From NCBI RefSeq assembly GCF_012222305.1, contig NZ_CP035730.1:2507501-2571500 (forward strand): a DNA stretch of 64,000 bases, written 5' to 3'. The translations under genes and the position numbers were made by a program. Source of the stretch: Sulfolobus sp. S-194 (GTDB lineage Archaea > Thermoproteota > Thermoprotei_A > Sulfolobales > Sulfolobaceae). Position 1 is the stretch's first letter. Each line of letters begins with the position of its first letter. Positions 1 to 64,000 of the stretch are shown here, one piece after another. Below the pieces are notes generated by a model. It did no database searches. It saw only the letters and a list, made by a program, of their open reading frames with translations, and was not told the origin of the DNA.

Positions 1-158
1 TAAATTATACCATCCCCTTTTACTACACCAGGATAGCTACCAAGATCGTACATTTTATAGCCTTCAGTGTATGCCAGACCTACAAATCTTGAATTTTCTA
101 GTAAATGATGTAATTCAAACCCGTATCTCAATGAACCATATACGAAAAGATACGGCAT
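1..158 (-). CDS. gamma-glutamylcyclotransferase (AIG2/GGCT)-like protein, N-terminal part
   Basis: The first 52 residues are visible and the rest lies beyond the window edge. The start is MPYLFVYGSLRYG, containing the YGSLR loop that binds substrate in the GGCT/AIG2/BtrG fold, followed by a mid-region like FVGLAYTEGYKMYDLG and a GSYPGVV segment, in the usual family order. Members of this fold cyclise gamma-glutamyl groups or related amides; the substrate cannot be told from this fragment. The ATG directly follows the stop of the upstream small gene (TAAATG), so it is very likely the third gene of a minus-strand operon that begins with the NfeD-like gene. Confidence 0.75.
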   Translation of the reverse strand, partial: MPYLFVYGSLRYGFELHHLLENSRFVGLAYTEGYKMYDLGSYPGVVKGDGII

Positions 159-446
159 TTATTCTTCACCCATAACTTCTGCCCATAGTTCTAACTCACT
201 TACATCCATTTTTCTCTTTTTAGTATTGCCTTCTATTATATATGCATTCTTTATTATAACTTCATCCCCACTTATTTCACCTTCAATTTCTATTATCCTA
301 TTTTCACTTTCCATATCTTCATCTGAACTCATTGCTTCTTTGATCGATGGAGGAGTGTAATGAATTACAACCGTGTTTTCGTTTCTAGTTACAGAATAAC
401 CATAATTTTTCAATTTTTCAATAACTGAAAGTTTAATTTTTACCAT
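159..446 (-). CDS. hypothetical small protein between NfeD-like and GGCT-like genes
   Basis: A 95-residue soluble protein that I do not recognise. It is acidic in the middle (a run rich in Asp, Glu and Ser near residues 40-50) and ends in an acidic helix, with alternating beta-like segments such as TVVIHYT and EVIIKNAYII. The ATG overlaps the last codons of the NfeD-like gene by 14 bases and its stop abuts the next start, so it is translationally packed into the same operon. A GTG one codon upstream is an alternative start. No catalytic motif or membrane segment is seen. Confidence 0.6.
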   Translation of the reverse strand: MVKIKLSVIEKLKNYGYSVTRNENTVVIHYTPPSIKEAMSSDEDMESENRIIEIEGEISGDEVIIKNAYIIEGNTKKRKMDVSELELWAEVMGEE

Positions 447-798
447 CACTTGTAAGCTTTTTAACTCTTAATTTTAAACCTTCCATTCCCGTTACAATTA
501 TTCTATCCCCCTCTACAATAGGTTCTTCAGCTATTGCTTTCCACATTTCACCTTCAACAACAACATATCCTTCTCCATTTAATGGTATATCCTCTATAGC
601 CTTTCCTATTTTTCCAACATAAGTATAAAGGTTTCTTTTTCTTGTTTTATATATGACATAACCTATTCTATAAGAGATGAAGCCCACAATTGCCATTGAT
701 GGTATTGCAACTATAGGGTTAGCGTATTCCCCAGTTAATACTAAAGCAGCAATTACAATAGCTATAATTATAATTGGAATAACAATATGACTTACCAT
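433..798 (-). CDS. short NfeD-like membrane protein (NfeDb type)
   Basis: 121 residues: two hydrophobic helices (about 4-24 and 28-50) followed by a C-terminal OB-fold (about 58-118) with the pattern GEGYVVVEGEMWKAIAEE and GDRIIVTGMEG, the NfeD C-terminal domain signature. The ATG was chosen over an upstream in-frame start because the extra 26 residues would run into the opposite-strand gene's promoter. NfeD proteins partner stomatins in membrane microdomains; the stomatin gene lies 1.3 kb away on the other strand. The ClpP-like protease domain of long NfeD proteins is absent, so this is the short, non-proteolytic form. Likely functions with the thermopsin-like and stomatin genes. Confidence 0.8.
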   Translation of the reverse strand: MVSHIVIPIIIIAIVIAALVLTGEYANPIVAIPSMAIVGFISYRIGYVIYKTRKRNLYTYVGKIGKAIEDIPLNGEGYVVVEGEMWKAIAEEPIVEGDRIIVTGMEGLKLRVKKLTSDGKN

Positions 799-832
799 AA
801 TATTTAATAGGAGTCGATAGAAAAATATTTTT

Positions 833-2131
833 ATGAAAATTTTAGCGATATTCCTAATAATATTTCTTATTATCACACCGCTTATTACATTATCCCTTTC
901 AAGCTCAGCATTTACTGTATCATATCCTATGGGAATGTCATTTTACTCTCTATTTTCAACTTATTTTACAACTGAGGTAATGGGAGTTATTAATATAACA
1001 TCAATGAGTATAGGCTCTTCCTATTTGCCCAACGGTCAATATTTAACTACTGGAAATGCGTCATTACAATTAAATGCAATGATTAATGGCTTATATTGGG
1101 CTCAAGATGTTATTTTATTTCATCAAATATCTAACAATGAATTTAAAGCTACTTTAGTTTTGAATCTTTGGAATTTAACTGGTCCTTTTACGATTCCCGT
1201 CAATGGTAGCGTTACTACATATCAAGGCTTAGGCGTTATTTGTTATCAAGGTCCCAGCTTTATTGTTACATTACCTACTTCAATTGTCTTGTTTATGATT
1301 GATAATTCTTCATTGTATTTTGGCTATAACGTTGGTAACAAATCTGGAATATTTTACAAAATCCCCTTAAGCGGAGAGTTTGAGATAGGTGGTATATCTA
1401 TAGCTGGAATTCCAAATGATCTAGAGTTTGTATTTGGAGGACCAGGAGGTGGTAGTGTAGTAGATATGCAAGTAGAGGGTACAATGAATATCTATTTTAT
1501 GCAAAGTGGTAAATTATCTTTGGTGCCATATGCTTACTCAATTGGTTTTGATACTGCTGAATCAGTTGTTGGAATAAGATCTTCAGCAAACCTTACAAAT
1601 CTTTGGAAGCCAAACGCTATATTATCGTCTGGTTCAGATGATGCAATAGTTTTATGGCCAGTAAAACCTGATATTTCTACACTTCAAAGGAATAGTACTG
1701 TGTATGTAAACATAAGTTTTAACGGTAAACCACTTTCAAACCAAAAAATTGTAATCGAAGATCTAAGCCTTACAGGCTTAGTTCCTATAAATGAAAACTA
1801 TACTAATGATTCTGGCTATGTGGTTTTCAATAATATTTCGTCATCACTATACGTAGTTTATTATCCTGGCAATTTCACGTTATCTTCAGACTATATAGTT
1901 TCTTCACCTATTATTAACTCTATTTTAACTCATGTGAAGAATATTTATGATAGTATGGTTAGCTTTCTAAAAAATTATAATTTTAAGAAATCAATATCAT
2001 CATTCTTTAATAACATTCACAGTGCAACTTATAGTGAATCTACAAGTGTAAATTATCTGATTTTAATCTATATTCTCGGATTTAGTGTTGGAATTATAAT
2101 TTCAGCTTTGTTGATAAGATTTAAACTCTAA
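833..2131 (+). CDS. thermopsin-family (peptidase A5) secreted/membrane protein
   Basis: 432 residues: an N-terminal signal peptide (about 1-26), a large extracellular region with many N-glycosylation sequons, and a C-terminal membrane helix (about 405-428) with a short basic tail. The extracellular part has thermopsin landmarks in order: YPMGMSFY, TTEVMGVINI, a SLQLNAMI...YWAQDVILF segment and FKATLVLNLWNLT, as in the acid protease of Sulfolobus. Active-site residues of this family are not settled, so activity cannot be read from sequence. Residues around 290-340 look like an Ig-like beta domain. It starts divergently from the NfeD-like gene and is followed after 15 bases by stomatin, so it probably belongs to that membrane system. 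Confidence 0.75.
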   Translation: MKILAIFLIIFLIITPLITLSLSSSAFTVSYPMGMSFYSLFSTYFTTEVMGVINITSMSIGSSYLPNGQYLTTGNASLQLNAMINGLYWAQDVILFHQISNNEFKATLVLNLWNLTGPFTIPVNGSVTTYQGLGVICYQGPSFIVTLPTSIVLFMIDNSSLYFGYNVGNKSGIFYKIPLSGEFEIGGISIAGIPNDLEFVFGGPGGGSVVDMQVEGTMNIYFMQSGKLSLVPYAYSIGFDTAESVVGIRSSANLTNLWKPNAILSSGSDDAIVLWPVKPDISTLQRNSTVYVNISFNGKPLSNQKIVIEDLSLTGLVPINENYTNDSGYVVFNNISSSLYVVYYPGNFTLSSDYIVSSPIINSILTHVKNIYDSMVSFLKNYNFKKSISSFFNNIHSATYSESTSVNYLILIYILGFSVGIIISALLIRFKL

Positions 2132-2146
2132 AAACATATTATATTT

Positions 2147-2929
2147 ATGATATCAGTTGGAGAAATATTAGGACTAGTATTTCTGGTTATTATAATCCTT
2201 ATCTTTTTAGCCATGTCTTTTAGGATAGTAACTGAATGGCAAAGGGCTGTCGTCTTAAGGCTTGGTAGGGTTCTAGGCGTAAAAGGTCCTGGGATAATAT
2301 TTCTTATACCTTTCGTTGATAGACCTTTACTAGTTGATTTAAGAATAGTTACTGTTGAAGTTCCACCACAGACTATAGTAACAAAAGATAATGTTACAGT
2401 TACTATAGATGCCGTAGTGTATTACAAAGTAGTTGATCCTTTAAAGACTGTTGTCAGTGTAAGTAATTATCCGGCCGCGGTTCTAAATTATGCTCAGACT
2501 TCTCTAAGAGATATTGTTGGTCAAATGGAGTTAGATGAAATATTAACAAAAAGAGAAGAAATAAATAGGCGTTTACAAGAGATACTTGACACTGTTACTG
2601 AAGGTTGGGGAATAAAAGTTACTCAAGTTACAGTTAGAGATATCAGATTATCTCCAGAGCTTCTATCTGCAATGGCAGAGCAAGCTAAGGCTGAAAGACT
2701 AAGAAGAGCAAAAATTATATTAAGTGAAGGAGAGAGACAAGCAGCCAATATATTAGCTGAAGCTTCGCTATCTTATCAAAATAATCCAGTTGCACTTCAA
2801 TTAAGGTTCTTAGAAATGTTAAGTGATATTTCTCAAAGGGGTAATATGGTAATAGTAGTTCCAGCTGGACAAGAGTTTTATGCTACACTCTCTACGCTTA
2901 AAAATGTAATCACATCGACTAAACAATAA
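2147..2929 (+). CDS. stomatin/slipin (SPFH domain) membrane protein
   Basis: 260 residues with one N-terminal membrane helix (about 6-28), then the SPFH/band-7 domain (TEWQRAVVLRLGRVLGVKGPG, VDLRIVTVEVPPQ, VTIDAVVYYKVVDP) and a C-terminal helical oligomerisation segment (AKAERLRRAKIILSEGERQA) ending in VVPAGQEF. All canonical prokaryotic stomatin blocks are present and the length is normal. Stomatins scaffold membrane microdomains and are usually cleaved or partnered by NfeD. Here the gene is co-directional with the thermopsin-like gene (15-base gap) and near the divergent short NfeD. A guide RNA candidate on the other strand begins right at its stop codon. Confidence 0.93.
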   Translation: MISVGEILGLVFLVIIILIFLAMSFRIVTEWQRAVVLRLGRVLGVKGPGIIFLIPFVDRPLLVDLRIVTVEVPPQTIVTKDNVTVTIDAVVYYKVVDPLKTVVSVSNYPAAVLNYAQTSLRDIVGQMELDEILTKREEINRRLQEILDTVTEGWGIKVTQVTVRDIRLSPELLSAMAEQAKAERLRRAKIILSEGERQAANILAEASLSYQNNPVALQLRFLEMLSDISQRGNMVIVVPAGQEFYATLSTLKNVITSTKQ

Positions 2930-2982
2930 TCAGATGGACTAGGACACATCAAAGGTCAGTTTGTGGTCTTTTCATCATCTTT
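2926..2982 (-). ncRNA. C/D-box guide sRNA candidate
   Basis: Read on the minus strand the gap holds box C ATGATGA (2972-2978), a 12-nt guide (2960-2971), box D' CTGA (2956-2959), box C' TGATGT (2946-2951), a second 12-nt guide (2934-2945) and box D CTGA (2930-2933). Both guides have the standard archaeal length and only C' deviates, by two bases. A TATATAC at 3004-3010 is correctly placed for a start near 2980. Such RNAs direct 2'-O-methylation with L7Ae, Nop5 and fibrillarin. Targets would be complementary to AAAGACCACAAA and GTCCTAGTCCAT; I could not assign them. Confidence 0.75.
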
Positions 2983-3008
2983 TTATTTTTTTATCCTTAT
3001 CTGTATAT

Positions 3009-3560
3009 ATGAATGAAAGAGAAGAGGTTTTAATAAAATTAAAGCAAGCTGTTGATAATTTTGTTAGTGAAGATAGAGCATATTTACTAATACCAGAAAT
3101 AAGAACAAATATAGGTTATGCAATAAGTGATGCAAAAAGTGTTAATGACGTTGCAGCTATTCCTGGAAGATTGACTGTAGCTTTTAACAGAGTAATTTAT
3201 TGTTTACCACCAGCCTTTGGTGCTTCTGATCATGTAGCAAGAGTTATACTGACTGCTATGACTTTTGATAAGAAAAAAAGAAGTTCAATAAACTTAAAAT
3301 ATTATAAAGAGATCGTAGATAACCTTCCTAACGAAGATACGTTTATATTTAATCGTGAGGAAGAACCTGAAGAGAGTAGGAAAGCCGAGGGTCATACAAT
3401 GAATTTTATGATGAAAAGGGTTTATGAAAAATTGAATAAGATACCAACTTATGTTATTGACCTAGGCGGTTACGGAAAAGAACCTACAATTTTTATATTA
3501 GATGAAGATCCTCTTATTGTAGTTAAAAAGGCTCTTAATTTACTCAGATTTCTCGAATAA
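3009..3560 (+). CDS. standalone ThiN-type thiamine-phosphate synthase
   Basis: 183 residues from the ATG at 3009, chosen because a T-rich promoter element at about 2980-2996 lies the right distance upstream and because the longer reading would run through a guide RNA. Motifs of the ThiN family appear in order: RTNIGYAISDA, DVAAIPGRL (about 47-55), FGASDHVARVI (70-80), a SSINLKY segment and a C-terminal IDLGGYGKEPTIFIL. ThiN joins HMP-pyrophosphate and thiazole phosphate to thiamine monophosphate, often as a fusion to ThiD or as an HTH-ThiN regulator; here it is a single domain with no HTH. The 3' end overlaps the convergent PadR gene by 21 bases. Confidence 0.8.
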   Translation: MNEREEVLIKLKQAVDNFVSEDRAYLLIPEIRTNIGYAISDAKSVNDVAAIPGRLTVAFNRVIYCLPPAFGASDHVARVILTAMTFDKKKRSSINLKYYKEIVDNLPNEDTFIFNREEEPEESRKAEGHTMNFMMKRVYEKLNKIPTYVIDLGGYGKEPTIFILDEDPLIVVKKALNLLRFLE

Positions 3561-3995
3561 TTCAAGAATATCTTTTTTGCAATTTTGCAGTATATTGCTA
3601 ATGTATTGTAGTTTCTTATTATCTACTTTTTCTTTATTAATATATATTATATAACCTATTTCAAATAGAGTATCAATTATTTCTCTTTTGATAGGACTAT
3701 TTGGTGAAAAGAAATCTTCTCTTTCTCTTTTTAATCGGTTAAATTCTTCTATTCCTTTATTAGTTAATTTATACATTTTCTTTCCATTTTCCTCAAATGC
3801 TTCTATGAGGCCTTCATTTAATAATGATCTTAAAACTGGATATATAGACCCTGGACTAGGTTTATAAAACCCTCCTGTCTTAGACTGAATACTTTTTATT
3901 ATTTCATAAACGTACATAGGTTTCTCAGCTAAAGAGGAAATGACTAATGATCTAAGTGCACCTCGTTTTATTCTATCAAGTGAAATTTTTCTCAT
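3540..3995 (-). CDS. PadR-family transcriptional regulator
   Basis: 151 residues. The N-terminal winged helix (about 8-80) has the PadR pattern LRSLVISSLAEKPMYVYEII, the PSPGSIYPVLRSL segment and a wing with KKMYKLTNKG. A helical C-terminal part (about 85-150) should give dimerisation. ATG was chosen over a TTG one codon upstream. Its own TATA-like TTTTTAAAG (4018-4026 read on the minus strand) predicts a leaderless transcript. It faces the flavoprotein gene across a promoter region containing a TTTAGG/CCTAAA dyad, so control of that gene is a reasonable inference; ligand unknown. Confidence 0.88.
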   Translation of the reverse strand: MRKISLDRIKRGALRSLVISSLAEKPMYVYEIIKSIQSKTGGFYKPSPGSIYPVLRSLLNEGLIEAFEENGKKMYKLTNKGIEEFNRLKREREDFFSPNSPIKREIIDTLFEIGYIIYINKEKVDNKKLQYISNILQNCKKDILELFEKSE

Positions 3996-4053
3996 CAAAA
4001 ATACATTAACTTTAGGCTTTAAAAATAGTTTAACACTTTTTTTAAATCATAAT

Positions 4054-4082
4054 TTTAGGGTAATCCTAAACTTTATAAAATA
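4054..4082 (+). promoter_or_regulatory. promoter with TTTAGG/CCTAAA dyad upstream of the SQR-like gene
   Basis: A perfect 6-bp inverted repeat (TTTAGG 4054-4059, CCTAAA 4065-4070, 5-base spacer) sits immediately upstream of a TATA box (TTTATAAAATA, about 4072-4082). A third half-site TTTAGG occurs at 4011-4016 beside the divergent padR promoter. The position just outside the TATA box fits an operator; the neighbouring PadR protein is the obvious candidate binder. The dyad is visible; the regulator assignment is inference. Confidence 0.5.
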
Positions 4083-4114
4083 AGTTTTTATGTAATTAAA
4101 GATAAAAAGCTCAT

Positions 4115-5248
4115 ATGAAAAAAGTAGTTGTTGTAGGAGCTGGAAATGGGGGAACAGTTGTAGTTAATAACTTAGCTAAATACGATGAAGTAGATGTAAC
4201 AGTAATTGAATCTTCGGAGTATCATTACTATCAACCTGGAATTGTAGATGTTGCTATGGGTTTTGAAAAAGAAGATAAGATAATGAGAAAAATTAGTGAG
4301 ATATTAAATCCTAGGGCTAAATTAATTCAAGATAGGGTAATAAAAGTTGACATAGAAAATAGAAAAGTTGTAACACAAAAAGGTAAAGAAATAGAATATG
4401 AATACCTAGTCCTTGCTCCAGGTGTCATAAATAAGGATATTGGATTACCGCACTGGCATAGTTTGGATGGAGCTATTAAACTGCGAGAACAGATAAATTC
4501 TTTTAGTGGAAAGAAAATAATTGTCGGCTATTTCGGGATTATAAAATGTCCTATGGCACCTTTCGAATTTGCCTTTTTATTAAGGCAGAGATTTCCTAAG
4601 GCTGATATAACGCTCATAAATCCAGTATCTCAACCTCCAGAACTACAAAAACCGATGGCTGAAAAATTAGGTAGTAGAGCTAAGGAGATGAATATAGAAG
4701 TTATAAGGGGAGTAAAAATAAAGGGTGTTGACAAGGAGAAAAAGATAATACATACTGATGATGGGCAAATATTCTCTTATGATTTAGCATTAATTGACAC
4801 TCCAATTAGAGTTAGTGATGAATTTTCTAATCTAACTGACCAAAGTGGGTTTATCCCAGTTGATAAGGAAAAATTAAATTACAAAGATTATTCAGAAGTA
4901 TTCGTAGTAGGTGATGCTACAAATATTACCTTACCTCCGAAGACTGGAGCAATAGCTCATTTCCAAGCTATTACTGTTAGTAATAATATTATTAATGATA
5001 TAAGAGGTTATGAAAAGAGGAGTTTTGATGGAAAAGCAATGTGTGCTGGATATGCTGGCTATAATGAAGGTTTGTTTGTTTACATGGATTATAAAAAGAG
5101 TAGAGCAATAGGTCCTTCCACATTATATAATTCTGCAAAACGTGCTTTCCTTAATATTTATTGGTATACATTAACTGGAAAGATTGATTTTATGTTAGAT
5201 CTTGTTTCAAGATACCTCAGCGGTGGTCCGACAATCACCAATCAGTAG
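4115..5248 (+). CDS. sulfide:quinone oxidoreductase-like FAD flavoprotein
   Basis: 377 residues of the two-dinucleotide-binding-domain flavoprotein type. An N-terminal FAD fold has VVVGAGNGGTVV (about 5-16) and an acidic end of beta 2 (VIES), followed by YHYYQPG typical of sulfide:quinone reductases; a second FAD contact is VFVVGDATN (262-270) and the C-terminal part is amphipathic, suited to peripheral membrane binding. Only two cysteines exist, Cys145 (KCPMAPFE) and Cys310 (MCAGY), matching the redox-active pair; the third cysteine of many SQRs is missing. Likely oxidises sulfide or a related sulfur species and reduces caldariella-type quinone. It faces padR. Confidence 0.78.
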   Translation: MKKVVVVGAGNGGTVVVNNLAKYDEVDVTVIESSEYHYYQPGIVDVAMGFEKEDKIMRKISEILNPRAKLIQDRVIKVDIENRKVVTQKGKEIEYEYLVLAPGVINKDIGLPHWHSLDGAIKLREQINSFSGKKIIVGYFGIIKCPMAPFEFAFLLRQRFPKADITLINPVSQPPELQKPMAEKLGSRAKEMNIEVIRGVKIKGVDKEKKIIHTDDGQIFSYDLALIDTPIRVSDEFSNLTDQSGFIPVDKEKLNYKDYSEVFVVGDATNITLPPKTGAIAHFQAITVSNNIINDIRGYEKRSFDGKAMCAGYAGYNEGLFVYMDYKKSRAIGPSTLYNSAKRAFLNIYWYTLTGKIDFMLDLVSRYLSGGPTITNQ

Positions 5249-5290
5249 TGCTCGACGTCATCATTCAGTAAGGGAGCGATCTTCACCAAT
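5238..5290 (-). ncRNA. C/D-box guide sRNA candidate, second of a tandem pair
   Basis: On the minus strand: box C GTGAAGA (5280-5286, one mismatch), 11-nt guide (5269-5279), D' CTGA (5265-5268), C' TGATGA (5258-5263), 12-nt guide (5246-5257) and D CTGA (5242-5245). The D box is antisense to the last codons of the SQR-like gene and the guide covers its stop codon. Guides read TCGCTCCCTTA and CGTCGAGCACTA; targets not assigned. It lies directly downstream of another C/D candidate, so both may come from one precursor. Confidence 0.7.
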
Positions 5291-5347
5291 TTATCTGTTT
5301 CTTCCCACTTCATCACTCAGATATTGCGGGTTCAATCATCAGTCATT
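5290..5347 (-). ncRNA. C/D-box guide sRNA candidate, first of a tandem pair
   Basis: On the minus strand: box C TGATGA (5336-5341), D' CTGA (5317-5320), C' TGATGA (5310-5315), a 12-nt guide (5298-5309) and a D box reading CAGA (5294-5297, one mismatch). The D' guide (5321-5335, TTGAACCCGCAATAT) is complementary to GCGGGTTCAA, the form of a tRNA T-arm, so a tRNA target is conceivable. An AT-rich TATA-like element (about 5369-5377) is correctly placed for a start near 5347 and is shared, in opposite direction, with the DUF364 gene promoter. Confidence 0.65.
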
Positions 5348-5397
5348 AGGGGTGGAACAACATCATCGTTTTTAATTTCGAATTTAATTTTTAACTT

Positions 5398-6105
5398 ATG
5401 ATTTTAGATGAGATTATCGAGGAATTAAAGTTTGCTGTCAAAGGAAAGAAGCTTATTAACACGTGTGTAGGAGTAACATATACTGCGTCGTTATTAAATG
5501 ATGGAAGTTTAGGAATTGCCCATACTGTACCAGATGGTTCTAACTCTTTAGCTGGTGAATTATTAGGAATGAACCTAGAGGACGTGATTACTCTATTAAA
5601 AAATAATTCAATTGAAAGAGGAGTACTTCTCTCAATATTGAATGCAGTTAGTGATATGACTAACCCTCAAGAGGGAGATCCTTTAGATCTTCTTGAAGGT
5701 GGAAAATTATGTGTTTTCGGTTATGCTCCTAGAATAGATACTACTAAATTCTCCTCTATAATAGTCTATGATTTTCTATCTACTCAAGAAAAAAATCAAG
5801 GGAAAGTAGTGATTAAACCTTTTTCAACTTTTCGTAGTGAGGTTTGTGATTCTACTGTTATATTTGGTTCTGCATTAGTTAATGGTTCGATAGACACCAT
5901 AGTAAAATCTATTTCTACAAACAATTTAGTCCTAGAAGGAATATCTTCTGTTTTTGCTCCAAAAACTTTAAAGAATTATGGATTTAATATGGTAGGAAAA
6001 ATAATAGCTATAGATAAACTAAAGGCATTTAGAATTATATGTGAAGGTGGCGATCCTAGTAAGTTGGCTACATATACAAGAAAAATTTACGCTAAATTAG
6101 ATTAA
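5398..6105 (+). CDS. DUF364/DUF4213-type putative heavy-metal-chelation domain protein
   Basis: 235 residues. An N-terminal enolase-like half (DUF4213 type; LINTCVGVTYTASLLNDGSLGIAHTV) is followed by a Rossmann-like half (KLCVFGYAPRID, then VIFGSALVNGSIDTIV), the arrangement of DUF364 proteins. In known structures this fold has been suggested to bind metals or a PLP-like ligand, but no reaction is established. The gene is probably leaderless: TTTTTAAT lies about 26 bases before the ATG. Its 3' end overlaps the convergent thioredoxin-like gene by 14 bases. Context gives no pathway. Confidence 0.65.
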   Translation: MILDEIIEELKFAVKGKKLINTCVGVTYTASLLNDGSLGIAHTVPDGSNSLAGELLGMNLEDVITLLKNNSIERGVLLSILNAVSDMTNPQEGDPLDLLEGGKLCVFGYAPRIDTTKFSSIIVYDFLSTQEKNQGKVVIKPFSTFRSEVCDSTVIFGSALVNGSIDTIVKSISTNNLVLEGISSVFAPKTLKNYGFNMVGKIIAIDKLKAFRIICEGGDPSKLATYTRKIYAKLD

Positions 6106-7249
6106 ACTCTATTTTATCTATGGAATCATAGCAATAATTTTTATATTTAAAATCTTCTTTACATCCGTTATCCTTAACAATTTCAACCCTAATGTCATTC
6201 TTTACATCCTTTTTACTCTTTATTAACTCGTTTAGCTTTATATAAGCTATAGCTACTCTAGAAAGAACTCTAATATCTGTACCTAGCGTGTATGCTATTT
6301 TTAGCGCTTTTTCAGCTTTTTCTTTTACTTTATTATCATCTGTGATAGCCCATAACTTTGCTAAAAATATTGATGTTTCAGCATTAGCCAACGGTTCGAA
6401 ATATTCATGTTTAGTTATGGGGTCTATAGGTGGATAGTCTCTAAATCCAATATCACTCTCTAAATTGTTTATTATCCAATCATATATTTTTAGAGAAAGA
6501 CTAAGAAATTTATTATCAAAGGTTCTTTGATATAACGAAAGTAAGGCTGTTCCAACAATAGCTTCATCTACGAGTAATCCTTTAACTTCCTTTCTCGAAC
6601 TTCTAAATACTTCTCCATTTTCGGTTATTCTTTCTATTAACTTATCTTTTACGTCCCTAATATTGTAGATAGTCTCTAATGCAAGAATGTTAGTATACGT
6701 TTCGTCTAAAGTAGTATCAATTTTACCAGAAAGCAAGAATTTTCCAATAGCATCTAAAGGTGATATAATATTTATTATCTTTTGATATTCTTTATGTACA
6801 TTAGCATAAAAAAGTAAAAATTCTATTCCCCTAAAATCTATTGGATTTCCTTCACTGGCAAAATTAATTATGTCAAGGAACTCTACAGCGTTAACTTCTT
6901 CTATTTGTTGTGGTCTAGGAAATTCTATTCCTTCTAATTTTTCTTTTTTCGTATAAATTTCTCTTAATTTTTCTTGGATATATTCAATATCTAAAGATTC
7001 TATAACTGCTATAGTTCTCCCGTCTAAATCTAATATACTTAATGATGGGATTATACCTCTAGATAGTCTGACTGTATATTGTAAATATTCATTCGCATTA
7101 ACTTTAAAAAGATAATATTTTTGTGATATCTGAAGTTTCTTTATTTTCTCGAATAATTCATCACAAATATTACAATTTTCATTAGTAAAGAATACACCAA
7201 TTAATTTATCATAGAACTTAGCGTCCGAAAATATTTTTTCACTTATCAT
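6092..7249 (-). CDS. thioredoxin-like protein with helical C-terminal domain (short SPATA20/YyaL-like)
   Basis: 385 residues. The N-terminal 100 residues look like a thioredoxin fold with a CNIC redox pair (Cys26, Cys29) and the cis-proline segment GIIPSLSILD. The remainder is mostly helical with repeats reminiscent of an alpha/alpha toroid (LLVDEAIVGTALLSLYQRT, EPLANAETSIFLAKLW), as in the DUF255/YyaL/SPATA20 proteins, but those run to 600-700 residues, so much of the barrel is missing. Two further cysteines lie near the C-terminus (GCKEDF, NYCYDS). A role in redox or sugar chemistry cannot be fixed; I would not assign a substrate. Confidence 0.55.
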   Translation of the reverse strand: MISEKIFSDAKFYDKLIGVFFTNENCNICDELFEKIKKLQISQKYYLFKVNANEYLQYTVRLSRGIIPSLSILDLDGRTIAVIESLDIEYIQEKLREIYTKKEKLEGIEFPRPQQIEEVNAVEFLDIINFASEGNPIDFRGIEFLLFYANVHKEYQKIINIISPLDAIGKFLLSGKIDTTLDETYTNILALETIYNIRDVKDKLIERITENGEVFRSSRKEVKGLLVDEAIVGTALLSLYQRTFDNKFLSLSLKIYDWIINNLESDIGFRDYPPIDPITKHEYFEPLANAETSIFLAKLWAITDDNKVKEKAEKALKIAYTLGTDIRVLSRVAIAYIKLNELIKSKKDVKNDIRVEIVKDNGCKEDFKYKNYCYDSIDKIEFNLI

Positions 7250-7294
7250 GAGTACCGCAATATTTATTTATGAATTAATGTTTTACTGTGTTTG

Positions 7295-7633
7295 ATGAGT
7301 AGGCCACAAACTAAATGGACATGTGGATTTTGCGGAAAGCCCATATATTGGGATGAACTATTTACATTTTTATCAAACAAAGCAGTAGTGCACTACACAT
7401 GCTTAAGAGAAAGAGCAACAAAAACAAGCAAAATAAATCAAGAAGTTTTAAAAGTAGTATTAGATTCGCTAGAAGACGAGTTAAATAAGATTGTAATCTA
7501 CAAACAGAGATTAAATCAAGTAGGAGACAATGAAGATATTAAGAAAGTTTTAGATCAAACAGAAAAAGACGCAGAAAAAAATGCAGCCCAACTTACTCGA
7601 TTAGTAGAAAAGTTAAGTGGGGTATTATCTTAG
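7295..7633 (+). CDS. DUF2175 zinc-ribbon/coiled-coil protein
   Basis: 112 residues. The N-terminus carries a treble-clef-like zinc site ([18 protein letters not shown] followed by HYTC) characteristic of DUF2175, a family confined largely to Sulfolobales and relatives; the C-terminal two thirds is a charged helical region likely to form a coiled coil ([16 protein letters not shown] onward). The ATG was preferred to the TTG immediately upstream. Function unknown; metal binding through three cysteines and a histidine is a fair inference. It stands alone between a divergent thioredoxin-like gene and thyX. Confidence 0.75.
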
Positions 7634-7688
7634 GGTAATATTAACTGAAAAGTTTTTTACTCCGTTTTGAGAAAGCTTAATATTTAAA

Positions 7689-8462
7689 ATGAATGTTAAA
7701 CTTGTTTCTTATACTCGTAATGGAGAAAAAGTTGTAGCAATAGCTTCTAAGATGAGTAGGAGTAGAAAAGGTTGGGATTATCATGAGAAAGACATGACTG
7801 ATGATGAAATTGAGACATGGATCAGAGATGCAATCCTTCACGGTTATTGGAGTGTTCTTGAGCATAGCGTTTATACTTTTTCTATAGAGGGAATTAGCAG
7901 GGTAGCTTCTCATCAGTTAGTTCGCCACAGAGTGGCGTCTTATACACAGATGAGTCATAGGTTTGCTAAGCCTATAGACGAATACTACAAACCGATAATT
8001 CCTCCATCGGTAGAAAAGAGGGCTAAAGATATTGTAGAGAAAACATATCAAGAAGCCTATGATAACTATTTTAAACTCCTTCAAGATGGTGTACCAGAGG
8101 AAGATGCAAGATATGTACTACCAAATGGAGTAAATACAAATATTGTCGTCACAATGAATGCTAGAGAACTATATAATTTCTTTGCACTTAGACTCTGCAG
8201 TAGAGCACAATGGGAAATTAGAGCTATTGCATGGAAAATGTTGGAGGAAGTTAAAAAAGTTCATCCCAGACTCTTTAAGTATGCTGGTCCTAATTGTATT
8301 GTTCACGAGAACTTCATTAGAAACGAACCTATTACTTTAGACGAAGTTCTCCAGAATGATAATATAGAGTTTATATCTCAACGTTGTATTGAAGGAGTTA
8401 TGAGAGATGGAATTTTAAAATGTATAAGAAATTCTAAGCATGTTTTGGAATATTTAAAGTAA
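7689..8462 (+). CDS. thyX: flavin-dependent thymidylate synthase ThyX
   Basis: 257 residues, normal length. The ThyX signature RHRxxSxxxxSxR is present as [13 protein letters not shown] (Arg79 to Arg91), preceded by the EHS motif at 58-60 and followed by [13 protein letters not shown], which supplies FAD and dUMP contacts. The enzyme makes dTMP from dUMP using methylene-tetrahydrofolate (or the archaeal pterin analogue), FAD and NADPH, avoiding a DHFR step. It appears to be a single-gene unit; the nuo operon begins 116 bases downstream with its own promoter. Confidence 0.96.
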
Positions 8463-8543
8463 ATTCATTTTTTTAAATATCACATATACAAATGCTCTAA
8501 ATTGATTTTTGCTTTTAAATTACCTTTTTCGAACAATTAGTAG

Positions 8544-8556
8544 AAAAATATTTTAG
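8544..8556 (+). promoter_or_regulatory. TATA promoter of the complex I (nuo) operon
   Basis: GAAAAATATTTTA is centred about 29 bases before the ATG of nuoA, so transcription should start within a few bases of that codon and the first mRNA is effectively leaderless. No Shine-Dalgarno precedes nuoA, while internal genes of the operon (nuoD, nuoJ, nuoK) do carry one, as expected for archaeal operons. Confidence 0.6.
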
Positions 8557-8578
8557 GCATTCTCGTTATTGATACTTG

Positions 8579-8965
8579 ATGACATTAACTCAAGCATTAC
8601 TAGCTTTTGGGCTTCCAGTTATTTTGTTCCTTTTAGCTGGTTATGGTGGTTATAAGATACTTTCCATGGTTGTGCCTAGTGAGTATAATCCAGTTAAGGT
8701 TAGTAGATTCGAAGCTGGTAATATACCGTATGGTGAAGGTAGACTCTGGTTCCCTCTTCAATATTATGGATATGTTTTAGTATATACTTCTATTGAGCCT
8801 ATTGTAGTGTTGTTTTTTGCTATATCGGAAGCCTCTTATGCAACCTCGTTTATCTTATTTAGAGATCTTTTAATACTTCTACTATCAAGCATTGTAATTT
8901 TATATCCAATACTTTATTACGCAGTAAAACAAGTGAACACTATAGAGTATTGGCTTTTAAGGTGA
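8579..8965 (+). CDS. nuoA: complex I-like subunit NuoA
   Basis: 128 residues with three membrane helices (about 6-28, 60-85, 92-118). The central loop has [21 protein letters not shown], the equivalent of the FECG-P-G region of NuoA, followed by [13 protein letters not shown] replacing the usual FDiE stretch. The reactive Cys of the switch loop is Ala here. It is the first gene of the operon; ATG was preferred to an in-frame TTG one codon earlier. It forms part of the membrane arm at the junction with NuoH and NuoD. Confidence 0.85.
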
Positions 8966-8970
8966 AATTT

Positions 8971-9468
8971 ATGGCTCAAACTGTTCAATCTGTATTAAAT
9001 TCTATATTTTCTCAAGTTCAAAGCAAATTTAGAGTTACTGGAAAAGTAGAAAGTGATAAAAGGGCGTCTATTCAAGTAGATAAATCTCAGATAGTTGAAG
9101 TAGCAGATTTTCTCAAAAGTCTTGGTTTTGATCATGTTAAGAGTGTCACTGCAATTGACTATCCGGATACTCAGGAGTTTGAAGTAATTTATCACATTTC
9201 TTCTTATTCAAATATTGATTTAGCTAAAACTATTGTAGCCTTAAGAACAAGAGTAAAGTATGATGATCCTAGATTACCTTCTTTATATAAGATTTGGGAA
9301 AGTGTTTGGACTGGGGAAAGAGAAACATACGAAATGTACGGAATAATTTTTGAGGGCCACCCAGATTTAAGAAGATTATTTTTACCAGAAGATTTTGAAG
9401 GTGTTTATCCTATGAGAAAGAGTTATAAGATTAAGACGGAGGGGTTATTTGTTGACAAACCAGGCTAA
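8971..9468 (+). CDS. nuoC: complex I-like subunit NuoC (30 kDa type)
   Basis: 165 residues. The 30-kDa subunit core is clear: [34 protein letters not shown], and the signature [27 protein letters not shown] with LFLPEDFEG. The start was placed at the ATG six bases after the nuoA stop because residues upstream would lie inside nuoA. NuoC docks with NuoD on the peripheral arm. Directly follows nuoA; the nuoB gene that usually intervenes is missing. Confidence 0.93.
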
Positions 9469-10666
9469 CGCATTATATTCATCTGGAATGGAAGTTGACA
9501 TTATACCAGTAGAGGGAGAATTAAATGTAGGTCCTCAGCATCCTGGATCTGGACATATGAGGATTTATGTTAAACTTAATGGTGATATTATTGTTGATGC
9601 TGACTTAGATGTTGGATATGTTCATAGGTCTGTTGAAAAACTAAGCGAAGTAAGAAATTATATGCACCTTATACCTTTAGTAGAGAGGCCGGCGATTTTA
9701 GATTCTATACATATGAATTTAGGCTACATAATTGCGGTAGAAAAGATTTTAGGAGTTGATGTTCCAGAGAGAGCTCAGTACTTACGTACATTAGCAGCTG
9801 AGATTAATAGAATTGCAAGTCATTTATATGGTACTGGCATATTAGCAATATTCTTAGGCCATTCTACCGGTTTTATGTGGGGCTTTGGTGATAGAGAGGT
9901 ATGGGTGGAAATACTTCAAGCACTAACTGGTGCAAGGGTTACAAATTCTTACGTTATTCCAGGCGGAGTTAGAAGAGATCTTACACCAGCTATTAAAGAA
10001 ATGATAGAAAAAGCAATTGTCTATCAAAGGAAAAAAGTACAAGATTGGTATAAAATTTTTGTGAAGAATCCAAATATAAGGGATAGATTAGAAAATGTTG
10101 GAGTTATGAGTAGAGAAAATGCAATTAAATGGGGAGCTGTCGGGCCTAATTTAAGAGCTTCTGGAGTATACTATGACGTTCGAAAAATAGAGCCTTATGC
10201 CGCTTATGACAAGGTTGATTTTGAGATACCAGTATATAAAGAAGGAGATGCCTATGCTAGATTATTAGTTAGATTTGAAGAAATCGAACAAAGTATGAGA
10301 ATATTAGAGCAGATAATAAAGAGTATTCCAGAGGGAAATATATTAAGCGATAGATTCTTTAAGCAAATTCCTCCTACAAGATTAAAGAAATGGTGGGAGG
10401 GCCAAAGGAGAGTTGTATTTCCCGGTTATTATGCCTCATTTAGACCTCCAAGAGGGGAAGCAATTTCTAGAGTTGAGGCTGCTAGAGGAGAACTAGTTTA
10501 TTATGTAGTAAGTGATGGTTCTCCTAAGCCTTATAGATTAAGAATGATAACTCCTTCTTATAGTTTAATATACGTTTTTAAAGAGTTATGTAAAGGTTCA
10601 CGATATGCTGATTTGGTTTCGATTTATGGTAGTCTAGATTATTTCCCTCCGGAGGCGGATAGGTAA
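9452..10666 (+). CDS. nuoD: complex I-like subunit NuoD (49 kDa type)
   Basis: About 404 residues. Landmarks are [28 protein letters not shown], a region [12 protein letters not shown] where most homologues have [14 protein letters not shown], and a C-terminal block [17 protein letters not shown] ending in [12 protein letters not shown] strong GGAGGGG lies seven bases before the TTG used here, so it decides the start; an ATG at 9488 is the alternative. NuoD shapes the quinone pocket with NuoB and NuoH. The 3' end shares one base with the nuoH ATG (TAATG), showing translational coupling. Confidence 0.94.
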
Positions 10667-11727
10667 TGGTGGATATACTTTCAGCTATTAGATACTATTT
10701 CTTTTATCCATCTTTTTTTGCAGTAATTATATTTCCTGGATTAATATTTACTACAATAATATTATTACTTACAATATGGTTTGAGAGGAAAGCTGCTGCC
10801 AGGGTTCAAATGCGAATTGGTCCTTTATATGTATCAAAAAGGACTGGTGGTATTACACAGTTAATAGCTGATGCTATAAGACTGGTCTTCTCAGAAATAA
10901 TTATTCCAACCGGAGTGAATCCTACACTTTATGTTTTAGCCCCAATATTTCCTATAACATTTAGTTTTATACCAATGGTTCTTATACCTTTTTCAGTAAT
11001 ACCACAAAGCGGCTCAATATTATCACCATACTTCCATTTCTTCTTTGACCCTAACATAAATAGTGGAGTTTTTGTAGGCTACTTTTTGCCATATAATATG
11101 ATTTTAATTTTAGGATTAGCTTCCGTTGTTCCAGTTTTTATATTGCTTCAGGCATGGGCTACTAATAATAGGTTCGCTATTGTGGGTGCAGTTAGAGAAG
11201 CCTTATTGTCCGTATCATACGATGTTCTTTTAGTAATGTCAGTTGTTGCAATTGCAATAGAGTATCATACGTTAGATATTGCTAAGGTTGTAGAATCTGG
11301 AATACCTGGTATTGTTGCTAATCCTTTAGCTGCTATTGTTTTTCTAGTTGGTATGTTAATGGGAACTGGGAGATTTCCATTTGAAATAGTAGAAGCTGAA
11401 ACAGAGTTAGTTATAGGTCCTTCAACAGAGTATAGTGGCTTTCTATTCGTTTTAGCGATGGGGGGAAGTTATATTTCGACTTTTGCATTATCGTTTGTTT
11501 TCTCTGATCTCTTCTTGGGCGGATGGCTTCCATTAAATGGTTTACCAGGAGCTTCACTAAATGCAATAAAGGCTATAGTTGTCTTATGGTTTACTGTGTT
11601 TTTAAGAAGTGTTTATGGTAGATACAGAATAGATCAAGCTTTAAGGGGAAGTTGGAAATATTTCTTTCCCTTAGCTTTAGCTTCCTTATTATTAGGTGTG
11701 GTGGTGGGTTATTTATGGATAAGGTGA
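10666..11727 (+). CDS. nuoH: complex I-like subunit NuoH
   Basis: 353 residues and about eight membrane helices. Diagnostic loops are [35 protein letters not shown] (read in pieces), a [14 protein letters not shown] segment, and [15 protein letters not shown] with [11 protein letters not shown], which line the quinone-entry chamber. The acidic residues of the E-channel loop are kept. The ATG overlaps the nuoD stop by one base and the gene runs 13 bases into nuoI, so expression is coupled. Confidence 0.95.
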
Positions 11728-12218
11728 AAGAATATAAAAAAGAAAAAAATCCGTTTAGATTATTTGTAGATCATTTAAATGCAGTAGGAACTGGAATAAA
11801 GTATATGATACAACCTCAAAGAATAACATTGAAATACCCAGAAGAATCGCTAACATTACCAACTGGTTATAGGGGAATGATAAGGTTATACAAAGATGTT
11901 TGTATAGGATGTACTCTATGTGCATTAATTTGTCCAGCAGATGCAATGAAAATGGTAACTGAGGGAGGAAAGAAGTTTCCCTCAATTAACTATGGTAGAT
12001 GTGTATTCTGTGGTTTCTGTGTAGACGTATGTCCAGTGGATGCTTTAAAAGAGACTAGAGTGCATGATGCTGTGTTTACCAATAGAAGAGATTTAGTATT
12101 TAGACCAGATAGGTTTGATCAAGATTTTGATCAACCAATACCTTCTCAAAGTATAGTGAAAAAAGTTAGAGCTGTTGTTGATGAAAAGAAGGGGATCAAA
12201 TATGTCCCTGACGAGTGA
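11715..12218 (+). CDS. nuoI: complex I-like 2x[4Fe-4S] ferredoxin subunit NuoI
   Basis: 167 residues. Two tetracubane motifs are complete: Cys63, 66, 69 with Cys73 ([11 protein letters not shown]) and Cys96, 99, 102 with Cys106 ([11 protein letters not shown]), carrying clusters N6a and N6b. The start at 11715 gives a normal-length N-terminus; an upstream in-frame extension lies wholly inside nuoH. It passes electrons toward NuoB. With NuoE, F and G absent here, a reduced ferredoxin or unknown protein rather than NADH may be the donor; that is inference. Confidence 0.95.
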
Positions 12219-12699
12219 TTTTCAAATTTCATTTTTTGTATTTTTTGGAATAATAAGTATTGCTTCTGCGCTATTTATAACTAGGCAAAAGAACGTATTT
12301 TATGCAGCAATAGGTCTAATATTTTTAGGGATATCCGTTGCTTCTATGATAGCGTTAATTAATTTTGCCTATTCGTTCTATTCGGCATTTCATATTTTAC
12401 TCTATGTTGGTTCAACTGTAGTGTTTTTAGCAATTTCTCTAGTAATGTTTAGAGGGTTAAATGTTAAAGAGGTTAAGATAAGTTGGGCCCCTATAATAGC
12501 TTTACTTGTTGGTGTTTTTGTGTTTATTGATATATTTGCCACTTTCTCTAGTATAACGCCAATTTCAACACTAGAGGTCTTTAGTTTACAAACTTTAGCT
12601 AATGAAATTTTACAAAACTATTGGTTCCCAGCACTTATCTTAATAATAGCACTTCTAACAACTATGATTGAGGCTATATCTCTTGCAAGGAGGGATTAA
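12202..12699 (+). CDS. nuoJ: complex I-like subunit NuoJ
   Basis: 165 residues with five predicted membrane helices, starting [19 protein letters not shown]. The third-helix signature [21 protein letters not shown] corresponds to the NuoJ segment that forms a pi-bulge in known structures. The ATG overlaps the end of nuoI by 17 bases and has an AGGGGATC stretch upstream. Part of the membrane arm next to NuoA and NuoK. Confidence 0.88.
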
Positions 12700-12700
12700 T

Positions 12701-12985
12701 ATGATTCTTCCTTACTTCGGTTTAGTTATAGGTATAATCCTTGGAAGTATAGGAGTATATGGGTTGCTAAATAGTAAAAATATAGTAAGAATACTTCTGT
12801 CATCAGAAATTATATTTAATTCTTCGATACTACTTGTTTTTTCGGCTTCTGCAATATTAGGCAAAGTATATCTTCCTATTATTTTTTCTATTTTTGCTGT
12901 TAGTATGGGATTAGTCGAAGTTGTAGTTGCTTTTGCAGCCATAATTCTTTACTATAGAAATAAGAATTCTCTAGAGGTGGAATAA
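12701..12985 (+). CDS. nuoK: complex I-like subunit NuoK
   Basis: 94 residues and three membrane helices, normal size. Two conserved membrane glutamates are visible: one in [11 protein letters not shown] (helix 2) and one in [14 protein letters not shown] (helix 3), the residues that carry protons in this MrpC-like subunit. AAGGAGGG precedes the ATG by eight bases and selects this start. It sits one base after the nuoJ stop. Confidence 0.93.
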
Positions 12986-12986
12986 G

Positions 12987-15900
12987 ATGATATCATTGTT
13001 TATTTTCGTTATATCTTTTATTATTGCATCAATAATATTTTTTATAAAAGATAAAAGAATATCTGGAATACTTTCTTTCTTGTCTATAGTAATCAATGTC
13101 TATTTCTTATTTAGATATGGATTGTTTTACAAGTTTTATGTTACTAATTATGTAGGTAATTTTGGGTTTACGGTTAATGACTTGAACTATCCTCTTATAA
13201 TAACAATCTTAGTAGTCACTTTAGTTACTGTTTACTACTCTCAAAGATATATGGAGAAAAGATTTCATGAGCTGGGTTATGGTAATTGGGGATTGTATTA
13301 CGCGTTATATTCACTTTTTGCAATATCAATGCTCTACGTAGTAGTTTCAATTAACTTATTAGAGCTCTATATATTCCTTGAAATATCCCTAATTACCTCA
13401 TTTCTGTTAATTTTACTTTATGGATATGGTGATAGAAGAAGGATAAGCTTATTATACTTTATATGGACCCATGTAGGTACTATTTTGACCTTAGCCTCAA
13501 TAGTTATCTTGGGTTTAGTCAGTGGGAAAATGGATATCTATAGTAGTTTTGGTCAACTGTATAACTATTCCACTATAGCTTATGCTCCCTTGATTTTTAT
13601 ATCAGGAGTAATAGGTATGCTTATTAAAGGTGCTCAAGCAGGGTTTAATATTTGGCTTCCTTATGCACACGGTGAGGCACCTACTCCAATTTCTGTTCTC
13701 TTAAGTCCTAACATGGTAGGGCTAGGCATATTTGTAGTCATAACCTATTATTACTTGTTCCCATCATTTTCATTCTTAGCTCCTATATTCATAGCTTGGG
13801 CAATAATAACCATGATATATGGAGGCATAAATGCTCTTGCCCAAAGGGATTTTAAAAGGTTTTTAGCATATTCGAGCGTGTCACAGATGGGTTATATGTT
13901 ACTGGGTGCTTCAATCTCCTTTTTTATAGGTCTAAAATCTTCAGATTTAACATTACCTCTGGGAGTAATAGCTTCGGTCTTAATTTATGCGTCTCACGGT
14001 TTTGGAAAAGCGTTACTCTTCATGAGTGCTGGAGCAGCTATAACTGAGCTAGAAGAGAGAGACATAGAAAAATTAGGCGGACTTTATCTGGTTTCTCCGT
14101 TACATACAACATTATCATTTATAGGCATTCTTAATATTTTAGGACTACCGCCAACTGTAGGTTTAGTTAGTGAAGTTTTGTTACTAATGTCTGCGGGTCA
14201 ATTAGTACCATTAATCGGTGAAGGTTTCTTTGTGCTTCTTGTTGCTTTGCTGATGATAGCAATAGGAATGTCTTCAGGTTACGCTACTTATTTATTTAAG
14301 AAAGTTTATTCAAACATCAAGGAAAGAAAAGAAAGCTTAGATAATTTATACGAGTACTCAATTCCAATGATAATAACAGCGATAGTTAGTCTCATATTCT
14401 TCTTCTACCCAGAACTTATGGCTCATTCACTAAGCAATTTCATTCAAACTTTTTCCGCTAATTCTCTAAGTCTTTTCCTTATTGTATTCTTACCAGCTAT
14501 GGGTTCTTTAATAGCTCTTGTTATTCCAATGAGTCAAGATGCTAGAGGAAGTATAGTTACTATAGCAATAGGTGTATCAATGATACTAGCAATTATTAAC
14601 TTGATAAACTCTGTTCACTCACCATTATTTGTTCCACAAAGTGCTACCACTATATTTAGCTACTTTACATTCAGCTCATCACTTTTACAAGCACTTTTAG
14701 GTGTATTTGTTTCCTCACTAGCTTTCTTTATTTCTATGTATAGTATTGGTTACATGAAAGAAGATAGTGTCTTGAGAAGATATTGGGGATTTTTCGGTTT
14801 CTTTGTTTCTTCAATGTTAGCTGTGATATACGCAGACAATGTGTTGTTATTCTTAGCTGGTTGGGAGGGAACTAGTCTTGCATCTTACGGTTTAATTAGT
14901 TACTGGTTAGATGATAACGAAAGGAATGTTGTAGGTGACTTTGGTAGAAAGGTGTTTGGAATAGAATACTTATCAAGACCTACAACTAGCGGTATACGAG
15001 CAATGATATTTACTAGAATTGGAGATGTAGGCTTGATAGTAGGTTTAGGTTACTTAATGTATTTGACTACTTTGTCTGACTATTCTGGTATAACTACTAT
15101 TTATACTGGATTATTTTCAGTCTTACACGCATTATACGCTCTTCCCTATGGTTGGGTAATTTTACTCTTGATGTTCTTAGGAGGTCTAGGTAAAAGTGCC
15201 CAATTCCCATTAACTCAGTGGCTATTAACGGCCATGACTGGTCCAACACCTGTTAGTGCCCTAATACATGCAGCAACAATGGTTAATCTGGGTGCAATTT
15301 TAACATTCTTTATATATCCCTTCTTAGTTTATCCAAGTCCTCAAACAACACTATTTATGAGTATTATGGTAGGAATCTCAATGTTTACTGCAATCTATAC
15401 AAGTACTTCTGCATTGGCTTCAAATGAGCAAAAATTAATTTTAGCTTATTCCACAGCTGATCAGATTTCATTAATGATTTTATCGTCCTCAATAGGAGGT
15501 TTACTGGCCTCAGTAACTTCTAATCTTAACTATCTGTATGCTGGAATCTTAATTGGTTTTATACAAATGCTAGCCCACGGAACATATAAAGCCTCATTAT
15601 TCATGAATGCGGGTAGTGTAATTCATTTTACTGAAAATAGATATGTAGGAGTATTCAAGCGTTTATATAGAAAATTAAGGAGCGTATTTGTCCTTCAATT
15701 ATTAGCTGCCCTTAATCTGGCGAGTATACCTCCTTTGATAGGATTCTGGGCACACGACTTAATTGGTGTTCTAGCTTCTAACACTTCATTATTTCCACTA
15801 TATGTAATAACTGAATTTTTAGGTGGCGTCTATATAATTCGATATGTAATAAAAGCATTTTTATGGAATAATGGTGAAGAAGTTAAAGAAGAGAGCCACG

Positions 15901-16403
15901 TACATCCATTGATGATTATATCCCCGGCAATATTAGTTATTACATCTATAATACTTGGTGTTGTATTTTTGACCTCTCTTGTCCCGTTTTTCACAAGTAT
16001 AGGTCTAAGTAGTTCATTCATATCTCTTGATTTACCATCAGTTCTATTAGCTATTATAGGTGTTGCTATAGCATTAGTATTCTATCTAAATGGTTTAGAT
16101 TTAGGAAAATATCCTGGAGCAAGACCATTAGTTGACTTCTTATACTATGGTTGGTTTGTTAATCCAGCGTTTGATAAATTTGGGATTGCAGGATACAGGT
16201 TTGCTAAAGGTGTATATGAAAAGTTTGAATATGGTGTTATTGATTTATCATTAAATATACGATTACCTCAAGGGCTCATAAGAGCAGGGAATAATATTTT
16301 CAGGAAAACTGAAACAGGAATTTTGCGCGATTACATTTTTATGTATCTAGTAGGTCTTGTAATTCTTGCTTTTATCATAATCTTTTTCATTATGGGGGTG
16401 TAA
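12987..16403 (+). CDS. fused NuoM-NuoL antiporter-like subunit of complex I
   Basis: One uninterrupted 1138-residue protein. Residues about 1-490 are a complete NuoM-like antiporter unit: [15 protein letters not shown], a lysine before [35 protein letters not shown] and [15 protein letters not shown]. From about residue 495 a complete NuoL-like unit follows: [44 protein letters not shown] and [15 protein letters not shown], then [14 protein letters not shown] and a long C-terminal part fit for the lateral helix. Each half has normal length and keeps its channel Glu, Lys and His residues. The gene starts one base after nuoK. It would supply two of the proton-pumping modules as a single polypeptide. 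Confidence 0.9.
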
Positions 16404-16406
16404 AGT

Positions 16407-17795
16407 ATGATACTCCAATATATTCCTATAGTTCTTCCTTCAATTTTAATAGTATTTTCATCTATAGCGGTTCTATATATTGATAATGGTAGTAGAAGTA
16501 GATATATTATAGCAGTTGATTTGTCTATTGGTACTCTCCTGGTTTCTTTTTTAACTTTAATAATTTTTTACGGGTTAGGATATTACGACTACTCCATATT
16601 TTCTTCTACTCTTTATCTATCTAATTTCGGATATTTTATTGCAATATCAGCAATATTAGCTACAATTATAGTCATTTATGGAGGAATGGAAAGTTTAGAG
16701 CCTATTAAGACTAGATCCTCTTTCTTATCCTTAGCGATGTTAACAGATTTAGGTGTAATTTATTTAGGTTTTGCATATAATGTAATTACCATACTAGCAT
16801 CATGGGGTATAGCATCTGCCGCAACTTATGTAATCGCAATGATTAGGAAAGACTACTCTTCAACTATTGCTGGTGTAAAATACTTGATTATGGGGTTACT
16901 CTCAAGTTCTCTAATGGTTTTAGGTTTCGCATTCTTCATTTTGGGAATTGGTTCTCTATCCTTAGATGCTACTATAAACTATCAAACTTTAGTAATATTG
17001 GGGATTATGCTTCTTTCAGTAGCTTTCCTCTTTAAAGTAGGGGCTTTTCCATTTCAAGCATGGCTTCCTGATGTATATTCTATGTCAGACAGAGTATCTG
17101 TAGCATTTGTATCAAGTGTAGGTAAAATAGTAGGTATTGCTCCTCTCTTTGACATAGTCTATTTCTTAAAACCATCTGGTATAGTAGGACTCTCTATATT
17201 CGTAATTTTCGCTTTGATTACAGTGATGAGTTTAATCTTTGGGAATATAGTAGCTTTTTCTAGGCAAGATTTTGCATCAATGCTGGCTTATAGTAGTATT
17301 ACCCAAGTAGGGTTTATGTTAATCGCAATAACTATGCTACCTTACAATCCTACAGTCTCTATTAGTGGTTTGATGGTTTATTTGCTGGCTTATTCGATAG
17401 CTCAATCTGGTTTATTTATTGCTCTGTCTCATATAGAGAAAGTCAGTGGAACTAGCTATATTGAAGGTTTTAGAGGAATGAGTTCTAGTGATAAAGCATT
17501 GGCATTTGCTGTTTCAGTGTTACTCTTAAGTCTATTAGGTATACCACCAATATTGGGATTTTGGGCTAAATTATTTGTTCTAGAAGCATCGTTCTCACAA
17601 CCGTGGTTAACCATTATTGGGTTTTTGAATAGTGCAGTATCAGCTGGATATTACATACCGCCAATCAGAGAAATTTTTAGAGAAGGAGAGTTTAGGAATG
17701 TGAATTCTACAGAAAGAGATGCAGTAATTATAGCATCAATTTTAAGTATAGCTTTGGGTATAGTAGCACCATTGATAGTAGGTGTTATATCTTGA
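16407..17795 (+). CDS. nuoN: complex I-like subunit NuoN
   Basis: 462 residues, about 14 membrane helices, third antiporter-like module. Typical segments are [20 protein letters not shown] (channel lysine included), [20 protein letters not shown] and [20 protein letters not shown]. It begins four bases after the fused NuoM-NuoL gene. It is assigned to N rather than M or L because those modules are already present upstream and because of the VYSMSDR sequence. Its stop overlaps the ino1 start. Confidence 0.92.
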
Positions 17796-18835
17796 TTAAG
17801 GTTGCAATTTTTGGTGTAGGAAATGTTGCAAGTGCTCTTTTACAGGGTTTAGAATGGTTAAAGGAAGGAAAAAGTTTGCCGGGCTTATTAGACCTTAATA
17901 TTTCACCTACAGAAATAGAAGTCGTAAAGGCTTTTGATATAGATAAAAGGAAAGTAGGAAAAAAGATATCTGAAGCTATTTTTATGAAACCTAACGTAGT
18001 AAAAAAATATGTAGATGTGAAGTCAGATGTTATCGTCGAAAGAGGGCCAACACTAGATGGATTAGAAGGTTCATTATCTAACATTATCGAAGAATCTGAA
18101 GAGAAGCCAGTGGATGTTGAGAACGAGCTAAAAGATGTTGATGTGTCAATAAGTCTATTACCAGCCGGTACACAGCAAGCCAATGAATATTATGCAAATG
18201 CATCACTTAATGCAAATGTAGCTTTTATTAATGCAACACCTGCAGAAATAATTAATATATATGCTCTTAAATTTGCTGAGAAGAAAATACCATTATTTGG
18301 TGATGATTTGTTAAGCCAAATAGGTGGAACAATTTTACATACTGGTATTATAGAGTTTTTGAAAAGTAGGGGAGTGAAAGTAACAAGAACATATCAAATT
18401 GATATTTCAGGGAATACAGAGACTTATGTTACATTAGAAGAATGGAGAAAAGATTTGAAAAAAGGAATTAAATCAAATTTTATTTCATCTTATGCTGATG
18501 ATTCTCAAGTAATTGCTGGTACTTCAGATTACGTAGAATTTTTAGGAGATAGAAGAGTAAGCTATATGAGTATTGAAGGGATATACTCATTTGGTGTTCC
18601 ATTTAAACTAGATATTTCGTTCAAAACAGAAGACGCTCCTAATGCTGTAGTACCTTTAATAGATTTAATAAGATTAGCTAAAATAGCTAAGGATAATAGA
18701 ATTGGTGGTGCAATACCGCAAATCTGTGGATACTACTTCAAGAGACCACCAAAAATTTATTCTTCTTTAGAAGAAGCTAAACATGAGTTATTCAAATTTG
18801 TTAAGATGATGACTGAACCCCGGCTAGATCGATGA
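17792..18835 (+). CDS. ino1: inositol-1-phosphate synthase
   Basis: 347 residues. NAD-binding [19 protein letters not shown] opens the protein; the family blocks [42 protein letters not shown] and [16 protein letters not shown] follow in order. It converts glucose 6-phosphate to L-myo-inositol 1-phosphate, used for archaetidylinositol lipids. The TTG start overlaps the nuoN stop (TTGA), so the gene is translationally coupled to complex I. Length matches archaeal homologues. A guide RNA candidate overlaps its 3' end. Confidence 0.93.
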
Positions 18836-18857
18836 TATAGCCGTGTGAGAGCTGATT
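18804..18857 (+). ncRNA. possible C/D-box guide sRNA at the ino1 3' end
   Basis: The sequence has a perfect box C ATGATGA (18806-18812) and box D CTGA (18852-18855). Internally a weak D' (CTAG, 18824-18827) and C' (CGATGA, 18830-18835, using the ino1 stop codon) can be placed, leaving guides of 11 and about 16 nt. The stretch is GC-richer than its surroundings. No separate promoter is seen, so it would be processed from the nuo-ino1 transcript. Confidence 0.45.
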
Positions 18858-19974
18858 AGACTTCAACAACTTCAGCTTCTTCAATGAGTTTTTCATATTC
18901 AGTATTTACTTGTTTTTCACTCTCTAATACTTCTTCTAAATTAGCACCTGTAGTCGACTTACTTGATATTGCACAATATTCTGGTAATTTTGATGAGTAC
19001 TCGTAAGTGCCCACTTTCCGTGCTAATTCTATGATTTCCTCTTTATCAAATCCTATAAGCGGTCTAAAGATTGGGATATTTATACCGAACTCTGTAACAA
19101 ATAAGTTTTTCATAGTTTGAGAAGAAACTTGCGATAATGACTCACCAGTAGTTACCGAATAAGCATTTATCTTCTTAGCAAGTAGTTCTGCAGTCCTATA
19201 CATTATGCGCTTTAGTACAACTACCCTAATATATTTTTTTACACCAGCTAATGCAGAAAGAACCTTAATTCCATCAATGAAATAAACCTTAATTTTATGA
19301 CCACTATTCCATTCAGATAATATCTTTACTTCATCTAACACTATCTTCTTGTGTAATTCTCCGCCTAGTTTAAAATTAAGCAAAGTTACTGATGAACCTC
19401 TTTTCATCATCATCCATGTAGCTATTGGAGAATCAAAACCTCCTGAAAATAACACGATAGTTCTACCGGTAGTTCCTATAGGTAATCCCTTGGCTCCTTC
19501 ATACACTTTATCATAAACATAAGCATAATCTTGCCTAATATCTACGTGTATCTCTATTTCTGGGTTTTCAAGATCAACTCCAGAAGAATAGGGATAGATA
19601 CTGCTTCCAATAACTTTTGCTGCGTCTAAACTGGTAAAGTTATGCTTACCAACTCTTTTAACCCTTATAGCAAATTTCTTTCCTTTTACCCTTTCAGCAT
19701 ACTTATTTTTTACAAAATCAACTATATCTTGTAATTTTGAAAAGGAAATTACATCGGCAGGAGAAAATGAAGCTATACCAAATACTTTATTTAACTTACT
19801 GAAATCTCCCTTAACATTTAAAATAATATAACCTTGATCAATATTAACCTCTTCTACATTTATGACATTCTTAATATTATTTATAAGTGCATGTTCAAAA
19901 TTTTTCCTTGATCTAGGAGATTTTATACCTATCTCTCCAGCTAGTCTAACAATAATTATCATTAAGTATATCAT
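18856..19974 (-). CDS. thiI: tRNA 4-thiouridine synthetase / thiazole sulfur protein ThiI
   Basis: 372 residues: an N-terminal ferredoxin-like domain, a THUMP domain (about 60-155, with FAIRVKRVGKHNF) and a PP-loop ATPase domain with LFSGGFDSPIATWMM (about 175-188). RPLIGFDKEEIIELARKVGTYE and the later LPEYCAISSKSTTGA give the C-terminal cysteine region; no rhodanese domain is present. It adenylates U8 of tRNA and inserts sulfur, and may feed thiamine thiazole synthesis. The first ATG lies shortly after the PAP2 stop; a second in-frame ATG four codons on is an alternative. Probably co-transcribed with the PAP2 gene. Confidence 0.93.
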   Translation of the reverse strand: MIYLMIIIVRLAGEIGIKSPRSRKNFEHALINNIKNVINVEEVNIDQGYIILNVKGDFSKLNKVFGIASFSPADVISFSKLQDIVDFVKNKYAERVKGKKFAIRVKRVGKHNFTSLDAAKVIGSSIYPYSSGVDLENPEIEIHVDIRQDYAYVYDKVYEGAKGLPIGTTGRTIVLFSGGFDSPIATWMMMKRGSSVTLLNFKLGGELHKKIVLDEVKILSEWNSGHKIKVYFIDGIKVLSALAGVKKYIRVVVLKRIMYRTAELLAKKINAYSVTTGESLSQVSSQTMKNLFVTEFGINIPIFRPLIGFDKEEIIELARKVGTYEYSSKLPEYCAISSKSTTGANLEEVLESEKQVNTEYEKLIEEAEVVEV

Positions 19975-19975
19975 C

Positions 19976-20587
19976 TCATGAAACTTTAAATAGCTTCTCT
20001 ATAGGTCTAAGTATTCCTCTACTTTCCATATCAACGGTAAAATAAGCTATCCAGGAACCTAATAGCCAACCACCCAGAATATCAATAGGCCAATGAACAC
20101 CAACATAAACTCTAGAATAAGATACTGTTAATGCTTCAATAATAAAGGGAATCCATAACCATCTAGGAGAAGTTTTGTATAATACTATAGCACCATCACC
20201 TACAATTAAAGCGTGACCGGAAGGATAACTATAATCGTGTGGAGGCGGAACTAAAAGGTCAGCATGTATATAATAGAAAGGCCTTAATTGAGCCATAATT
20301 ATTTTACTAGCTTCGCCTAGGATTATAGCTAAAATAAAGGAGGCAGCAAGTGTTATGGCAATCCTTCTAGTCCTTTTAAATATTAAAAGAATAGCAGTTA
20401 AAGGAATCCACACATATTCCCTCCCATACTTAGAAAAAAATACAAAGAAGGAATTCAGAAATATTATTTGGTGATAATTAATTATCTTAAAAAGTAGAAC
20501 ATTTAGAGGAAAATTATACTCTCCAGTAATTTTTAAATAAATTGAGAGAATAACAAAAATAAACAAAAGGTACCAATATTTACGCAT
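19976..20587 (-). CDS. PAP2-superfamily membrane phosphatase
   Basis: 203 residues and about six membrane helices. All three catalytic motifs are present: KIIMAQLRP (Lys95, Arg102), PSGH (122-125) and [12 protein letters not shown] (Arg159, His165, Asp169). It probably dephosphorylates a lipid phosphate or polyprenyl pyrophosphate at the outer face of the membrane. This ATG was preferred over one 24 codons upstream because TTTTATAA lies about 28 bases before it, predicting a leaderless mRNA. Substrate unknown; the dolichyl-PP recycling role seen in archaeal glycosylation is one option. Confidence 0.87.
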
Positions 20588-20970
20588 ACTAAATAAGCTG
20601 AGAAAAAAGGTTATAAAATTATTACTAAGAACTATTAACGTTACCTTATTTCTATGCAATTTAGTAGTTAAGCTTTGTTAGCCGTAAGTAAACTCGTGAT
20701 ATTTTAGTTTACGATAAGTTTAGAAACGACTCTTTCTCAGAAAAATAGAAATACAATCAATAATTATGAAAAGAACACATATTAAGATAATAAAATCTGA
20801 AAACAACAAGATTAGTGCTATTAATAGTGAGAATTGTATAAACTTTTGGCAAACCAAAAAGAGGACTAACTCTACTTATCGTAAACTTATTAGTCTATAG
20901 ATTAAAAAGTCTTTGATACATGTTAAAGATATAAATTAAAATATTAAAGAGCGTGATTTAAAATAATTTT
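20588..20970. repeat. non-coding gap with a 14-bp inverted repeat enclosing a 44-codon ORF
   Basis: A perfect inverted repeat AGTTTACGATAAGT (20706-20719) and its complement (20874-20887) bound a 182-bp AT-rich segment. Inside it, an ATG at 20766 opens a 44-codon basic reading frame (MKRTHIKIIKSENNK at the start) that ends at 20900, just past the right arm. The layout recalls a small non-autonomous element with terminal repeats, but no target duplication was found and the short frame may be chance in AT-rich DNA. No other gene is seen in the gap. Confidence 0.4.
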
Positions 20971-21537
20971 ATGCTAATAGACGGAAAGAAGATAGATATT
21001 ATTAGAGCTAGAGAAGAGCATGCTGAGAATTTTTTTGAATATTTGCAGTCTTTAAGAGATGATCCGGACAATTATACTATAATCAGATATGAGGACGTAA
21101 AGTTAGAAAATATAAAGAAGATAAAGTGGGATGATAACCCATTATTCTTAGCAGTTGAGGAAAAGAAAGTTGTTGGTTCTGTCCAGTTAATAAGGGGAAA
21201 ATACTTCGGGTTAAATAAACAACCTCACGTTGCTGAAATTGCTTATTCTGTAGCTAAAGAATTTAGAGGCAAGGGATTAATTTATGCGTTAATATTTAAA
21301 GCCCTCGAGGAAATGCGTGGGATTAAGATCATAACTGCCTGGGTAGACGAGAGGAATTTAAGATCTCAGAGGCTATTGGAAAAGCTAGGTGCTAAAATGT
21401 TGGGTAAGATTAATTACTTTATCTACTCTTTAAGGGAGGGAATTTACGTTAATATGATGTTTTATTTAGGTGATAGAGAGGAAATGATGAGAAGGGCAAA
21501 AGAAGAGGCTAATAAAAAGGGCGTTAAAGAGTATTAA
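20971..21537 (+). CDS. GNAT-family N-acetyltransferase
   Basis: 188 residues. The acetyl-CoA binding motif A is EFRGKGLIYALIFKALEE (about 92-109), preceded by IAYSV and followed by WVDERNLRSQRLLEKLGAKMLG, the motif B pattern of GNAT enzymes. The C-terminal tail is charged (MMRRAKEEANKKG) and may be a small added helix. Substrate unknown. The gene sits alone between an inverted-repeat element and the int(N) remnant beside tRNA-Asn, so it could be cargo or neighbour of a past integration. Confidence 0.85.
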   Translation: MLIDGKKIDIIRAREEHAENFFEYLQSLRDDPDNYTIIRYEDVKLENIKKIKWDDNPLFLAVEEKKVVGSVQLIRGKYFGLNKQPHVAEIAYSVAKEFRGKGLIYALIFKALEEMRGIKIITAWVDERNLRSQRLLEKLGAKMLGKINYFIYSLREGIYVNMMFYLGDREEMMRRAKEEANKKGVKEY

Positions 21538-21784
21538 ATTAATGTGACCATAATAACATGAAGATAAATGAAAATTTTATGTAAGATTACTTCTTAAACA
21601 AAAATTAGTTCTTTTCCATATTAGATTTGATGATGTAAAAGGAGTAATTTTAACTTAAGGTGTTGAATATGAATTAAATAATAAGGTCACTAAGATATAT
21701 TTTGTAACTATAAATACGATTTCTTTCGTATTTACAAGATAAAGAATATATAGTATTTATGAGTAATTGAATTTTGGGAAATAG
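21538..21784. other. AT-rich non-coding stretch left of the int(N) remnant
   Basis: No gene is seen. All frames are interrupted. A segment near 21735-21755 (CGTATTTACAAGATAAAGAA) resembles part of the integrase remnant 105 bases further on (TATATTTACAAGATAGAGAA), which may be an imperfect duplication inside a decayed element. Confidence 0.3.
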
Positions 21785-22029
21785 TCTGATATAGGTTATA
21801 GAGTTTTCTCAACCGGGCAATATAACATTCGTCAAAGAGGTAAGAAGTATTATATTTACAAGATAGAGAAGGATTCAAAGAGTAGCTAAGTGAGCGTTAT
21901 ATAGGTCCTTTAGATAAGATTGTAGAATTTTACGTTAAAAATGGCGCCGCGGGCAGGACTCGAACCTGCGACCACCGGGTTAACAGCCCGGCGCTCTGCC
22001 AGCTGAGCTACCGCGGCACATATATATAA
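21785..22029 (+). pseudogene. decayed N-terminal half of an SSV-type integrase, int(N), ending in tRNA-Asn
   Basis: In one frame 21785-21886 encodes YRVFSTGQYNIRQRGKKYYI and YKIEKDS; after a single frameshift and stop, 21892-22029 encodes ERYIGPLDKIVEFYVK and then runs antisense through the tRNA (GAAGRTRTCDHRV). This is the layout of the SSV1 integrase N-terminus, whose [20 protein letters not shown] and VGPLADVVESYLK are followed by the attP read antisense to a tRNA. Integration of such elements splits the gene at the tRNA, leaving int(N) beside it. The frameshift and missing start show it is dead. The element body would have lain to the left. Confidence 0.75.
21942..22017 (-). tRNA. tRNA-Asn(GTT)
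   Basis: Minus strand folds into a full cloverleaf: acceptor GCCGCGG/CCGCGGC (ends 22017 and 21946), D arm with AGCTCAGCTGGCAGAGC, anticodon stem CCGGG around loop CTGTTAA, and T arm CGCAGGTTCGAGTCCTGCC. The anticodon is GTT. There is no intron. Discriminator G (21945) is followed by an encoded CCA (21944-21942). The 3' half is the likely attachment site of the integrated element represented by the overlapping int(N) fossil. Confidence 0.97.
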
Positions 22030-22328
22030 ATCATTTTGTCTTTTATGATTTTCGTTTGTCAATGTTTTGTTGAATCCTCAAATTTTCTCAGATACTAGGA
22101 TAATCAGTTTTTGTTAAATTCAAAAATCAAGCGTTGATTTAAAAGTAAGGTTCAGTTTGTTTCTATTAGAATTCAAGTAATCCAAGAAGTATTTTGTTAA
22201 TAATTGTTGATTTAATTCAATATAAGGTCTTTATTTTATTAGCCTTCTCTATATCGGATATTTGGAACTTCTCTATAAAATAGCTCTTTCTCATTTTTCA
22301 GCACTAAAGGCAAATCTCTGTGAAAAGC
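22030..22328. other. non-coding gap upstream of tRNA-Asn
   Basis: AT-rich, no open frame of note and no box motifs. ATTTATATATATG (read on the minus strand) lies just outside the tRNA 5' end and an ATAAAAGA about 28 bases out is the better-spaced candidate for the tRNA promoter. Nothing else is seen. Confidence 0.35.
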
Positions 22329-22937
22329 TTAATTAATTAATACTATAACATATTGTATTTCAAAGTATTTTGTATCCCAAATAGGGAGTAAAATAAGTGT
22401 TCCAGGCTTTACATTTCCTACATGTGCGGTTACGTTATATACTATGAAGTTATTTAATGATTGATTAAGTTGAACTACGTTAAAGTTATATATATAATCA
22501 CCTATCTGATCTGTATAAATTGAATCGTTATATAATCTATAATATGACATGTTAAAATATAATTTAAATGATATAGTCGAATTAGGTAAAGTGACTATGA
22601 AGTTCGGTTGGATAAAGAATACGTTTTTTTCTTGTGATAGTGGTGATAAAAATTCTTGTTCTTGGTTAGCCTCATAACTAACATTTAGTGTCAGTATATT
22701 ATTATTAAGACTAGCTAATACTGCACTTACAGATTTAGTATAATTAACATTACTTAATACATATACTGGTGGCATTTTATTATTTTCAATTTCTCCATTA
22801 TTCTTTTGTACTATAATCTTATTAGAAGAATAAGTCCCATAATAACCATAATAATATGAGGTAGCATAAAGCACGATAAATGCTATCATTAGAGAAAATA
22901 ATACGCCGGCTATAGCGGCGACTAACAATTTATTCAT
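22329..22937 (-). CDS. exported membrane-anchored protein of unknown function
   Basis: 202 residues. One N-terminal membrane helix (about 4-28) is followed by an extracellular beta-rich domain with many N-glycosylation sequons (NYT, NVS, NST, NMS, NQS, NVT). No family is recognised. It starts 85 bases from the divergent gene for a membrane-bound HTH protein, so the pair may form a sensor-output unit; this is inference from position only. Tyr-rich SYYYGYYGTYSS after the helix is low complexity. Confidence 0.6.
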   Translation of the reverse strand: MNKLLVAAIAGVLFSLMIAFIVLYATSYYYGYYGTYSSNKIIVQKNNGEIENNKMPPVYVLSNVNYTKSVSAVLASLNNNILTLNVSYEANQEQEFLSPLSQEKNVFFIQPNFIVTLPNSTISFKLYFNMSYYRLYNDSIYTDQIGDYIYNFNVVQLNQSLNNFIVYNVTAHVGNVKPGTLILLPIWDTKYFEIQYVIVLIN

Positions 22938-23022
22938 ATGTTAGTTTTATGTTTGAAATACTTTAAATAACTATTCCAATCATCAAGGAAAATTTTATTT
23001 TAGGATAATATGACATAAATAT

Positions 23023-23448
23023 ATGGAATTAGAGTTATCGCCGCCAACTAAAAGAGTTTATTATTATCTGTTAAAGAAGAAAGAGGCTACGTTGAGACAA
23101 ATTCAGGAAGATCTTGGTTTTGCTTCAGTAAGTGCGGTGAGATATCACGTAAAGAAGCTCGTGGAATACGGTCTAGTTAAAGAAACATTTGATGGGAAAT
23201 ATGCTATTAATAAAATAATCTTAGATGATGATTATATAGTAATTTTCAATAATATTTTACCTAAAAGTATATTCTTTTCCTCATTCTTTTTAACCTCTAC
23301 TATTCTTATTATTCTTCTTATGTTCTCTCATCCATTTGCTATGGAAGTATTTGCTTCTCTAATTAGTTTTGTGGCTAGTGGTATATTTCTTTTAGATGCT
23401 ATTAAGAGATATCTTAGATTTGAAAGGACCATAAAGAGCGGAGAGTAA
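23023..23448 (+). CDS. membrane-anchored winged-helix transcription factor
   Basis: 141 residues. Residues about 5-62 form an HTH (ATLRQIQEDLGFASVSAVRYHVKKLVEYGLVKE) of the ArsR/MarR-like type; residues about 82-125 form two membrane helices (FFLTSTILIILLMFS and FASLISFVASGIFLL), ending in a basic tail. This is a one-component regulator tethered to the membrane, a type common in Sulfolobales. Ligand and targets unknown; the divergent exported protein gene is the obvious candidate target. Confidence 0.82.
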   Translation: MELELSPPTKRVYYYLLKKKEATLRQIQEDLGFASVSAVRYHVKKLVEYGLVKETFDGKYAINKIILDDDYIVIFNNILPKSIFFSSFFLTSTILIILLMFSHPFAMEVFASLISFVASGIFLLDAIKRYLRFERTIKSGE

Positions 23449-23478
23449 TTTTATTAATTTTAAAAATAACTAAATATT

Positions 23479-23847
23479 ATGTCTCAACAATTTAATCCAA
23501 TTGAAGTAGCAAGACTTCCCTATACTAAAAGAAATGAAATATTAAATTCAACGTTACAATTTTTGCTCTCATTAGATGAGAATACTATAGTCAAAACACT
23601 CACAGATGTTCTTACTGTTTTAGCTTCAAAAGCTACTGATGAAGAGTATAAAAATTGGTGTGATAGCATGTTAAGGTTAGTTTCTATGCATGATGATAAA
23701 GTAATTAAGGCTATAGTAGCACTGAGAATGAAGGCTGTAAGTAATTTACCAAAGAATTTGGCTGAGAGAGATAGTAAAATATTAAATGAAGTATTAAGCA
23801 ATTTAGATCCTTCAGTCAGAGAAAAAATAGTTAAAAATATTAAATAA
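23479..23847 (+). CDS. hypothetical alpha-helical protein
   Basis: 122 residues, predicted almost wholly helical, no membrane segment, no known motif. A single cysteine occurs (NWCDSML). It follows the HTH gene by 30 bases in the same direction but has a T/A-rich promoter-like gap, so operon membership is uncertain. I do not recognise the family; the sequence composition is like its neighbours. Confidence 0.6.
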   Translation: MSQQFNPIEVARLPYTKRNEILNSTLQFLLSLDENTIVKTLTDVLTVLASKATDEEYKNWCDSMLRLVSMHDDKVIKAIVALRMKAVSNLPKNLAERDSKILNEVLSNLDPSVREKIVKNIK

Positions 23848-23899
23848 TCAGCCGGGGATATTCTACTCATCTATCATTACATCGACCTTCATCATAATC
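23844..23899 (-). ncRNA. C/D-box guide sRNA candidate overlapping an aldolase stop codon
   Basis: On the minus strand: box C ATGATGA (23889-23895, containing the TGA stop of the aldolase gene), 11-nt guide (23878-23888), D' ATGA (23874-23877, one mismatch), C' TAGATGA (23867-23873), guide (23852-23866) and perfect D CTGA (23848-23851). The guide next to D ends ATATCCCCGG; its complement CCGGGGATA matches, as I remember it, the conserved 23S peptidyl-transferase segment around E. coli 2442-2450, which would place methylation at about G2446. That match is from memory. Confidence 0.6.
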
Positions 23900-24749
23900 C
23901 TAACTCTTTTAGTACACCGTATATTAAAGAATTTCCATCGACACTCTCTTGTAAAGGACTCCTAACTTTGCCGACATATATACCTCTATATTTTAATCCA
24001 TTTTTTAGTGTTGAGGGATAGTCTCCAATCATTATAGCTTTATTAATTTTTTCAACCATTTTTTGTATTTTCAAGGCTTCAGTTAAATTTCCATTCTTAA
24101 GGAGTTCATATTCTTTAACTACTAGCTCTGGTGCCATATTTGCTACTGCTGACACTAAACCATCTCCGCCAGCTAAATAGGATTCTAAAAATAATTCATC
24201 ATTTCCGATAAGCAAACTAAATTCTTTGTTTATCTCTTTTAAAGAAATGAGATTCTTAAAACTTACTAAATCATTAGTAGTATATTTCATTCCTTGTATT
24301 ATTCCTTCTTCTACTAATTTCTTTATTACATCTTCAGTTATTTGATAAGAATTTTGAGGATAATAATACATATTTAATGGGATTCCTAGCCTAGATAAAT
24401 CCTCGAAATACTTTATTATCCCTTTTTCTGATGGTTTATGATATAAGGGTGGTAAGCTTGCCATTTCTTCAAAGCCTAAATCTACTACAATCTTAGCTAA
24501 TTTTAATGCGTTATAAGTTGAGTTTTCGGTCACGTTAACTATTCCGTTATTTGTAATATCTGCTAACTTCTTTAGAAATGTTACTTTTTCTTCAAATGAT
24601 AACATATTAAACTCTCCTGTACTACCTAGCACAAAGAAATGTTCTATTCCATTTCGTTTCAAGAATTGCATGTATGTTTCTAATGAGTCTAGGTCTAGCT
24701 CTTCATTCTCTTTAAAAGGTGTAACTATGGCTGGAATAACTCCTTTCAT
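23892..24749 (-). CDS. DHDPS/KDG-aldolase superfamily class I aldolase
   Basis: 285 residues, a TIM barrel of the DapA/NAL type. GSTGEFNMLS (42-51) binds the carboxylate of the pyruvate unit, YYYPQNSY holds the catalytic Tyr (128-130), and the Schiff-base lysine is Lys155 in QGMKYTTND; the family GNDELFL segment follows. The specificity is not obvious: it is not a close match to the Sulfolobus KDG/KDPG aldolase I remember, so an alternative 2-keto-3-deoxy acid or another hydroxy-acid substrate is possible. It stands alone on the minus strand, divergent from a DtxR-type regulator gene. Confidence 0.8.
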   Translation of the reverse strand: MKGVIPAIVTPFKENEELDLDSLETYMQFLKRNGIEHFFVLGSTGEFNMLSFEEKVTFLKKLADITNNGIVNVTENSTYNALKLAKIVVDLGFEEMASLPPLYHKPSEKGIIKYFEDLSRLGIPLNMYYYPQNSYQITEDVIKKLVEEGIIQGMKYTTNDLVSFKNLISLKEINKEFSLLIGNDELFLESYLAGGDGLVSAVANMAPELVVKEYELLKNGNLTEALKIQKMVEKINKAIMIGDYPSTLKNGLKYRGIYVGKVRSPLQESVDGNSLIYGVLKELGL

Positions 24750-24794
24750 TTGGTCACCTAAGTTTTATATAGTTTTGTAGGAAATATTCTTATT

Positions 24795-25190
24795 GTGAAA
24801 CTATCAAGACGCGAGCTCTCATATTTATTGTCAGTAAAGAAATATAATGATGAAGGGAAGCCAGCAAAATTGTCATGGATTTCTAAAGATTTAAATGTAA
24901 GTGTAGCTAGTGCTTACGAAGAGATTTCGCATTTAGAGAGTAAAGGATTTTTAAAGAAATCTGACAAAGGTATCTTTATCACTGATAATGGAAAAAGAGC
25001 AATTGATTCTCTTTTGAGAGCTCATAGAGTTATTGAGACGTTCTTAGTTAAAATTGGTTTATCACCAGATCAAGCATGTAATTATACTAAGCAGTTTGAC
25101 TACTCTGTACCGGATGAAGTTATAGAAAGAATTTATGAATATCTTGGTAAGCCAGAGAAATGCCCACATGGTGAAAATATTCCCTATTAA
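24795..25190 (+). CDS. DtxR/MntR-family metal-dependent regulator
   Basis: 131 residues from a GTG start. The winged helix (about 5-65) has SWISKDLNVSVASAYEEISHLESKGFL, then the dimer/metal domain shows AHRVIETFLVKIGLSPDQA and ends KPEKCPHGENIPY, the metal-site sequence of the family. The SH3-like third domain is absent, as in short MntR forms. The metal (Fe or Mn) is not determined. The divergent aldolase gene starts 45 bases away and the TauE permease lies downstream. Confidence 0.88.
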   Translation: MKLSRRELSYLLSVKKYNDEGKPAKLSWISKDLNVSVASAYEEISHLESKGFLKKSDKGIFITDNGKRAIDSLLRAHRVIETFLVKIGLSPDQACNYTKQFDYSVPDEVIERIYEYLGKPEKCPHGENIPY

Positions 25191-25245
25191 CAAGTTAATT
25201 TTGATTAAACAAAACTTTTTAAACTAAAAATAAAAAATATAACTC

Positions 25246-26091
25246 ATGCTTGAGTTAACGTTTTTGCAATATGTTTTGTCAATCATTGCGGGCTTTTTAG
25301 TGGGTTTCAGTCTAGGGCTAATAGGTGGAGGAGGATCAATTTTAGCTATACCACTTTTATTATATTTCGTTGGTTTGGCTTATTTACCTGGTGTTAATAA
25401 AAACTATATTGATCATCTAGTGATAGGCACTACTGCTCTAGCTGTTGGTTTAAATGCATATATAAATGCTTTCATCCATTGGAAAAAAGGAAATGTTAGA
25501 ATCTTAGAAGGTATTTTTTTCACTTTACCAGGAATTTTAGGAACTTACGTCGGTGCCAGAGTTGGGTTAGTAGTTCATGGAGGGCTTTTACTATTTTTGT
25601 TCGGAATTCTGATGATAGTAATAGCTGTTATGGTTTTTAGAGGAAAAGATAGACCAGCTATTTCCAAAACTTATCCTAATGGAGAACCTACTAAAGGGCT
25701 TTTGCAAAGAGTAAAATTGCAAAGAATTATTCCTATAGGATTCTTAGTTGGTTTCGCGTCTGGCTTTTTTGGTATAGGTGGAGGATTTTTAATTGTTCCT
25801 GGTTTACTATTTAGTACTGGAATATGTATGATAAAAGCTGTAGGAACTTCTTTAATCTCAGTAGGAACTTTTGGAGTTACTGGTGCTTTAACTTATGCAT
25901 TAGCTGGTGAAATTGATCCAATAATTAGTATCTTATATCTACTCGGGGGTATTGCAGGTGGATATGTCGGTGCTAAGATTGCATCTAGCATGCCTAGAGG
26001 AATGTTAAGAAAAGTTTTTGCAATAATAATAATTGCGGTAGCTATCTATATAATGTATCAAAATTATTATGCAATCGCGTCAATAATTTAG
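25246..26091 (+). CDS. TauE/SafE-family anion permease
   Basis: 281 residues with eight predicted membrane helices in two repeats, each opening with the family motif GFSLGLIGGGGSILAIPLL and GFASGFFGIGGGFLIVPGLL. Members export sulfite or carry sulfonates and related anions. A sulfur-compound role would suit a sulfur-oxidising archaeon but is inferred from family only. The 3' end overlaps the next convergent gene by 12 bases. Confidence 0.9.
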   Translation: MLELTFLQYVLSIIAGFLVGFSLGLIGGGGSILAIPLLLYFVGLAYLPGVNKNYIDHLVIGTTALAVGLNAYINAFIHWKKGNVRILEGIFFTLPGILGTYVGARVGLVVHGGLLLFLFGILMIVIAVMVFRGKDRPAISKTYPNGEPTKGLLQRVKLQRIIPIGFLVGFASGFFGIGGGFLIVPGLLFSTGICMIKAVGTSLISVGTFGVTGALTYALAGEIDPIISILYLLGGIAGGYVGAKIASSMPRGMLRKVFAIIIIAVAIYIMYQNYYAIASII

Positions 26092-26376
26092 CATTTCCTT
26101 ATATAGTTGATTTATTTTTTCTTCGATTTTTTTCTCTATTAATTGTAGTTTTTCCTTTGTTTTTATATAATCTTCATTTTTGACATATTTTTTAACTTCT
26201 TCTATATCATTTTTCAGCTCTTCGTCTTTTAAATTCCATAAACCAGATAATTCTTTATCTATCCAAGAGAAAATGCTTCTTTCTTTTCTTTCGTTAATGT
26301 GTAATACCACTTTTTCTATTGAAGTTTTTATTAAAATTAAATCTTGTAGCTGAAAATATTTTTTGTTTACAGACAT
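26080..26376 (-). CDS. hypothetical charged coiled-coil protein
   Basis: 98 residues, very rich in Lys and Glu, with a helical heptad-like C-terminal half (DIEEVKKYVKNEDYIKTKEK onward). No recognised family and no membrane segment. It overlaps the TauE gene end by 12 bases and its upstream region is the promoter region of the H/ACA-C/D guide RNA locus on the opposite strand. The protein is plausibly real because the frame is long for its composition, but support is limited. Confidence 0.5.
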   Translation of the reverse strand: MSVNKKYFQLQDLILIKTSIEKVVLHINERKERSIFSWIDKELSGLWNLKDEELKNDIEEVKKYVKNEDYIKTKEKLQLIEKKIEEKINQLYKEMLNY

Positions 26377-26413
26377 TAAAGTTAATATTTACTTCGAAGA
26401 TTAAAATATTAAA

Positions 26414-26482
26414 TACCCCCACTCTCCTCCGGGATCTGAGTCTATGGTTATGCGATGAGGATCCTCAGCCGAGTGGGGGACA
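26414..26482 (+). ncRNA. H/ACA guide sRNA candidate
   Basis: A 9-bp lower stem (26416-26424 with 26471-26479) encloses a pocket (26425-26431 and 26465-26470), a 5-bp upper stem GGATC/GATCC (26432-26436 with 26460-26464) and an apical loop with TGAG and CGATGAG elements fit for a K-turn or K-loop. ACA (26480-26482) follows the lower stem directly. The upper stem lies 15 nt from ACA, inside the 14-16 nt rule for H/ACA pseudouridine guides. TTAATATTTA (26383-26392) is a well-placed promoter for a start near 26414. The segment is strongly GC-rich against its surroundings. Confidence 0.75.
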
Positions 26483-26536
26483 AATGATGATGCCGACATA
26501 GACTGAAGAATGAGGAGGGGTCGATTTACTGATGGA
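26480..26536 (+). ncRNA. C/D-box guide sRNA candidate fused to the H/ACA RNA
   Basis: Directly after the ACA: box C ATGATGA (26484-26490), 12-nt guide TGCCGACATAGA (26491-26502), D' CTGA (26503-26506), C' TGAGGA (26511-26516, one mismatch), 12-nt guide GGGGTCGATTTA (26517-26528) and D CTGA (26529-26532). Its last box shares the A of the ATG of the uracil-DNA glycosylase gene. Two perfect 12-nt guides and three perfect boxes make this one of the strongest candidates. It would be cut from the same transcript as the H/ACA RNA. Confidence 0.78.
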
Positions 26537-27194
26537 TAGTTTAGAAAAAATAAAAGAAGAAGTTATCTCTTGTAAGAAGTGTAAATTATGGCAATTTAGA
26601 ATCAATGCAGTACCAGGTGAGGGAAATCCAAAAGCCGAAATAATGTTTGTGGGAGAAGCACCAGGGGAAAATGAAGATAAAGAGGGAAGACCATTTGTAG
26701 GTGCAGCTGGTAAATTACTTACTCAGCTGATTAAAGAAATTTTAGGATTGGAAAGAGATCAAGTATTTATTACAAATGTAGTGAAATGTAGACCGCCAAA
26801 TAATAGGGATCCAGAGGAAGAGGAGATCATGGCTTGTTCTCCCTATCTAGACAGGCAGATTGATATTATTATGCCAAAAATCATAGTAACTTTAGGGAGG
26901 CATTCTACAAAATATATTTTTAGTAAAATGGGCGAAAATTTTTCGTCTATAACAAAAGTTAGGGGTAAAAGCTATGTATGGAAATATAAGGAAAAAGAGA
27001 TTATAGTTTTTCCAACATATCATCCTGCTGCAGCACTTTATAATCCTAATCTAAGGAAAATTCTTGAGGAAGATTTTAAGAAGATAAAAGAGATAGCGAT
27101 AACCCCAAAAAGGTATACAATTGATTATTTTCTTGGTGGTAAGAATAGATCTTGGGATAAAAGGGAAGAAAGTGATAGTAACAGCAGCAAGTAA
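26532..27194 (+). CDS. family-4 (Fe-S) uracil-DNA glycosylase
   Basis: 220 residues. Four cluster cysteines are present: Cys14, Cys17, Cys86 and Cys102. Motif [17 protein letters not shown] (41-57) is the water-activating loop of family 4 and YHPAA holds the His of motif 2; TLGRHSTKY binds DNA. The enzyme removes uracil from DNA, useful in a hot environment where cytosine deaminates fast. ATG is used; the first codon overlaps the D box of the upstream guide RNA. The C-terminal 35 residues are basic and overlap the SDR gene start. Confidence 0.92.
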
Positions 27195-27924
27195 AGGGAT
27201 AGGTTTTGCAACAGCTAAAAGATTTTTAGAAGAAGGTGCAAAAGTTGTTATATCTTCTCATGATGAGAATAATCTAAGGAAAGCTTATGAAAGACTAAAG
27301 AATCTCGGCGAAGTAAATTATATCTTAGCAGACTTAACAAAACCATCTGATGTTGAGAACCTAATAAAGTCTGGTTATAGTACTTTAGGCGGGCTGGATG
27401 TGTTAGTGTATGTTACTGGAAGTCCAAAACCAGGGAATTTGTTTGAATTAACAAATGAAGATTGGATTAATGCTTTTTATCTTCTTTTAATGAGTGCTGT
27501 TATAGCAGTAAGGGAAGCTGGGAAATTAATGAAAAGTGGTGGCCGGATTATTCTATCTACATCAATGACGTTAAAAGAACCTTTACCTAATTTGGACTTG
27601 TCTAACGTGGTTAGATTATCTTTAGCGGGATTAATTAAAATTGCAGCTAGAGAATTGGGAGAAAAAGGAATTTTGGTTAATGGAATAATGCCTGGCTGGA
27701 CATTAACTGATAGGGTAGATCAATTAGTTAAGGATAGAGCTAAAAGGGAAGGTAAAAGTGAAGAGGAAATAATAAGGGATATTATCAAAGATGTTCCACT
27801 AAAGAGAATTGGAAAACCTGAAGAGGTAGCCAATGTTATTTTATTCTTAGCTTCTGAGCTTTCAACATACGTAAACGGTGTATTAATTCCAGTAGATGGT
27901 GGACTTATTAAGGCAACCCTTTAA
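27136..27924 (+). CDS. short-chain dehydrogenase/reductase (SDR)
   Basis: About 262 residues. The glycine-rich NAD(P) motif is [15 protein letters not shown] (near residues 16-30), followed by the catalytic Ser region RIILSTSMTLKE and a C-terminal VNGVLIPVDGG. The conserved YxxxK is not clear: the usual position reads VVRLSLAGLIKI, so the active-site Tyr appears replaced. The start is uncertain: no ATG exists and GTG 27136 or TTG 27121/27133 all overlap the UDG gene; 27136 is used. Substrate unknown. Confidence 0.75.
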   Translation: MVRIDLGIKGKKVIVTAASKGIGFATAKRFLEEGAKVVISSHDENNLRKAYERLKNLGEVNYILADLTKPSDVENLIKSGYSTLGGLDVLVYVTGSPKPGNLFELTNEDWINAFYLLLMSAVIAVREAGKLMKSGGRIILSTSMTLKEPLPNLDLSNVVRLSLAGLIKIAARELGEKGILVNGIMPGWTLTDRVDQLVKDRAKREGKSEEEIIRDIIKDVPLKRIGKPEEVANVILFLASELSTYVNGVLIPVDGGLIKATL

Positions 27925-28035
27925 AACTATTAGCACTAATAATACTTCCTTTTTTTCTCTATCTATAGAACGACATAAAATAGTTAGTTAACGATTATAT
28001 TATAGGAAGGAGAAATATGCGTAGAGTGAGGAAAA

Positions 28036-29520
28036 GTGAAGATTATCAACTTCTACGTCGACAACTTTAGAAGTTTATCAAATATAAGGCTTGAGGATTT
28101 AGGTGGGTTAAACGTAATAGTTGGCTATAATGGTTATGGTAAAACTAACTTGCTAACAGCAATATATCTCTTTATAAAGAATCTCAATGCTGGAATAGAG
28201 AAGAGAAGTATTGAAGATAGGGATCAAGAATATATGCTGTTATGGAGAGATTATGATATAACGAAACCTATAACTATTGGTGGTGTAATAGAATTTTCTG
28301 AAGAAGAAGTTCAGAGGTCAATTGGCAAATCTCAAAAACTCAGGGTTGAGATTGTTAATAAGTTAAGATACAATAATAGATTTATTGAATGGGGTTTAGA
28401 ATCTTTTTCTGTAAATAATTCTCCGCCTACAAGAGATCAATTTGAAGAGGTAAAGCCATTATTCTCTTTAGCTTCTCAATCAGTAGAATATGTTCCTATA
28501 TTCGATCAGACATATTTTGATGCAATATTAAAGAAAATGATAGAAATGAATAGAAGTCCAATAAACATGAGAAGAAAATGGTATGATTTTGTCAATTTAA
28601 TAGGAGAAGTAATACCAGAAATTAAGGGAATAGAGTTCTGGGATTCTGGCAAACTAGTTTTAAATATCCAAAACTTACCTATTTACATAGATTTAGCAGC
28701 TAGTGGTTTTCAAAGAGTTATTCTAATGTTATTTATTTTATGGCTTAGTGGTAGAAAGATCTTATTGCTTGAGGAGCCAGAAGTAAATATGTATCCGACA
28801 TTACAATCTAGAATAATGAAGCTTATAAAAGACTGGACAAATAATAATGTTTTTCAGGTTTTCATAACCACTCATTCTCCTTACATAATTTCATCTAATG
28901 TAGATAATTATATTATTATGAAGAAGAAGAATGGTGTTTCTTCAGCTATCAGAGTCACATTAGATGAGCAACTAAGAACTATAACTGGAATTTTGAGAGT
29001 TAATTTAGGAGATATTCTCTTCAATAGACTTATTGTTTTAACTAGTGAATTAGCTGAGCCATCAGTTATTTTAAATTGGCTTAGAAGAATAGGGATTTCT
29101 AATGACGAGTTAGGAATAGGAATATATAAGGTGAACAACGAGTTAGAACTCCAATTATGGTTAAAAATGCGTGAAATGTTAGGGTTAGATGTGATTTTCT
29201 TAGGCTTGTGTGATAAGATTGATATTAATTTAAAGGATTATTGCGTACCGTTAGGGAGAGAAATAGAAAATTATTATACAAAAGGGAGATTGATCGATGT
29301 TATTAGAAAGTTTGGTGTTTATCCAGATGAAAAAGAGTTAAGAGATTTAACTAAAGAGGAAACCTATCGTTGGTTAGTTAATGTGTTTAAGAAGAGGGGA
29401 ATTGATTATGATAAGATTAGAAATAGTATAGGTGAACTAGTAACGATGCATGATGGTGTTGAGATGCCAAAAGAAATGGAAATACTTGCAAATAAAATTA
29501 AATCTTTAGAATCTATATAA
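28036..29520 (+). CDS. OLD/RecF-like AAA ATPase with degenerate C-terminal region
   Basis: 494 residues from GTG. Walker A is GYNGYGKTN (30-38), an ABC-like signature precedes Walker B LLLEEPEVNMYP and the switch FITTHSPYIIS, all typical of OLD-family ATPases. The C-terminal half sits where OLD proteins carry a TOPRIM nuclease; here LIVLTSELAEPSV and LGLCDKID occupy those positions but the E and DxD pattern is incomplete, so nuclease activity is doubtful. It is followed after 7 bases by a DUF131 protein gene. Roles from phage exclusion to DNA repair are possible; none is shown. Confidence 0.75.
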   Translation: MKIINFYVDNFRSLSNIRLEDLGGLNVIVGYNGYGKTNLLTAIYLFIKNLNAGIEKRSIEDRDQEYMLLWRDYDITKPITIGGVIEFSEEEVQRSIGKSQKLRVEIVNKLRYNNRFIEWGLESFSVNNSPPTRDQFEEVKPLFSLASQSVEYVPIFDQTYFDAILKKMIEMNRSPINMRRKWYDFVNLIGEVIPEIKGIEFWDSGKLVLNIQNLPIYIDLAASGFQRVILMLFILWLSGRKILLLEEPEVNMYPTLQSRIMKLIKDWTNNNVFQVFITTHSPYIISSNVDNYIIMKKKNGVSSAIRVTLDEQLRTITGILRVNLGDILFNRLIVLTSELAEPSVILNWLRRIGISNDELGIGIYKVNNELELQLWLKMREMLGLDVIFLGLCDKIDINLKDYCVPLGREIENYYTKGRLIDVIRKFGVYPDEKELRDLTKEETYRWLVNVFKKRGIDYDKIRNSIGELVTMHDGVEMPKEMEILANKIKSLESI

Positions 29521-29527
29521 TAAAAGT

Positions 29528-29812
29528 ATGAGTGAGTTACTATTTGCTATTGGTTTAACTGCCATATTTTTAGGTCTCGTATTAGTAATCGTAGATTTCT
29601 TCCTAGAAGTTATGAAGAATGAAAAAAGAAGAGCAGAAGAGGAAGAAAATAAGCAAGGAGAACAAAGAAGTGAATATGGAGGAGTTATATTTATAGGACC
29701 TATTCCTATAGTTTTTGGAAGCAATAAAAAAATAGCAAAAACTATGTTAATTTTAGGTATAATAATATTTATTATCCTTTTAGTACTTACAATTGTTATA
29801 ACATACCTCTAG
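29528..29812 (+). CDS. DUF131 small membrane protein
   Basis: 94 residues with helices at about 6-26 and 70-93 and a cytoplasmic charged linker ([15 protein letters not shown]). [18 protein letters not shown] is the signature of the archaeal DUF131/TIGR00304 family. Function unknown. It follows the OLD-like ATPase by 7 bases in the same direction, suggesting co-transcription. Its end overlaps the convergent glutamate dehydrogenase gene by 17 bases. Confidence 0.8.
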
Positions 29813-31064
29813 CTTTCATAGCATTTACTACTCTTTCAATTGAAATTGCCATTGCAGCTGTCCTTAGATCTTGATCACCTAGCTTGTTATATTTTTGATA
29901 TACTCCCTCAAATGCATTTTCCATTCTTTGTATAATCAGTTTTCTAGCTTCTTCTTCACTCATTATCTCTCCCATTTTATTATTAGCCCATTCCACATAA
30001 CTCCCAACAACTCCACCAGCATTAGCTAAAATATCTGGAATTACTGGTATTCCTCGCTCTTTCATTATAGCATCTGCATCTGCAGTAAGAGGCCCATTAG
30101 CCCCTTCTACAATTAATTTAGCCTTTACTTTTGGTGCATTAAACTTGTTTATTACATTTTCTAAAGCTGCCGGAATAAGAATGTCAGATTCGGATATTAG
30201 TAATTCATCGTTTGTGACTTTCTTACCAGATGGATAATTAATTACTGAACCAGTTGATTCTTTTATCTCTATTATTTTTTGAACATCAATACCATTAAGA
30301 TCTATCACACCACCTTTAGAATCGCTAACTCCAACTATTTTAGCTCCCATTTCTTGCAAGAATTTTGCTGTATAAGTACCTACATTTCCAAATCCTTGAA
30401 TTATTACTGTTGCACCTTCAATCCCGCCTAAGAATTTTTTAGCTGAAGCTTTAGCTATGGTAGCAACTCCAAGTCCAGTACTATATATTCGTGCAGGTAG
30501 TCCTCCCAATTCTATAGGTTTACCAGTGAACACTGCGAAATCAACTTTTCCGGTTATCTTTATGTACTCATCTAAATACCAAGCCATAATCTGTGGATTA
30601 GTATTTACATCTGGTGCTGGTATATCTATGTCACTTCCAATATACTTATATAGTGCATCTACATATCTACGGGATAAAGCTTCTAACTCTTCTTTTGTTA
30701 GCTTTGAAGGATCAACTCTTATACCTCCTTTTCCACCTCCATAAGGTAATTGAAGTAATGAGTTTTTCCATGTCATCATCATAGATAATGCTATAACTTC
30801 GTCTTGTGTAACATCTGGATGGTATCGTACTCCTCCTTTGTAAGGCCCTAATGCACTATTATGTTGCGATCTCCATCCTACAAATGTTTTCACTTTACCA
30901 TCGGATCCTTTAATTTCAATTTTTACTTGTATTACTCTTTCTGGCGTTGATAAAACTTGTAAAACATCTTCTGTTAGGCCTAAAATTTCACCTACATGGT
31001 ATAACTTTTTAACTTGTTGATCATAAAGATTTGAGGTAAGGGTTTCCTGGACGGCCGAATTCAT
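29796..31064 (-). CDS. gdhA: NAD(P)-dependent glutamate dehydrogenase
   Basis: 422 residues, normal for hexameric archaeal [27 protein letters not shown] contains the substrate lysine region, the catalytic lysine is in [22 protein letters not shown] binds the nucleotide and [13 protein letters not shown] follows. It interconverts glutamate and 2-oxoglutarate plus ammonia. A separate transcription unit with an A/T-rich promoter around 31085-31100. No extension or break. Confidence 0.96.
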
Positions 31065-31141
31065 AATCTCGTTCTCTATATTCTCAATCTAAAAATTTTA
31101 ACTTATCTATATACTTTACTTTAGTTGTTTTAACTTACAAT

Positions 31142-32449
31142 TTATCTCTGTCTAAAAAGAATAATTATTGCTGAGACTATTACAGTAAATACTATCGCAA
31201 TTATTAACCCTTCATTAAAGTTTACTAAAGAATAAGGTAAAGTCTTATATGTAGTATATGTGACGTTTATATAATTCTGGTTTAAACTTACAAATTGATT
31301 TCCTAAATAATCTAGTTTTATTGTATAGTTATGAAATAGACTATTATAGATAAGCTCCTCTAATAATATATGCGATTGTTGCGAGAAATATAAATAAGCT
31401 GTAGTATTAGCACTCACATTTCTATAAAGCATTGCATTTACTATGCTCCCATTAACAAGCTTAATAGGAGTAGTATTTACATAGCTAAATAATCTTTCAT
31501 TCCACGTAATTGTAGTACCGTTAGAAGGCATAAATGTTATAACTAAGTCATTAATTGGTTTAAAGTATAGTTCAAAATTTACATTTAGTCCATAAAAAGT
31601 CTCTGGTTCAACAAGTTTTCCTTCATGGGGATAAAGTAAATATACTATTTGTCCTACATAATTACCAGATATTAAAGGATAATATGTTTCAACATAGTTG
31701 CTGGCTTGTAAGGTTTTTGATGTGGAACTGTATAAGTATTCTATGTAGAGATAAGGTTGTGATAAATATGGATTCGTATTAGAATTTAATGTAATGTTAA
31801 ATTCGTTATAATAATTTAATAAACTCATAATTAACGTAGAGCCGTTATATGTTGTAGAATAATTAGCTAAGTATCCATTATAAAGTATCTCGTATTCCTG
31901 GAAATACGAAGAGTTGTATACTATAAAATAATCGTATGCGGTAATGTTTTCCCCATTTATAGTGTAGTTTTGGATTTTTGCGAAAAACATTACATATGTA
32001 GAGCTGGTAACTAGAGCATATGTGTTGTTTAGCAATAGGAATGGTAATATGTAAGGATATTTTACGTTTATTATATCTGTAAATAAGTTAATAGAATAAT
32101 TACCTTGTTGTATAAAAGTAAAGTTCTTTGTAAAATTCCCAGAAATAGCGACATTAATTGTTGTTCCAGTGATATTTGTTACAGCATAGTTTACTATATA
32201 AGAGGAAATTACTTTTTGTACTGTTGTTGGCTTTACTGTTGTAGTAGTTGTTTTATTAACTAGACTTGTTTGTGTTTCATTTATTGTAACACTCTTTTCT
32301 AACACTATTTTATATTCTAGATTTTTATAAATAGTTATGTTATTAATTACTTGAACATGATTATAGTTATTATATACCGTTGGCAATGAATTAGCTATTA
32401 TTAAAGGCAAGGGTAATATTAACAATAGGAGTAAAATACTTTTAATCAT
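31142..32449 (-). CDS. secreted membrane-anchored glycoprotein of unknown function
   Basis: 435 residues: signal peptide (about 1-20), Thr-rich stretch (NKTTTTTVKPTT, about 65-77), a long beta-rich extracellular part with very many N-glycosylation sequons and a C-terminal membrane helix (about 408-430) ending RQR. No enzyme motif found. A type-I surface protein like others in Sulfolobales; homologues probably exist but I do not recognise the family. Divergent from the NUDIX gene, 54 bases between starts. Confidence 0.65.
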   Translation of the reverse strand: MIKSILLLLLILPLPLIIANSLPTVYNNYNHVQVINNITIYKNLEYKIVLEKSVTINETQTSLVNKTTTTTVKPTTVQKVISSYIVNYAVTNITGTTINVAISGNFTKNFTFIQQGNYSINLFTDIINVKYPYILPFLLLNNTYALVTSSTYVMFFAKIQNYTINGENITAYDYFIVYNSSYFQEYEILYNGYLANYSTTYNGSTLIMSLLNYYNEFNITLNSNTNPYLSQPYLYIEYLYSSTSKTLQASNYVETYYPLISGNYVGQIVYLLYPHEGKLVEPETFYGLNVNFELYFKPINDLVITFMPSNGTTITWNERLFSYVNTTPIKLVNGSIVNAMLYRNVSANTTAYLYFSQQSHILLEELIYNSLFHNYTIKLDYLGNQFVSLNQNYINVTYTTYKTLPYSLVNFNEGLIIAIVFTVIVSAIIILFRQR

Positions 32450-32503
32450 CTCATTTCTACGTAAACTAACTATATATTAACTTTTTTCCCATGTAAACTT
32501 TAT

Positions 32504-32944
32504 ATGGAATATCCTTTAGTAGCAGTAGGAGGAGTTATTTTCAATAAAGATAGAAAAGTTTTACTTGTAAAAAGAAAAAATCCGCCGAATAAAGGTAACT
32601 GGGCTATACCTGGAGGGAAAGTAAAATATGGTGAAACATTAGAAGAAGCTGTCAAGAGGGAGATTAAAGAAGAAACAAACTTAAATGTGAAGGTAAAGGA
32701 GTTATTGGCTATAGTTGAAATAATTAAGGAAGGATTTCACTATGTTATTCTAGATTTTATATGTGAAGATATTGGAGGAGAGCTTATGGCAAGTAGCGAT
32801 GCAGAAGATGCTAGATTTTTCTCCTTTGGCGAATTAGCAAACGTAGCAACTAGTCCTACTACTATAGAGATGTTAAAAAGATATTTTGACGGTGAAAAAA
32901 CGCCAATTATAATAACGGAAAGATCTACTCAAATCTCCAGGTAG
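32504..32944 (+). CDS. NUDIX hydrolase
   Basis: 146 residues. The Nudix box is complete: [18 protein letters not shown] followed by KEETNL, giving GX5EX7REUXEEXGU with one change at the last glycine. [18 protein letters not shown] and WAIPGG precede it. It probably hydrolyses ADP-ribose or another NDP-X; the exact substrate cannot be read. The ATG is leaderless-type. Its end overlaps the convergent cysS gene by 20 bases. Confidence 0.9.
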
Positions 32945-34331
32945 ATTTGTCTTTACTATCTAATACCTTTACTCCAGCATTAGCTAAAATAGCCCTTATT
33001 TGATCACTTAAATCGTACATCTTTTTCATTCTGAGCTGATTTCTTATTTCTACTACTGCATCTATCACTTTGCTTAACATCTCATATGTGGGATAGAATT
33101 CTTCATCCATTACTCCAAATACGTAGTTGAATTGTCTAAGTGCATCAAATGCTAACATTGCTGACATAAAGTCTCTACTATATTGTATTTTTCCGAAAAC
33201 TAAGCTAACAATTTCATGAATATATGATAATGCTTTTGCTGTATCAAAATCTTCACTCATAGCTGCATGAAAATCTTTAATTAATTCTACAATATTTCTT
33301 TGTACTTGTATGTCCTCATCTTTTGAATAATATTTACGACCTTCTTTAATGACATCTCTAATTATACTCATTGCATCTTTTAGTCTTGTTAAGGCATTTC
33401 TTGCTTGCTCTAACGAGTCCTCATTAAAATCTAGACTACTTCTGTAATGTGATGAGAGATACCAATATCGTAATACTGAGGGGCCCCATTTTTTTAGTGC
33501 CTCGTTAAGTGGAATTATGTTTCCAAGAGACTTACTCATCTTTTCTTTTCTTATAGTAAGGTAAGACACATGAACCCAATATTTTACCCATTGTTTTCCA
33601 AGTAGTGCCTCACTTTGTGCTCTCTCATTCTCATGATGAGGAAAAATAAGATCTATTCCTCCGCCGTGAATATCAAATCTTTCACCTAGATACCTAGTTG
33701 ACATAGTTGAACATTCGATGTGCCATCCAGGTCTTCCCTTACCCCAAGGTGATTCCCAATAAGGTTCACCCGGCTTCCACGCTTTCCATAATGCGAAGTC
33801 GTAGGAATGCTTCTTCTCCTTGACGAATTCTTCTCCTTGATTCCATTCTTCTTTTTTAGTTCCAGAAAGTAATCCGTAAGAAGGAAATGAATCAACATCA
33901 AAATATACACTGCCGCTCTTTGCTACATAAGCATGTCCTTTATCTATCAATTTTTGTATGAAATTTATAATTTCCTTAATATGATAGGTTACTCTAGGGT
34001 GTTGGTCTATTTCGATCTTTAATTGGGTTAATGCATTAAGGTAGTCTTTTGTGTAAAAATCTACAATTTCTGTCCAATCTTTACCTGTTTCTTGTGCTTT
34101 CTTTATTATCTTATCATCTATATCTGTAATGTTTTGAACTCTAATAACATTATATCCCCTTAATCTTAGATATCTAACCATTGCGTCAAAGGATACAAAT
34201 GTTCTACCGTGTCCTATATGAAGGTAATCATATACTGTTGGACCACATACATACATTTTGACAGTTTGCGGTTCTACTGTCTCTAAAGGTTGAATATTTC
34301 TTCCTAATGTGTTGTAAATTCTAATTTGCAT
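32925..34331 (-). CDS. cysS: cysteinyl-tRNA synthetase
   Basis: 468 residues. The class Ia motifs are HIGHGRT (ATP binding) and KMSKSLGN; zinc ligands are expected in [11 protein letters not shown] and in [10 protein letters not shown] with [15 protein letters not shown] opens the protein. ATG 34331 overlaps the end of the PGI gene by 11 bases and has GAGGATGAG upstream, giving the best start; an upstream in-frame Met was rejected. It charges tRNA-Cys in the cytoplasm. Confidence 0.96.
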
Positions 34332-35247
34332 TAATCTCATCCTCAAATAACTTAGAGGTTTTTTCCCTTATTTTTGGTATTATATTGAGTTGTTCGGGTT
34401 TAACTCCTAATAACATTGCTAGTTTAACTGATGTAAGACCGGCTAATAGTATTAAACTAGAAATGTTCTTTAAAATTGATTGATATAAGGGATATATTTT
34501 ATATGCGTTGATTAAATTTGCGGACTCTTCATCAAGTTTGTCCGAAACTATAACAATTGGATAAAAAGTATAGGGGGAAGGATATGAATATAATTCTATC
34601 TCATTATGATTTGCTTCTGGTAACTCATTAAAAAATGCAGGATATTTTGCGTTCTCATTAATTTCTTGTTTAAATCTTTCGGCTATTGGAAGAAAAGTTG
34701 ATGAATAGATTATCGGTATTTTACCAATAATTTGGGAAGCTAAAATCTCAGAAATTTCATTTAACTTAGAATAATCTTTAATTCCCTCCACTAGTTCGTT
34801 TACATTATAGTTAGTCCCTAGGCCTTCGTTAACTATTCTAATAAGATAAGTAAAAATATATGGGAATACAAATCTGGTTTGTAAACCTTTAGGAAGTTTT
34901 ATCACTGGTAAATTGTATTTGTTTGCTATTTCTTCAATTTTTCCGCCAGATGTTATTACTATAGCTTTTCTAGTTTTTTTTAGAGAAGTTAATAATGCAA
35001 ATATTGTTTCTGTAGTATTTCCAGAATAACTAACTGCAATAACTGTACTCCTTTCATTTACCTTTACCTTATAACCCCTAAATAATTGGTATTTAACTGG
35101 TAGGTCTAAGATTTCTAGTATTCTTCCAGGTATTCCACTTCCTCCTATTCCTAAATAGACGAGTTCCTCAATCTTTTCTATAGTAGGTATACTTATGTTT
35201 AAAGCCTCTTGAAAAAAATTAATCCAATTTTCATATGGATTATTCAC
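34321..35247 (-). CDS. bifunctional phosphoglucose/phosphomannose isomerase
   Basis: 308 residues with two SIS domains. [15 protein letters not shown] and [16 protein letters not shown] are the sugar-phosphate binding loops; the archaeal PGI/PMI block [16 protein letters not shown] provides the catalytic Glu and His. It isomerises glucose 6-phosphate, mannose 6-phosphate and fructose 6-phosphate in the cytosol. It overlaps cysS downstream and a small hypothetical gene upstream, so three genes form one minus-strand operon. Confidence 0.92.
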
Positions 35248-35680
35248 TTTTAATCACCATTGATATATTAATCGATGGTGGATTAGAAGAAATTGATGCA
35301 GTTATACTCTCTATTCCAATTTTCCTTAAATTAGGCCTTAATTGTAACAAAGAAGAAGAGACATAAAGGGATATTATAGATAAATACTCCTCAAAAAGAC
35401 TAGATATTCTACTGTTAACTAGAGTAGAATAATTTGTGGGTTGTAATAAGAATAGTAAGGAAACATTTATTCTTTCTACAAGAATTAAGAAGTTCGAAAT
35501 AGCTTCATTCCAATTTTGCGACTTTATGGAATTTTCAAGTTTATCAAATATTTCTAGCTGTTTTTTACTTTCTGCCCTTAGAAATTTTAATATTTCAGCC
35601 TCATTAAAACTTAAACCAGCTTCACTTATAGTTTCAAGTTTTTTTATTAAATCCTCAAATAGATTTCTTGTTATCTCCAT
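35240..35680 (-). CDS. hypothetical helical protein upstream of PGI
   Basis: 146 residues, no recognised family. The N-terminal two thirds is helical with a possible coiled coil ([20 protein letters not shown]), and the C-terminal part has beta-like segments ([19 protein letters not shown]). No membrane segment or catalytic motif. It overlaps the PGI start by 8 bases and is probably the first gene of that operon. Codon use is like its neighbours. Confidence 0.6.
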
Positions 35681-35730
35681 AAAAGAATCTTATTAATACT
35701 ATATAAAAAGGTCTTCTCTTAATTTAATGT

Positions 35731-37053
35731 ATGGAAACTTTAGTAGTAGTAGGTGGCGGAGCTGCTGGAATGAGTGCTTCTTCAAGAGTTAGGAGATTAA
35801 AGCCAGACATGGAAATTGTTGTATTTGAATCAACAAAAATGGTTAGTCATGCACCTTGTGGAATTCCTTATTTCGTTGAAGGACTATTTAATGATGAGAA
35901 TCTTTTTATGACCTATACCCCGCAATTTTTTGAAGAAAAGAGAAAAATTCATGTAAAAACTAATACGAAAGTAACAGATATTGATTTTGATTCCAGAGTA
36001 GTATATGGAGAATCTAGAGAAGGAAAAATTAAAGCTGAATATGATTATTTAGTTATTAGTACAGGAGCTTTACCTAGAAAAATTCCAGTTGAAAGTGGAA
36101 ATGATAGGATTTTTTATGCACACCATCCAGCTAACGCCGTAGAGTTAAGGGAGAAGCTATGGTCTTTAAATACTATCGCAATAGTAGGAGGTGGAATATT
36201 AGGTATAGAAATGGCGGAGGCATTAACTCATATAGGCAAAAAGGTAATTTTGATTCATAGAAGTAAGTATTTGCTAAATAAGACTATAGACATTGAACTG
36301 GGAAATATAATAACGCAAAGAGTTTCTAAAGATGCAGAAGTTAGACTTAACGAGAGCGTTGAGACTATAAAGGAAAGCGGTAGGTTAATAGTTACAGATA
36401 AGGGAAAGTACCAAGTAGATGGTACTATAATAGCAATAGGAGTCACACCGAATGTTGAACTAGTAAAAGATAAAATAAAATTAGGAGAGACCGGAGCTAT
36501 AAAGGTTGATGACCATATGAGGACTAATTATAGGGAAGTTTATTCGGCTGGTGATAACACTGAATCAGTAAATATAATATCTAAGAAACCCGCATGGGTT
36601 CCTTTTGCACCAGTTGCGAATAAAATGGGTTTCGTCGCTGGAAATAACATAGGTGGTCATGAAATGAGATTCCCAGGAGTCGTAAATACTCAAATTACTA
36701 AGTATAAAGAGTTTTATATAGGAAGAGTGGGCTTACAAGAAGATGAGGCAAGACTTCACGGATTTAAACCTATATCAGCAACTATTAGCGGGAAGACTAG
36801 AGCTAGATATTATCCTGATGCTAAAGATATTCATGTAAAGATTATAGCTGATGAAAATACGAAGAGAATTTTAGGTGCACAGATCGTTGGTGGCGAAGAG
36901 GTACTAGGGCGAATAGATATGATGGCTGCAGCAATAATGAAAGGTTTTACTATAGAAGATACATTCTTCATTGAGATGGGTTACTTACCAGCAATTAGCA
37001 GAGTTTGGGATCCAGTAATTGTAGCAATTAGACAACTTATGAAAGATGAATAA
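35731..37053 (+). CDS. CoA-disulfide-reductase-like FAD/NAD(P)H oxidoreductase
   Basis: 440 residues. FAD fold VVVGGGAAGMSASSRVRRL, redox cysteine in SHAPCGIPYFVEG (about residue 46), NAD(P)H fold IAIVGGGILGIEMAEAL, second FAD motif VYSAGDNTE and a C-terminal dimerisation domain. The single active cysteine places it with CoA-disulfide reductases and Nox-type enzymes, reducing CoA disulfide, polysulfide or O2. The exact acceptor is not settled. It stands alone, followed by a dyad upstream of nurA. Confidence 0.9.
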   Translation: METLVVVGGGAAGMSASSRVRRLKPDMEIVVFESTKMVSHAPCGIPYFVEGLFNDENLFMTYTPQFFEEKRKIHVKTNTKVTDIDFDSRVVYGESREGKIKAEYDYLVISTGALPRKIPVESGNDRIFYAHHPANAVELREKLWSLNTIAIVGGGILGIEMAEALTHIGKKVILIHRSKYLLNKTIDIELGNIITQRVSKDAEVRLNESVETIKESGRLIVTDKGKYQVDGTIIAIGVTPNVELVKDKIKLGETGAIKVDDHMRTNYREVYSAGDNTESVNIISKKPAWVPFAPVANKMGFVAGNNIGGHEMRFPGVVNTQITKYKEFYIGRVGLQEDEARLHGFKPISATISGKTRARYYPDAKDIHVKIIADENTKRILGAQIVGGEEVLGRIDMMAAAIMKGFTIEDTFFIEMGYLPAISRVWDPVIVAIRQLMKDE

Positions 37054-37059
37054 GAAGAG

Positions 37060-37079
37060 GTAATACTCATTGGTATTAC
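37060..37079 (+). promoter_or_regulatory. GTAATAC/GTATTAC dyad upstream of the nurA-herA cassette
   Basis: A perfect 7-bp inverted repeat with a 6-base spacer ends just upstream of an ATATTTAAATATT TATA region; nurA begins about 30 bases after that TATA. It may be an operator, or a transcription end hairpin for the preceding gene. Position favours the former, but sequence alone does not decide. Confidence 0.4.
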
Positions 37080-37119
37080 GCCATATTTAAATATTTCTCT
37101 CGATATTTTTATATGAAAG

Positions 37120-38220
37120 ATGACTGAAAATAAGGGATTATTTGTATTACTTGATGAGATTATTCAAAAATATGTTAAAGATTATTTTAGTGTTATAGTA
37201 AAAAATTATGAAAATCAAGAAAAAGATGAAGCCGTCTTAGGCGTAAAAGATAAAGAAATCGTTACGGAAGTCGATGTAATAAGGAGGGAAAATGAGGTTG
37301 TTTACGCAATTGATGGAAGTAGTCGAAGTCTAATATCAGCTGGTGGAATAATTTCTATAAATACTCTGGCAATATCTTCATCAATCTATCCTATATTAGG
37401 AGTTTATCCTTCCCTTTTCGGATTACCTTCTTTACCTATAAAAAAGCCCTTTATAGGACTAGCTTCTTCTAATCCTATAAAGGGTAAGATTGAACCATTT
37501 TTATATTCTTCTAATTCTTTTTTTACTTCAGTTTCTCTTACCGGTGAGCCATTTTTATCTATACAAGAACCAGAAAGAATAGAAACAGAGCTAAGAAGTA
37601 TCCTTGAGACAGAAGGACTTAAAATTACAAAGGATAAAGGGTTAACAATAATCGATGGCCCCTTATTTCCTTCAAATATTTACTTGCCAGAAAAAGTAAG
37701 AGAATATATAGTCAAGGAGAGAATAAAAATTTTAGATGAAAAATATGTGGGAGTAGTAAAAAGACTTGACAAGTCTAATCTCTTAGTCAATACTCTAAAA
37801 GATAGTGAAGAGTTCATATCAAAGTATAAAATAAATCCTAGGAGCTTCTTGTCTGATGAAGCTTTTCTATTCCAGTTAATTAGGTTTAACTATAATCCCC
37901 CTTATCCAATTATATCAATAGGCCCGCTTATAAGGGAAATTGATAAAATTAGATACTATGTAAATTATTTAGTTATCCCATATCATAAATATTTACCTAA
38001 ATTTTCGATATTAAGGATAGAGTCGTTAAATAAAAACGCATCAAATATTGTTGCCTCTTTGCCATTTTCTAATGATGGAATACCTAAAATACTGTCTATA
38101 GCAGATAAAACAGCTAAAGAACTTTCTAGTGGTATTATAAAATATATTCTATATTCTATTGATAGAATAGGGCTCCAAGAAAGTTTTAAGAACAAATTTG
38201 AGGTGTATGATATTGTCTGA
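37120..38220 (+). CDS. NurA-like nuclease (paralogue)
   Basis: 366 residues. The NurA fold motifs are AIDGSSRSL (Asp65 to Arg69) and TIIDGPLFP (Asp179), with the late YLVIPYHKYLPKFSILRIE block. NurA is a 5'-3' DNA nuclease that works with the HerA translocase in end resection. The canonical archaeal locus also carries mre11 and rad50; they are not here, so this is a second, paralogous pair. The catalytic aspartates are present. The 3' end overlaps herA by 8 bases. Confidence 0.75.
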   Translation: MTENKGLFVLLDEIIQKYVKDYFSVIVKNYENQEKDEAVLGVKDKEIVTEVDVIRRENEVVYAIDGSSRSLISAGGIISINTLAISSSIYPILGVYPSLFGLPSLPIKKPFIGLASSNPIKGKIEPFLYSSNSFFTSVSLTGEPFLSIQEPERIETELRSILETEGLKITKDKGLTIIDGPLFPSNIYLPEKVREYIVKERIKILDEKYVGVVKRLDKSNLLVNTLKDSEEFISKYKINPRSFLSDEAFLFQLIRFNYNPPYPIISIGPLIREIDKIRYYVNYLVIPYHKYLPKFSILRIESLNKNASNIVASLPFSNDGIPKILSIADKTAKELSSGIIKYILYSIDRIGLQESFKNKFEVYDIV

Positions 38221-40030
38221 GGACTTTATATCTTCAGTAAAAGATAAGATGGAAAAAGCTAAAGCTTTGGCTATAACGCTAGGAACTATCATAGGTAGAG
38301 TAGCAAAATATATTCCAAATAGAATTGATGAAGAAAATAATATTGTAAATATAATCTTAGACGCTCAGACGTATTATAAGTATCCATTTCTAGGAAGGAT
38401 AGGAATTCTTTTAGGAGCTATTGACATTAAAACCCTTTATTTTATCCTTTTGAGAGTAGTTGGTTATGAGCGAAGTGACGTATCATCATTATTATTTTCA
38501 GATTCGCCCTTGCTCTCAGTAAATGAGACAAATGATGAAGAACCAAGTTCATTAGTATCGAACGTTGTAATTAAGTGCGAAATGCTAACTAAAATAAACG
38601 TTCTTGAATCTACAGAACCAGAAGCAGCAGATATAATAATTGAACCACAGTCACCTGTGATTTTACCTAACCCAGATATAATAGAAAGGGCTTTAGATAC
38701 TAATAGGGGTCTTCTAAGACTAGGCTTTCTTGATTCTCCAGAAAATAAAATCAAAGTTAGTATTAGCTTGGATGATCTCAATTACCACATGTTAGTTTTA
38801 GGGACTACTGGTGCCGGAAAAACGTCCTTTGTAAAAGATCTAATAGCTGGAATATATAAAGTCACTGAAGATACAAAAGTTTTTATATTTGATGCAACTG
38901 GTGATTATTATCATCTCTTTTTGCCTCCAGATAAGAGTAATAAGTTAGTGAATGAAAGTCTTTCTATGTTTGAGAATTTATATTCTAGAATCAATGATAT
39001 AAAATTAGGGATTATATATCCTGTCTCTAGAAAATGGCTAAAGAAATACACAGATGGCAAAAAGGATTTATTATCTATAACTTCCTCGTACTATAAGCTG
39101 TATGTAGAACCAATTATAAATTATCTTAAAAGGAAAGGCTTTAACTTTTATATATCCGTTAATCCTGGGAGTATTGTTATTAGTAATAGTGAATGGAAAG
39201 CAGAAACTCATATCTTCCCCTTTTATTTTAGATTTAACGATGTAAAGAAATTAATACATAGGTTAAATCCGTATTTTTCTGAGCAAGCAACTCAATTTCT
39301 CAAAATATTGATAAAGAAAAAAGGAAGCGAATTCAACTCTTTAGATGATTTAATAGAAGCTATGAATACTGATGATATAGAGAAGCTTAGTATACACAAA
39401 AGTACAAAGGAAAACATCATACGAGGTTTATACTTACTAAAAGAAACTGGATTATTTGATGTAGGCGTAAAAAAAGAACCCTTAAAGAAAATATTGCAAG
39501 ATTCTCATAAGCTATTGGTTCTAGATTTATATAATAGTGAATTAGATGATTTTTCCCAAAAAATAATATCATATTATTTTCTAGATAAGATATTCGAACT
39601 TAGAGAGCTTAATATGAAGAAGGGCAATCTTAAGGACAGATTAGTCCTCATCATTGATGAGGCTCATAAATTTTTCCCATCGAGTAAGGGTAGTGAAGAT
39701 GATGCAAACTATGTTAAAAGAGTAGCAGGAAAAATATCAACAATGATGAGACTTGGAAGAAGGAGAAGAGTGGGTTTTATTTTCTCTACGCATAATCCCA
39801 ATGATCTTTCTGATATAATTGTGCAATTAGCAAACACTAAGGTGATTTTCAGAATTAAGCCTGAGGTAGCTGAAAATTTAGGATTATCGAGGAGCGATGC
39901 GAAAATTTTAAGCTGGGAAAAAAATGGCGTTGCATATTTATTATCTCCATGGTTAAGAGAGGGAAAAATTAAAATACGAGTTCCAGTACCACCTCCTTTA
40001 GGGCATTACGATTTATCTAAGGCTGGTTAA
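38213..40030 (+). CDS. HerA-like DNA translocase ATPase (paralogue)
   Basis: About 605 residues. An N-terminal HAS-barrel-like region is followed by the FtsK/HerA ATPase core: Walker A GTTGAGKTSF (about 197-206), Walker B LVLIIDEAHKFF, and MMRLGRRRRVGFIFSTHNPND with an arginine finger. The ATPase appears competent. GAGGTG at 38200-38205 is seven bases before the TTG start, so TTG 38213 was preferred to the ATG at 38207. It would form a hexamer that pumps DNA and stimulates the NurA-like protein encoded just upstream. Confidence 0.85.
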   Translation: MSEDFISSVKDKMEKAKALAITLGTIIGRVAKYIPNRIDEENNIVNIILDAQTYYKYPFLGRIGILLGAIDIKTLYFILLRVVGYERSDVSSLLFSDSPLLSVNETNDEEPSSLVSNVVIKCEMLTKINVLESTEPEAADIIIEPQSPVILPNPDIIERALDTNRGLLRLGFLDSPENKIKVSISLDDLNYHMLVLGTTGAGKTSFVKDLIAGIYKVTEDTKVFIFDATGDYYHLFLPPDKSNKLVNESLSMFENLYSRINDIKLGIIYPVSRKWLKKYTDGKKDLLSITSSYYKLYVEPIINYLKRKGFNFYISVNPGSIVISNSEWKAETHIFPFYFRFNDVKKLIHRLNPYFSEQATQFLKILIKKKGSEFNSLDDLIEAMNTDDIEKLSIHKSTKENIIRGLYLLKETGLFDVGVKKEPLKKILQDSHKLLVLDLYNSELDDFSQKIISYYFLDKIFELRELNMKKGNLKDRLVLIIDEAHKFFPSSKGSEDDANYVKRVAGKISTMMRLGRRRRVGFIFSTHNPNDLSDIIVQLANTKVIFRIKPEVAENLGLSRSDAKILSWEKNGVAYLLSPWLREGKIKIRVPVPPPLGHYDLSKAG

Positions 40031-40031
40031 G

Positions 40032-40424
40032 ATGAGTGAATTAGCAGTTTCGTTAAGAAAAATGAAAAGTAAAGGAGATAAAGAAAGTGTTTTACGGTTC
40101 TTAAGAGAGATAATGAAATTAATCCCTCCTTCAGATGATTTTGGTATCTCTCTATCAAAAAAAGGAGTTCATGAGTATGTTCTAGATAGGAACGGCGTTG
40201 TAGTTATTTCATTGTCAGAAGATGAATTTTTACCTTTTTTCTCAGCTAATCATAAAAGAATAGAGCTAGATAAAATACCTGATGATGTATTAAGAGATAT
40301 AAAAGTAAATTGGAAAAATATACTAGATCAACTGAGAGATTATGTATTAGAGTATGCTAAGTTAGATAAAAAATATTTAAAAGTAGCTGATGAAATAAAT
40401 GGTGTTTTATTTGAGAATCTATAA
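40032..40424 (+). CDS. hypothetical protein in the NurA-HerA-like cassette
   Basis: 130 residues, acidic and helical with a central beta pattern (GVHEYVLDRNGVVVISLSEDEFLPFF). No family is recognised. It begins one base after the herA-like stop and runs into the next gene, so it is co-expressed with the translocase. It could be a partner or regulator of the complex; that is inference from position. Confidence 0.65.
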   Translation: MSELAVSLRKMKSKGDKESVLRFLREIMKLIPPSDDFGISLSKKGVHEYVLDRNGVVVISLSEDEFLPFFSANHKRIELDKIPDDVLRDIKVNWKNILDQLRDYVLEYAKLDKKYLKVADEINGVLFENL

Positions 40425-41340
40425 TACTAAGGTAACAACTAAAAGGCTCATTCATTATGAAAATACTAATTTCTTAGGTAGATTGCATGGAGGAGATATG
40501 CTGAATTTTCTTGTAGATACTGGAATGATTTCGGCAATGAAAGTGGCTAGAGGTTTAGCTGTAATAGCCTCAATTGATGATGTTGTATTTAAAAAACCCA
40601 TAATGCTAGGTGATATAATAGATATTGAGGCTGAAGTAGATTACGTAGGTAATACTTCAATGGAAGTGTCTATGAGGGCTATTAAGGTAGACGAAGTATT
40701 AGTAGAAGCTTTTGCTACATATGTTAAGGTTGATGAATTTCTAAGACCAACTATTGTAGAGAATAAAGTTTATGCAGAAAGTAATGAAGAGTTAGAAAGG
40801 TATAATAAAGCATTAAAAAGAAGGCAAGAAAGGGCGGAAAATATTAAGGATAGATTAAGAAAGAGATATGATACCTCAGATCCTACATATGGGTTAAGGT
40901 ATAGAACTGAATCAACGTATTTTGTAACTCCAGATATGACTTATGATGGAAGAATAATTTCAGCTGGCAAATTGCTTAAATTAATGGATGATATTGGTGG
41001 TGCATTATGTCTCAATTATATATCAGAAGAAGGTGCGGTAGTTACAGTCTCTATTAATAGCACTAGCTTTTATACTCCCATAAGACTTTCAGATATTATA
41101 AAAATAAGAGCTGGAATTTCTTATGTAGGTAGCACTTCTTTTGAAGTGATACTAAATGTGATAAGATTAGATCCTAGGAATTTTGTAGAAGAGCACGTAA
41201 CCACAGCATATTTTAATTATGTTAGAATAGATAAATCCGGAAGGCCAACTAAGGTAAAGGAATACACTCCAATAACAGAAAGAGAAAAACAAGCATATCA
41301 AGAAGCTATAGAAAGGCGTAAAAAATTTCTTAAATCATAA
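40411..41340 (+). CDS. double-hotdog acyl-CoA thioesterase
   Basis: About 309 residues, two hotdog domains in tandem. Repeat 1 has ENTNFLGRLHGGDMLNFLVDTGM, KKPIMLGDIIDIEAEVDYVG; repeat 2 has DMTYDGRIISAGKLLKLMDDIG, TPIRLSDIIKIRAGISYVG. This arrangement matches cytosolic acyl-CoA hydrolases of the BFIT/ACOT type. In repeat 1 the catalytic pattern is intact; in repeat 2 the GG is changed. It could use ATG 40399, GTG 40402 or TTG 40411; all overlap the preceding gene and the last is used. Function with fatty or isoprenoid acyl-CoA is unknown. Confidence 0.8.
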   Translation: MRIYNTKVTTKRLIHYENTNFLGRLHGGDMLNFLVDTGMISAMKVARGLAVIASIDDVVFKKPIMLGDIIDIEAEVDYVGNTSMEVSMRAIKVDEVLVEAFATYVKVDEFLRPTIVENKVYAESNEELERYNKALKRRQERAENIKDRLRKRYDTSDPTYGLRYRTESTYFVTPDMTYDGRIISAGKLLKLMDDIGGALCLNYISEEGAVVTVSINSTSFYTPIRLSDIIKIRAGISYVGSTSFEVILNVIRLDPRNFVEEHVTTAYFNYVRIDKSGRPTKVKEYTPITEREKQAYQEAIERRKKFLKS

Positions 41341-41455
41341 TCCTACTTTCCAATAATATATCCACTTTCATTAAGATTGTTATTTATAAATCAAAGAAAA
41401 TTAGCTTTACTTAAGTTAAGTTAGATTTATACTAATATATACGTAAATGATTATG

Positions 41456-42445
41456 ATGAAAGCCTTAATTTTTGAGAAATCAGGAATTGAAAACCTAAAA
41501 ATATCTAATGTAAAAGAACCAACCTTAGGTCCACACGATGTCCTTGTAAAAGTAAAAATGGCTGGAATTAATCCTATTGATTATTTTGTAGTCAACTATA
41601 TACCAGTAACTCCTATGCCACATATCCCTGGTGCAGAAATATATGGTGAAGTCGTTAAAGTGGGGGATCACGTAAAAAGTATAAACATAGGTGATAAGGT
41701 AGTAGTGTACAATAGAGTATTTGATGGAAAGTGCGATATGTGTCTACAAGGTATGGAACAATTATGTAGAAATGGTGGAATAATTAGCATAATAACTAAT
41801 GGTGGTTTTTCGGAGTATTTTTCTGTTTCAGAACAGAATCTTGTAAAAGTTGAAGGGATTAATGACGAGATAGCTGCAAGTTTACCAGTAGCTGCATTAA
41901 CTGCTTATCATGCATTAAACTCTGTACAAGTATTTGGAAAAACTGTAGTAGTTTTCGGTGCTAGTGGAAATACTGGACAATTTGCAGTTCAATTTGCTAA
42001 AATGATGGGAGGTTATGTTATCGCAGTAAGTAACAAAAGTTGGGTTAAAGAATTTGGTGCGGATGAAGTAGTTAGTTATGATAAGGTGGAGGAGAAAGTG
42101 AAAGAACTGACTAATGGAAGAATGGCAGATATAGTTATAAATTCGGTTGGATCATCCGTTTGGGGTAAAAGTCTATCACTTCTAGGGTTAAATGGAAAAC
42201 TCTTGTTCTTTGGAGGTATAACAGGTAGTAATGTAAGTTTAGATTTAGGAGTAATTTACGGAAAACATGCTAGCTTATTAGGAACTACAGGAGGTAACAG
42301 GAAGGAGTTAGTAGAATTAGCATCTATGGCTAAGAAATTGAAAGTAAAAGTATGGAAAGTAACAAAACTGGAAGAAGGAAAAGAAGCCTTAGAGGATTTG
42401 TTTAACAAAAATAGAGATGGAAGAATATTAATAAAAATTGAATAA
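41456..42445 (+). CDS. MDR-family oxidoreductase lacking the catalytic zinc site
   Basis: About 329 residues with the MDR (alcohol dehydrogenase-like) fold and NAD(P) loop VFGASGNTGQFAVQFAK. The structural zinc loop is kept as DGKCDMCLQGMEQLC, with Asp in place of the first cysteine. The catalytic zinc ligands are missing: the usual Cys position reads NPID and the GHE loop reads GAE. That is the pattern of quinone reductase-like or enoyl reductase MDRs. The start at the fourth Met codon suits a TATA at 41426-41433; ATG 41447 and 41453 are alternatives. Confidence 0.85.
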   Translation: MKALIFEKSGIENLKISNVKEPTLGPHDVLVKVKMAGINPIDYFVVNYIPVTPMPHIPGAEIYGEVVKVGDHVKSINIGDKVVVYNRVFDGKCDMCLQGMEQLCRNGGIISIITNGGFSEYFSVSEQNLVKVEGINDEIAASLPVAALTAYHALNSVQVFGKTVVVFGASGNTGQFAVQFAKMMGGYVIAVSNKSWVKEFGADEVVSYDKVEEKVKELTNGRMADIVINSVGSSVWGKSLSLLGLNGKLLFFGGITGSNVSLDLGVIYGKHASLLGTTGGNRKELVELASMAKKLKVKVWKVTKLEEGKEALEDLFNKNRDGRILIKIE

Positions 42446-42461
42446 AAAATATTTTTATTTT

Positions 42462-44804
42462 TTACTCCCAATAACCAATAGTTGAAGAAGTTGTAGTTGA
42501 TGAAGAACTCGAAGTTGTAGTTGATGAGGTAGAAGTTATAGCAGGCATTGTTAATATCCATGGCACTGGTCTAAAGAATGTTAAGTTCACAACTATTCCA
42601 TTTCCGATTATTATTGGATCTTTAAATACATATCCACTTGATAACCAAGTCCACATAGTGGTTGATTGTGAATCTGATGTTATTACAACTGTTATCCATG
42701 GTTGTGTAGAGTATAGTTTAGTAGTTACTTGACCATTTATTGCATAGGCAAAACCTAATATTGGGGTTTGTCCATTCGGTGCGTTAGGTAGATTGTTTAA
42801 CTGATAATAGATTATTGAGAAGTCATATGTCTTTAATGTTGTATTAGATGTTGTGTTTATTATATATGATCCAGGTTTGATTATAGTTATAATGTTTCCT
42901 GCGAAGACTACTCCTCCTTCAGTACCATTTATCTGATAAGTATATGCAACTACTGGATTCATACCGTATACTGGGCTTACACTAACACTTGCTGGCATAG
43001 GTGATTGACCTACTGGCGTTTGTGAGGCTTCAAATATCCATATTACTGGTTTAAAGAATTGTATGTTTGCTATTACTCCATCTCCATATAACCAATGATC
43101 AGCGAATTTGTAACCTCCACCAACATATACTGTTCCATTAAATGTACCTCCAAACCATGTCCATGAAGTCCATGTGTCAGTTGCCCCTAACACTATAGTA
43201 ATTGCAGGCGATGGGGATTTTGTGGCAGTAACTAGCTCCCATGCCGGTGTGATTTGTCCATTAATTGCGAATGCAAAAGCATATAGTGGTGTGTAGGACG
43301 TGTTAGGTGGTGCGTATACTCCTTCCATACTAAATGTTATTACAGAGAAGTTGTATAATGATAATGTCTGATTAGTCATTGAATTATAAGCATAAGTACC
43401 AGGCTGTATTGTAACAATTATATTACCGTCAGCAATTACAGCACCTTTTGTCGCATTAACGGTTACTGTACTTTCACTATTTACTATAAAGGTAGCTGGT
43501 CCTAATGGGTAATAAATTGTATCTGAGGCTATTGGGACCATTTGTACGTTCCATACCTGTTTGACTATTTGCCACATACTATCAGTTGAGTTATACACGA
43601 AGTAAGTAGTTACTATTGAATGCATATCATAAATTGCTGGGAAACCAGGTTGACCTTGATTTACGAATCCAAATATAACCGTATCATTAACTGTTAATGT
43701 AGCATTAGCTCCAGATGGTGATAAATTAATTTGAACTATGGGTGGTACTGCCGTTCCATTAGGTAATAGATTCTGTAAGTATTCTAATACAAATATAAAG
43801 TAACTATCCCATGTACTAAAGAAGCTTTCTATATTTGATAATCCTTGGTATGTTCCGGCCTTTAACCCTGGTGGTAAAGTACCATTAATTATAAGGGTTG
43901 CTGAGGGTGAGAAGTATGTTGCTATAACATTTGGTGGAAATTCTGCACCTAATGCATTTATCTCATATAAGTATTCTTCCAATACCTGATTAGACTGTAA
44001 TATATGTTGCGAAGGATAGCCAGCTATTACTGTTGATGGCGGCACTTCATTTCCTTTCCACATTAAACTTGTAATATATGGTACTCCATGTATGTATTGT
44101 ACTATAATTGTGTTAGATGCATTGAATACTTGTAGATATATTGGATCATTAGTCGGTGCTACAAAATACTGTACTACATCAGTTATTTCATATGTATTAT
44201 TACCTAATGCTGTAACTGTAGGTAATGCAGTAGTATAGAAGTAAACAGTTTCATATGTAGAGAAGAAGTCAGACAACCAAGTAGAGTTAAATGTTGAAAG
44301 CGAATAAGTTCCAGGGAATGGTACACCTTCTATTGTTGCTGTGAAGTTTGATGCTAAGAATGGGGTAACATCGTTGGGATTCTCAATTGCAATACCATCA
44401 TAAAATAGCATTACGACATCTAATGCAGCACCTTCTTTTCCAGAAGTTGTTTTAGCTGCTTGTAATTGAGATTCTAATATACTTATATTATGTTCAGCTT
44501 CCATATACAGAGTTTGATACATGCTAAGTAGTGATTCGTTTCCTTTCAAGTATGTTAAAAGTGTATTGTACATTGATTCTAATGCAGTATAATTCTTAGA
44601 TAATTGAGAATATTTTGACTGTAGTGACATATATTGATTGCTTAGATTCATATAGGTAGATGAAAGTGAAGATAACGAAGAATAGGATGATTGTAGTGCT
44701 GAGTATTTTCCAGATATAGTTGAATATTCATAAAAACCTACTGCTGCAACTATAAGTAGTATTATAACTACTACTGCAAATATTATGTTTGAAATCCCCT
44801 TCAT
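42462..44804 (-). CDS. large coiled-coil surface protein with duplicated extracellular domains
   Basis: 780 residues. N-terminal membrane helix (about 6-27), then a Ser/Leu/Tyr heptad coiled coil (about 30-120), two NTF2/SnoaL-like domains (about 125-255 and 268-425), and two related beta domains (about 430-605 and 610-757). The last two share FAFAINGQ/FAYAINGQ, TWTSWTWF/TTMWTWL, IQFFKPVIWI/LTFFRPVPWI. A Ser/Thr run precedes the end IGYWE. Many glycosylation sequons occur. The helix anchors a stalk with a head outside the cell, like a reversed S-layer anchor SlaB. The function is unknown. Confidence 0.7.
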   Translation of the reverse strand: MKGISNIIFAVVVIILLIVAAVGFYEYSTISGKYSALQSSYSSLSSLSSTYMNLSNQYMSLQSKYSQLSKNYTALESMYNTLLTYLKGNESLLSMYQTLYMEAEHNISILESQLQAAKTTSGKEGAALDVVMLFYDGIAIENPNDVTPFLASNFTATIEGVPFPGTYSLSTFNSTWLSDFFSTYETVYFYTTALPTVTALGNNTYEITDVVQYFVAPTNDPIYLQVFNASNTIIVQYIHGVPYITSLMWKGNEVPPSTVIAGYPSQHILQSNQVLEEYLYEINALGAEFPPNVIATYFSPSATLIINGTLPPGLKAGTYQGLSNIESFFSTWDSYFIFVLEYLQNLLPNGTAVPPIVQINLSPSGANATLTVNDTVIFGFVNQGQPGFPAIYDMHSIVTTYFVYNSTDSMWQIVKQVWNVQMVPIASDTIYYPLGPATFIVNSESTVTVNATKGAVIADGNIIVTIQPGTYAYNSMTNQTLSLYNFSVITFSMEGVYAPPNTSYTPLYAFAFAINGQITPAWELVTATKSPSPAITIVLGATDTWTSWTWFGGTFNGTVYVGGGYKFADHWLYGDGVIANIQFFKPVIWIFEASQTPVGQSPMPASVSVSPVYGMNPVVAYTYQINGTEGGVVFAGNIITIIKPGSYIINTTSNTTLKTYDFSIIYYQLNNLPNAPNGQTPILGFAYAINGQVTTKLYSTQPWITVVITSDSQSTTMWTWLSSGYVFKDPIIIGNGIVVNLTFFRPVPWILTMPAITSTSSTTTSSSSSTTTSSTIGYWE

Positions 44805-45577
44805 TTTAGGTCAAAGTTACATCATATTTTACTATTTTTAAACTTTTACCCAAAATTACAACGTATATGTTATGATGTTAGCGTTCAGTTTTAAATTTGC
44901 TAAACATAGGTATCCCTATAAAAATTACATATGATTAAATTCGAATATTTTGAAAGGCTTAAGGAGTTAATAAATAATATGGTATCTTTAAAATTGATAC
45001 ATATGATACTTTATTACTATATAGTTTATATTAAAAACTCTACTTATCCTTTTTCTTAAGTTATTAAAGGAATATATGTGAAAATATTGCCGATACTTGT
45101 ATACTGAGTAAGTAAAATCTCTATAGAGAGCAGACACTAAGACAATATGTATGTATACGTTAGTTAGATTTTTAGCTAATTGATGAGACTATTTAGGATT
45201 CAACCTTTAATTGAGGTGTTTTTTGAACTAGTCCTATCGATTTTATATTCAAGTGACTTACAAGGTATGATGGGACATAACCTAGAGACAGTTGATGAAT
45301 AAACTGATTTAGGCTAGTAGTATTTCTGTTTCTGTTGTTTTAACGTCTAATTTCTTTTGGAATTTTCTATTAGCTCTTAGTCTATTCTGCTATTTCTAAG
45401 TAGAACAATTCTGTGATATTTAGGTGTCTAAAAGTAAAATGATAGTTATAGAGGTATTTTATATGTTTCATCGGTTTGCACTACATAATCTAACAGAGAC
45501 GTAGCTTGTTATCTCATTTTGTTAAAATAGAATAAAAATCTTAAAAACCTCATAAGTATCAAAAATTCATAATTATA
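44805..45577. other. 773-base non-coding gap between surface protein and MFS genes
   Basis: Both flanking genes are on the minus strand and the gap is AT-rich with stops in all frames. The only run with a start is 45183-45302, 39 codons beginning MRLFRIQPLIEVFF, with no recognised homology. No box motif, tRNA or clear inverted repeat was found. The MFS promoter should lie downstream of it, near 46690. It could be the remains of a decayed gene. Confidence 0.3.
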
Positions 45578-46684
45578 CTAGATTTTTATGTTTAATCTTT
45601 TGTTTAAGAAGTCTAGCCATAAGAAAAAGGATAAGGAGAAGCCAAAGAATCCCATAAAGTAAGCTTGTGAAATATTGTTATTTGAAACTAATGCAGTTAG
45701 TGCACTACCTCCAGCTGAGGCGAAGCTTTCACCAGCGTTAAAAATGCCTAAAATTGCTCCTCTATTTTTCTGAAGATTTTTAAATATAAGTGAAAAGAAG
45801 GATGTGCTATATAGAGGATATAATGAGCCAAAGGTTATAAAAGGGATAAATATAGAATCTGAAATATTAATTTTTAAAAATGTTATTAGACTCATGAATA
45901 TCATTATAATACCTCTTAAACTCATAACTAGAAAACTGTAGTAAATTTCATTTCCTTTTATGATTTTTACCGATTTGTTATACATGAATTCATTTATTAT
46001 ATACAGAAACGTATAACTTAAGAAATAGATATATTTAGGGATTCTAAACAAAGTGAGTGTAGGTATATATGTTACATAAAATATCTCTGCTGATAAATTA
46101 AACATAGAGAAGGAGATTAAAGCTTCATATAGGTCTTTTATTGCTTTACTTTTCTCTTTCTTATCCTCTCTAATTTCACCTTTATATCTGGGTACAAATA
46201 TAATGTTAAGTACTAAGGCAACTAGAAATAGAATGAGCATTATTCTAAAATCAGAAATTAATGCTCCTAGTAAACTTCCTATTATATTCCCTGCTAAGGA
46301 AAGTTGCGAAAGTCTCACATTTCCTAATACAGTTTTTTCAGCTTCTAATTGTTCTAAAAGTAAGACAGAATATAATGGTCCGTCAAGCGCTGAGAAAAAA
46401 CCTAAAATTGTATATCCTATTACTCCTAAACTCGTTTTAAGTATTAAGTAAGATATAATCATTCCAACGCTAGGTAATAATATGAAGAAGGAATACCTTT
46501 CTTTGCTTTTATCTATTATAACGCCCCAAATATAAGATCCGATACCATTAGCTATGTTATTTAATGTTATACTTAGCCCTAATAGTACCATAGAGTGTGT
46601 ATTCTGATACAGAGAAATAGGATAAAGCAATGATAACATTGTTAAACCTGCTATAATAAATGTCTGTCCTACGAAATACTTCAC
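45578..46684 (-). CDS. major facilitator superfamily transporter
   Basis: 368 residues, about 11-12 membrane helices. The loop 2-3 motif of MFS appears as GSYIWGVIIDKSKERY (about 49-64), and a later NAGESFASAGGSALTAL segment resembles the second half. It probably exports or imports a small solute; specificity unknown. It is shorter than usual (400 residues or more) because the loops are brief. Divergent from the ArsB-like gene. Confidence 0.82.
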   Translation of the reverse strand: MKYFVGQTFIIAGLTMLSLLYPISLYQNTHSMVLLGLSITLNNIANGIGSYIWGVIIDKSKERYSFFILLPSVGMIISYLILKTSLGVIGYTILGFFSALDGPLYSVLLLEQLEAEKTVLGNVRLSQLSLAGNIIGSLLGALISDFRIMLILFLVALVLNIIFVPRYKGEIREDKKEKSKAIKDLYEALISFSMFNLSAEIFYVTYIPTLTLFRIPKYIYFLSYTFLYIINEFMYNKSVKIIKGNEIYYSFLVMSLRGIIMIFMSLITFLKINISDSIFIPFITFGSLYPLYSTSFFSLIFKNLQKNRGAILGIFNAGESFASAGGSALTALVSNNNISQAYFMGFFGFSLSFFLWLDFLNKRLNIKI

Positions 46685-46779
46685 AAAAATTTAGCTTGTA
46701 AATAAGGGTTATAAGGGAAATTGCTCTTTAACGTTTAATTTTCAGATACCCTTTTTAGTCTTTCATAGCTACTTATCTT

Positions 46780-48009
46780 GTGTATTTAGTTGCCTTAATT
46801 ATTGCAATTATAGTTTATGGTATGATTGCTTTTAGAGGTTTAACAAAAATACCTCCTTGGGCTTCTATGTTTTTTGGTGGAGTTTTGATGATAGTTTTCG
46901 GTGTTATTGATGTTAATCAAGCTCTTGAATCAATTAATCTTGATGTAATTCTCTTTCTTATCACACTCTTTATTTTTTCATCATCACTTGAAGTATCTGG
47001 TTTTCTTAAATATTTAGCTTATTTGATTATAAATAAATATAGGGAAAGTAGGAAAATAATGTTTTATATTCTTTTATATTCTGGTCTATTATCAAATTTA
47101 GTTACTAATGACGGTGTTTCAGCTAGTTGGACTCCAGTTATATTAGAGGTTTCAAGATATATGAACGTAGATGAAATGCCATATTTATATTCTCTAGCTT
47201 TCGGCGTAACAATAGGAAGTGTCATGATGCCTACTGGAAATCCGCAAAATCTTCTTATAGCTCTTGAAGGAAATTTAAAAGAACCTTTTGTCTCGTTCCT
47301 AGAATTTTTAGCTATTCCTACTATTATTAATTTATTCTTATCATACTATGTTATGTTACTTCTCTTTAAGAATAGATTAGAAAATATAAAAATAGATGAT
47401 ATAAAAATAGATATAAACTTAAATAAACACCTAGCTTATTCTTCTCTATTTCTTCTTTTTATAACTGTGATATTATTCTTTATTCTAAGTTTTATTAGAA
47501 TTGATATCCTATTAGCATCTCTTACAACTTCATCAATTCTTCTTCTAATAAATAAAGAGAGGAGAGAAATAATGAGCAAGATTGACTGGTCAACAATATT
47601 ATTTTTTATAGGTCTTTTTATTTTTACGGAAGGTCTTTATAAGGGGGGCATAATTCAATTAATATATCAAGTTTTACCTCCACCCACTAATGTTCTTCTT
47701 ATTATGGTTTCTAGTATCTTATTAAGTCAAGTTTTAAGCAATGTGCCACTAGTAGCAATATATATCCCAGAAATGATACACCTAGGTGCAACTTCTACTA
47801 TTGATTGGATTGCGTTAGCCGCGGGAAGTACAATAGCGGGTAATTTTACATTAATTGGTGCAGCAAGTAATATAATTATATCTGAGGCTTCAGAAAGCAG
47901 AGGAGGAAAAAGTTTTAGTTTCTTTGAATTTATGAAATATTCAATACCCGTTTTAGTAGTTAACTTCACTATCCTCTATATCTTTATTTCTTTAGTTGGA
48001 ATAATCTAG
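46780..48009 (+). CDS. ArsB/NhaD-superfamily (ion transporter) permease
   Basis: 409 residues from GTG, about 11 helices. NLVTNDGVSASWTPVILEV and LSQVLSNVPLVAIYIP are the paired signature loops of the ArsB/SLC13-like superfamily. It probably moves an anion such as arsenite or a dicarboxylate, or exchanges sodium and protons; no ArsR gene lies nearby. Its 3' end overlaps the convergent acyl-CoA dehydrogenase gene by 26 bases, the longest convergent overlap in the window. Confidence 0.82.
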   Translation: MYLVALIIAIIVYGMIAFRGLTKIPPWASMFFGGVLMIVFGVIDVNQALESINLDVILFLITLFIFSSSLEVSGFLKYLAYLIINKYRESRKIMFYILLYSGLLSNLVTNDGVSASWTPVILEVSRYMNVDEMPYLYSLAFGVTIGSVMMPTGNPQNLLIALEGNLKEPFVSFLEFLAIPTIINLFLSYYVMLLLFKNRLENIKIDDIKIDINLNKHLAYSSLFLLFITVILFFILSFIRIDILLASLTTSSILLLINKERREIMSKIDWSTILFFIGLFIFTEGLYKGGIIQLIYQVLPPPTNVLLIMVSSILLSQVLSNVPLVAIYIPEMIHLGATSTIDWIALAAGSTIAGNFTLIGAASNIIISEASESRGGKSFSFFEFMKYSIPVLVVNFTILYIFISLVGII

Positions 48010-49123
48010 ATACTGCTACTAATTGCATTTCATTTGTTCCTTCAGCTATTTCCATAATCTTTGCATCTCTATATAGTCTTTCAACTTTAGAACCTCTATT
48101 TAATCCATGTCCACCGAAAATATGCAATGCAAGTCTAGTTACTTCTGTTGCTGTTACTGCAGCATAATATTTAGCCATAGATGCTTCTGTAGTAGCTTCG
48201 TAACCATTATCAAATAATTGGGCTGCTCTCCATGTGAGTAATCTTGCCGCTTCAACTTTTATGTAAGCATCAGCCAAGTTAAAGGAAATCCATTCTTGTT
48301 CTATTAATGCTTTACCAAACTGCTTTCTTGATTGTGCTCTTGAAATAGCTTCTTCAAGAGCACCTCTCGCAATTCCTACTGCAATTCCGGCATATCCATT
48401 TCTACTAACCATTAAAGCTTTTAATGCTCCTCTATAAGCATCACCTTCTTTACCTATTATACTATCCTTTGGGATTCTTACGTTGTTAAATTTAACATAA
48501 GATACTCCTGCACCTCTAATCCCCATTAAATCAAGTTTATGTATTTCTATTCCTGGTAGTTTAGAATCTATAAGCAAGAGTGAAATACCTTGTCTATCCC
48601 CTGGATTTCCACTAGTTCTTGCTAAAACAACCATCTTCGTAGAGAAAGATGCTGCACTAGTGAAGATTTTCTCACCATTTAAAACTAATTCATTTCCATC
48701 TGGTTTTGCTATAGTTTGTAAAGCTCCTAAATCAGAACCTGCCTGTGGCTCTGTTAATGCAACTGCATAAACTTCCTTTGCTTTTATTCCTTTCTCTATC
48801 CATTCTTGTGCTGAATCCCCACCTACGGAGACTAATAGCTGTAATGCGTTTTGTTGTGTATGTAAAGAATGCGATGCTCCTCCGCTTTCAGCTCCCAATT
48901 CTTCCGTTGCTATTGCAAAAGCCATTTCGCCTAACGCTAATCCTCCGTATTTTGTTGGTTGCTTCATTCCTAGTAAACCCATTTCTCCTAGGTCTTTTAC
49001 TATCTTATCTCCTCCATCATTTGTTTCATCCATTTGTTTTGCATATTCTCTTACAGTTTTCTGAGCATATTCTCTAATTTTTACTCTATATTCTTCTAAT
49101 TCCTTACTTAGTGAGAACATCAT
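47984..49123 (-). CDS. acyl-CoA dehydrogenase
   Basis: 379 residues, normal length. ALTEPQAGSDLGALQT (FAD/substrate), GEKIFTSAASFSTKMVVLART, the GIAVGIARGALEEAISRAQSRKQFGK helix and LHIFGGHGLNR lie in standard order; the catalytic Glu is in RDAKIMEIAEGTNEMQ. It oxidises an acyl-CoA using an electron-transfer flavoprotein. The substrate chain is unknown. It is monocistronic; the divergent region holds a GC-rich RNA candidate and then pibD. Confidence 0.95.
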   Translation of the reverse strand: MMFSLSKELEEYRVKIREYAQKTVREYAKQMDETNDGGDKIVKDLGEMGLLGMKQPTKYGGLALGEMAFAIATEELGAESGGASHSLHTQQNALQLLVSVGGDSAQEWIEKGIKAKEVYAVALTEPQAGSDLGALQTIAKPDGNELVLNGEKIFTSAASFSTKMVVLARTSGNPGDRQGISLLLIDSKLPGIEIHKLDLMGIRGAGVSYVKFNNVRIPKDSIIGKEGDAYRGALKALMVSRNGYAGIAVGIARGALEEAISRAQSRKQFGKALIEQEWISFNLADAYIKVEAARLLTWRAAQLFDNGYEATTEASMAKYYAAVTATEVTRLALHIFGGHGLNRGSKVERLYRDAKIMEIAEGTNEMQLVAVSRLFQLKK

Positions 49124-49211
49124 GTATAAATTGTATAAGCAATATTAAATTTTGCAGTTCGTAGTAATACGAGAGAGTAAGAAATTTAAGTTAAAGTTAA
49201 AAAGTTAAGTT

Positions 49212-49292
49212 AGGGGTATCTAGCCCTCAGACAGCCCCGTAGCGGGTAGAGTGAGGAGGGCTTCCTGCCGTATAATGGGTGCATAGATCCTT
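49212..49292 (+). ncRNA. GC-rich structured RNA candidate upstream of pibD
   Basis: An 81-base block far richer in G+C than its surroundings. A perfect 7-bp stem AGCCCTC/GAGGGCT (49222-49228 with 49256-49262) encloses a CCCG/CGGG hairpin (49236-49239 with 49243-49246) and possible sheared G.A pairs; an outer stem joins GGTATCT and AGATCC (49215-49221 with 49285-49290, one bulge). A TATA-like AAATTTAAG (49182-49190) fits a start near 49212. No ACA box, C/D boxes or tRNA fold were found, so the class is unknown. It might be independent or a leader of pibD. Confidence 0.55.
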
Positions 49293-50004
49293 GGAGCTGG
49301 TTTATATAATTCAAATATTACTAACAAGCATAATGCTTATTCATACATCATTTTTAGATCTAAAAACTAGAGAGATTGATCTTAAAATTTGGTTAATCTA
49401 CTCTCCTCTTGTTATATTATTCGTTTTTGAATATCATGATTTATCACTTTTTCTATATTTATATTCAGTAATAACTACTAATCTTCTTATACTGATTTTT
49501 TATTGGCTATCTTTGATGGGGGGTGCTGATTTATTTCTATCACTTATTTTATCATTTAGTAACGCTTCTGTAAGACCGCTTTTTTACTCTGAGTTATCTA
49601 TTATAGGTTTAGAACCACTAACTATTTTATTATATTCTTCTATCTTTATTTTCCTCTCTGGTTTATTTAATTTTGTAAAAAATTATAAATATACATATAA
49701 TTATCCACTTACCACTAGGATTGTATTAGCCTTATCTGGTAAGAGGATTACAGTAAGAGAATTTCTGAATTCGAAATTTCTTTTTCCGTTAACTCAAATT
49801 GATGAAAAGAACGGTGTAAGTACTTTAAGAACTACTTTTTCCGTAGAAGAGGACGATGCTGAGTGGAGAAAAAAATTTAAGGAGTACGTAGAAAAAGGGC
49901 TAGTAAAAGAAGATGATTATATATGGGTTATGTGGGGAGTTCCAGTTATACCCTTTATTGCTTTAGGTTATTTCATAAGTTTAATCATAGGTCTCCCAAT
50001 CTAA
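49291..50004 (+). CDS. pibD: prepilin/preflagellin peptidase PibD-type
   Basis: About 237 residues of an A24 aspartic membrane peptidase. The catalytic aspartates are in SFLDLKTREID and MGGADLFL, with hydrophobic helices around both. It cleaves class III signal peptides of archaellins, pilins and sugar-binding proteins. Start is uncertain. TTG 49291 keeps the first membrane helix (LVYIIQILLTSIMLI); GTG 49279 does so too. ATG 49333 has a TTTATATAA at the right distance but would lose that helix. The gene's 3' end overlaps the next convergent gene by 4 bases. Confidence 0.87.
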   Translation: MELVYIIQILLTSIMLIHTSFLDLKTREIDLKIWLIYSPLVILFVFEYHDLSLFLYLYSVITTNLLILIFYWLSLMGGADLFLSLILSFSNASVRPLFYSELSIIGLEPLTILLYSSIFIFLSGLFNFVKNYKYTYNYPLTTRIVLALSGKRITVREFLNSKFLFPLTQIDEKNGVSTLRTTFSVEEDDAEWRKKFKEYVEKGLVKEDDYIWVMWGVPVIPFIALGYFISLIIGLPI

Positions 50005-50285
50005 ATTCTTAAAATATAGTACAAAATTATAAGACCCAAAAGGCTAAGAGTTGCTATTGCCATTGAAGGATAAGCATACATAGGATTATCATATGAAGAC
50101 CACATCATAAATGCAGAGAATATAACTAATTCCTCTAATACTAAGATTGCACCTAGAAATGACAAAGCAATAGTCAACCTTGTCTTACTGTATTTTCTTA
50201 CTTGAAAAAGCTCAAATGCTATTAATCCAGAAATAATTATAGATATTACTGCTATAGTGATGTTAACGAGCCATATGTGTATCAT
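50001..50285 (-). CDS. small membrane protein, three helices
   Basis: 94 residues with three hydrophobic helices (about 6-26, 37-60 and 73-93) joined by short loops. No family is recognised and no catalytic residues are visible. Its stop overlaps the pibD end by 4 bases in convergent orientation. The upstream gap to tRNA-Arg contains its promoter. It is likely a real gene because of the length of the hydrophobic pattern, but function is unknown. Confidence 0.6.
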   Translation of the reverse strand: MIHIWLVNITIAVISIIISGLIAFELFQVRKYSKTRLTIALSFLGAILVLEELVIFSAFMMWSSYDNPMYAYPSMAIATLSLLGLIILYYILRI

Positions 50286-50698
50286 ATATATTTTAACCTT
50301 ATCTCGTATCTTTTAAATTTTTGCCAAGATCAAGAGATAAAGTGAAACATTACCTAATAACCCTATTATTTTTTTCTCTTGCTTTTTGTTGTAAGATAAC
50401 CCTATTATTTCACTGTCAACTCTAACGACTCATTTCGTCTGTTAAGAGGACAACAAAGGCTACCAATAGGAGTTTGGTAATGATAGAGCGCTCATTAATC
50501 TTATCAGAGTGGAATCTAATTCCAAAATCTATGGCTTAATGGCAACACTATGGTGCTAAATCACTACGGCATTTTCACTATAGGATATCATATTGTAATT
50601 TTCTATATCAAAACAGATAAATAAATCCTTAATAAGATTTTATATGAACTCTTTTTAAAGCGAAAACTCTTTAAGTTAGTATAAGAGTTAGAATCTGT
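50286..50698. repeat. gap with a 15-base direct repeat upstream of tRNA-Arg
   Basis: No gene seen. ATAACCCTATTATTT occurs twice (50357-50371 and 50396-50410), 39 bases apart start to start, the only strong structure. The segment nearest the tRNA carries TTTTTAAAG (about 50652-50660), a plausible tRNA promoter roughly 40 bases out. The direct repeat may be a duplicated regulator site or a remnant of insertion. Confidence 0.35.
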
Positions 50699-50794
<96 letters not shown>

Positions 50795-50818
50795 CTTTTA
50801 AATAGGTGTTTATGTGTA

Positions 50819-51091
50819 ATGCCATGGATATCTGCTAGGTCTGCTGATAAGTTAGTATATGGGCAAATAATTAAGCTACCTTTTGGTAAAAGGCTAAGAG
50901 TTGAGAGCTTTAAGGGGGATAGATGGATTGAGATTTTAAAAATTGATGAAAATAATTATAAAATAATAGAACACGGATTTAATAATAATGTCTATAATGT
51001 AACTGGGAAGGATTTGAAGCATATTTTAAAAGAATTATTTGAGGTGGAATTTCCTAGAAGTCACCAACTTAGAGTTGTAATTATATCATGA
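50819..51091 (+). CDS. hypothetical protein downstream of tRNA-Arg
   Basis: 90 residues from ATG 50819; the frame extends upstream into the tRNA but that part cannot be coding. Sequence begins MPWISARSADKLVYGQIIKL and contains a basic IIKLPFGKRLRVESFKGDRW segment, suggestive of nucleic-acid binding. No family is recognised. It is convergent with tfs (6-base gap). The start lies 29 bases after the end of the tRNA. Confidence 0.65.
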   Translation: MPWISARSADKLVYGQIIKLPFGKRLRVESFKGDRWIEILKIDENNYKIIEHGFNNNVYNVTGKDLKHILKELFEVEFPRSHQLRVVIIS

Positions 51092-51097
51092 TAACAG

Positions 51098-51436
51098 TTA
51101 CTCATATTCTCTCCAGACTTTGCCACATTTTGTACATTTATAGAATCTTGTTGGTGGTTCATCTGCTCTTCTGGTTTGTAGTATCCAAAAGTAAGCTTCA
51201 TCGTTTCCACAAGCTGGGCAAGTAACTCCTTTAGTTATTTGCGCTCCAGCTGGTGGAGCATCTCCATCTACTACTAAAGTTTTTTCTTTTATCGAGTGTT
51301 TTACTACTGTTTTAATTTTCATTGATCCAGATGAAGTACTTTCCTCTTCATAACCGCATTTTGGACATTTATATACTGTTTTTCCGTTATCTTTCTTAGG
51401 AACCATTATTGAACCGCATTTTGGACAGAATTTCAT
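51098..51436 (-). CDS. tfs: transcription elongation factor TFS
   Basis: 112 residues with two zinc ribbons: N-terminal FCPKCGSIM...KCPKCGY (Cys4 set) and C-terminal TCPACGNDEAYFW...YKCTKCGKVW. The acidic loop RRADEPPT, which reaches the polymerase active site, is intact, so this is the cleavage-stimulating TFS1 type, not an inhibitory paralogue. It rescues backtracked RNA polymerase. Last gene of the minus-strand cluster with rpoL and csl4. Confidence 0.95.
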   Translation of the reverse strand: MKFCPKCGSIMVPKKDNGKTVYKCPKCGYEEESTSSGSMKIKTVVKHSIKEKTLVVDGDAPPAGAQITKGVTCPACGNDEAYFWILQTRRADEPPTRFYKCTKCGKVWREYE

Positions 51437-51457
51437 TTAAACCACCAATAGCTATAT

Positions 51458-51706
51458 CTACTTCATTAATAGTTTATTTAGTTTTCGTTCAATTTTTTCT
51501 AATATACTCTTACAATATTCTTCTTTCTCTTTATCACTACTAATATCTTTAACCTCTCCAACTACGCTAGAATTATAGAATTTCTCTCTTACAGCTTTTT
51601 CTTCTAGTTCAAAAAATATCTTTTCAATAAATATTCCTCTAAAAACGCATATAGCATATAATTTATCTGATTTTACAATCACTGCTAATCTGCTACCCTT
51701 TTTCAA
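51458..51706 (-). CDS. hypothetical protein between rpoL and tfs
   Basis: 82 residues, basic N-terminus then a beta-rich part (LAVIVKSDKLYAICVFRGIFI) and a helical charged C-terminus (EKEEYCKSILEKIERKLNKL). No family is recognised. It overlaps rpoL by 14 bases and lies 21 bases before tfs, in an operon for transcription and RNA decay. A polymerase or exosome accessory role is possible but unproven. Confidence 0.65.
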   Translation of the reverse strand: MKKGSRLAVIVKSDKLYAICVFRGIFIEKIFFELEEKAVREKFYNSSVVGEVKDISSDKEKEEYCKSILEKIERKLNKLLMK

Positions 51707-51974
51707 TACTTTTCACTTCTTCAATAAACTTGTTTGTGTCTTCTTCAGCAAGCTCTATTGCTTTAACAAGAGCTTCTTTTGGAGAAATACTACCGTCAGT
51801 CATTATTTTTAGTATTATGCTATCAATTAATGGATGTGGCTTAGAGTATGAAGCAAATTTTACTCCTTGAACCTTTAATAGGTAACCTTTTAGTAAGTTT
51901 CCTATAGTATGTTCCTCTCCATCTATTTGTAATTCTAGATAATTTTCTCCTGAACGTAATATCTTAATTTCCAC
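51693..51974 (-). CDS. rpoL: DNA-directed RNA polymerase subunit L (Rpo11)
   Basis: 93 residues, normal size. The alpha-like core is [28 protein letters not shown], with the usual [12 protein letters not shown] start and a C-terminal helix [22 protein letters not shown]. It pairs with RpoD to nucleate polymerase assembly, as eukaryal Rpb11 does with Rpb3. The start overlaps csl4 by 11 bases. Confidence 0.96.
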
Positions 51975-52533
51975 CTTTCTTCACCGTAATTAATGCTAAT
52001 TTTCTTGTCTCTATATTACCACAGTTTGGACACCTTAAATGTTCTTCGTCTTTTTTAATCATTTTTGTACCGCAAATAGAGCATTTAGCAAAAACTACGC
52101 CTAAATCCTTCTGTTTTATTGTTAAAGGAAGAGGTATGCTGAAATTTAATGGTTTTGCTCTTACAACATCTCCTATTTTTAGTGCTTCAGTAATACTATT
52201 AAGATATTTATTACTAATTTGAGAAATGTGAATATATGCTGTAATAGGTACGCTTATAATTTTGTCTTCTATAGAATAAATACTTAATAACGCAGAATCC
52301 TCTTTCATTCCATTAACTATTCCTAAGACATATTTTGCTTTCTTTATAGATAATAATCCTGGCTTTTTAAAACTTATAGAATTAGTTTTTCTATTTATCA
52401 TGTCATAAAAAGCTTTACCAACTACACTAGCATAAACTCTTCCTTCATATTCATAAGTTCCCTCACCAGCCATGAACTCCTCGATAACACTTAATTCATC
52501 TCCTGGTAGTAGTAATTCTCCTTGTTTTTTCAT
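51964..52533 (-). CDS. csl4: archaeal exosome subunit Csl4
   Basis: 189 residues: N-terminal domain with [22 protein letters not shown], an S1 RNA-binding domain (about 60-140) and a zinc ribbon CSICGTKM...LRCPNCGN. This is the cap protein of the exosome that binds RNA and, via DnaG, poly(A). It starts five bases before the Dph2 stop region and overlaps rpoL, so it is in one operon with both. Confidence 0.95.
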
Positions 52534-52538
52534 TTAAC

Positions 52539-53537
52539 TCACCAAGGGAATATATATTTATCAAAGTTGTTAAGTATTATCATTTTGGCCTCACCTGGAG
52601 TCAAAACTGGTTTTTCAAAATCATATAGATCATCTATTGGGAGTCTAGGACATGAGGTTACTAAAAATACATCTAGGGAAAGACTTAAATTCCTAAGCAC
52701 ATCTTTTGTTAACACCCTATTGAGAAAAACGTATATATTATATCCTTTTTCTTTAAGTTTTTTCTCAAAATATTTAACCATAAGTGGTCTGTTTTGTCCG
52801 TTCATAGCTCCTTGTATAATTGCCCAATTTCTCTTATCTATAGCTTCCATGATTTTTGCATATCTAATTTTTAGTATTTTATAAACTTCCTTAGTAAGGT
52901 CTTCTACTTTACCAGTATAGGGATCTATTTTTACTATAGGTTTTCCGGTAGCTAACCCCACTCCAAGGGCGTGAAATATTCCACCAGATACGTTAACATA
53001 TAAATCTGCATCTACGCTAGTAGCAGCTTTATAATCACATCCTAAAACTTGTCCATCAAACATAAAAATAGAAGAAGGTCTCCCTATTTTTACATCAAAA
53101 TAATCAGATAGTTTTATTGAAATCTTTCTAATTAATTTTATGTGTTGTACCGTGGCTGTTAAACTAATAGTTTTTGCCTCGTATTTCTTTCCGAAATTTA
53201 TAACTTCATTTATTTGTTCATCGCTGATATCTAGGTTACTTTCAACTGGGACAAATAATGTAGGAAACTTAGGATAATACCAAGTATATGGAGTATGACC
53301 AAAATGAATAATTAAATCCGCACCTATATTTTTAGCTTCATCCTCAGCTATATCACAAGCTCCCCAATTTGGATCTGAGGAAACTACGAACTCTACATCA
53401 GGTAAAAATTCTTTTAATTTTTCTATTACTAAGATAGAAAAATACTTTAATCCTTCAGGAAATTGAAGAATAACTTTTTTTGCATTTCTTTTTCTGATTT
53501 CTTCAGCTATATATTCCTCCTGAAAATTATAACTCAC
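52539..53537 (-). CDS. dph2: diphthamide synthesis protein Dph2
   Basis: 332 residues. Three cysteines expected for the radical-SAM-like 4Fe-4S cluster are present: Cys in [12 protein letters not shown], in [11 protein letters not shown] and in [15 protein letters not shown]. It transfers the 3-amino-3-carboxypropyl group of SAM to a histidine of elongation factor 2. A homodimer in archaea. Its ATG overlaps the L10e stop by 4 bases; the two are one transcription unit with csl4 and rpoL. Confidence 0.95.
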
Positions 53538-54064
53538 TGTGCAACTGCCTCTGTAGGAATAGGAACGATATCTATTCTAGTTTTTAATGGAATTTTAGAA
53601 GATGCAGCTTCAAATGCTTTCTTGGCTATTTCCAAATGTTCTTTCTTTACTTTTGCAATCATTATTATATCTCCTAATCTCTCAATTCTTGCAGCTGTTC
53701 CTATCGGTTTACCAAAAGACAATCTCATTCCATCTTGCAATCTATCAGCTCCAGCAAACGCCATCATTTTATTCTCTCTTAGCACATGATGGGGATACTT
53801 TAAAACTATTAGGGCAAAATTCTGGTCAGATCCAGTTTTGTTAGTTAGTTGTTTTAATGCAAGTACACGTGCTGCTTCCAACGCATTATGTCTTATTTGA
53901 CCTTTTTCTAAAGCAACTAGCCTAAGTTCATAATCATAATTTCCATTAACATTACCCATAGTAAATTTTGTTATTTTGGGCATTGGTACGCCTGGTATAT
54001 ATTCTTTTCTTGTATATGCTGGTCCGGAAAAGTGGCGGTAGCATCTACCTGGTCTAAGTGGCAT
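53534..54064 (-). CDS. rpl10e: large-subunit ribosomal protein L10e/L16
   Basis: 176 residues. Begins [19 protein letters not shown], typical of L10e, and keeps [18 protein letters not shown] and [16 protein letters not shown]. The ATG at 54064 was preferred to a GTG three codons upstream because the family starts exactly there. It sits near the peptidyl-transferase and 5S rRNA region. First gene of the dph2-csl4-rpoL operon. Confidence 0.97.
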
Positions 54065-54073
54065 GATATACAC

Positions 54074-54336
54074 TTATGTGAGAAACTTTAAATAATTTAC
54101 CATAATCTAATTTAACTACTAATAAGGTTCTAATCGTATAGCTTTCTCGTTGTTTTATAGCTTTTTAGTTAATTTTCTGCTTATATTAGCTAGGTATTAA
54201 TAAGGAATCTAAAAATATTTAAACTTTAATTATTTTAATTAATTTTATATAAAACTAATAACTATAAGATAGAACATTAAACATATTACATGTAAATCAT
54301 ATTTACTTAATAATATGAAATTAAAACCTAATATTT
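54074..54336. other. AT-rich gap between L10e and pcc1
   Basis: Both neighbours are on the minus strand. There is no open frame, box motif or hairpin of note. It contains the promoter of the L10e operon near its left edge, where TTTAAATAAT (read on the minus strand as ATTATTTAAA) lies about 30 bases from the L10e start. Confidence 0.4.
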
Positions 54337-54588
54337 TTAGGGGGATAACTTCGTTAATGTTTTCTCTATAGCAGAAATATGTTGCAATATTTCATCTACG
54401 GTGTTTCTAAGTGTCAATACGTTTCTTGGTTCCGTTATTTCCATGGATATTTTTATAATTATCTTATTTTCTTCGTATGAGATATTTATGTTCATACCCT
54501 TTGGAATATCTATGTTATCAACATTTATACTATTTGATATTTCTTTAGCATAATTTGTATTATAAGTTATCTCAACCGTTATATTCAA
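54337..54588 (-). CDS. pcc1: KEOPS subunit Pcc1-like protein
   Basis: 83 residues with the Pcc1 pattern: a beta strand (NITVEITYNT), IDIPKGMNINISYEENKIIIKISMEI and the helix RNVLTLRNTVDEILQHISAIEKTL. Pcc1 dimerises and joins Kae1, Bud32 and Cgi121 in t6A modification of tRNA. It is overlapped by the RecJ-like gene upstream (17 bases) and ends the operon. The fold call rests on pattern and size, so moderate confidence. Confidence 0.7.
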   Translation of the reverse strand: MNITVEITYNTNYAKEISNSINVDNIDIPKGMNINISYEENKIIIKISMEITEPRNVLTLRNTVDEILQHISAIEKTLTKLSP

Positions 54589-55594
54589 TTTTAACCAATC
54601 CCTCCTTTAAACTTGGAACTTGTAATCTACTTGTAAAAACTCCTTCGTCATTTTTTATAGCTACTGGTTTATTTCTCTTTATTTTTCCATTTTGAAGAAG
54701 GATAAGCTGTATAAGTGTAGGTGATTTGAGGTTGCTCTCTACTATATAATAGCTAGCTGTTTCACTTACGTCTTTTATGTAAAATCCTTTGCTTAACTCC
54801 TCTCTGAATTTATATATTAGCGTCTCAGCATAATTTGGAGAGATAACAAATTGAAATAGATCTCCATTACCTTTTAGATCAAGAAAGTATATGAGTGCAA
54901 ATGCTAGTTCAAGTGAATCATATTCTAGGTAATAGGCCCTTTTTGTTATTATTTGTTCTCTGCTAAACTTTGGGTTTATTTTTAGTTCACTAGAGATTAT
55001 CTTATAAATAAGCGAATTTAATTTAGTTTCATCTATGTCTTCTAGTTTATCTGTCTCCTGTATGTTTATTTCCTTAAGCATTTTTATTGAATTTTCTCTA
55101 TTTCCAGTAATATCTGGTATATATGGATCAAAGGATAACATTAGGGAAAAAAATAATGGTAAAGATTTATAATTAGGTATTTTTAGATTTTCTTCTAGTA
55201 CAACTCCTAATTTTATAAGGTCATTAAGTATCTCTGTCTCAAAGTCCGAGTAATTCCTTCTTTCAATAATTGTAGAAACTGTAATTCCAGATATAATAGG
55301 CAATATATCATCTATTGATAGAGGAAAAATTGAAACAAAGGAATTTAACCCTAGATAATACTGCTTTCCCTCAATGCTAATAAATTTACCACTATTGTTC
55401 GTAATAAGCTGTATTTCGCAATTGTCAGAAGAAAATGATATAGCGTTAACTTTTCCGTATTTGAATATAAGAAAGGAAAATATTAGATCTTCTGGTTTAA
55501 AAGACGCTTTAATACATGCCCATTCTTTAGTTAATATCTTTGAAGTCAGTTCCCTTAGCTCTTCTTTATTAGGTTCCTTTAAGAAGTTTTCCAT
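54572..55594 (-). CDS. RecJ/Cdc45-like protein (inactive DHH type), probable GINS partner
   Basis: 340 residues. The middle segment LFFSLMLSFDPYIPDITGNRENSIKMLKEINI resembles the DPYIPGxxGN stretch of archaeal RecJ/Cdc45 proteins (read in two parts), and the C-terminal ETASYYIVESNLKSPTLIQL is DHHA1-like. The DHH motif and metal-binding aspartates are missing, as in the Sulfolobus RecJdbh protein that binds GINS and MCM in the replicative helicase. I also recall that the Sulfolobus counterpart lies close to a transketolase gene, as here. The homology is weak, so it should be checked by profile search. Confidence 0.6.
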   Translation of the reverse strand: MENFLKEPNKEELRELTSKILTKEWACIKASFKPEDLIFSFLIFKYGKVNAISFSSDNCEIQLITNNSGKFISIEGKQYYLGLNSFVSIFPLSIDDILPIISGITVSTIIERRNYSDFETEILNDLIKLGVVLEENLKIPNYKSLPLFFSLMLSFDPYIPDITGNRENSIKMLKEINIQETDKLEDIDETKLNSLIYKIISSELKINPKFSREQIITKRAYYLEYDSLELAFALIYFLDLKGNGDLFQFVISPNYAETLIYKFREELSKGFYIKDVSETASYYIVESNLKSPTLIQLILLQNGKIKRNKPVAIKNDEGVFTSRLQVPSLKEGLVKIEYNG

Positions 55595-56487
55595 ATTTCT
55601 TTCACTTCTTTTTTCAAAACTTCAAGTTTAATTTCTTTTATATAAACAAAACCAAAGGAATATGAAACTAATTCAAGAATCCTAATTTGAATAACATAAA
55701 CGGGTGGTAATATTGCAGAAAGAGCGAGCTCTGCTATTCCTGCTGCAGATGGTATAGGTACTAGAGTTGCTATTAAATATGTCTGATTGACTAGGTAATC
55801 AAAAAGAAAATTCTTAAATAAAATATAAAATGGTAAAGACTGAATAAAATAACCTAGTGCAGTCAAAAAAACAGAATAAGCAACAGTTTTCTTATTTTTG
55901 AGTTGTTCTCTTAATACATCTTTTAGGTTTAAGTAACTTTCAGTTAAAGGTTTAAAAATCTTAAAATTAAATAGTTTTTGCTCTATTTTATTTAGTTTGC
56001 CTGAAGTGAAATAAGCGTATCCTAGACCACTACTCCAGCCAAGAATATTTGCTAAGCTTACCAATATAAGAATACTCTCTAGTGGGGTTAATTTAATCCA
56101 GAAAAGTAATAAGAATAGAACCGCACCTACATTTACATCATAAAAAGATTCATAAATCGCTAAAGTGAACGCTTTATCTAATTTCACATTTTTATGTACG
56201 TAACTTACGGCTCTACTTAAGTCTGGTCCAGCAGCTCCAGGTATTATGAGGCTTACGGCATTTCCAAGTAATCTAGCTTTAAATGTCGTGTAATAATCTA
56301 AATTAGTTATTAATGAATCCCTATAAGAAACTATCAGAATTTGGCCTAGATAAGAAAGAAAAAAAAGCAATACAAAAACACGATTAATCTCAATTATCGC
56401 ACTTATTATATTTATATGAAAAATCATAGAATATACTAGTATAACTACTATTGGTATAGTCGCTGAGAGTACTAATTTTTTATCCAC
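55579..56487 (-). CDS. flippase-like membrane protein (YbhN/AglD C-terminal type)
   Basis: 302 residues, about eight membrane helices. GNAVSLIIPGAAGPDLSRA and VPIPSAAGIAELALSAI are the paired signatures of the lysylphosphatidylglycerol synthase/YbhN flippase family. It may move a lipid-linked substrate across the membrane. In this operon it links neither with E1 nor with RecJ-like protein in an obvious pathway. It overlaps the RecJ-like start by 16 bases. Confidence 0.85.
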   Translation of the reverse strand: MDKKLVLSATIPIVVILVYSMIFHINIISAIIEINRVFVLLFFLSYLGQILIVSYRDSLITNLDYYTTFKARLLGNAVSLIIPGAAGPDLSRAVSYVHKNVKLDKAFTLAIYESFYDVNVGAVLFLLLFWIKLTPLESILILVSLANILGWSSGLGYAYFTSGKLNKIEQKLFNFKIFKPLTESYLNLKDVLREQLKNKKTVAYSVFLTALGYFIQSLPFYILFKNFLFDYLVNQTYLIATLVPIPSAAGIAELALSAILPPVYVIQIRILELVSYSFGFVYIKEIKLEVLKKEVKEIWKTS

Positions 56488-56493
56488 AACAAA

Positions 56494-57357
56494 TTATCTA
56501 GATACTTTCTTAAAACATTTATCGTCGTAGCAAATAATAATTCCATCTTTATTTTTCTCTATGAAGAAGCCATTATTTAGACCTTCTTTTTTAACTTTAA
56601 TTATTCCACATGTAGGTTTCTTTTCTTTGGTATTCAAAAATCTAAATTCATGCAAACTGCAAGCTTGACACTTTTCATTTCTTTCTATTTTAATCTTATC
56701 AAATCTCATATTTCTAAAATCCAAATAATATAAGTTGTTATCCTCTTCACCTCTTAAATGATTTAACATAAGTTGAACTTGTAAACTAGCTGTTGTAGTT
56801 ACAATCGTATCTAAAGTACCTATAGTTTCACAAACATTCTCTTCTTCTCCTTCATAATTTAAGAAACAAGATAAACATGCATTTTTATATGGTAAAATAA
56901 GTTTTACAGAAGAATATTCTCCCATAACACCCCCATATATTAACGGTATAGAATGCTTTACACATGCATCATTTAAGAGTAACCTAAAATATAAGTTATC
57001 TAGAGCATCGAATACATAATGTGAGTCCATAATTAACTCTTCTACATTTGTTTCGTCTATTATATCAGTTATAGCTTCTATTTCTACTTCGTTATTAATT
57101 TCTTTAGCTCTCTCTTTACAAACCAATGCCTTTGGTTTTCCAACATCTTTTTCCGTAAATAAAAGAGTTCTATGCAGATTACTAAGTTCTACTACGTCAG
57201 CATCTATAACTTTTATATATCCAATTCCTAATCTAGTTAATAGTTCTACTAAAGTAGATCCCAGTGCTCCACAACCTACAACTGTAACTTTCAATTCTTT
57301 TAATTTCTGTTGTAATTCAAGACCTAATACTAATAACTGCCTTGAATATCTTTCCAT
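56494..57357 (-). CDS. E1-like adenylating enzyme (UbaA/ThiF/MoeB family)
   Basis: 287 residues. RYSRQLLVLGLELQQKL opens it, VTVVGCGALGSTLVELLTRLG binds ATP, DADVVELSNLHRTLLF follows, and the zinc cysteines are CLSCF and CQACS. The putative thioester cysteine is in ENVCETIGTLDTIV. It adenylates and activates ubiquitin-like sulfur carriers (SAMP/Urm1/MoaD) for tRNA thiolation or molybdopterin. The C-terminus has about 50 residues beyond the core and a possible beta domain. First gene of the minus-strand operon, divergent from transketolase. Confidence 0.88.
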   Translation of the reverse strand: MERYSRQLLVLGLELQQKLKELKVTVVGCGALGSTLVELLTRLGIGYIKVIDADVVELSNLHRTLLFTEKDVGKPKALVCKERAKEINNEVEIEAITDIIDETNVEELIMDSHYVFDALDNLYFRLLLNDACVKHSIPLIYGGVMGEYSSVKLILPYKNACLSCFLNYEGEEENVCETIGTLDTIVTTTASLQVQLMLNHLRGEEDNNLYYLDFRNMRFDKIKIERNEKCQACSLHEFRFLNTKEKKPTCGIIKVKKEGLNNGFFIEKNKDGIIICYDDKCFKKVSR

Positions 57358-57425
57358 ATACTATACTTCAAAAAAACTTATAATTAAGAATTGTTTATTA
57401 TCCGCGGGGGCTTGGTTTTGCACCA

Positions 57426-58247
57426 ATGGAAGGAGGGAGACGTGATGGAACTCCAATATCAATAGAGGAACTAAATAAGTTAAAGAATATAGCTGAAAAG
57501 GCAAGAAGAAATGTAATAAAAATGCTATTTTATGATCAAACAATACATGTGGGATCGTCCCTAAGTAGCATAGAGATATTAACTACATTATTGTTTAGAT
57601 ATATTAGAGAAGGGAAGGATCCTATAAATAAGGATTGGTTAATATTAAGTAAAGGGCATGCTGCGCCTGCATTATATGCTATTCTAGTAGAAAAAGGATA
57701 TATTAATGAAGATGAATTATGGAAAATTCAAGATATTTCTGGTCTACTACAAGGACATCCAGAAATTCATATACCTGGTATTGATATGTCTACCGGAAGT
57801 TTAGGACAAGGTTTAAGTTTCGGTATAGGTGTTGCCCAAGGAATAAAAATGAGAGGAGGAAATGGAAGAGTATTTGTAATAATGGGAGATGGAGAGCAAG
57901 ATGAAGGTGAAGTTTGGGAAGCTATGACTCATGCAGTTACCAGAAAAATAGATAATATTGTTGCATTCATAGAAATGAACGGTTTCCAGTTAGATGCTGC
58001 AACATCTGAAGTAAAACCAAAAGATTTCTTGCCAGATGTATGGAAGGCTGTTGGCTGGAAAACGTTAAGTTGTGATGGTCATGATTTTATAAGTTTAATA
58101 AATACAATCGAGGAAGCATTAAAGGCTAAAGCTCCGGTAGTTATTTTTGCTAAGACAAGAAGAGGTATGGGATTCAAGGCAATAGAAAATACTGAAAAAC
58201 AGAGGGCGAGTCCAGATGATGCAAAGAAGTACCTTACCAATGCGTGA
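57426..58247 (+). CDS. transketolase, N-terminal (TPP-binding) subunit
   Basis: 273 residues of the split archaeal transketolase. [18 protein letters not shown], the substrate His in [28 protein letters not shown] and the TPP motif [13 protein letters not shown]...EMNGFQLD are all present. Together with the next gene it makes erythrose 4-phosphate for the shikimate genes that follow. The only in-frame ATG near the start is used. It overlaps the C-terminal subunit gene by 8 bases. Confidence 0.94.
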
Positions 58248-59157
58248 TACTTTTGGTAGGTTATTAGCTGAATTGGGAGAGAACAATAAAGATATAATAG
58301 TGATTACTGCAGATGTTGGAAACTCTACTAGAGCTATGTACTTTAGGGAGAAATTCCCAGACAGATATTTTAATGTAGGTATTTCTGAGCAAGACATGAT
58401 TAATTTCGCCGCAGGCTTATCAGTTACTGGTTTTAAACCGATAGTAGTCGGATTTGCAATGTTTATAATGAGAGCATGGGAGCAAATAAGAAACTCTATT
58501 GTTAGGATGAATTTAGATGTAAAGATAATGGTTACTCATTCTGGATATAGCGATAGTGGTGACGGTTCTAGTCATCAAGCATTAGAAGATATAGCTTTAA
58601 TGAGGGTGTTACCAAATATGAAAGTAATTGTTCCAGCTGATTCGGAGGATGTAAAAAGGTCTTTACCAGTAGTAATTAATGAACTTCGAGGTCCATTATA
58701 TTATAGAATGGGAAGAGATTATACGCCAGTAATTACAGAAGGATTAGATTATGACTTTAAATTGGGCAAAGCTTACGTATTGAGAGATGGGGAAGATTTA
58801 GCAATTATGGGCGCTGGAGTTGTTCTAGCTGATGCCTTAAAAGCTGCTGAGGAGTTGGAAAAAATGGGCATAAGTGCTGCCGTTATAAATCTAATGAGTA
58901 TAAAGCCCATTGATGAGGATTTGATAGAATATTATGCCAGAAAAACTGGTAGAATAATTACAATAGAAGAGCATTCTATATATGGTGGTATAGGTTCTAG
59001 TGTAGCTGAGGTTGTAGTAAAGAAGTATCCAGTACCAATGAGATTCATTGGTGCTATTACGTTTGGAAGATCTGCTAGGAGTGAGAGAGATTTACTTGAT
59101 TTCTATGGTATAAATTATAAGTCTATCTTAAATGCGGCTATGGAATTAGTGAAGTGA
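58240..59157 (+). CDS. transketolase, C-terminal subunit
   Basis: About 305 residues: the pyrimidine-binding domain ([31 protein letters not shown] with the catalytic Glu) and the C-terminal domain ([20 protein letters not shown]). [27 protein letters not shown] matches the family. ATG 58240 is used; ATG 58216/58219 are possible and would add up to eight residues. It is coupled to the N-terminal subunit by overlapping stop and start. Confidence 0.93.
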
Positions 59158-60183
59158 ATGAGTGCTGAAATTGATGAATTACGAAAAGAAATAGAATCTA
59201 TAGATAGGCAAATATTGGAATTATTATCGAGAAGATTAAAAATTTCTGCTAAAATAGGGGAGATTAAGAGCAGAATAGGTAAAGATGTTACAGATGAGAA
59301 AAGAGAGCAGAAAGTAAGAGAGTATTGGTATAATTACGCTAGAAATTTAGGAATTCCAGATTCTATGGTAGAGAGTATCTTACCTATTTTATTTTCTTAT
59401 TCAAAGATGGTTCAAATAAATCCTGGAAAAAAGAAAAACATTACAGTTATTGGATATGGCGGAATGGCAAGATCATTAATTTCTTTATTCTCATTGGTCG
59501 GTCATAACGTGGTTGTAACTGGTAGAAACAAAGAGAAAGCTGAAAGATTGGCTTCTGAGTTTAGAGTAGTTTATATGGACTTAGATTCTGCCTTAAATTG
59601 GGGAGAGTACATAATATTGGCTCTTTCTCCTTCCTCTTTTGATTACATTATAAGAATTTCACCTAAATTCACAAATAAAGTAGTAATGGATATTTTTTCT
59701 TCAAAAAATGAGATTTTTAAGGAATTAGAAAAATTATCTGAAATTTATTCTTTCAGTTACATTTCAACTCATCCACTATTTGGTCCTATAACTTATCCAG
59801 TAGGAGAACGAATAGTGATTATTCCTTCAAAAACGTCCAAAAATATCGATGAAATAGTAAACTTCTGGAGAGAGTGCGGACTAAATACTACTATTTCCAC
59901 AGTTGAAGAACATGAGAAAGCCATGGCTATAGTACAAGTTTTAGCTCATTTTTACATTTTAGGCTTGCATAGAAGTATAGATACATTAAAAAAAGAGTTA
60001 GGTATAGAAAATCTCCATAATTTTTATACCACCAATTTTAAAGAATTAAATAAAATTATAGAAAAAATAAGCAATATTCTTCCAGTAATTTTGGAAATAC
60101 AAAAATCAAACCCTTATGCTTATAAAGTTAGAGATATAGGAGTAAACGAATTACAAAAAATAAAAGAAGAATTGGGTGGTTAA
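59158..60183 (+). CDS. tyrA: fused chorismate mutase-prephenate dehydrogenase
   Basis: 341 residues. Residues about 1-85 are an AroQ-type chorismate mutase helical domain (IDELRKEIESIDRQILELLSRR, KIGEIKSRIG); residues about 95-340 are an NAD(P)-dependent prephenate dehydrogenase (ITVIGYGGMARSLISLF, STHPLFGP and EEHEKAMAIVQVLAHF with the catalytic His). It converts chorismate to 4-hydroxyphenylpyruvate for tyrosine. It begins directly after the transketolase stop (TGAATG). Confidence 0.92.
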   Translation: MSAEIDELRKEIESIDRQILELLSRRLKISAKIGEIKSRIGKDVTDEKREQKVREYWYNYARNLGIPDSMVESILPILFSYSKMVQINPGKKKNITVIGYGGMARSLISLFSLVGHNVVVTGRNKEKAERLASEFRVVYMDLDSALNWGEYIILALSPSSFDYIIRISPKFTNKVVMDIFSSKNEIFKELEKLSEIYSFSYISTHPLFGPITYPVGERIVIIPSKTSKNIDEIVNFWRECGLNTTISTVEEHEKAMAIVQVLAHFYILGLHRSIDTLKKELGIENLHNFYTTNFKELNKIIEKISNILPVILEIQKSNPYAYKVRDIGVNELQKIKEELGG

Positions 60184-61176
60184 ATGATTTTCATATTGAG
60201 AGAAAAAGCAGATTATTCTACATTAAGAGAAAAGTTACAAGATTCATCTGCATCTTATAAATTTCTAGATCTTTACAGTAAAAAAATTGTAATAGCATGG
60301 CCAGATGAATATGTATCAAATATTGTAGACCCAAGTATTGAAGTAGCAGTAAAACCTAAAAAACCTTATCAATTGGTGAGTAATGAATGGAAAAAAGAAC
60401 CTACAAAAGTTAAAGTGAAAGATGCTGAAATTGGAGATAATAAATTAATAATAGCTGCCGGACCTTGTGCCGTTGAAAACGAGGAACAAGTTTTGACAGT
60501 TGCTAAAGCAATAAAGAGGGCTGGAGCATCGATTTTAAGGGGAGGTGCATATAAACCTAGGACGAGTCCTTACTCTTTTCAAGGTTTAGGAGAAGAAGGT
60601 TTAAAGATATTGAAAAAAGCATCAGAAGAAACTGGTTTACCCATAGTTTCTGAAATTATGGATACTAGAGACATAGGAATTTTCAAAAAATATGTAGATA
60701 TGGTGCAAATAGGAGCAAGAAATGCACAGAATTTTGACTTACTAAAAGAGGTTGGAAAAGCCGGTTTACCAGTACTACTAAAAAGAGGGATGGCCAACAC
60801 TGTTGAAGAATGGTTGCTTACAGCTGAATATATATTGTTAGAAGGAAATGGAAAAGTGGTTTTATGTGAAAGAGGTATAAGGACTTTTGAAAAAGCTACT
60901 AGATTTACAATAGATATAGGAGGGATGGTAGCTGCTAAATTACAAACTCATTTGCCCGTTTGTGCTGATCCTAGCCATCCAGCAGGTAAAAGAGAACTAG
61001 TTCATTCATTAGCTTTAGCTGCAGTAGCTGCTGGTGCAGATATGTTACTTATTGAAGTTCATCCTCATCCCGAAAAAGCATTAAGCGATTCAGAACAACA
61101 ATTAACTCCAGAGTCCTTTGAAGTATTGATGAATAGAATTAAGGCATTAGCTAATGCTATAGGTAGAACTGTATGA
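60184..61176 (+). CDS. aroG: DAHP synthase with N-terminal regulatory domain (AroG type I-beta)
   Basis: 330 residues. The first about 70 residues form a ferredoxin-like domain, then the catalytic TIM barrel: [64 protein letters not shown] and [17 protein letters not shown]. It condenses PEP and erythrose 4-phosphate. The N-terminal domain gives feedback sensitivity to aromatic amino acids in relatives. It starts right after tyrA. Confidence 0.96.
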
Positions 61177-62231
61177 GGATAGTAAATGAGAATTTATGTA
61201 ATAATGAGATTTCTATAGTAATTGGAAAAGGAGCCTTATCTGCATTAGAGGAATTAAAAGATAAGAAAGTTGCTCTTTTTTATTCACAAAAAATTGATCC
61301 CTCTAGAGTGAAGATCCATCTGAAGAATTTTATTGAAATACCCATTATTGACGGTGAAGAAGCTAAAGAAATTCAATACGCATTAAAGCTTGTAAAACTT
61401 CTTTTCGAAAACGACTTTGATAGAGGAGATTATGTTATTGCTTTAGGTGGTGGTACAGTAACAGATGTAGTAGGTTTTGTCGCGTCTATCTATATGAGAG
61501 GGATAAATCTAATCAATATTCCAACTACTCTTCTAGGCATGGTAGATGCGGCAATTGGTGGGAAGACTGGGGTAAATTTTGAGAACGTGAAAAACGTTTT
61601 AGGTACATTTTATCAGCCAGCTATGATAATATCAGATTTAGAATTTTTGGAAACTCTACCAATAGAAGAACTAAAGAAGGGATTAGCTGAAGTAATTAAA
61701 TATGGTTTAGTTCTAGATAAAGATTTATACGATTATTTAGCTATGAATAAAGAGAAGATTTTTACTAAAGACGAAAGTGCGTTGGAGGAAATAATATATA
61801 AATCAAGTGTAGATAAGCTTTCTGTAGTAAAGGCTGATGAAAGAGAGACAAAGAGCATTAGAATTGTATTAAATTTCGGCCATACGATAGGTCATGCTAT
61901 AGAAGCTGGAAGTAACTTTACTGTACCGCATGGATATGCTATATCTGTTGGCATGGTTTGCGAAGCTAAAATGGCTGAAGAAGTAGGGTATGCTGAAGAA
62001 GGAGTTGTAGAGGATGTTACATGGATATTGTCTCAATATGAATTACCTCTTACCGTGGATTCTCTTAATGTTAAGATTGATGTTAAGAGAGCTATTGATG
62101 CAATTACAAAGGATAAAAAAGTAAGAGGTGGGTACGTAATGATGCCTTTTCCAACTAGGATAGGTGACTGGAAAAGAGTAGATGTACCGATAGAAACTTT
62201 AAAGGGGTTTGCAGAGCAATGTTTGAGATAA
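61173..62231 (+). CDS. aroB: 3-dehydroquinate synthase
   Basis: 352 residues. NAD-binding [53 protein letters not shown] and the zinc ligand region [14 protein letters not shown] with [11 protein letters not shown] are present. It closes DAHP to 3-dehydroquinate. The ATG overlaps the aroG stop by 4 bases (ATGA), so it is coupled. Confidence 0.96.
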
Positions 62232-63001
62232 ATTATGATACGAAACTTTTAGGTGTAGTTGGTGAAAATATATCGTACACACTATCACCAGCGATACATA
62301 ATTATTCTTTTCAAGAACTAGGTATTAATGCTGTTTATTTAGCATTTGATATAAGAAATGAAGAATTTAAAGAAATATTCCCTGGACTAGTTAAAATAGC
62401 ATATGGTTTGAATATTACTATACCTTATAAGGAAATTGCAATGAACTATGTAGAAGCTCAAAGTGAAGCAAAAAGAATTGGTGCAATAAATACTATTTTT
62501 AATGGCAAAGGATACAACACAGATTATATTGCAATTAAGAGTTTGGTACAAGAAAGAATAGATAAATTTGAAATGTGCACTATATTTGGTGCTGGTGGTG
62601 CGGCTAGGGCAGCTATTTTTGCTTTACATGATTTAGGTTGCTCAATTAACGTTATAAATAGGAGTAAAGAGAAAGCTGAGACATTATTAGAGGAGATGAG
62701 GGAAAAAGGTATAGAAATAAAAATTAACTCTAATTGCAAAAGTGATATAATAGTTAATTCAACTCCTAATCCGAATTTTGTTCCTGATGAGTGTGTTGAT
62801 GGTAAATTAATAATTGATTTTGTCTATAAGCCATTTATAACTTCATTAATCAAGAGGGCTCAGAATAAGAATATAAAAACCATAAATGGGATTGAAATCC
62901 TTGTAAGGCAAGCAATGGAAGCCGAAAAAATTTGGTTTGGAAAATCATTAGAAGATGAAGAAGTGGTGAATTATCTTTATGCCAGGAAACTCATTTGGTG
63001 A
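62219..63001 (+). CDS. aroE: shikimate dehydrogenase
   Basis: 260 residues. Substrate region [14 protein letters not shown], catalytic Lys in [16 protein letters not shown] fold [15 protein letters not shown] with the INRSKEKAE discriminator, and C-terminal [18 protein letters not shown]. It reduces 3-dehydroshikimate to shikimate. It overlaps aroB by 13 bases and aroC by 23. Dehydroquinase (aroD) is not seen in the window and probably lies elsewhere or beyond the edge. Confidence 0.95.
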
Positions 63002-64000
63002 GTTATTTAGGATAACAACTTTCGGAGAAAGTCATGGTCCTATGGTTGGTGTCGTAATAGATGGGATACCAGCTGGATTACCAATAAAAAAAGAAGACAT
63101 AGAATTTGAATTGTCCTTCAGGCGACCTGGGAGGCAGTTTGTTACTGGTAGAAGAGAAAAAGACGAACCAGAAATTATTAGTGGGGTTTATAATGGAAGA
63201 ACAACAGGTGCTCCTATTACAATTTTGGTTAAAAATACTGATGTCATCTCATCCTTATATGAAGAAATACGTTACAAGCCTAGACCGGGTCATGCTGATC
63301 TCCCTTATATTATGAAATACGGGTTTGAAAATTGGGATTATAGAGGTGGAGGAAGAGCTAGTGCAAGAGAAACAGTTGGTAGAGTTGCTGCATCTGCAAT
63401 AGCAAAGAAGTTACTAATGTTAACTGATACGTGGATTGCAAGTCATTTAAAAAGCCTAGGATATGTTGAATTAAATGAACCGGTAACTTTTGAAGAAGTT
63501 TTATGTTCAAAGTATAGTCCAGTTAGAGCTAGTAAAAAGTGGTTAGAGCAAAAATATGAAGAATTAGTAAAGCAGGCTACAATAGAGGGTGACAGCTGGG
63601 GGGGAATAGCTGAAATAATAGTTAGAAATCCACCAATAGGTCTAGGAGAACCAGTATTTGATAAACTTAAAGCTGATTTGGCTAAAGCTATATTATCTAT
63701 TCCTGCCGTAATGGGTTTCGAATACGGATTAGGGTTTAGTGCCGCGAAAATGAGAGGAAGTGAAGCAAATGACGAAATAATAAAGAAAGGAGATAGATAC
63801 GGATGGAAATTTAATAATTCTGGAGGTATTTTAGGAGGTCTATCTACGGGTGAAGATATAGTGGTTCGTTGCGCGTTTAAACCTACTAGTTCCATAAGAA
63901 AACCCCAAAAGACAATAGATTTAAGGACTGGAGAAGAGACTACGATTTCTGTAATTGGAAGACATGACCCGGCTGTAGCCATCAGGGGTGTTTCTGTAGC
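62979..64000 (+). CDS. aroC: chorismate synthase, truncated by window edge
   Basis: The first 340 residues are visible; the full enzyme is about 390. [20 protein letters not shown] is the signature 1 region, [15 protein letters not shown] and signature 2 [15 protein letters not shown] follow; late [11 protein letters not shown] is also conserved. It needs reduced FMN and makes chorismate from EPSP. The ATG lies in the last codons of aroE. Confidence 0.97.

Follow-up and report, generated by a model that had tools for sequence, protein, structure and literature searches.

Upstream of the uracil-DNA glycosylase (UDG) gene in the window, i.e., the whole 64,000-nucleotide stretch of DNA analyzed here, there is very probably a composite gene, in which an H/ACA guide RNA for Ψ35 of tRNA-Tyr and a C/D guide RNA for U2504 and U2479 of 23S rRNA are placed on one transcript, with a junction apparently specific to Sulfolobaceae and with UDG as a neighbor. 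Sequence comparison indicates that the locus is functional as guide RNAs, and both halves belong to known classes; what is new is their fusion, and the link to the repair gene is incidental. The features of the locus are as follows. The host chromosome (2.79 Mb, of the Sulfolobaceae type) is designated G000, and g1, g2, etc. (genera) and f1, etc. are labels of the search tool.

26382–26391 (+): probable TATA element TTAATATTTA, preceded by AAAG; judged from the sequence, it would place the transcription start near 26411–26415
26413–26482 (+): H/ACA guide RNA, one hairpin with pocket, kink-turn loop, and ACA (covariation, fold, and R1 model)
26425–26430 (+): left (5′) pocket guide TCCTCC, which with adjacent stem bases pairs with G37 and the intron of pre-tRNA-Tyr
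26437–26459 (+): kink-turn/kink-loop TGA...GAG with tandem G.A pairs, putative L7Ae site (conservation)
26466–26470 (+): right (3′) pocket guide CAGCC, which pairs with GGCUG just 5′ of U35 of tRNA-Tyr
26480–26482 (+): ACA box (read from the sequence and relatives)
26484–26532 (+): C/D double-guide RNA (boxes and R2 model; Rfam C/D models below threshold)
26492–26499 (+): D′ guide GCCGACAT, which pairs with AUGUCGGC of 23S rRNA, the fifth base from D′ being opposite U2504 (E. coli numbering)
26517–26525 (+): D guide GGGGTCGAT, which pairs with AUCGACCCC of 23S rRNA, the fifth base from D being opposite U2479 (E. coli numbering)
26532–27194 (+): uracil-DNA glycosylase gene (Pfam PF03167, E-value 8e-40), a neighbor probably outside the function of the RNA

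If expressed as proposed, one transcript would carry the H/ACA RNA and, directly after it, the C/D RNA. The H/ACA RNA would position U35 of the intron-containing pre-tRNA-Tyr in a Cbf5-Nop10-Gar1-L7Ae enzyme for pseudouridylation, and the D′ and D guides would pair with the peptidyl-transferase ring of 23S rRNA and direct 2′-O-methylation of U2504 and U2479 by fibrillarin-Nop5-L7Ae.

Structure and conservation of the H/ACA guide RNA

The initial annotation described a hairpin with a pocket, a kink-turn-like loop, and an ACA about 15 nt off the upper stem. These elements could be read directly from the sequence, and the stems covary in 22 genomes. The lower stem consists of nine pairs (CCCCCACTC/GAGTGGGGG, 26416–26424/26471–26479), and the upper stem is GGGATC/GATCCT. 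The distance from the upper stem (26464/26465) to the ACA (26480) is 14–15 nt, within the 14–16 nt of archaeal H/ACA RNAs. In the 22 genomes, the G and A of the kink-turn were invariant on the 5′ side and kept in at least 90% on the 3′ side, the last CA of the ACA box was invariant, and its first A was nearly invariant. The right pocket CAGCC was kept across Sulfolobaceae, except for TAGCC or CAGCA variants. The fold of the hairpin had a z-score of −3.3 against dinucleotide shuffles. For the whole 127-nt composite, the fold was unremarkable (z = −0.7), as expected given the weak folding of C/D RNAs. The H/ACA covariance model (R1), which was built from the aligned hairpins of 22 genomes including the sequence under study, matched 26414–26483 with an E-value of 7e-20.

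Inspection of the relatives for loss of boxes and compensatory pairs revealed instead that the boxes were kept and that 46 cells of the H/ACA stems were double-changed among the 22 aligned genomes. Ninety-four percent of the cells were paired, and changes on both sides were found at 10 of the 14 stem pairs. The covariation score was 0.478, compared with 0.217 for shuffled alignments, and none of 500 shuffles reached the observed value; the signal was lost once the stem pairs were slid or shuffled. A DNA search detected the locus in 20 of 60 genomes, its own included. In the covariance-model search of relatives that the initial annotation had proposed, the H/ACA RNA was detected in 29 of 31 Sulfolobaceae genomes (E-value of 4e-12 or better) and the C/D RNA (R2 model) in 122 of 197 genomes of the order. 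Neither RNA was convincingly found in G018, a draft genome of 87% completeness.

Predicted target of the H/ACA guide RNA

Judging from its complementarity, the H/ACA half is evidently the Sulfolobales guide for Ψ35 of tRNA-Tyr, a described family. The right pocket CAGCC is complementary to GGCUG, which must be followed in the target by UN, as it is in the GGCUG-UA of tRNA-Tyr. The tRNA-Tyr genes of Sulfolobaceae read GGCUG-UA-G followed by the intron, and the bipartite complementarity of the pocket, which leaves UN unpaired, extends to the intron start. The left pocket and the intron vary by genus yet stay complementary; the pairs were CCCCATC/GATGGGG, CCCTATC/GATAGGG, TTTATC/GATAAA, CAATC/GATTG, CTACC/GGTAG, and CCACC/GGTGG, with cores CCATC/GATGG in g3 and g11, CTATC/GATAG in g5 and g8, and CTACC/GGTAG in g4. 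For nine genus representatives, the true assignment of pockets to introns was the best (tied) of 362,880 (fraction 5.5e-6; exact permutation p about 6e-6), and for 19 distinct pocket-intron pairs, none of 20,000 permutations reached the true score.

In the own genus and g7, a good match between the left pocket and the intron requires one or two bulged target bases (GG-[GA]-AGGAGGG), and this predicted pairing is less canonical than that in the other genera. In G029, the second position is mismatched, which was counted against the guide-target match. The D-loop of the tRNA-Tyr genes varies among genomes. As for rRNA as a target of the H/ACA RNA, no pocket match was found by eye, and the candidate was rejected, the tRNA-Tyr match being decisive.

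H/ACA guides for Ψ35 of tRNA-Tyr are on record for S. tokodaii, S. acidocaldarius, A. pernix, M. sedula, and S. solfataricus, in the last case with experimental validation, and the stand-alone enzyme aPus7 is deficient where this guide is found (PMC4652768, PMC7991803). For the relative from S. solfataricus, binding by Cbf5/Nop10/Gar1/L7Ae and guided pseudouridylation were reported (PMC4652768). In other families of the order, H/ACA homologues stand alone, and those checked fit their own tRNA-Tyr introns; in G068 and G058, the left arm CCCTCAC is complementary to GTGAGGG of the intron. Such stand-alone tRNA-Tyr-guide-like RNAs were observed in several other families, a range wider than the cited one of Sulfolobales and Aeropyrum.

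C/D guide RNA and its predicted targets in 23S rRNA

The C/D RNA had been described as near-perfect, and all four boxes are present at the usual spacing: C ATGATGA (26484–26490), D′ CTGA (26503–26506), C′ ATGAGGA (26510–26516), and D CTGA (26529–26532), in agreement with archaeal C/D RNAs (C RUGAUGA and D CUGA, with C′ and D′). Each guide forms 8–9 bp with 23S rRNA, the numbering being taken from E. coli rrlB. A single 23S stretch, ATCGACCCC-N16-ATGTCGG, in which N16 is GCGGTTTGCTACATCG, contains both guide complements in the correct order in the own genome and most relatives, and a reversed control pattern of this stretch gave few matches. The C/D guides fit one stretch of the peptidyl-transferase region, and this complementarity predicts 2′-O-methylation of U2504 and U2479. 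In g5, the pairing of the D′ guide is shifted, and U2504, read by hand, is still at the fifth position. A 16S search in the own genome, with the rRNA locus largely masked, gave no match; the own-genome rRNA was partly masked, and the target assignment covers this 23S stretch.

No Rfam family matched above its gathering score, the best score being 31.9 bits compared with 45. Rfam C/D models matched with an E-value of 3e-5 in a 351-base search, below their gathering scores. Weak partial matches to the R2 model, restricted to positions 2–39, were observed in many genomes (G009:C1:2012875-2012913 and G050:C6:562-598, for example), which suggests a second C/D RNA with a common D′ guide for the U2504 region. 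Elsewhere in the window, the known C/D RNA sR18 (Rfam RF01141, 57.9 bits) was located at 18804–18857 (+), and a tRNA missed by ARAGORN was detected by Rfam at 50699–50789 (+); the latter is 91 bases long, which points to an intron or to an extended variable arm.

Junction between the H/ACA and C/D RNAs

One base separates the ACA (26480–26482) from the C box (26484), and the initial claim that the C/D RNA follows with no gap was nearly exact except for this base. In all 29 Sulfolobaceae genomes with the H/ACA RNA, a match to the C/D model was found directly after it, the C box starting −1 to +6 nt from the ACA in 10 genera. The spacing was 0 or −1 in 10 of the 29 genomes, and the last A of the ACA doubled as the A of the C box in four g5 genomes. 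Transcription of both classes together, which had been surmised from one genome, is strengthened by this near-zero junction. Since a second promoter would not fit between halves so closely spaced, the H/ACA and C/D RNAs are almost certainly carried on one transcript.

Outside Sulfolobaceae, the genomes compared by hand had the H/ACA and C/D RNAs at separate loci (497 kb and 402 kb in G058 and 197 kb and 247 kb in G099; likewise separate in G109, G068, G049, and G133). From these comparisons, the junction appears to be specific to Sulfolobaceae. Within this family, the two RNAs are apart in G008 (L206 and L168), where the H/ACA RNA still follows the membrane-protein ORF, its ACA directly adjoining a different ATG, and the C/D RNA still precedes UDG. 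The split in G008 is possibly a pre-fusion state or a later break; a UDG tree constructed to place this genome gave no resolution at depth. Given this split and G018 without a convincing match, the junction is not obligatory. The C/D-UDG neighborhood was also observed in one genome outside the family, G042.

A well-placed promoter had also been proposed. The TATA-like element TTAATATT, 34 nt 5′ of the stem, is plausible but only moderately conserved within the genus. Crude TATA scoring placed a TATA-like element roughly 20–40 nt 5′ of the stem in most relatives, and the element was weak in the own genus. In g2, g4, g5, g8, and g10, the composite is preceded by a membrane-protein-like ORF of about 160–195 codons, which ends in the H/ACA hairpin or just past it. 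This ORF (L014, L018, L012, L009, and L015) is conserved and matched no Pfam family above the cut-off, and its TGA stop falls within the C box in G012. In the window, a 98-aa ORF at 26080–26376 (−), divergent from the composite and with no Pfam family, replaces the membrane-protein ORF of the other genera.

Position of the UDG gene

The ATG of UDG (26532–26534) shares its A with the final base of the D box, as the initial annotation had noted. This common base was found in only 3 of 11 genera (g1, g2, and g11). In g6, the ATG lies one base past the D box; g3, g4, g7, and two g5 genomes have the UDG start 26–41 nt beyond the C of this box. UDG is 1.5–4 kb from the composite in g10 and most g5 genomes and divergent in g9, and in G010, it is unlinked, about 1.9 Mb away, with the RNA kept. 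All 31 Sulfolobaceae genomes encode UDG. A conserved position 5′ of UDG, as expected for a 5′-UTR regulator, was not found, the linkage being lost or changed in g9, g10, G010, and most g5 genomes. A genome-contig search with UDG as the query returned matches to distant bacterial MAGs only.

These results do not support the suggestion that guide maturation is coupled to UDG translation: the composite is kept whatever the position of UDG, so that the coupling is at most a local consequence. As judged across the genera, the start-codon overlap is a local accident of tight packing in a few of them. Trimming for the 3′ end of the C/D RNA would remove the ATG, and one molecule could thus serve one purpose only. 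Start or stop codons are known to occur within archaeal C/D RNAs (PMC7994747).

Alternative explanations

We consider it improbable that the RNA doubles as a cis-acting 5′ leader of the UDG mRNA, with L7Ae/Nop5 binding or D-box processing controlling translation. The overlap of the D box and the ATG, together with their close spacing in g6, is consistent with such a role, as are the reports that L7Ae binds a kink-turn in its own leader and represses translation in S. acidocaldarius (PMC5539422) and that a 5′-overlapping C/D gene reduced the expression of a downstream reporter (PMC7994747). However, the RNA is kept where UDG is 26–41 nt downstream, kilobases off, divergent, or unlinked, and the SD-like GAGGAGGGG consists of the C′ box and the rRNA guide, a similar sequence being kept without UDG downstream. 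The membrane-protein ORF ending within or just past the hairpin in five genera could also mean that its coding constraint mimics a guide RNA, but coding cannot explain the double-sided compensatory changes, the co-variation with tRNA-Tyr, and the invariant boxes, and the guide RNA is kept without the upstream ORF in g1, g7, g9, and g11. The co-variation with a tRNA-Tyr gene elsewhere in the genome refutes such a pseudo-structure, to which we assign practically no credence.

As for the fate of the transcript, there is a slightly better than even chance that the two guides only share a promoter and are then cut into monofunctional RNAs, the gene encoding a compact dicistronic precursor like the tRNA-C/D dicistrons. 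C/D genes in dicistrons and clusters are frequent among archaea (PMC7994747, PMC3491384), and each RNA works alone, as indicated by the separate loci in other families of the order and in G008. Against such cleavage, the ACA-to-C-box spacing never exceeded 6 nt in the 29 genomes, and in the 10 genomes with a spacing of 0 or −1, the C box begins with the base that follows the ACA or with the last A of the ACA. Canonical tails comprise about 3 nt after the ACA and a few nt before the C box. At spacings of 0 or −1, these tails would overlap, so that one precursor could not yield both canonical RNAs, which favors a joined product or competition between the two RNAs. We tentatively raise the possibility that the halves stay joined in Sulfolobaceae as one stable composite RNA, with H/ACA and C/D RNPs on one molecule. 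Such an RNA would be an archaeal counterpart of eukaryotic scaRNAs and would link the modifications made in the tyrosine anticodon and in the peptidyl-transferase center.

Comparison with known systems

No report of an archaeal H/ACA-C/D composite was found in the accessible papers; this includes the family-wide, almost spacer-free fusion described here. Joint assembly of the two modification RNPs on one RNA is, to our knowledge, established only in eukaryotes, and the composite gene is a natural system in which to test it. Its guide RNA co-evolves with a tRNA intron, the alignments of both halves are ready for new RNA families, and three measurable modifications are predicted. The published data set of S. 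acidocaldarius comprises 2 H/ACA and 62 C/D RNAs (PMC5539422); small-RNA and L7Ae RIP-seq data are available for strain MW001.

The C/D half shares with archaeal C/D box sRNAs (Rfam sR1, sR5, and snoPyro_CD) the C, D′, C′, and D boxes, guide regions of about 12 nt, a double guide for nearby rRNA sites near the peptidyl-transferase center, and the overlap with a flanking gene. It differs from them in scoring under every Rfam gathering score, with no Rfam family yet, and in being joined to an H/ACA RNA. In dicistronic tRNA-C/D precursors (N. equitans sRNA8, I. hospitalis, and T. tenax), a stable structured RNA is likewise located directly 5′ of a C/D RNA. In the present locus, however, an H/ACA guide takes the place of the upstream tRNA, and RNase Z 3′ processing is therefore not expected to set the junction.

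Among known systems, the tRNA-Tyr Ψ35 guide Sso1 of S. solfataricus, with its S. tokodaii counterpart, reportedly described by Muller et al. (2009, NAR 37:1308), is close to the H/ACA half. The clade, the predicted target U35 of pre-tRNA-Tyr(GUA), the single hairpin, the kink-turn, and the ACA are the same at the level of description. An attached C/D RNA was not found mentioned in the accessible papers. Eukaryotic composite C/D-H/ACA scaRNAs of the U85 type contain both guide classes in one RNA. The locus studied here shares both classes with them, a single mature molecule being a candidate only, and differs from them in that the two parts are in tandem, not nested, the predicted targets are tRNA and rRNA, not snRNA, and there is no Cajal body.
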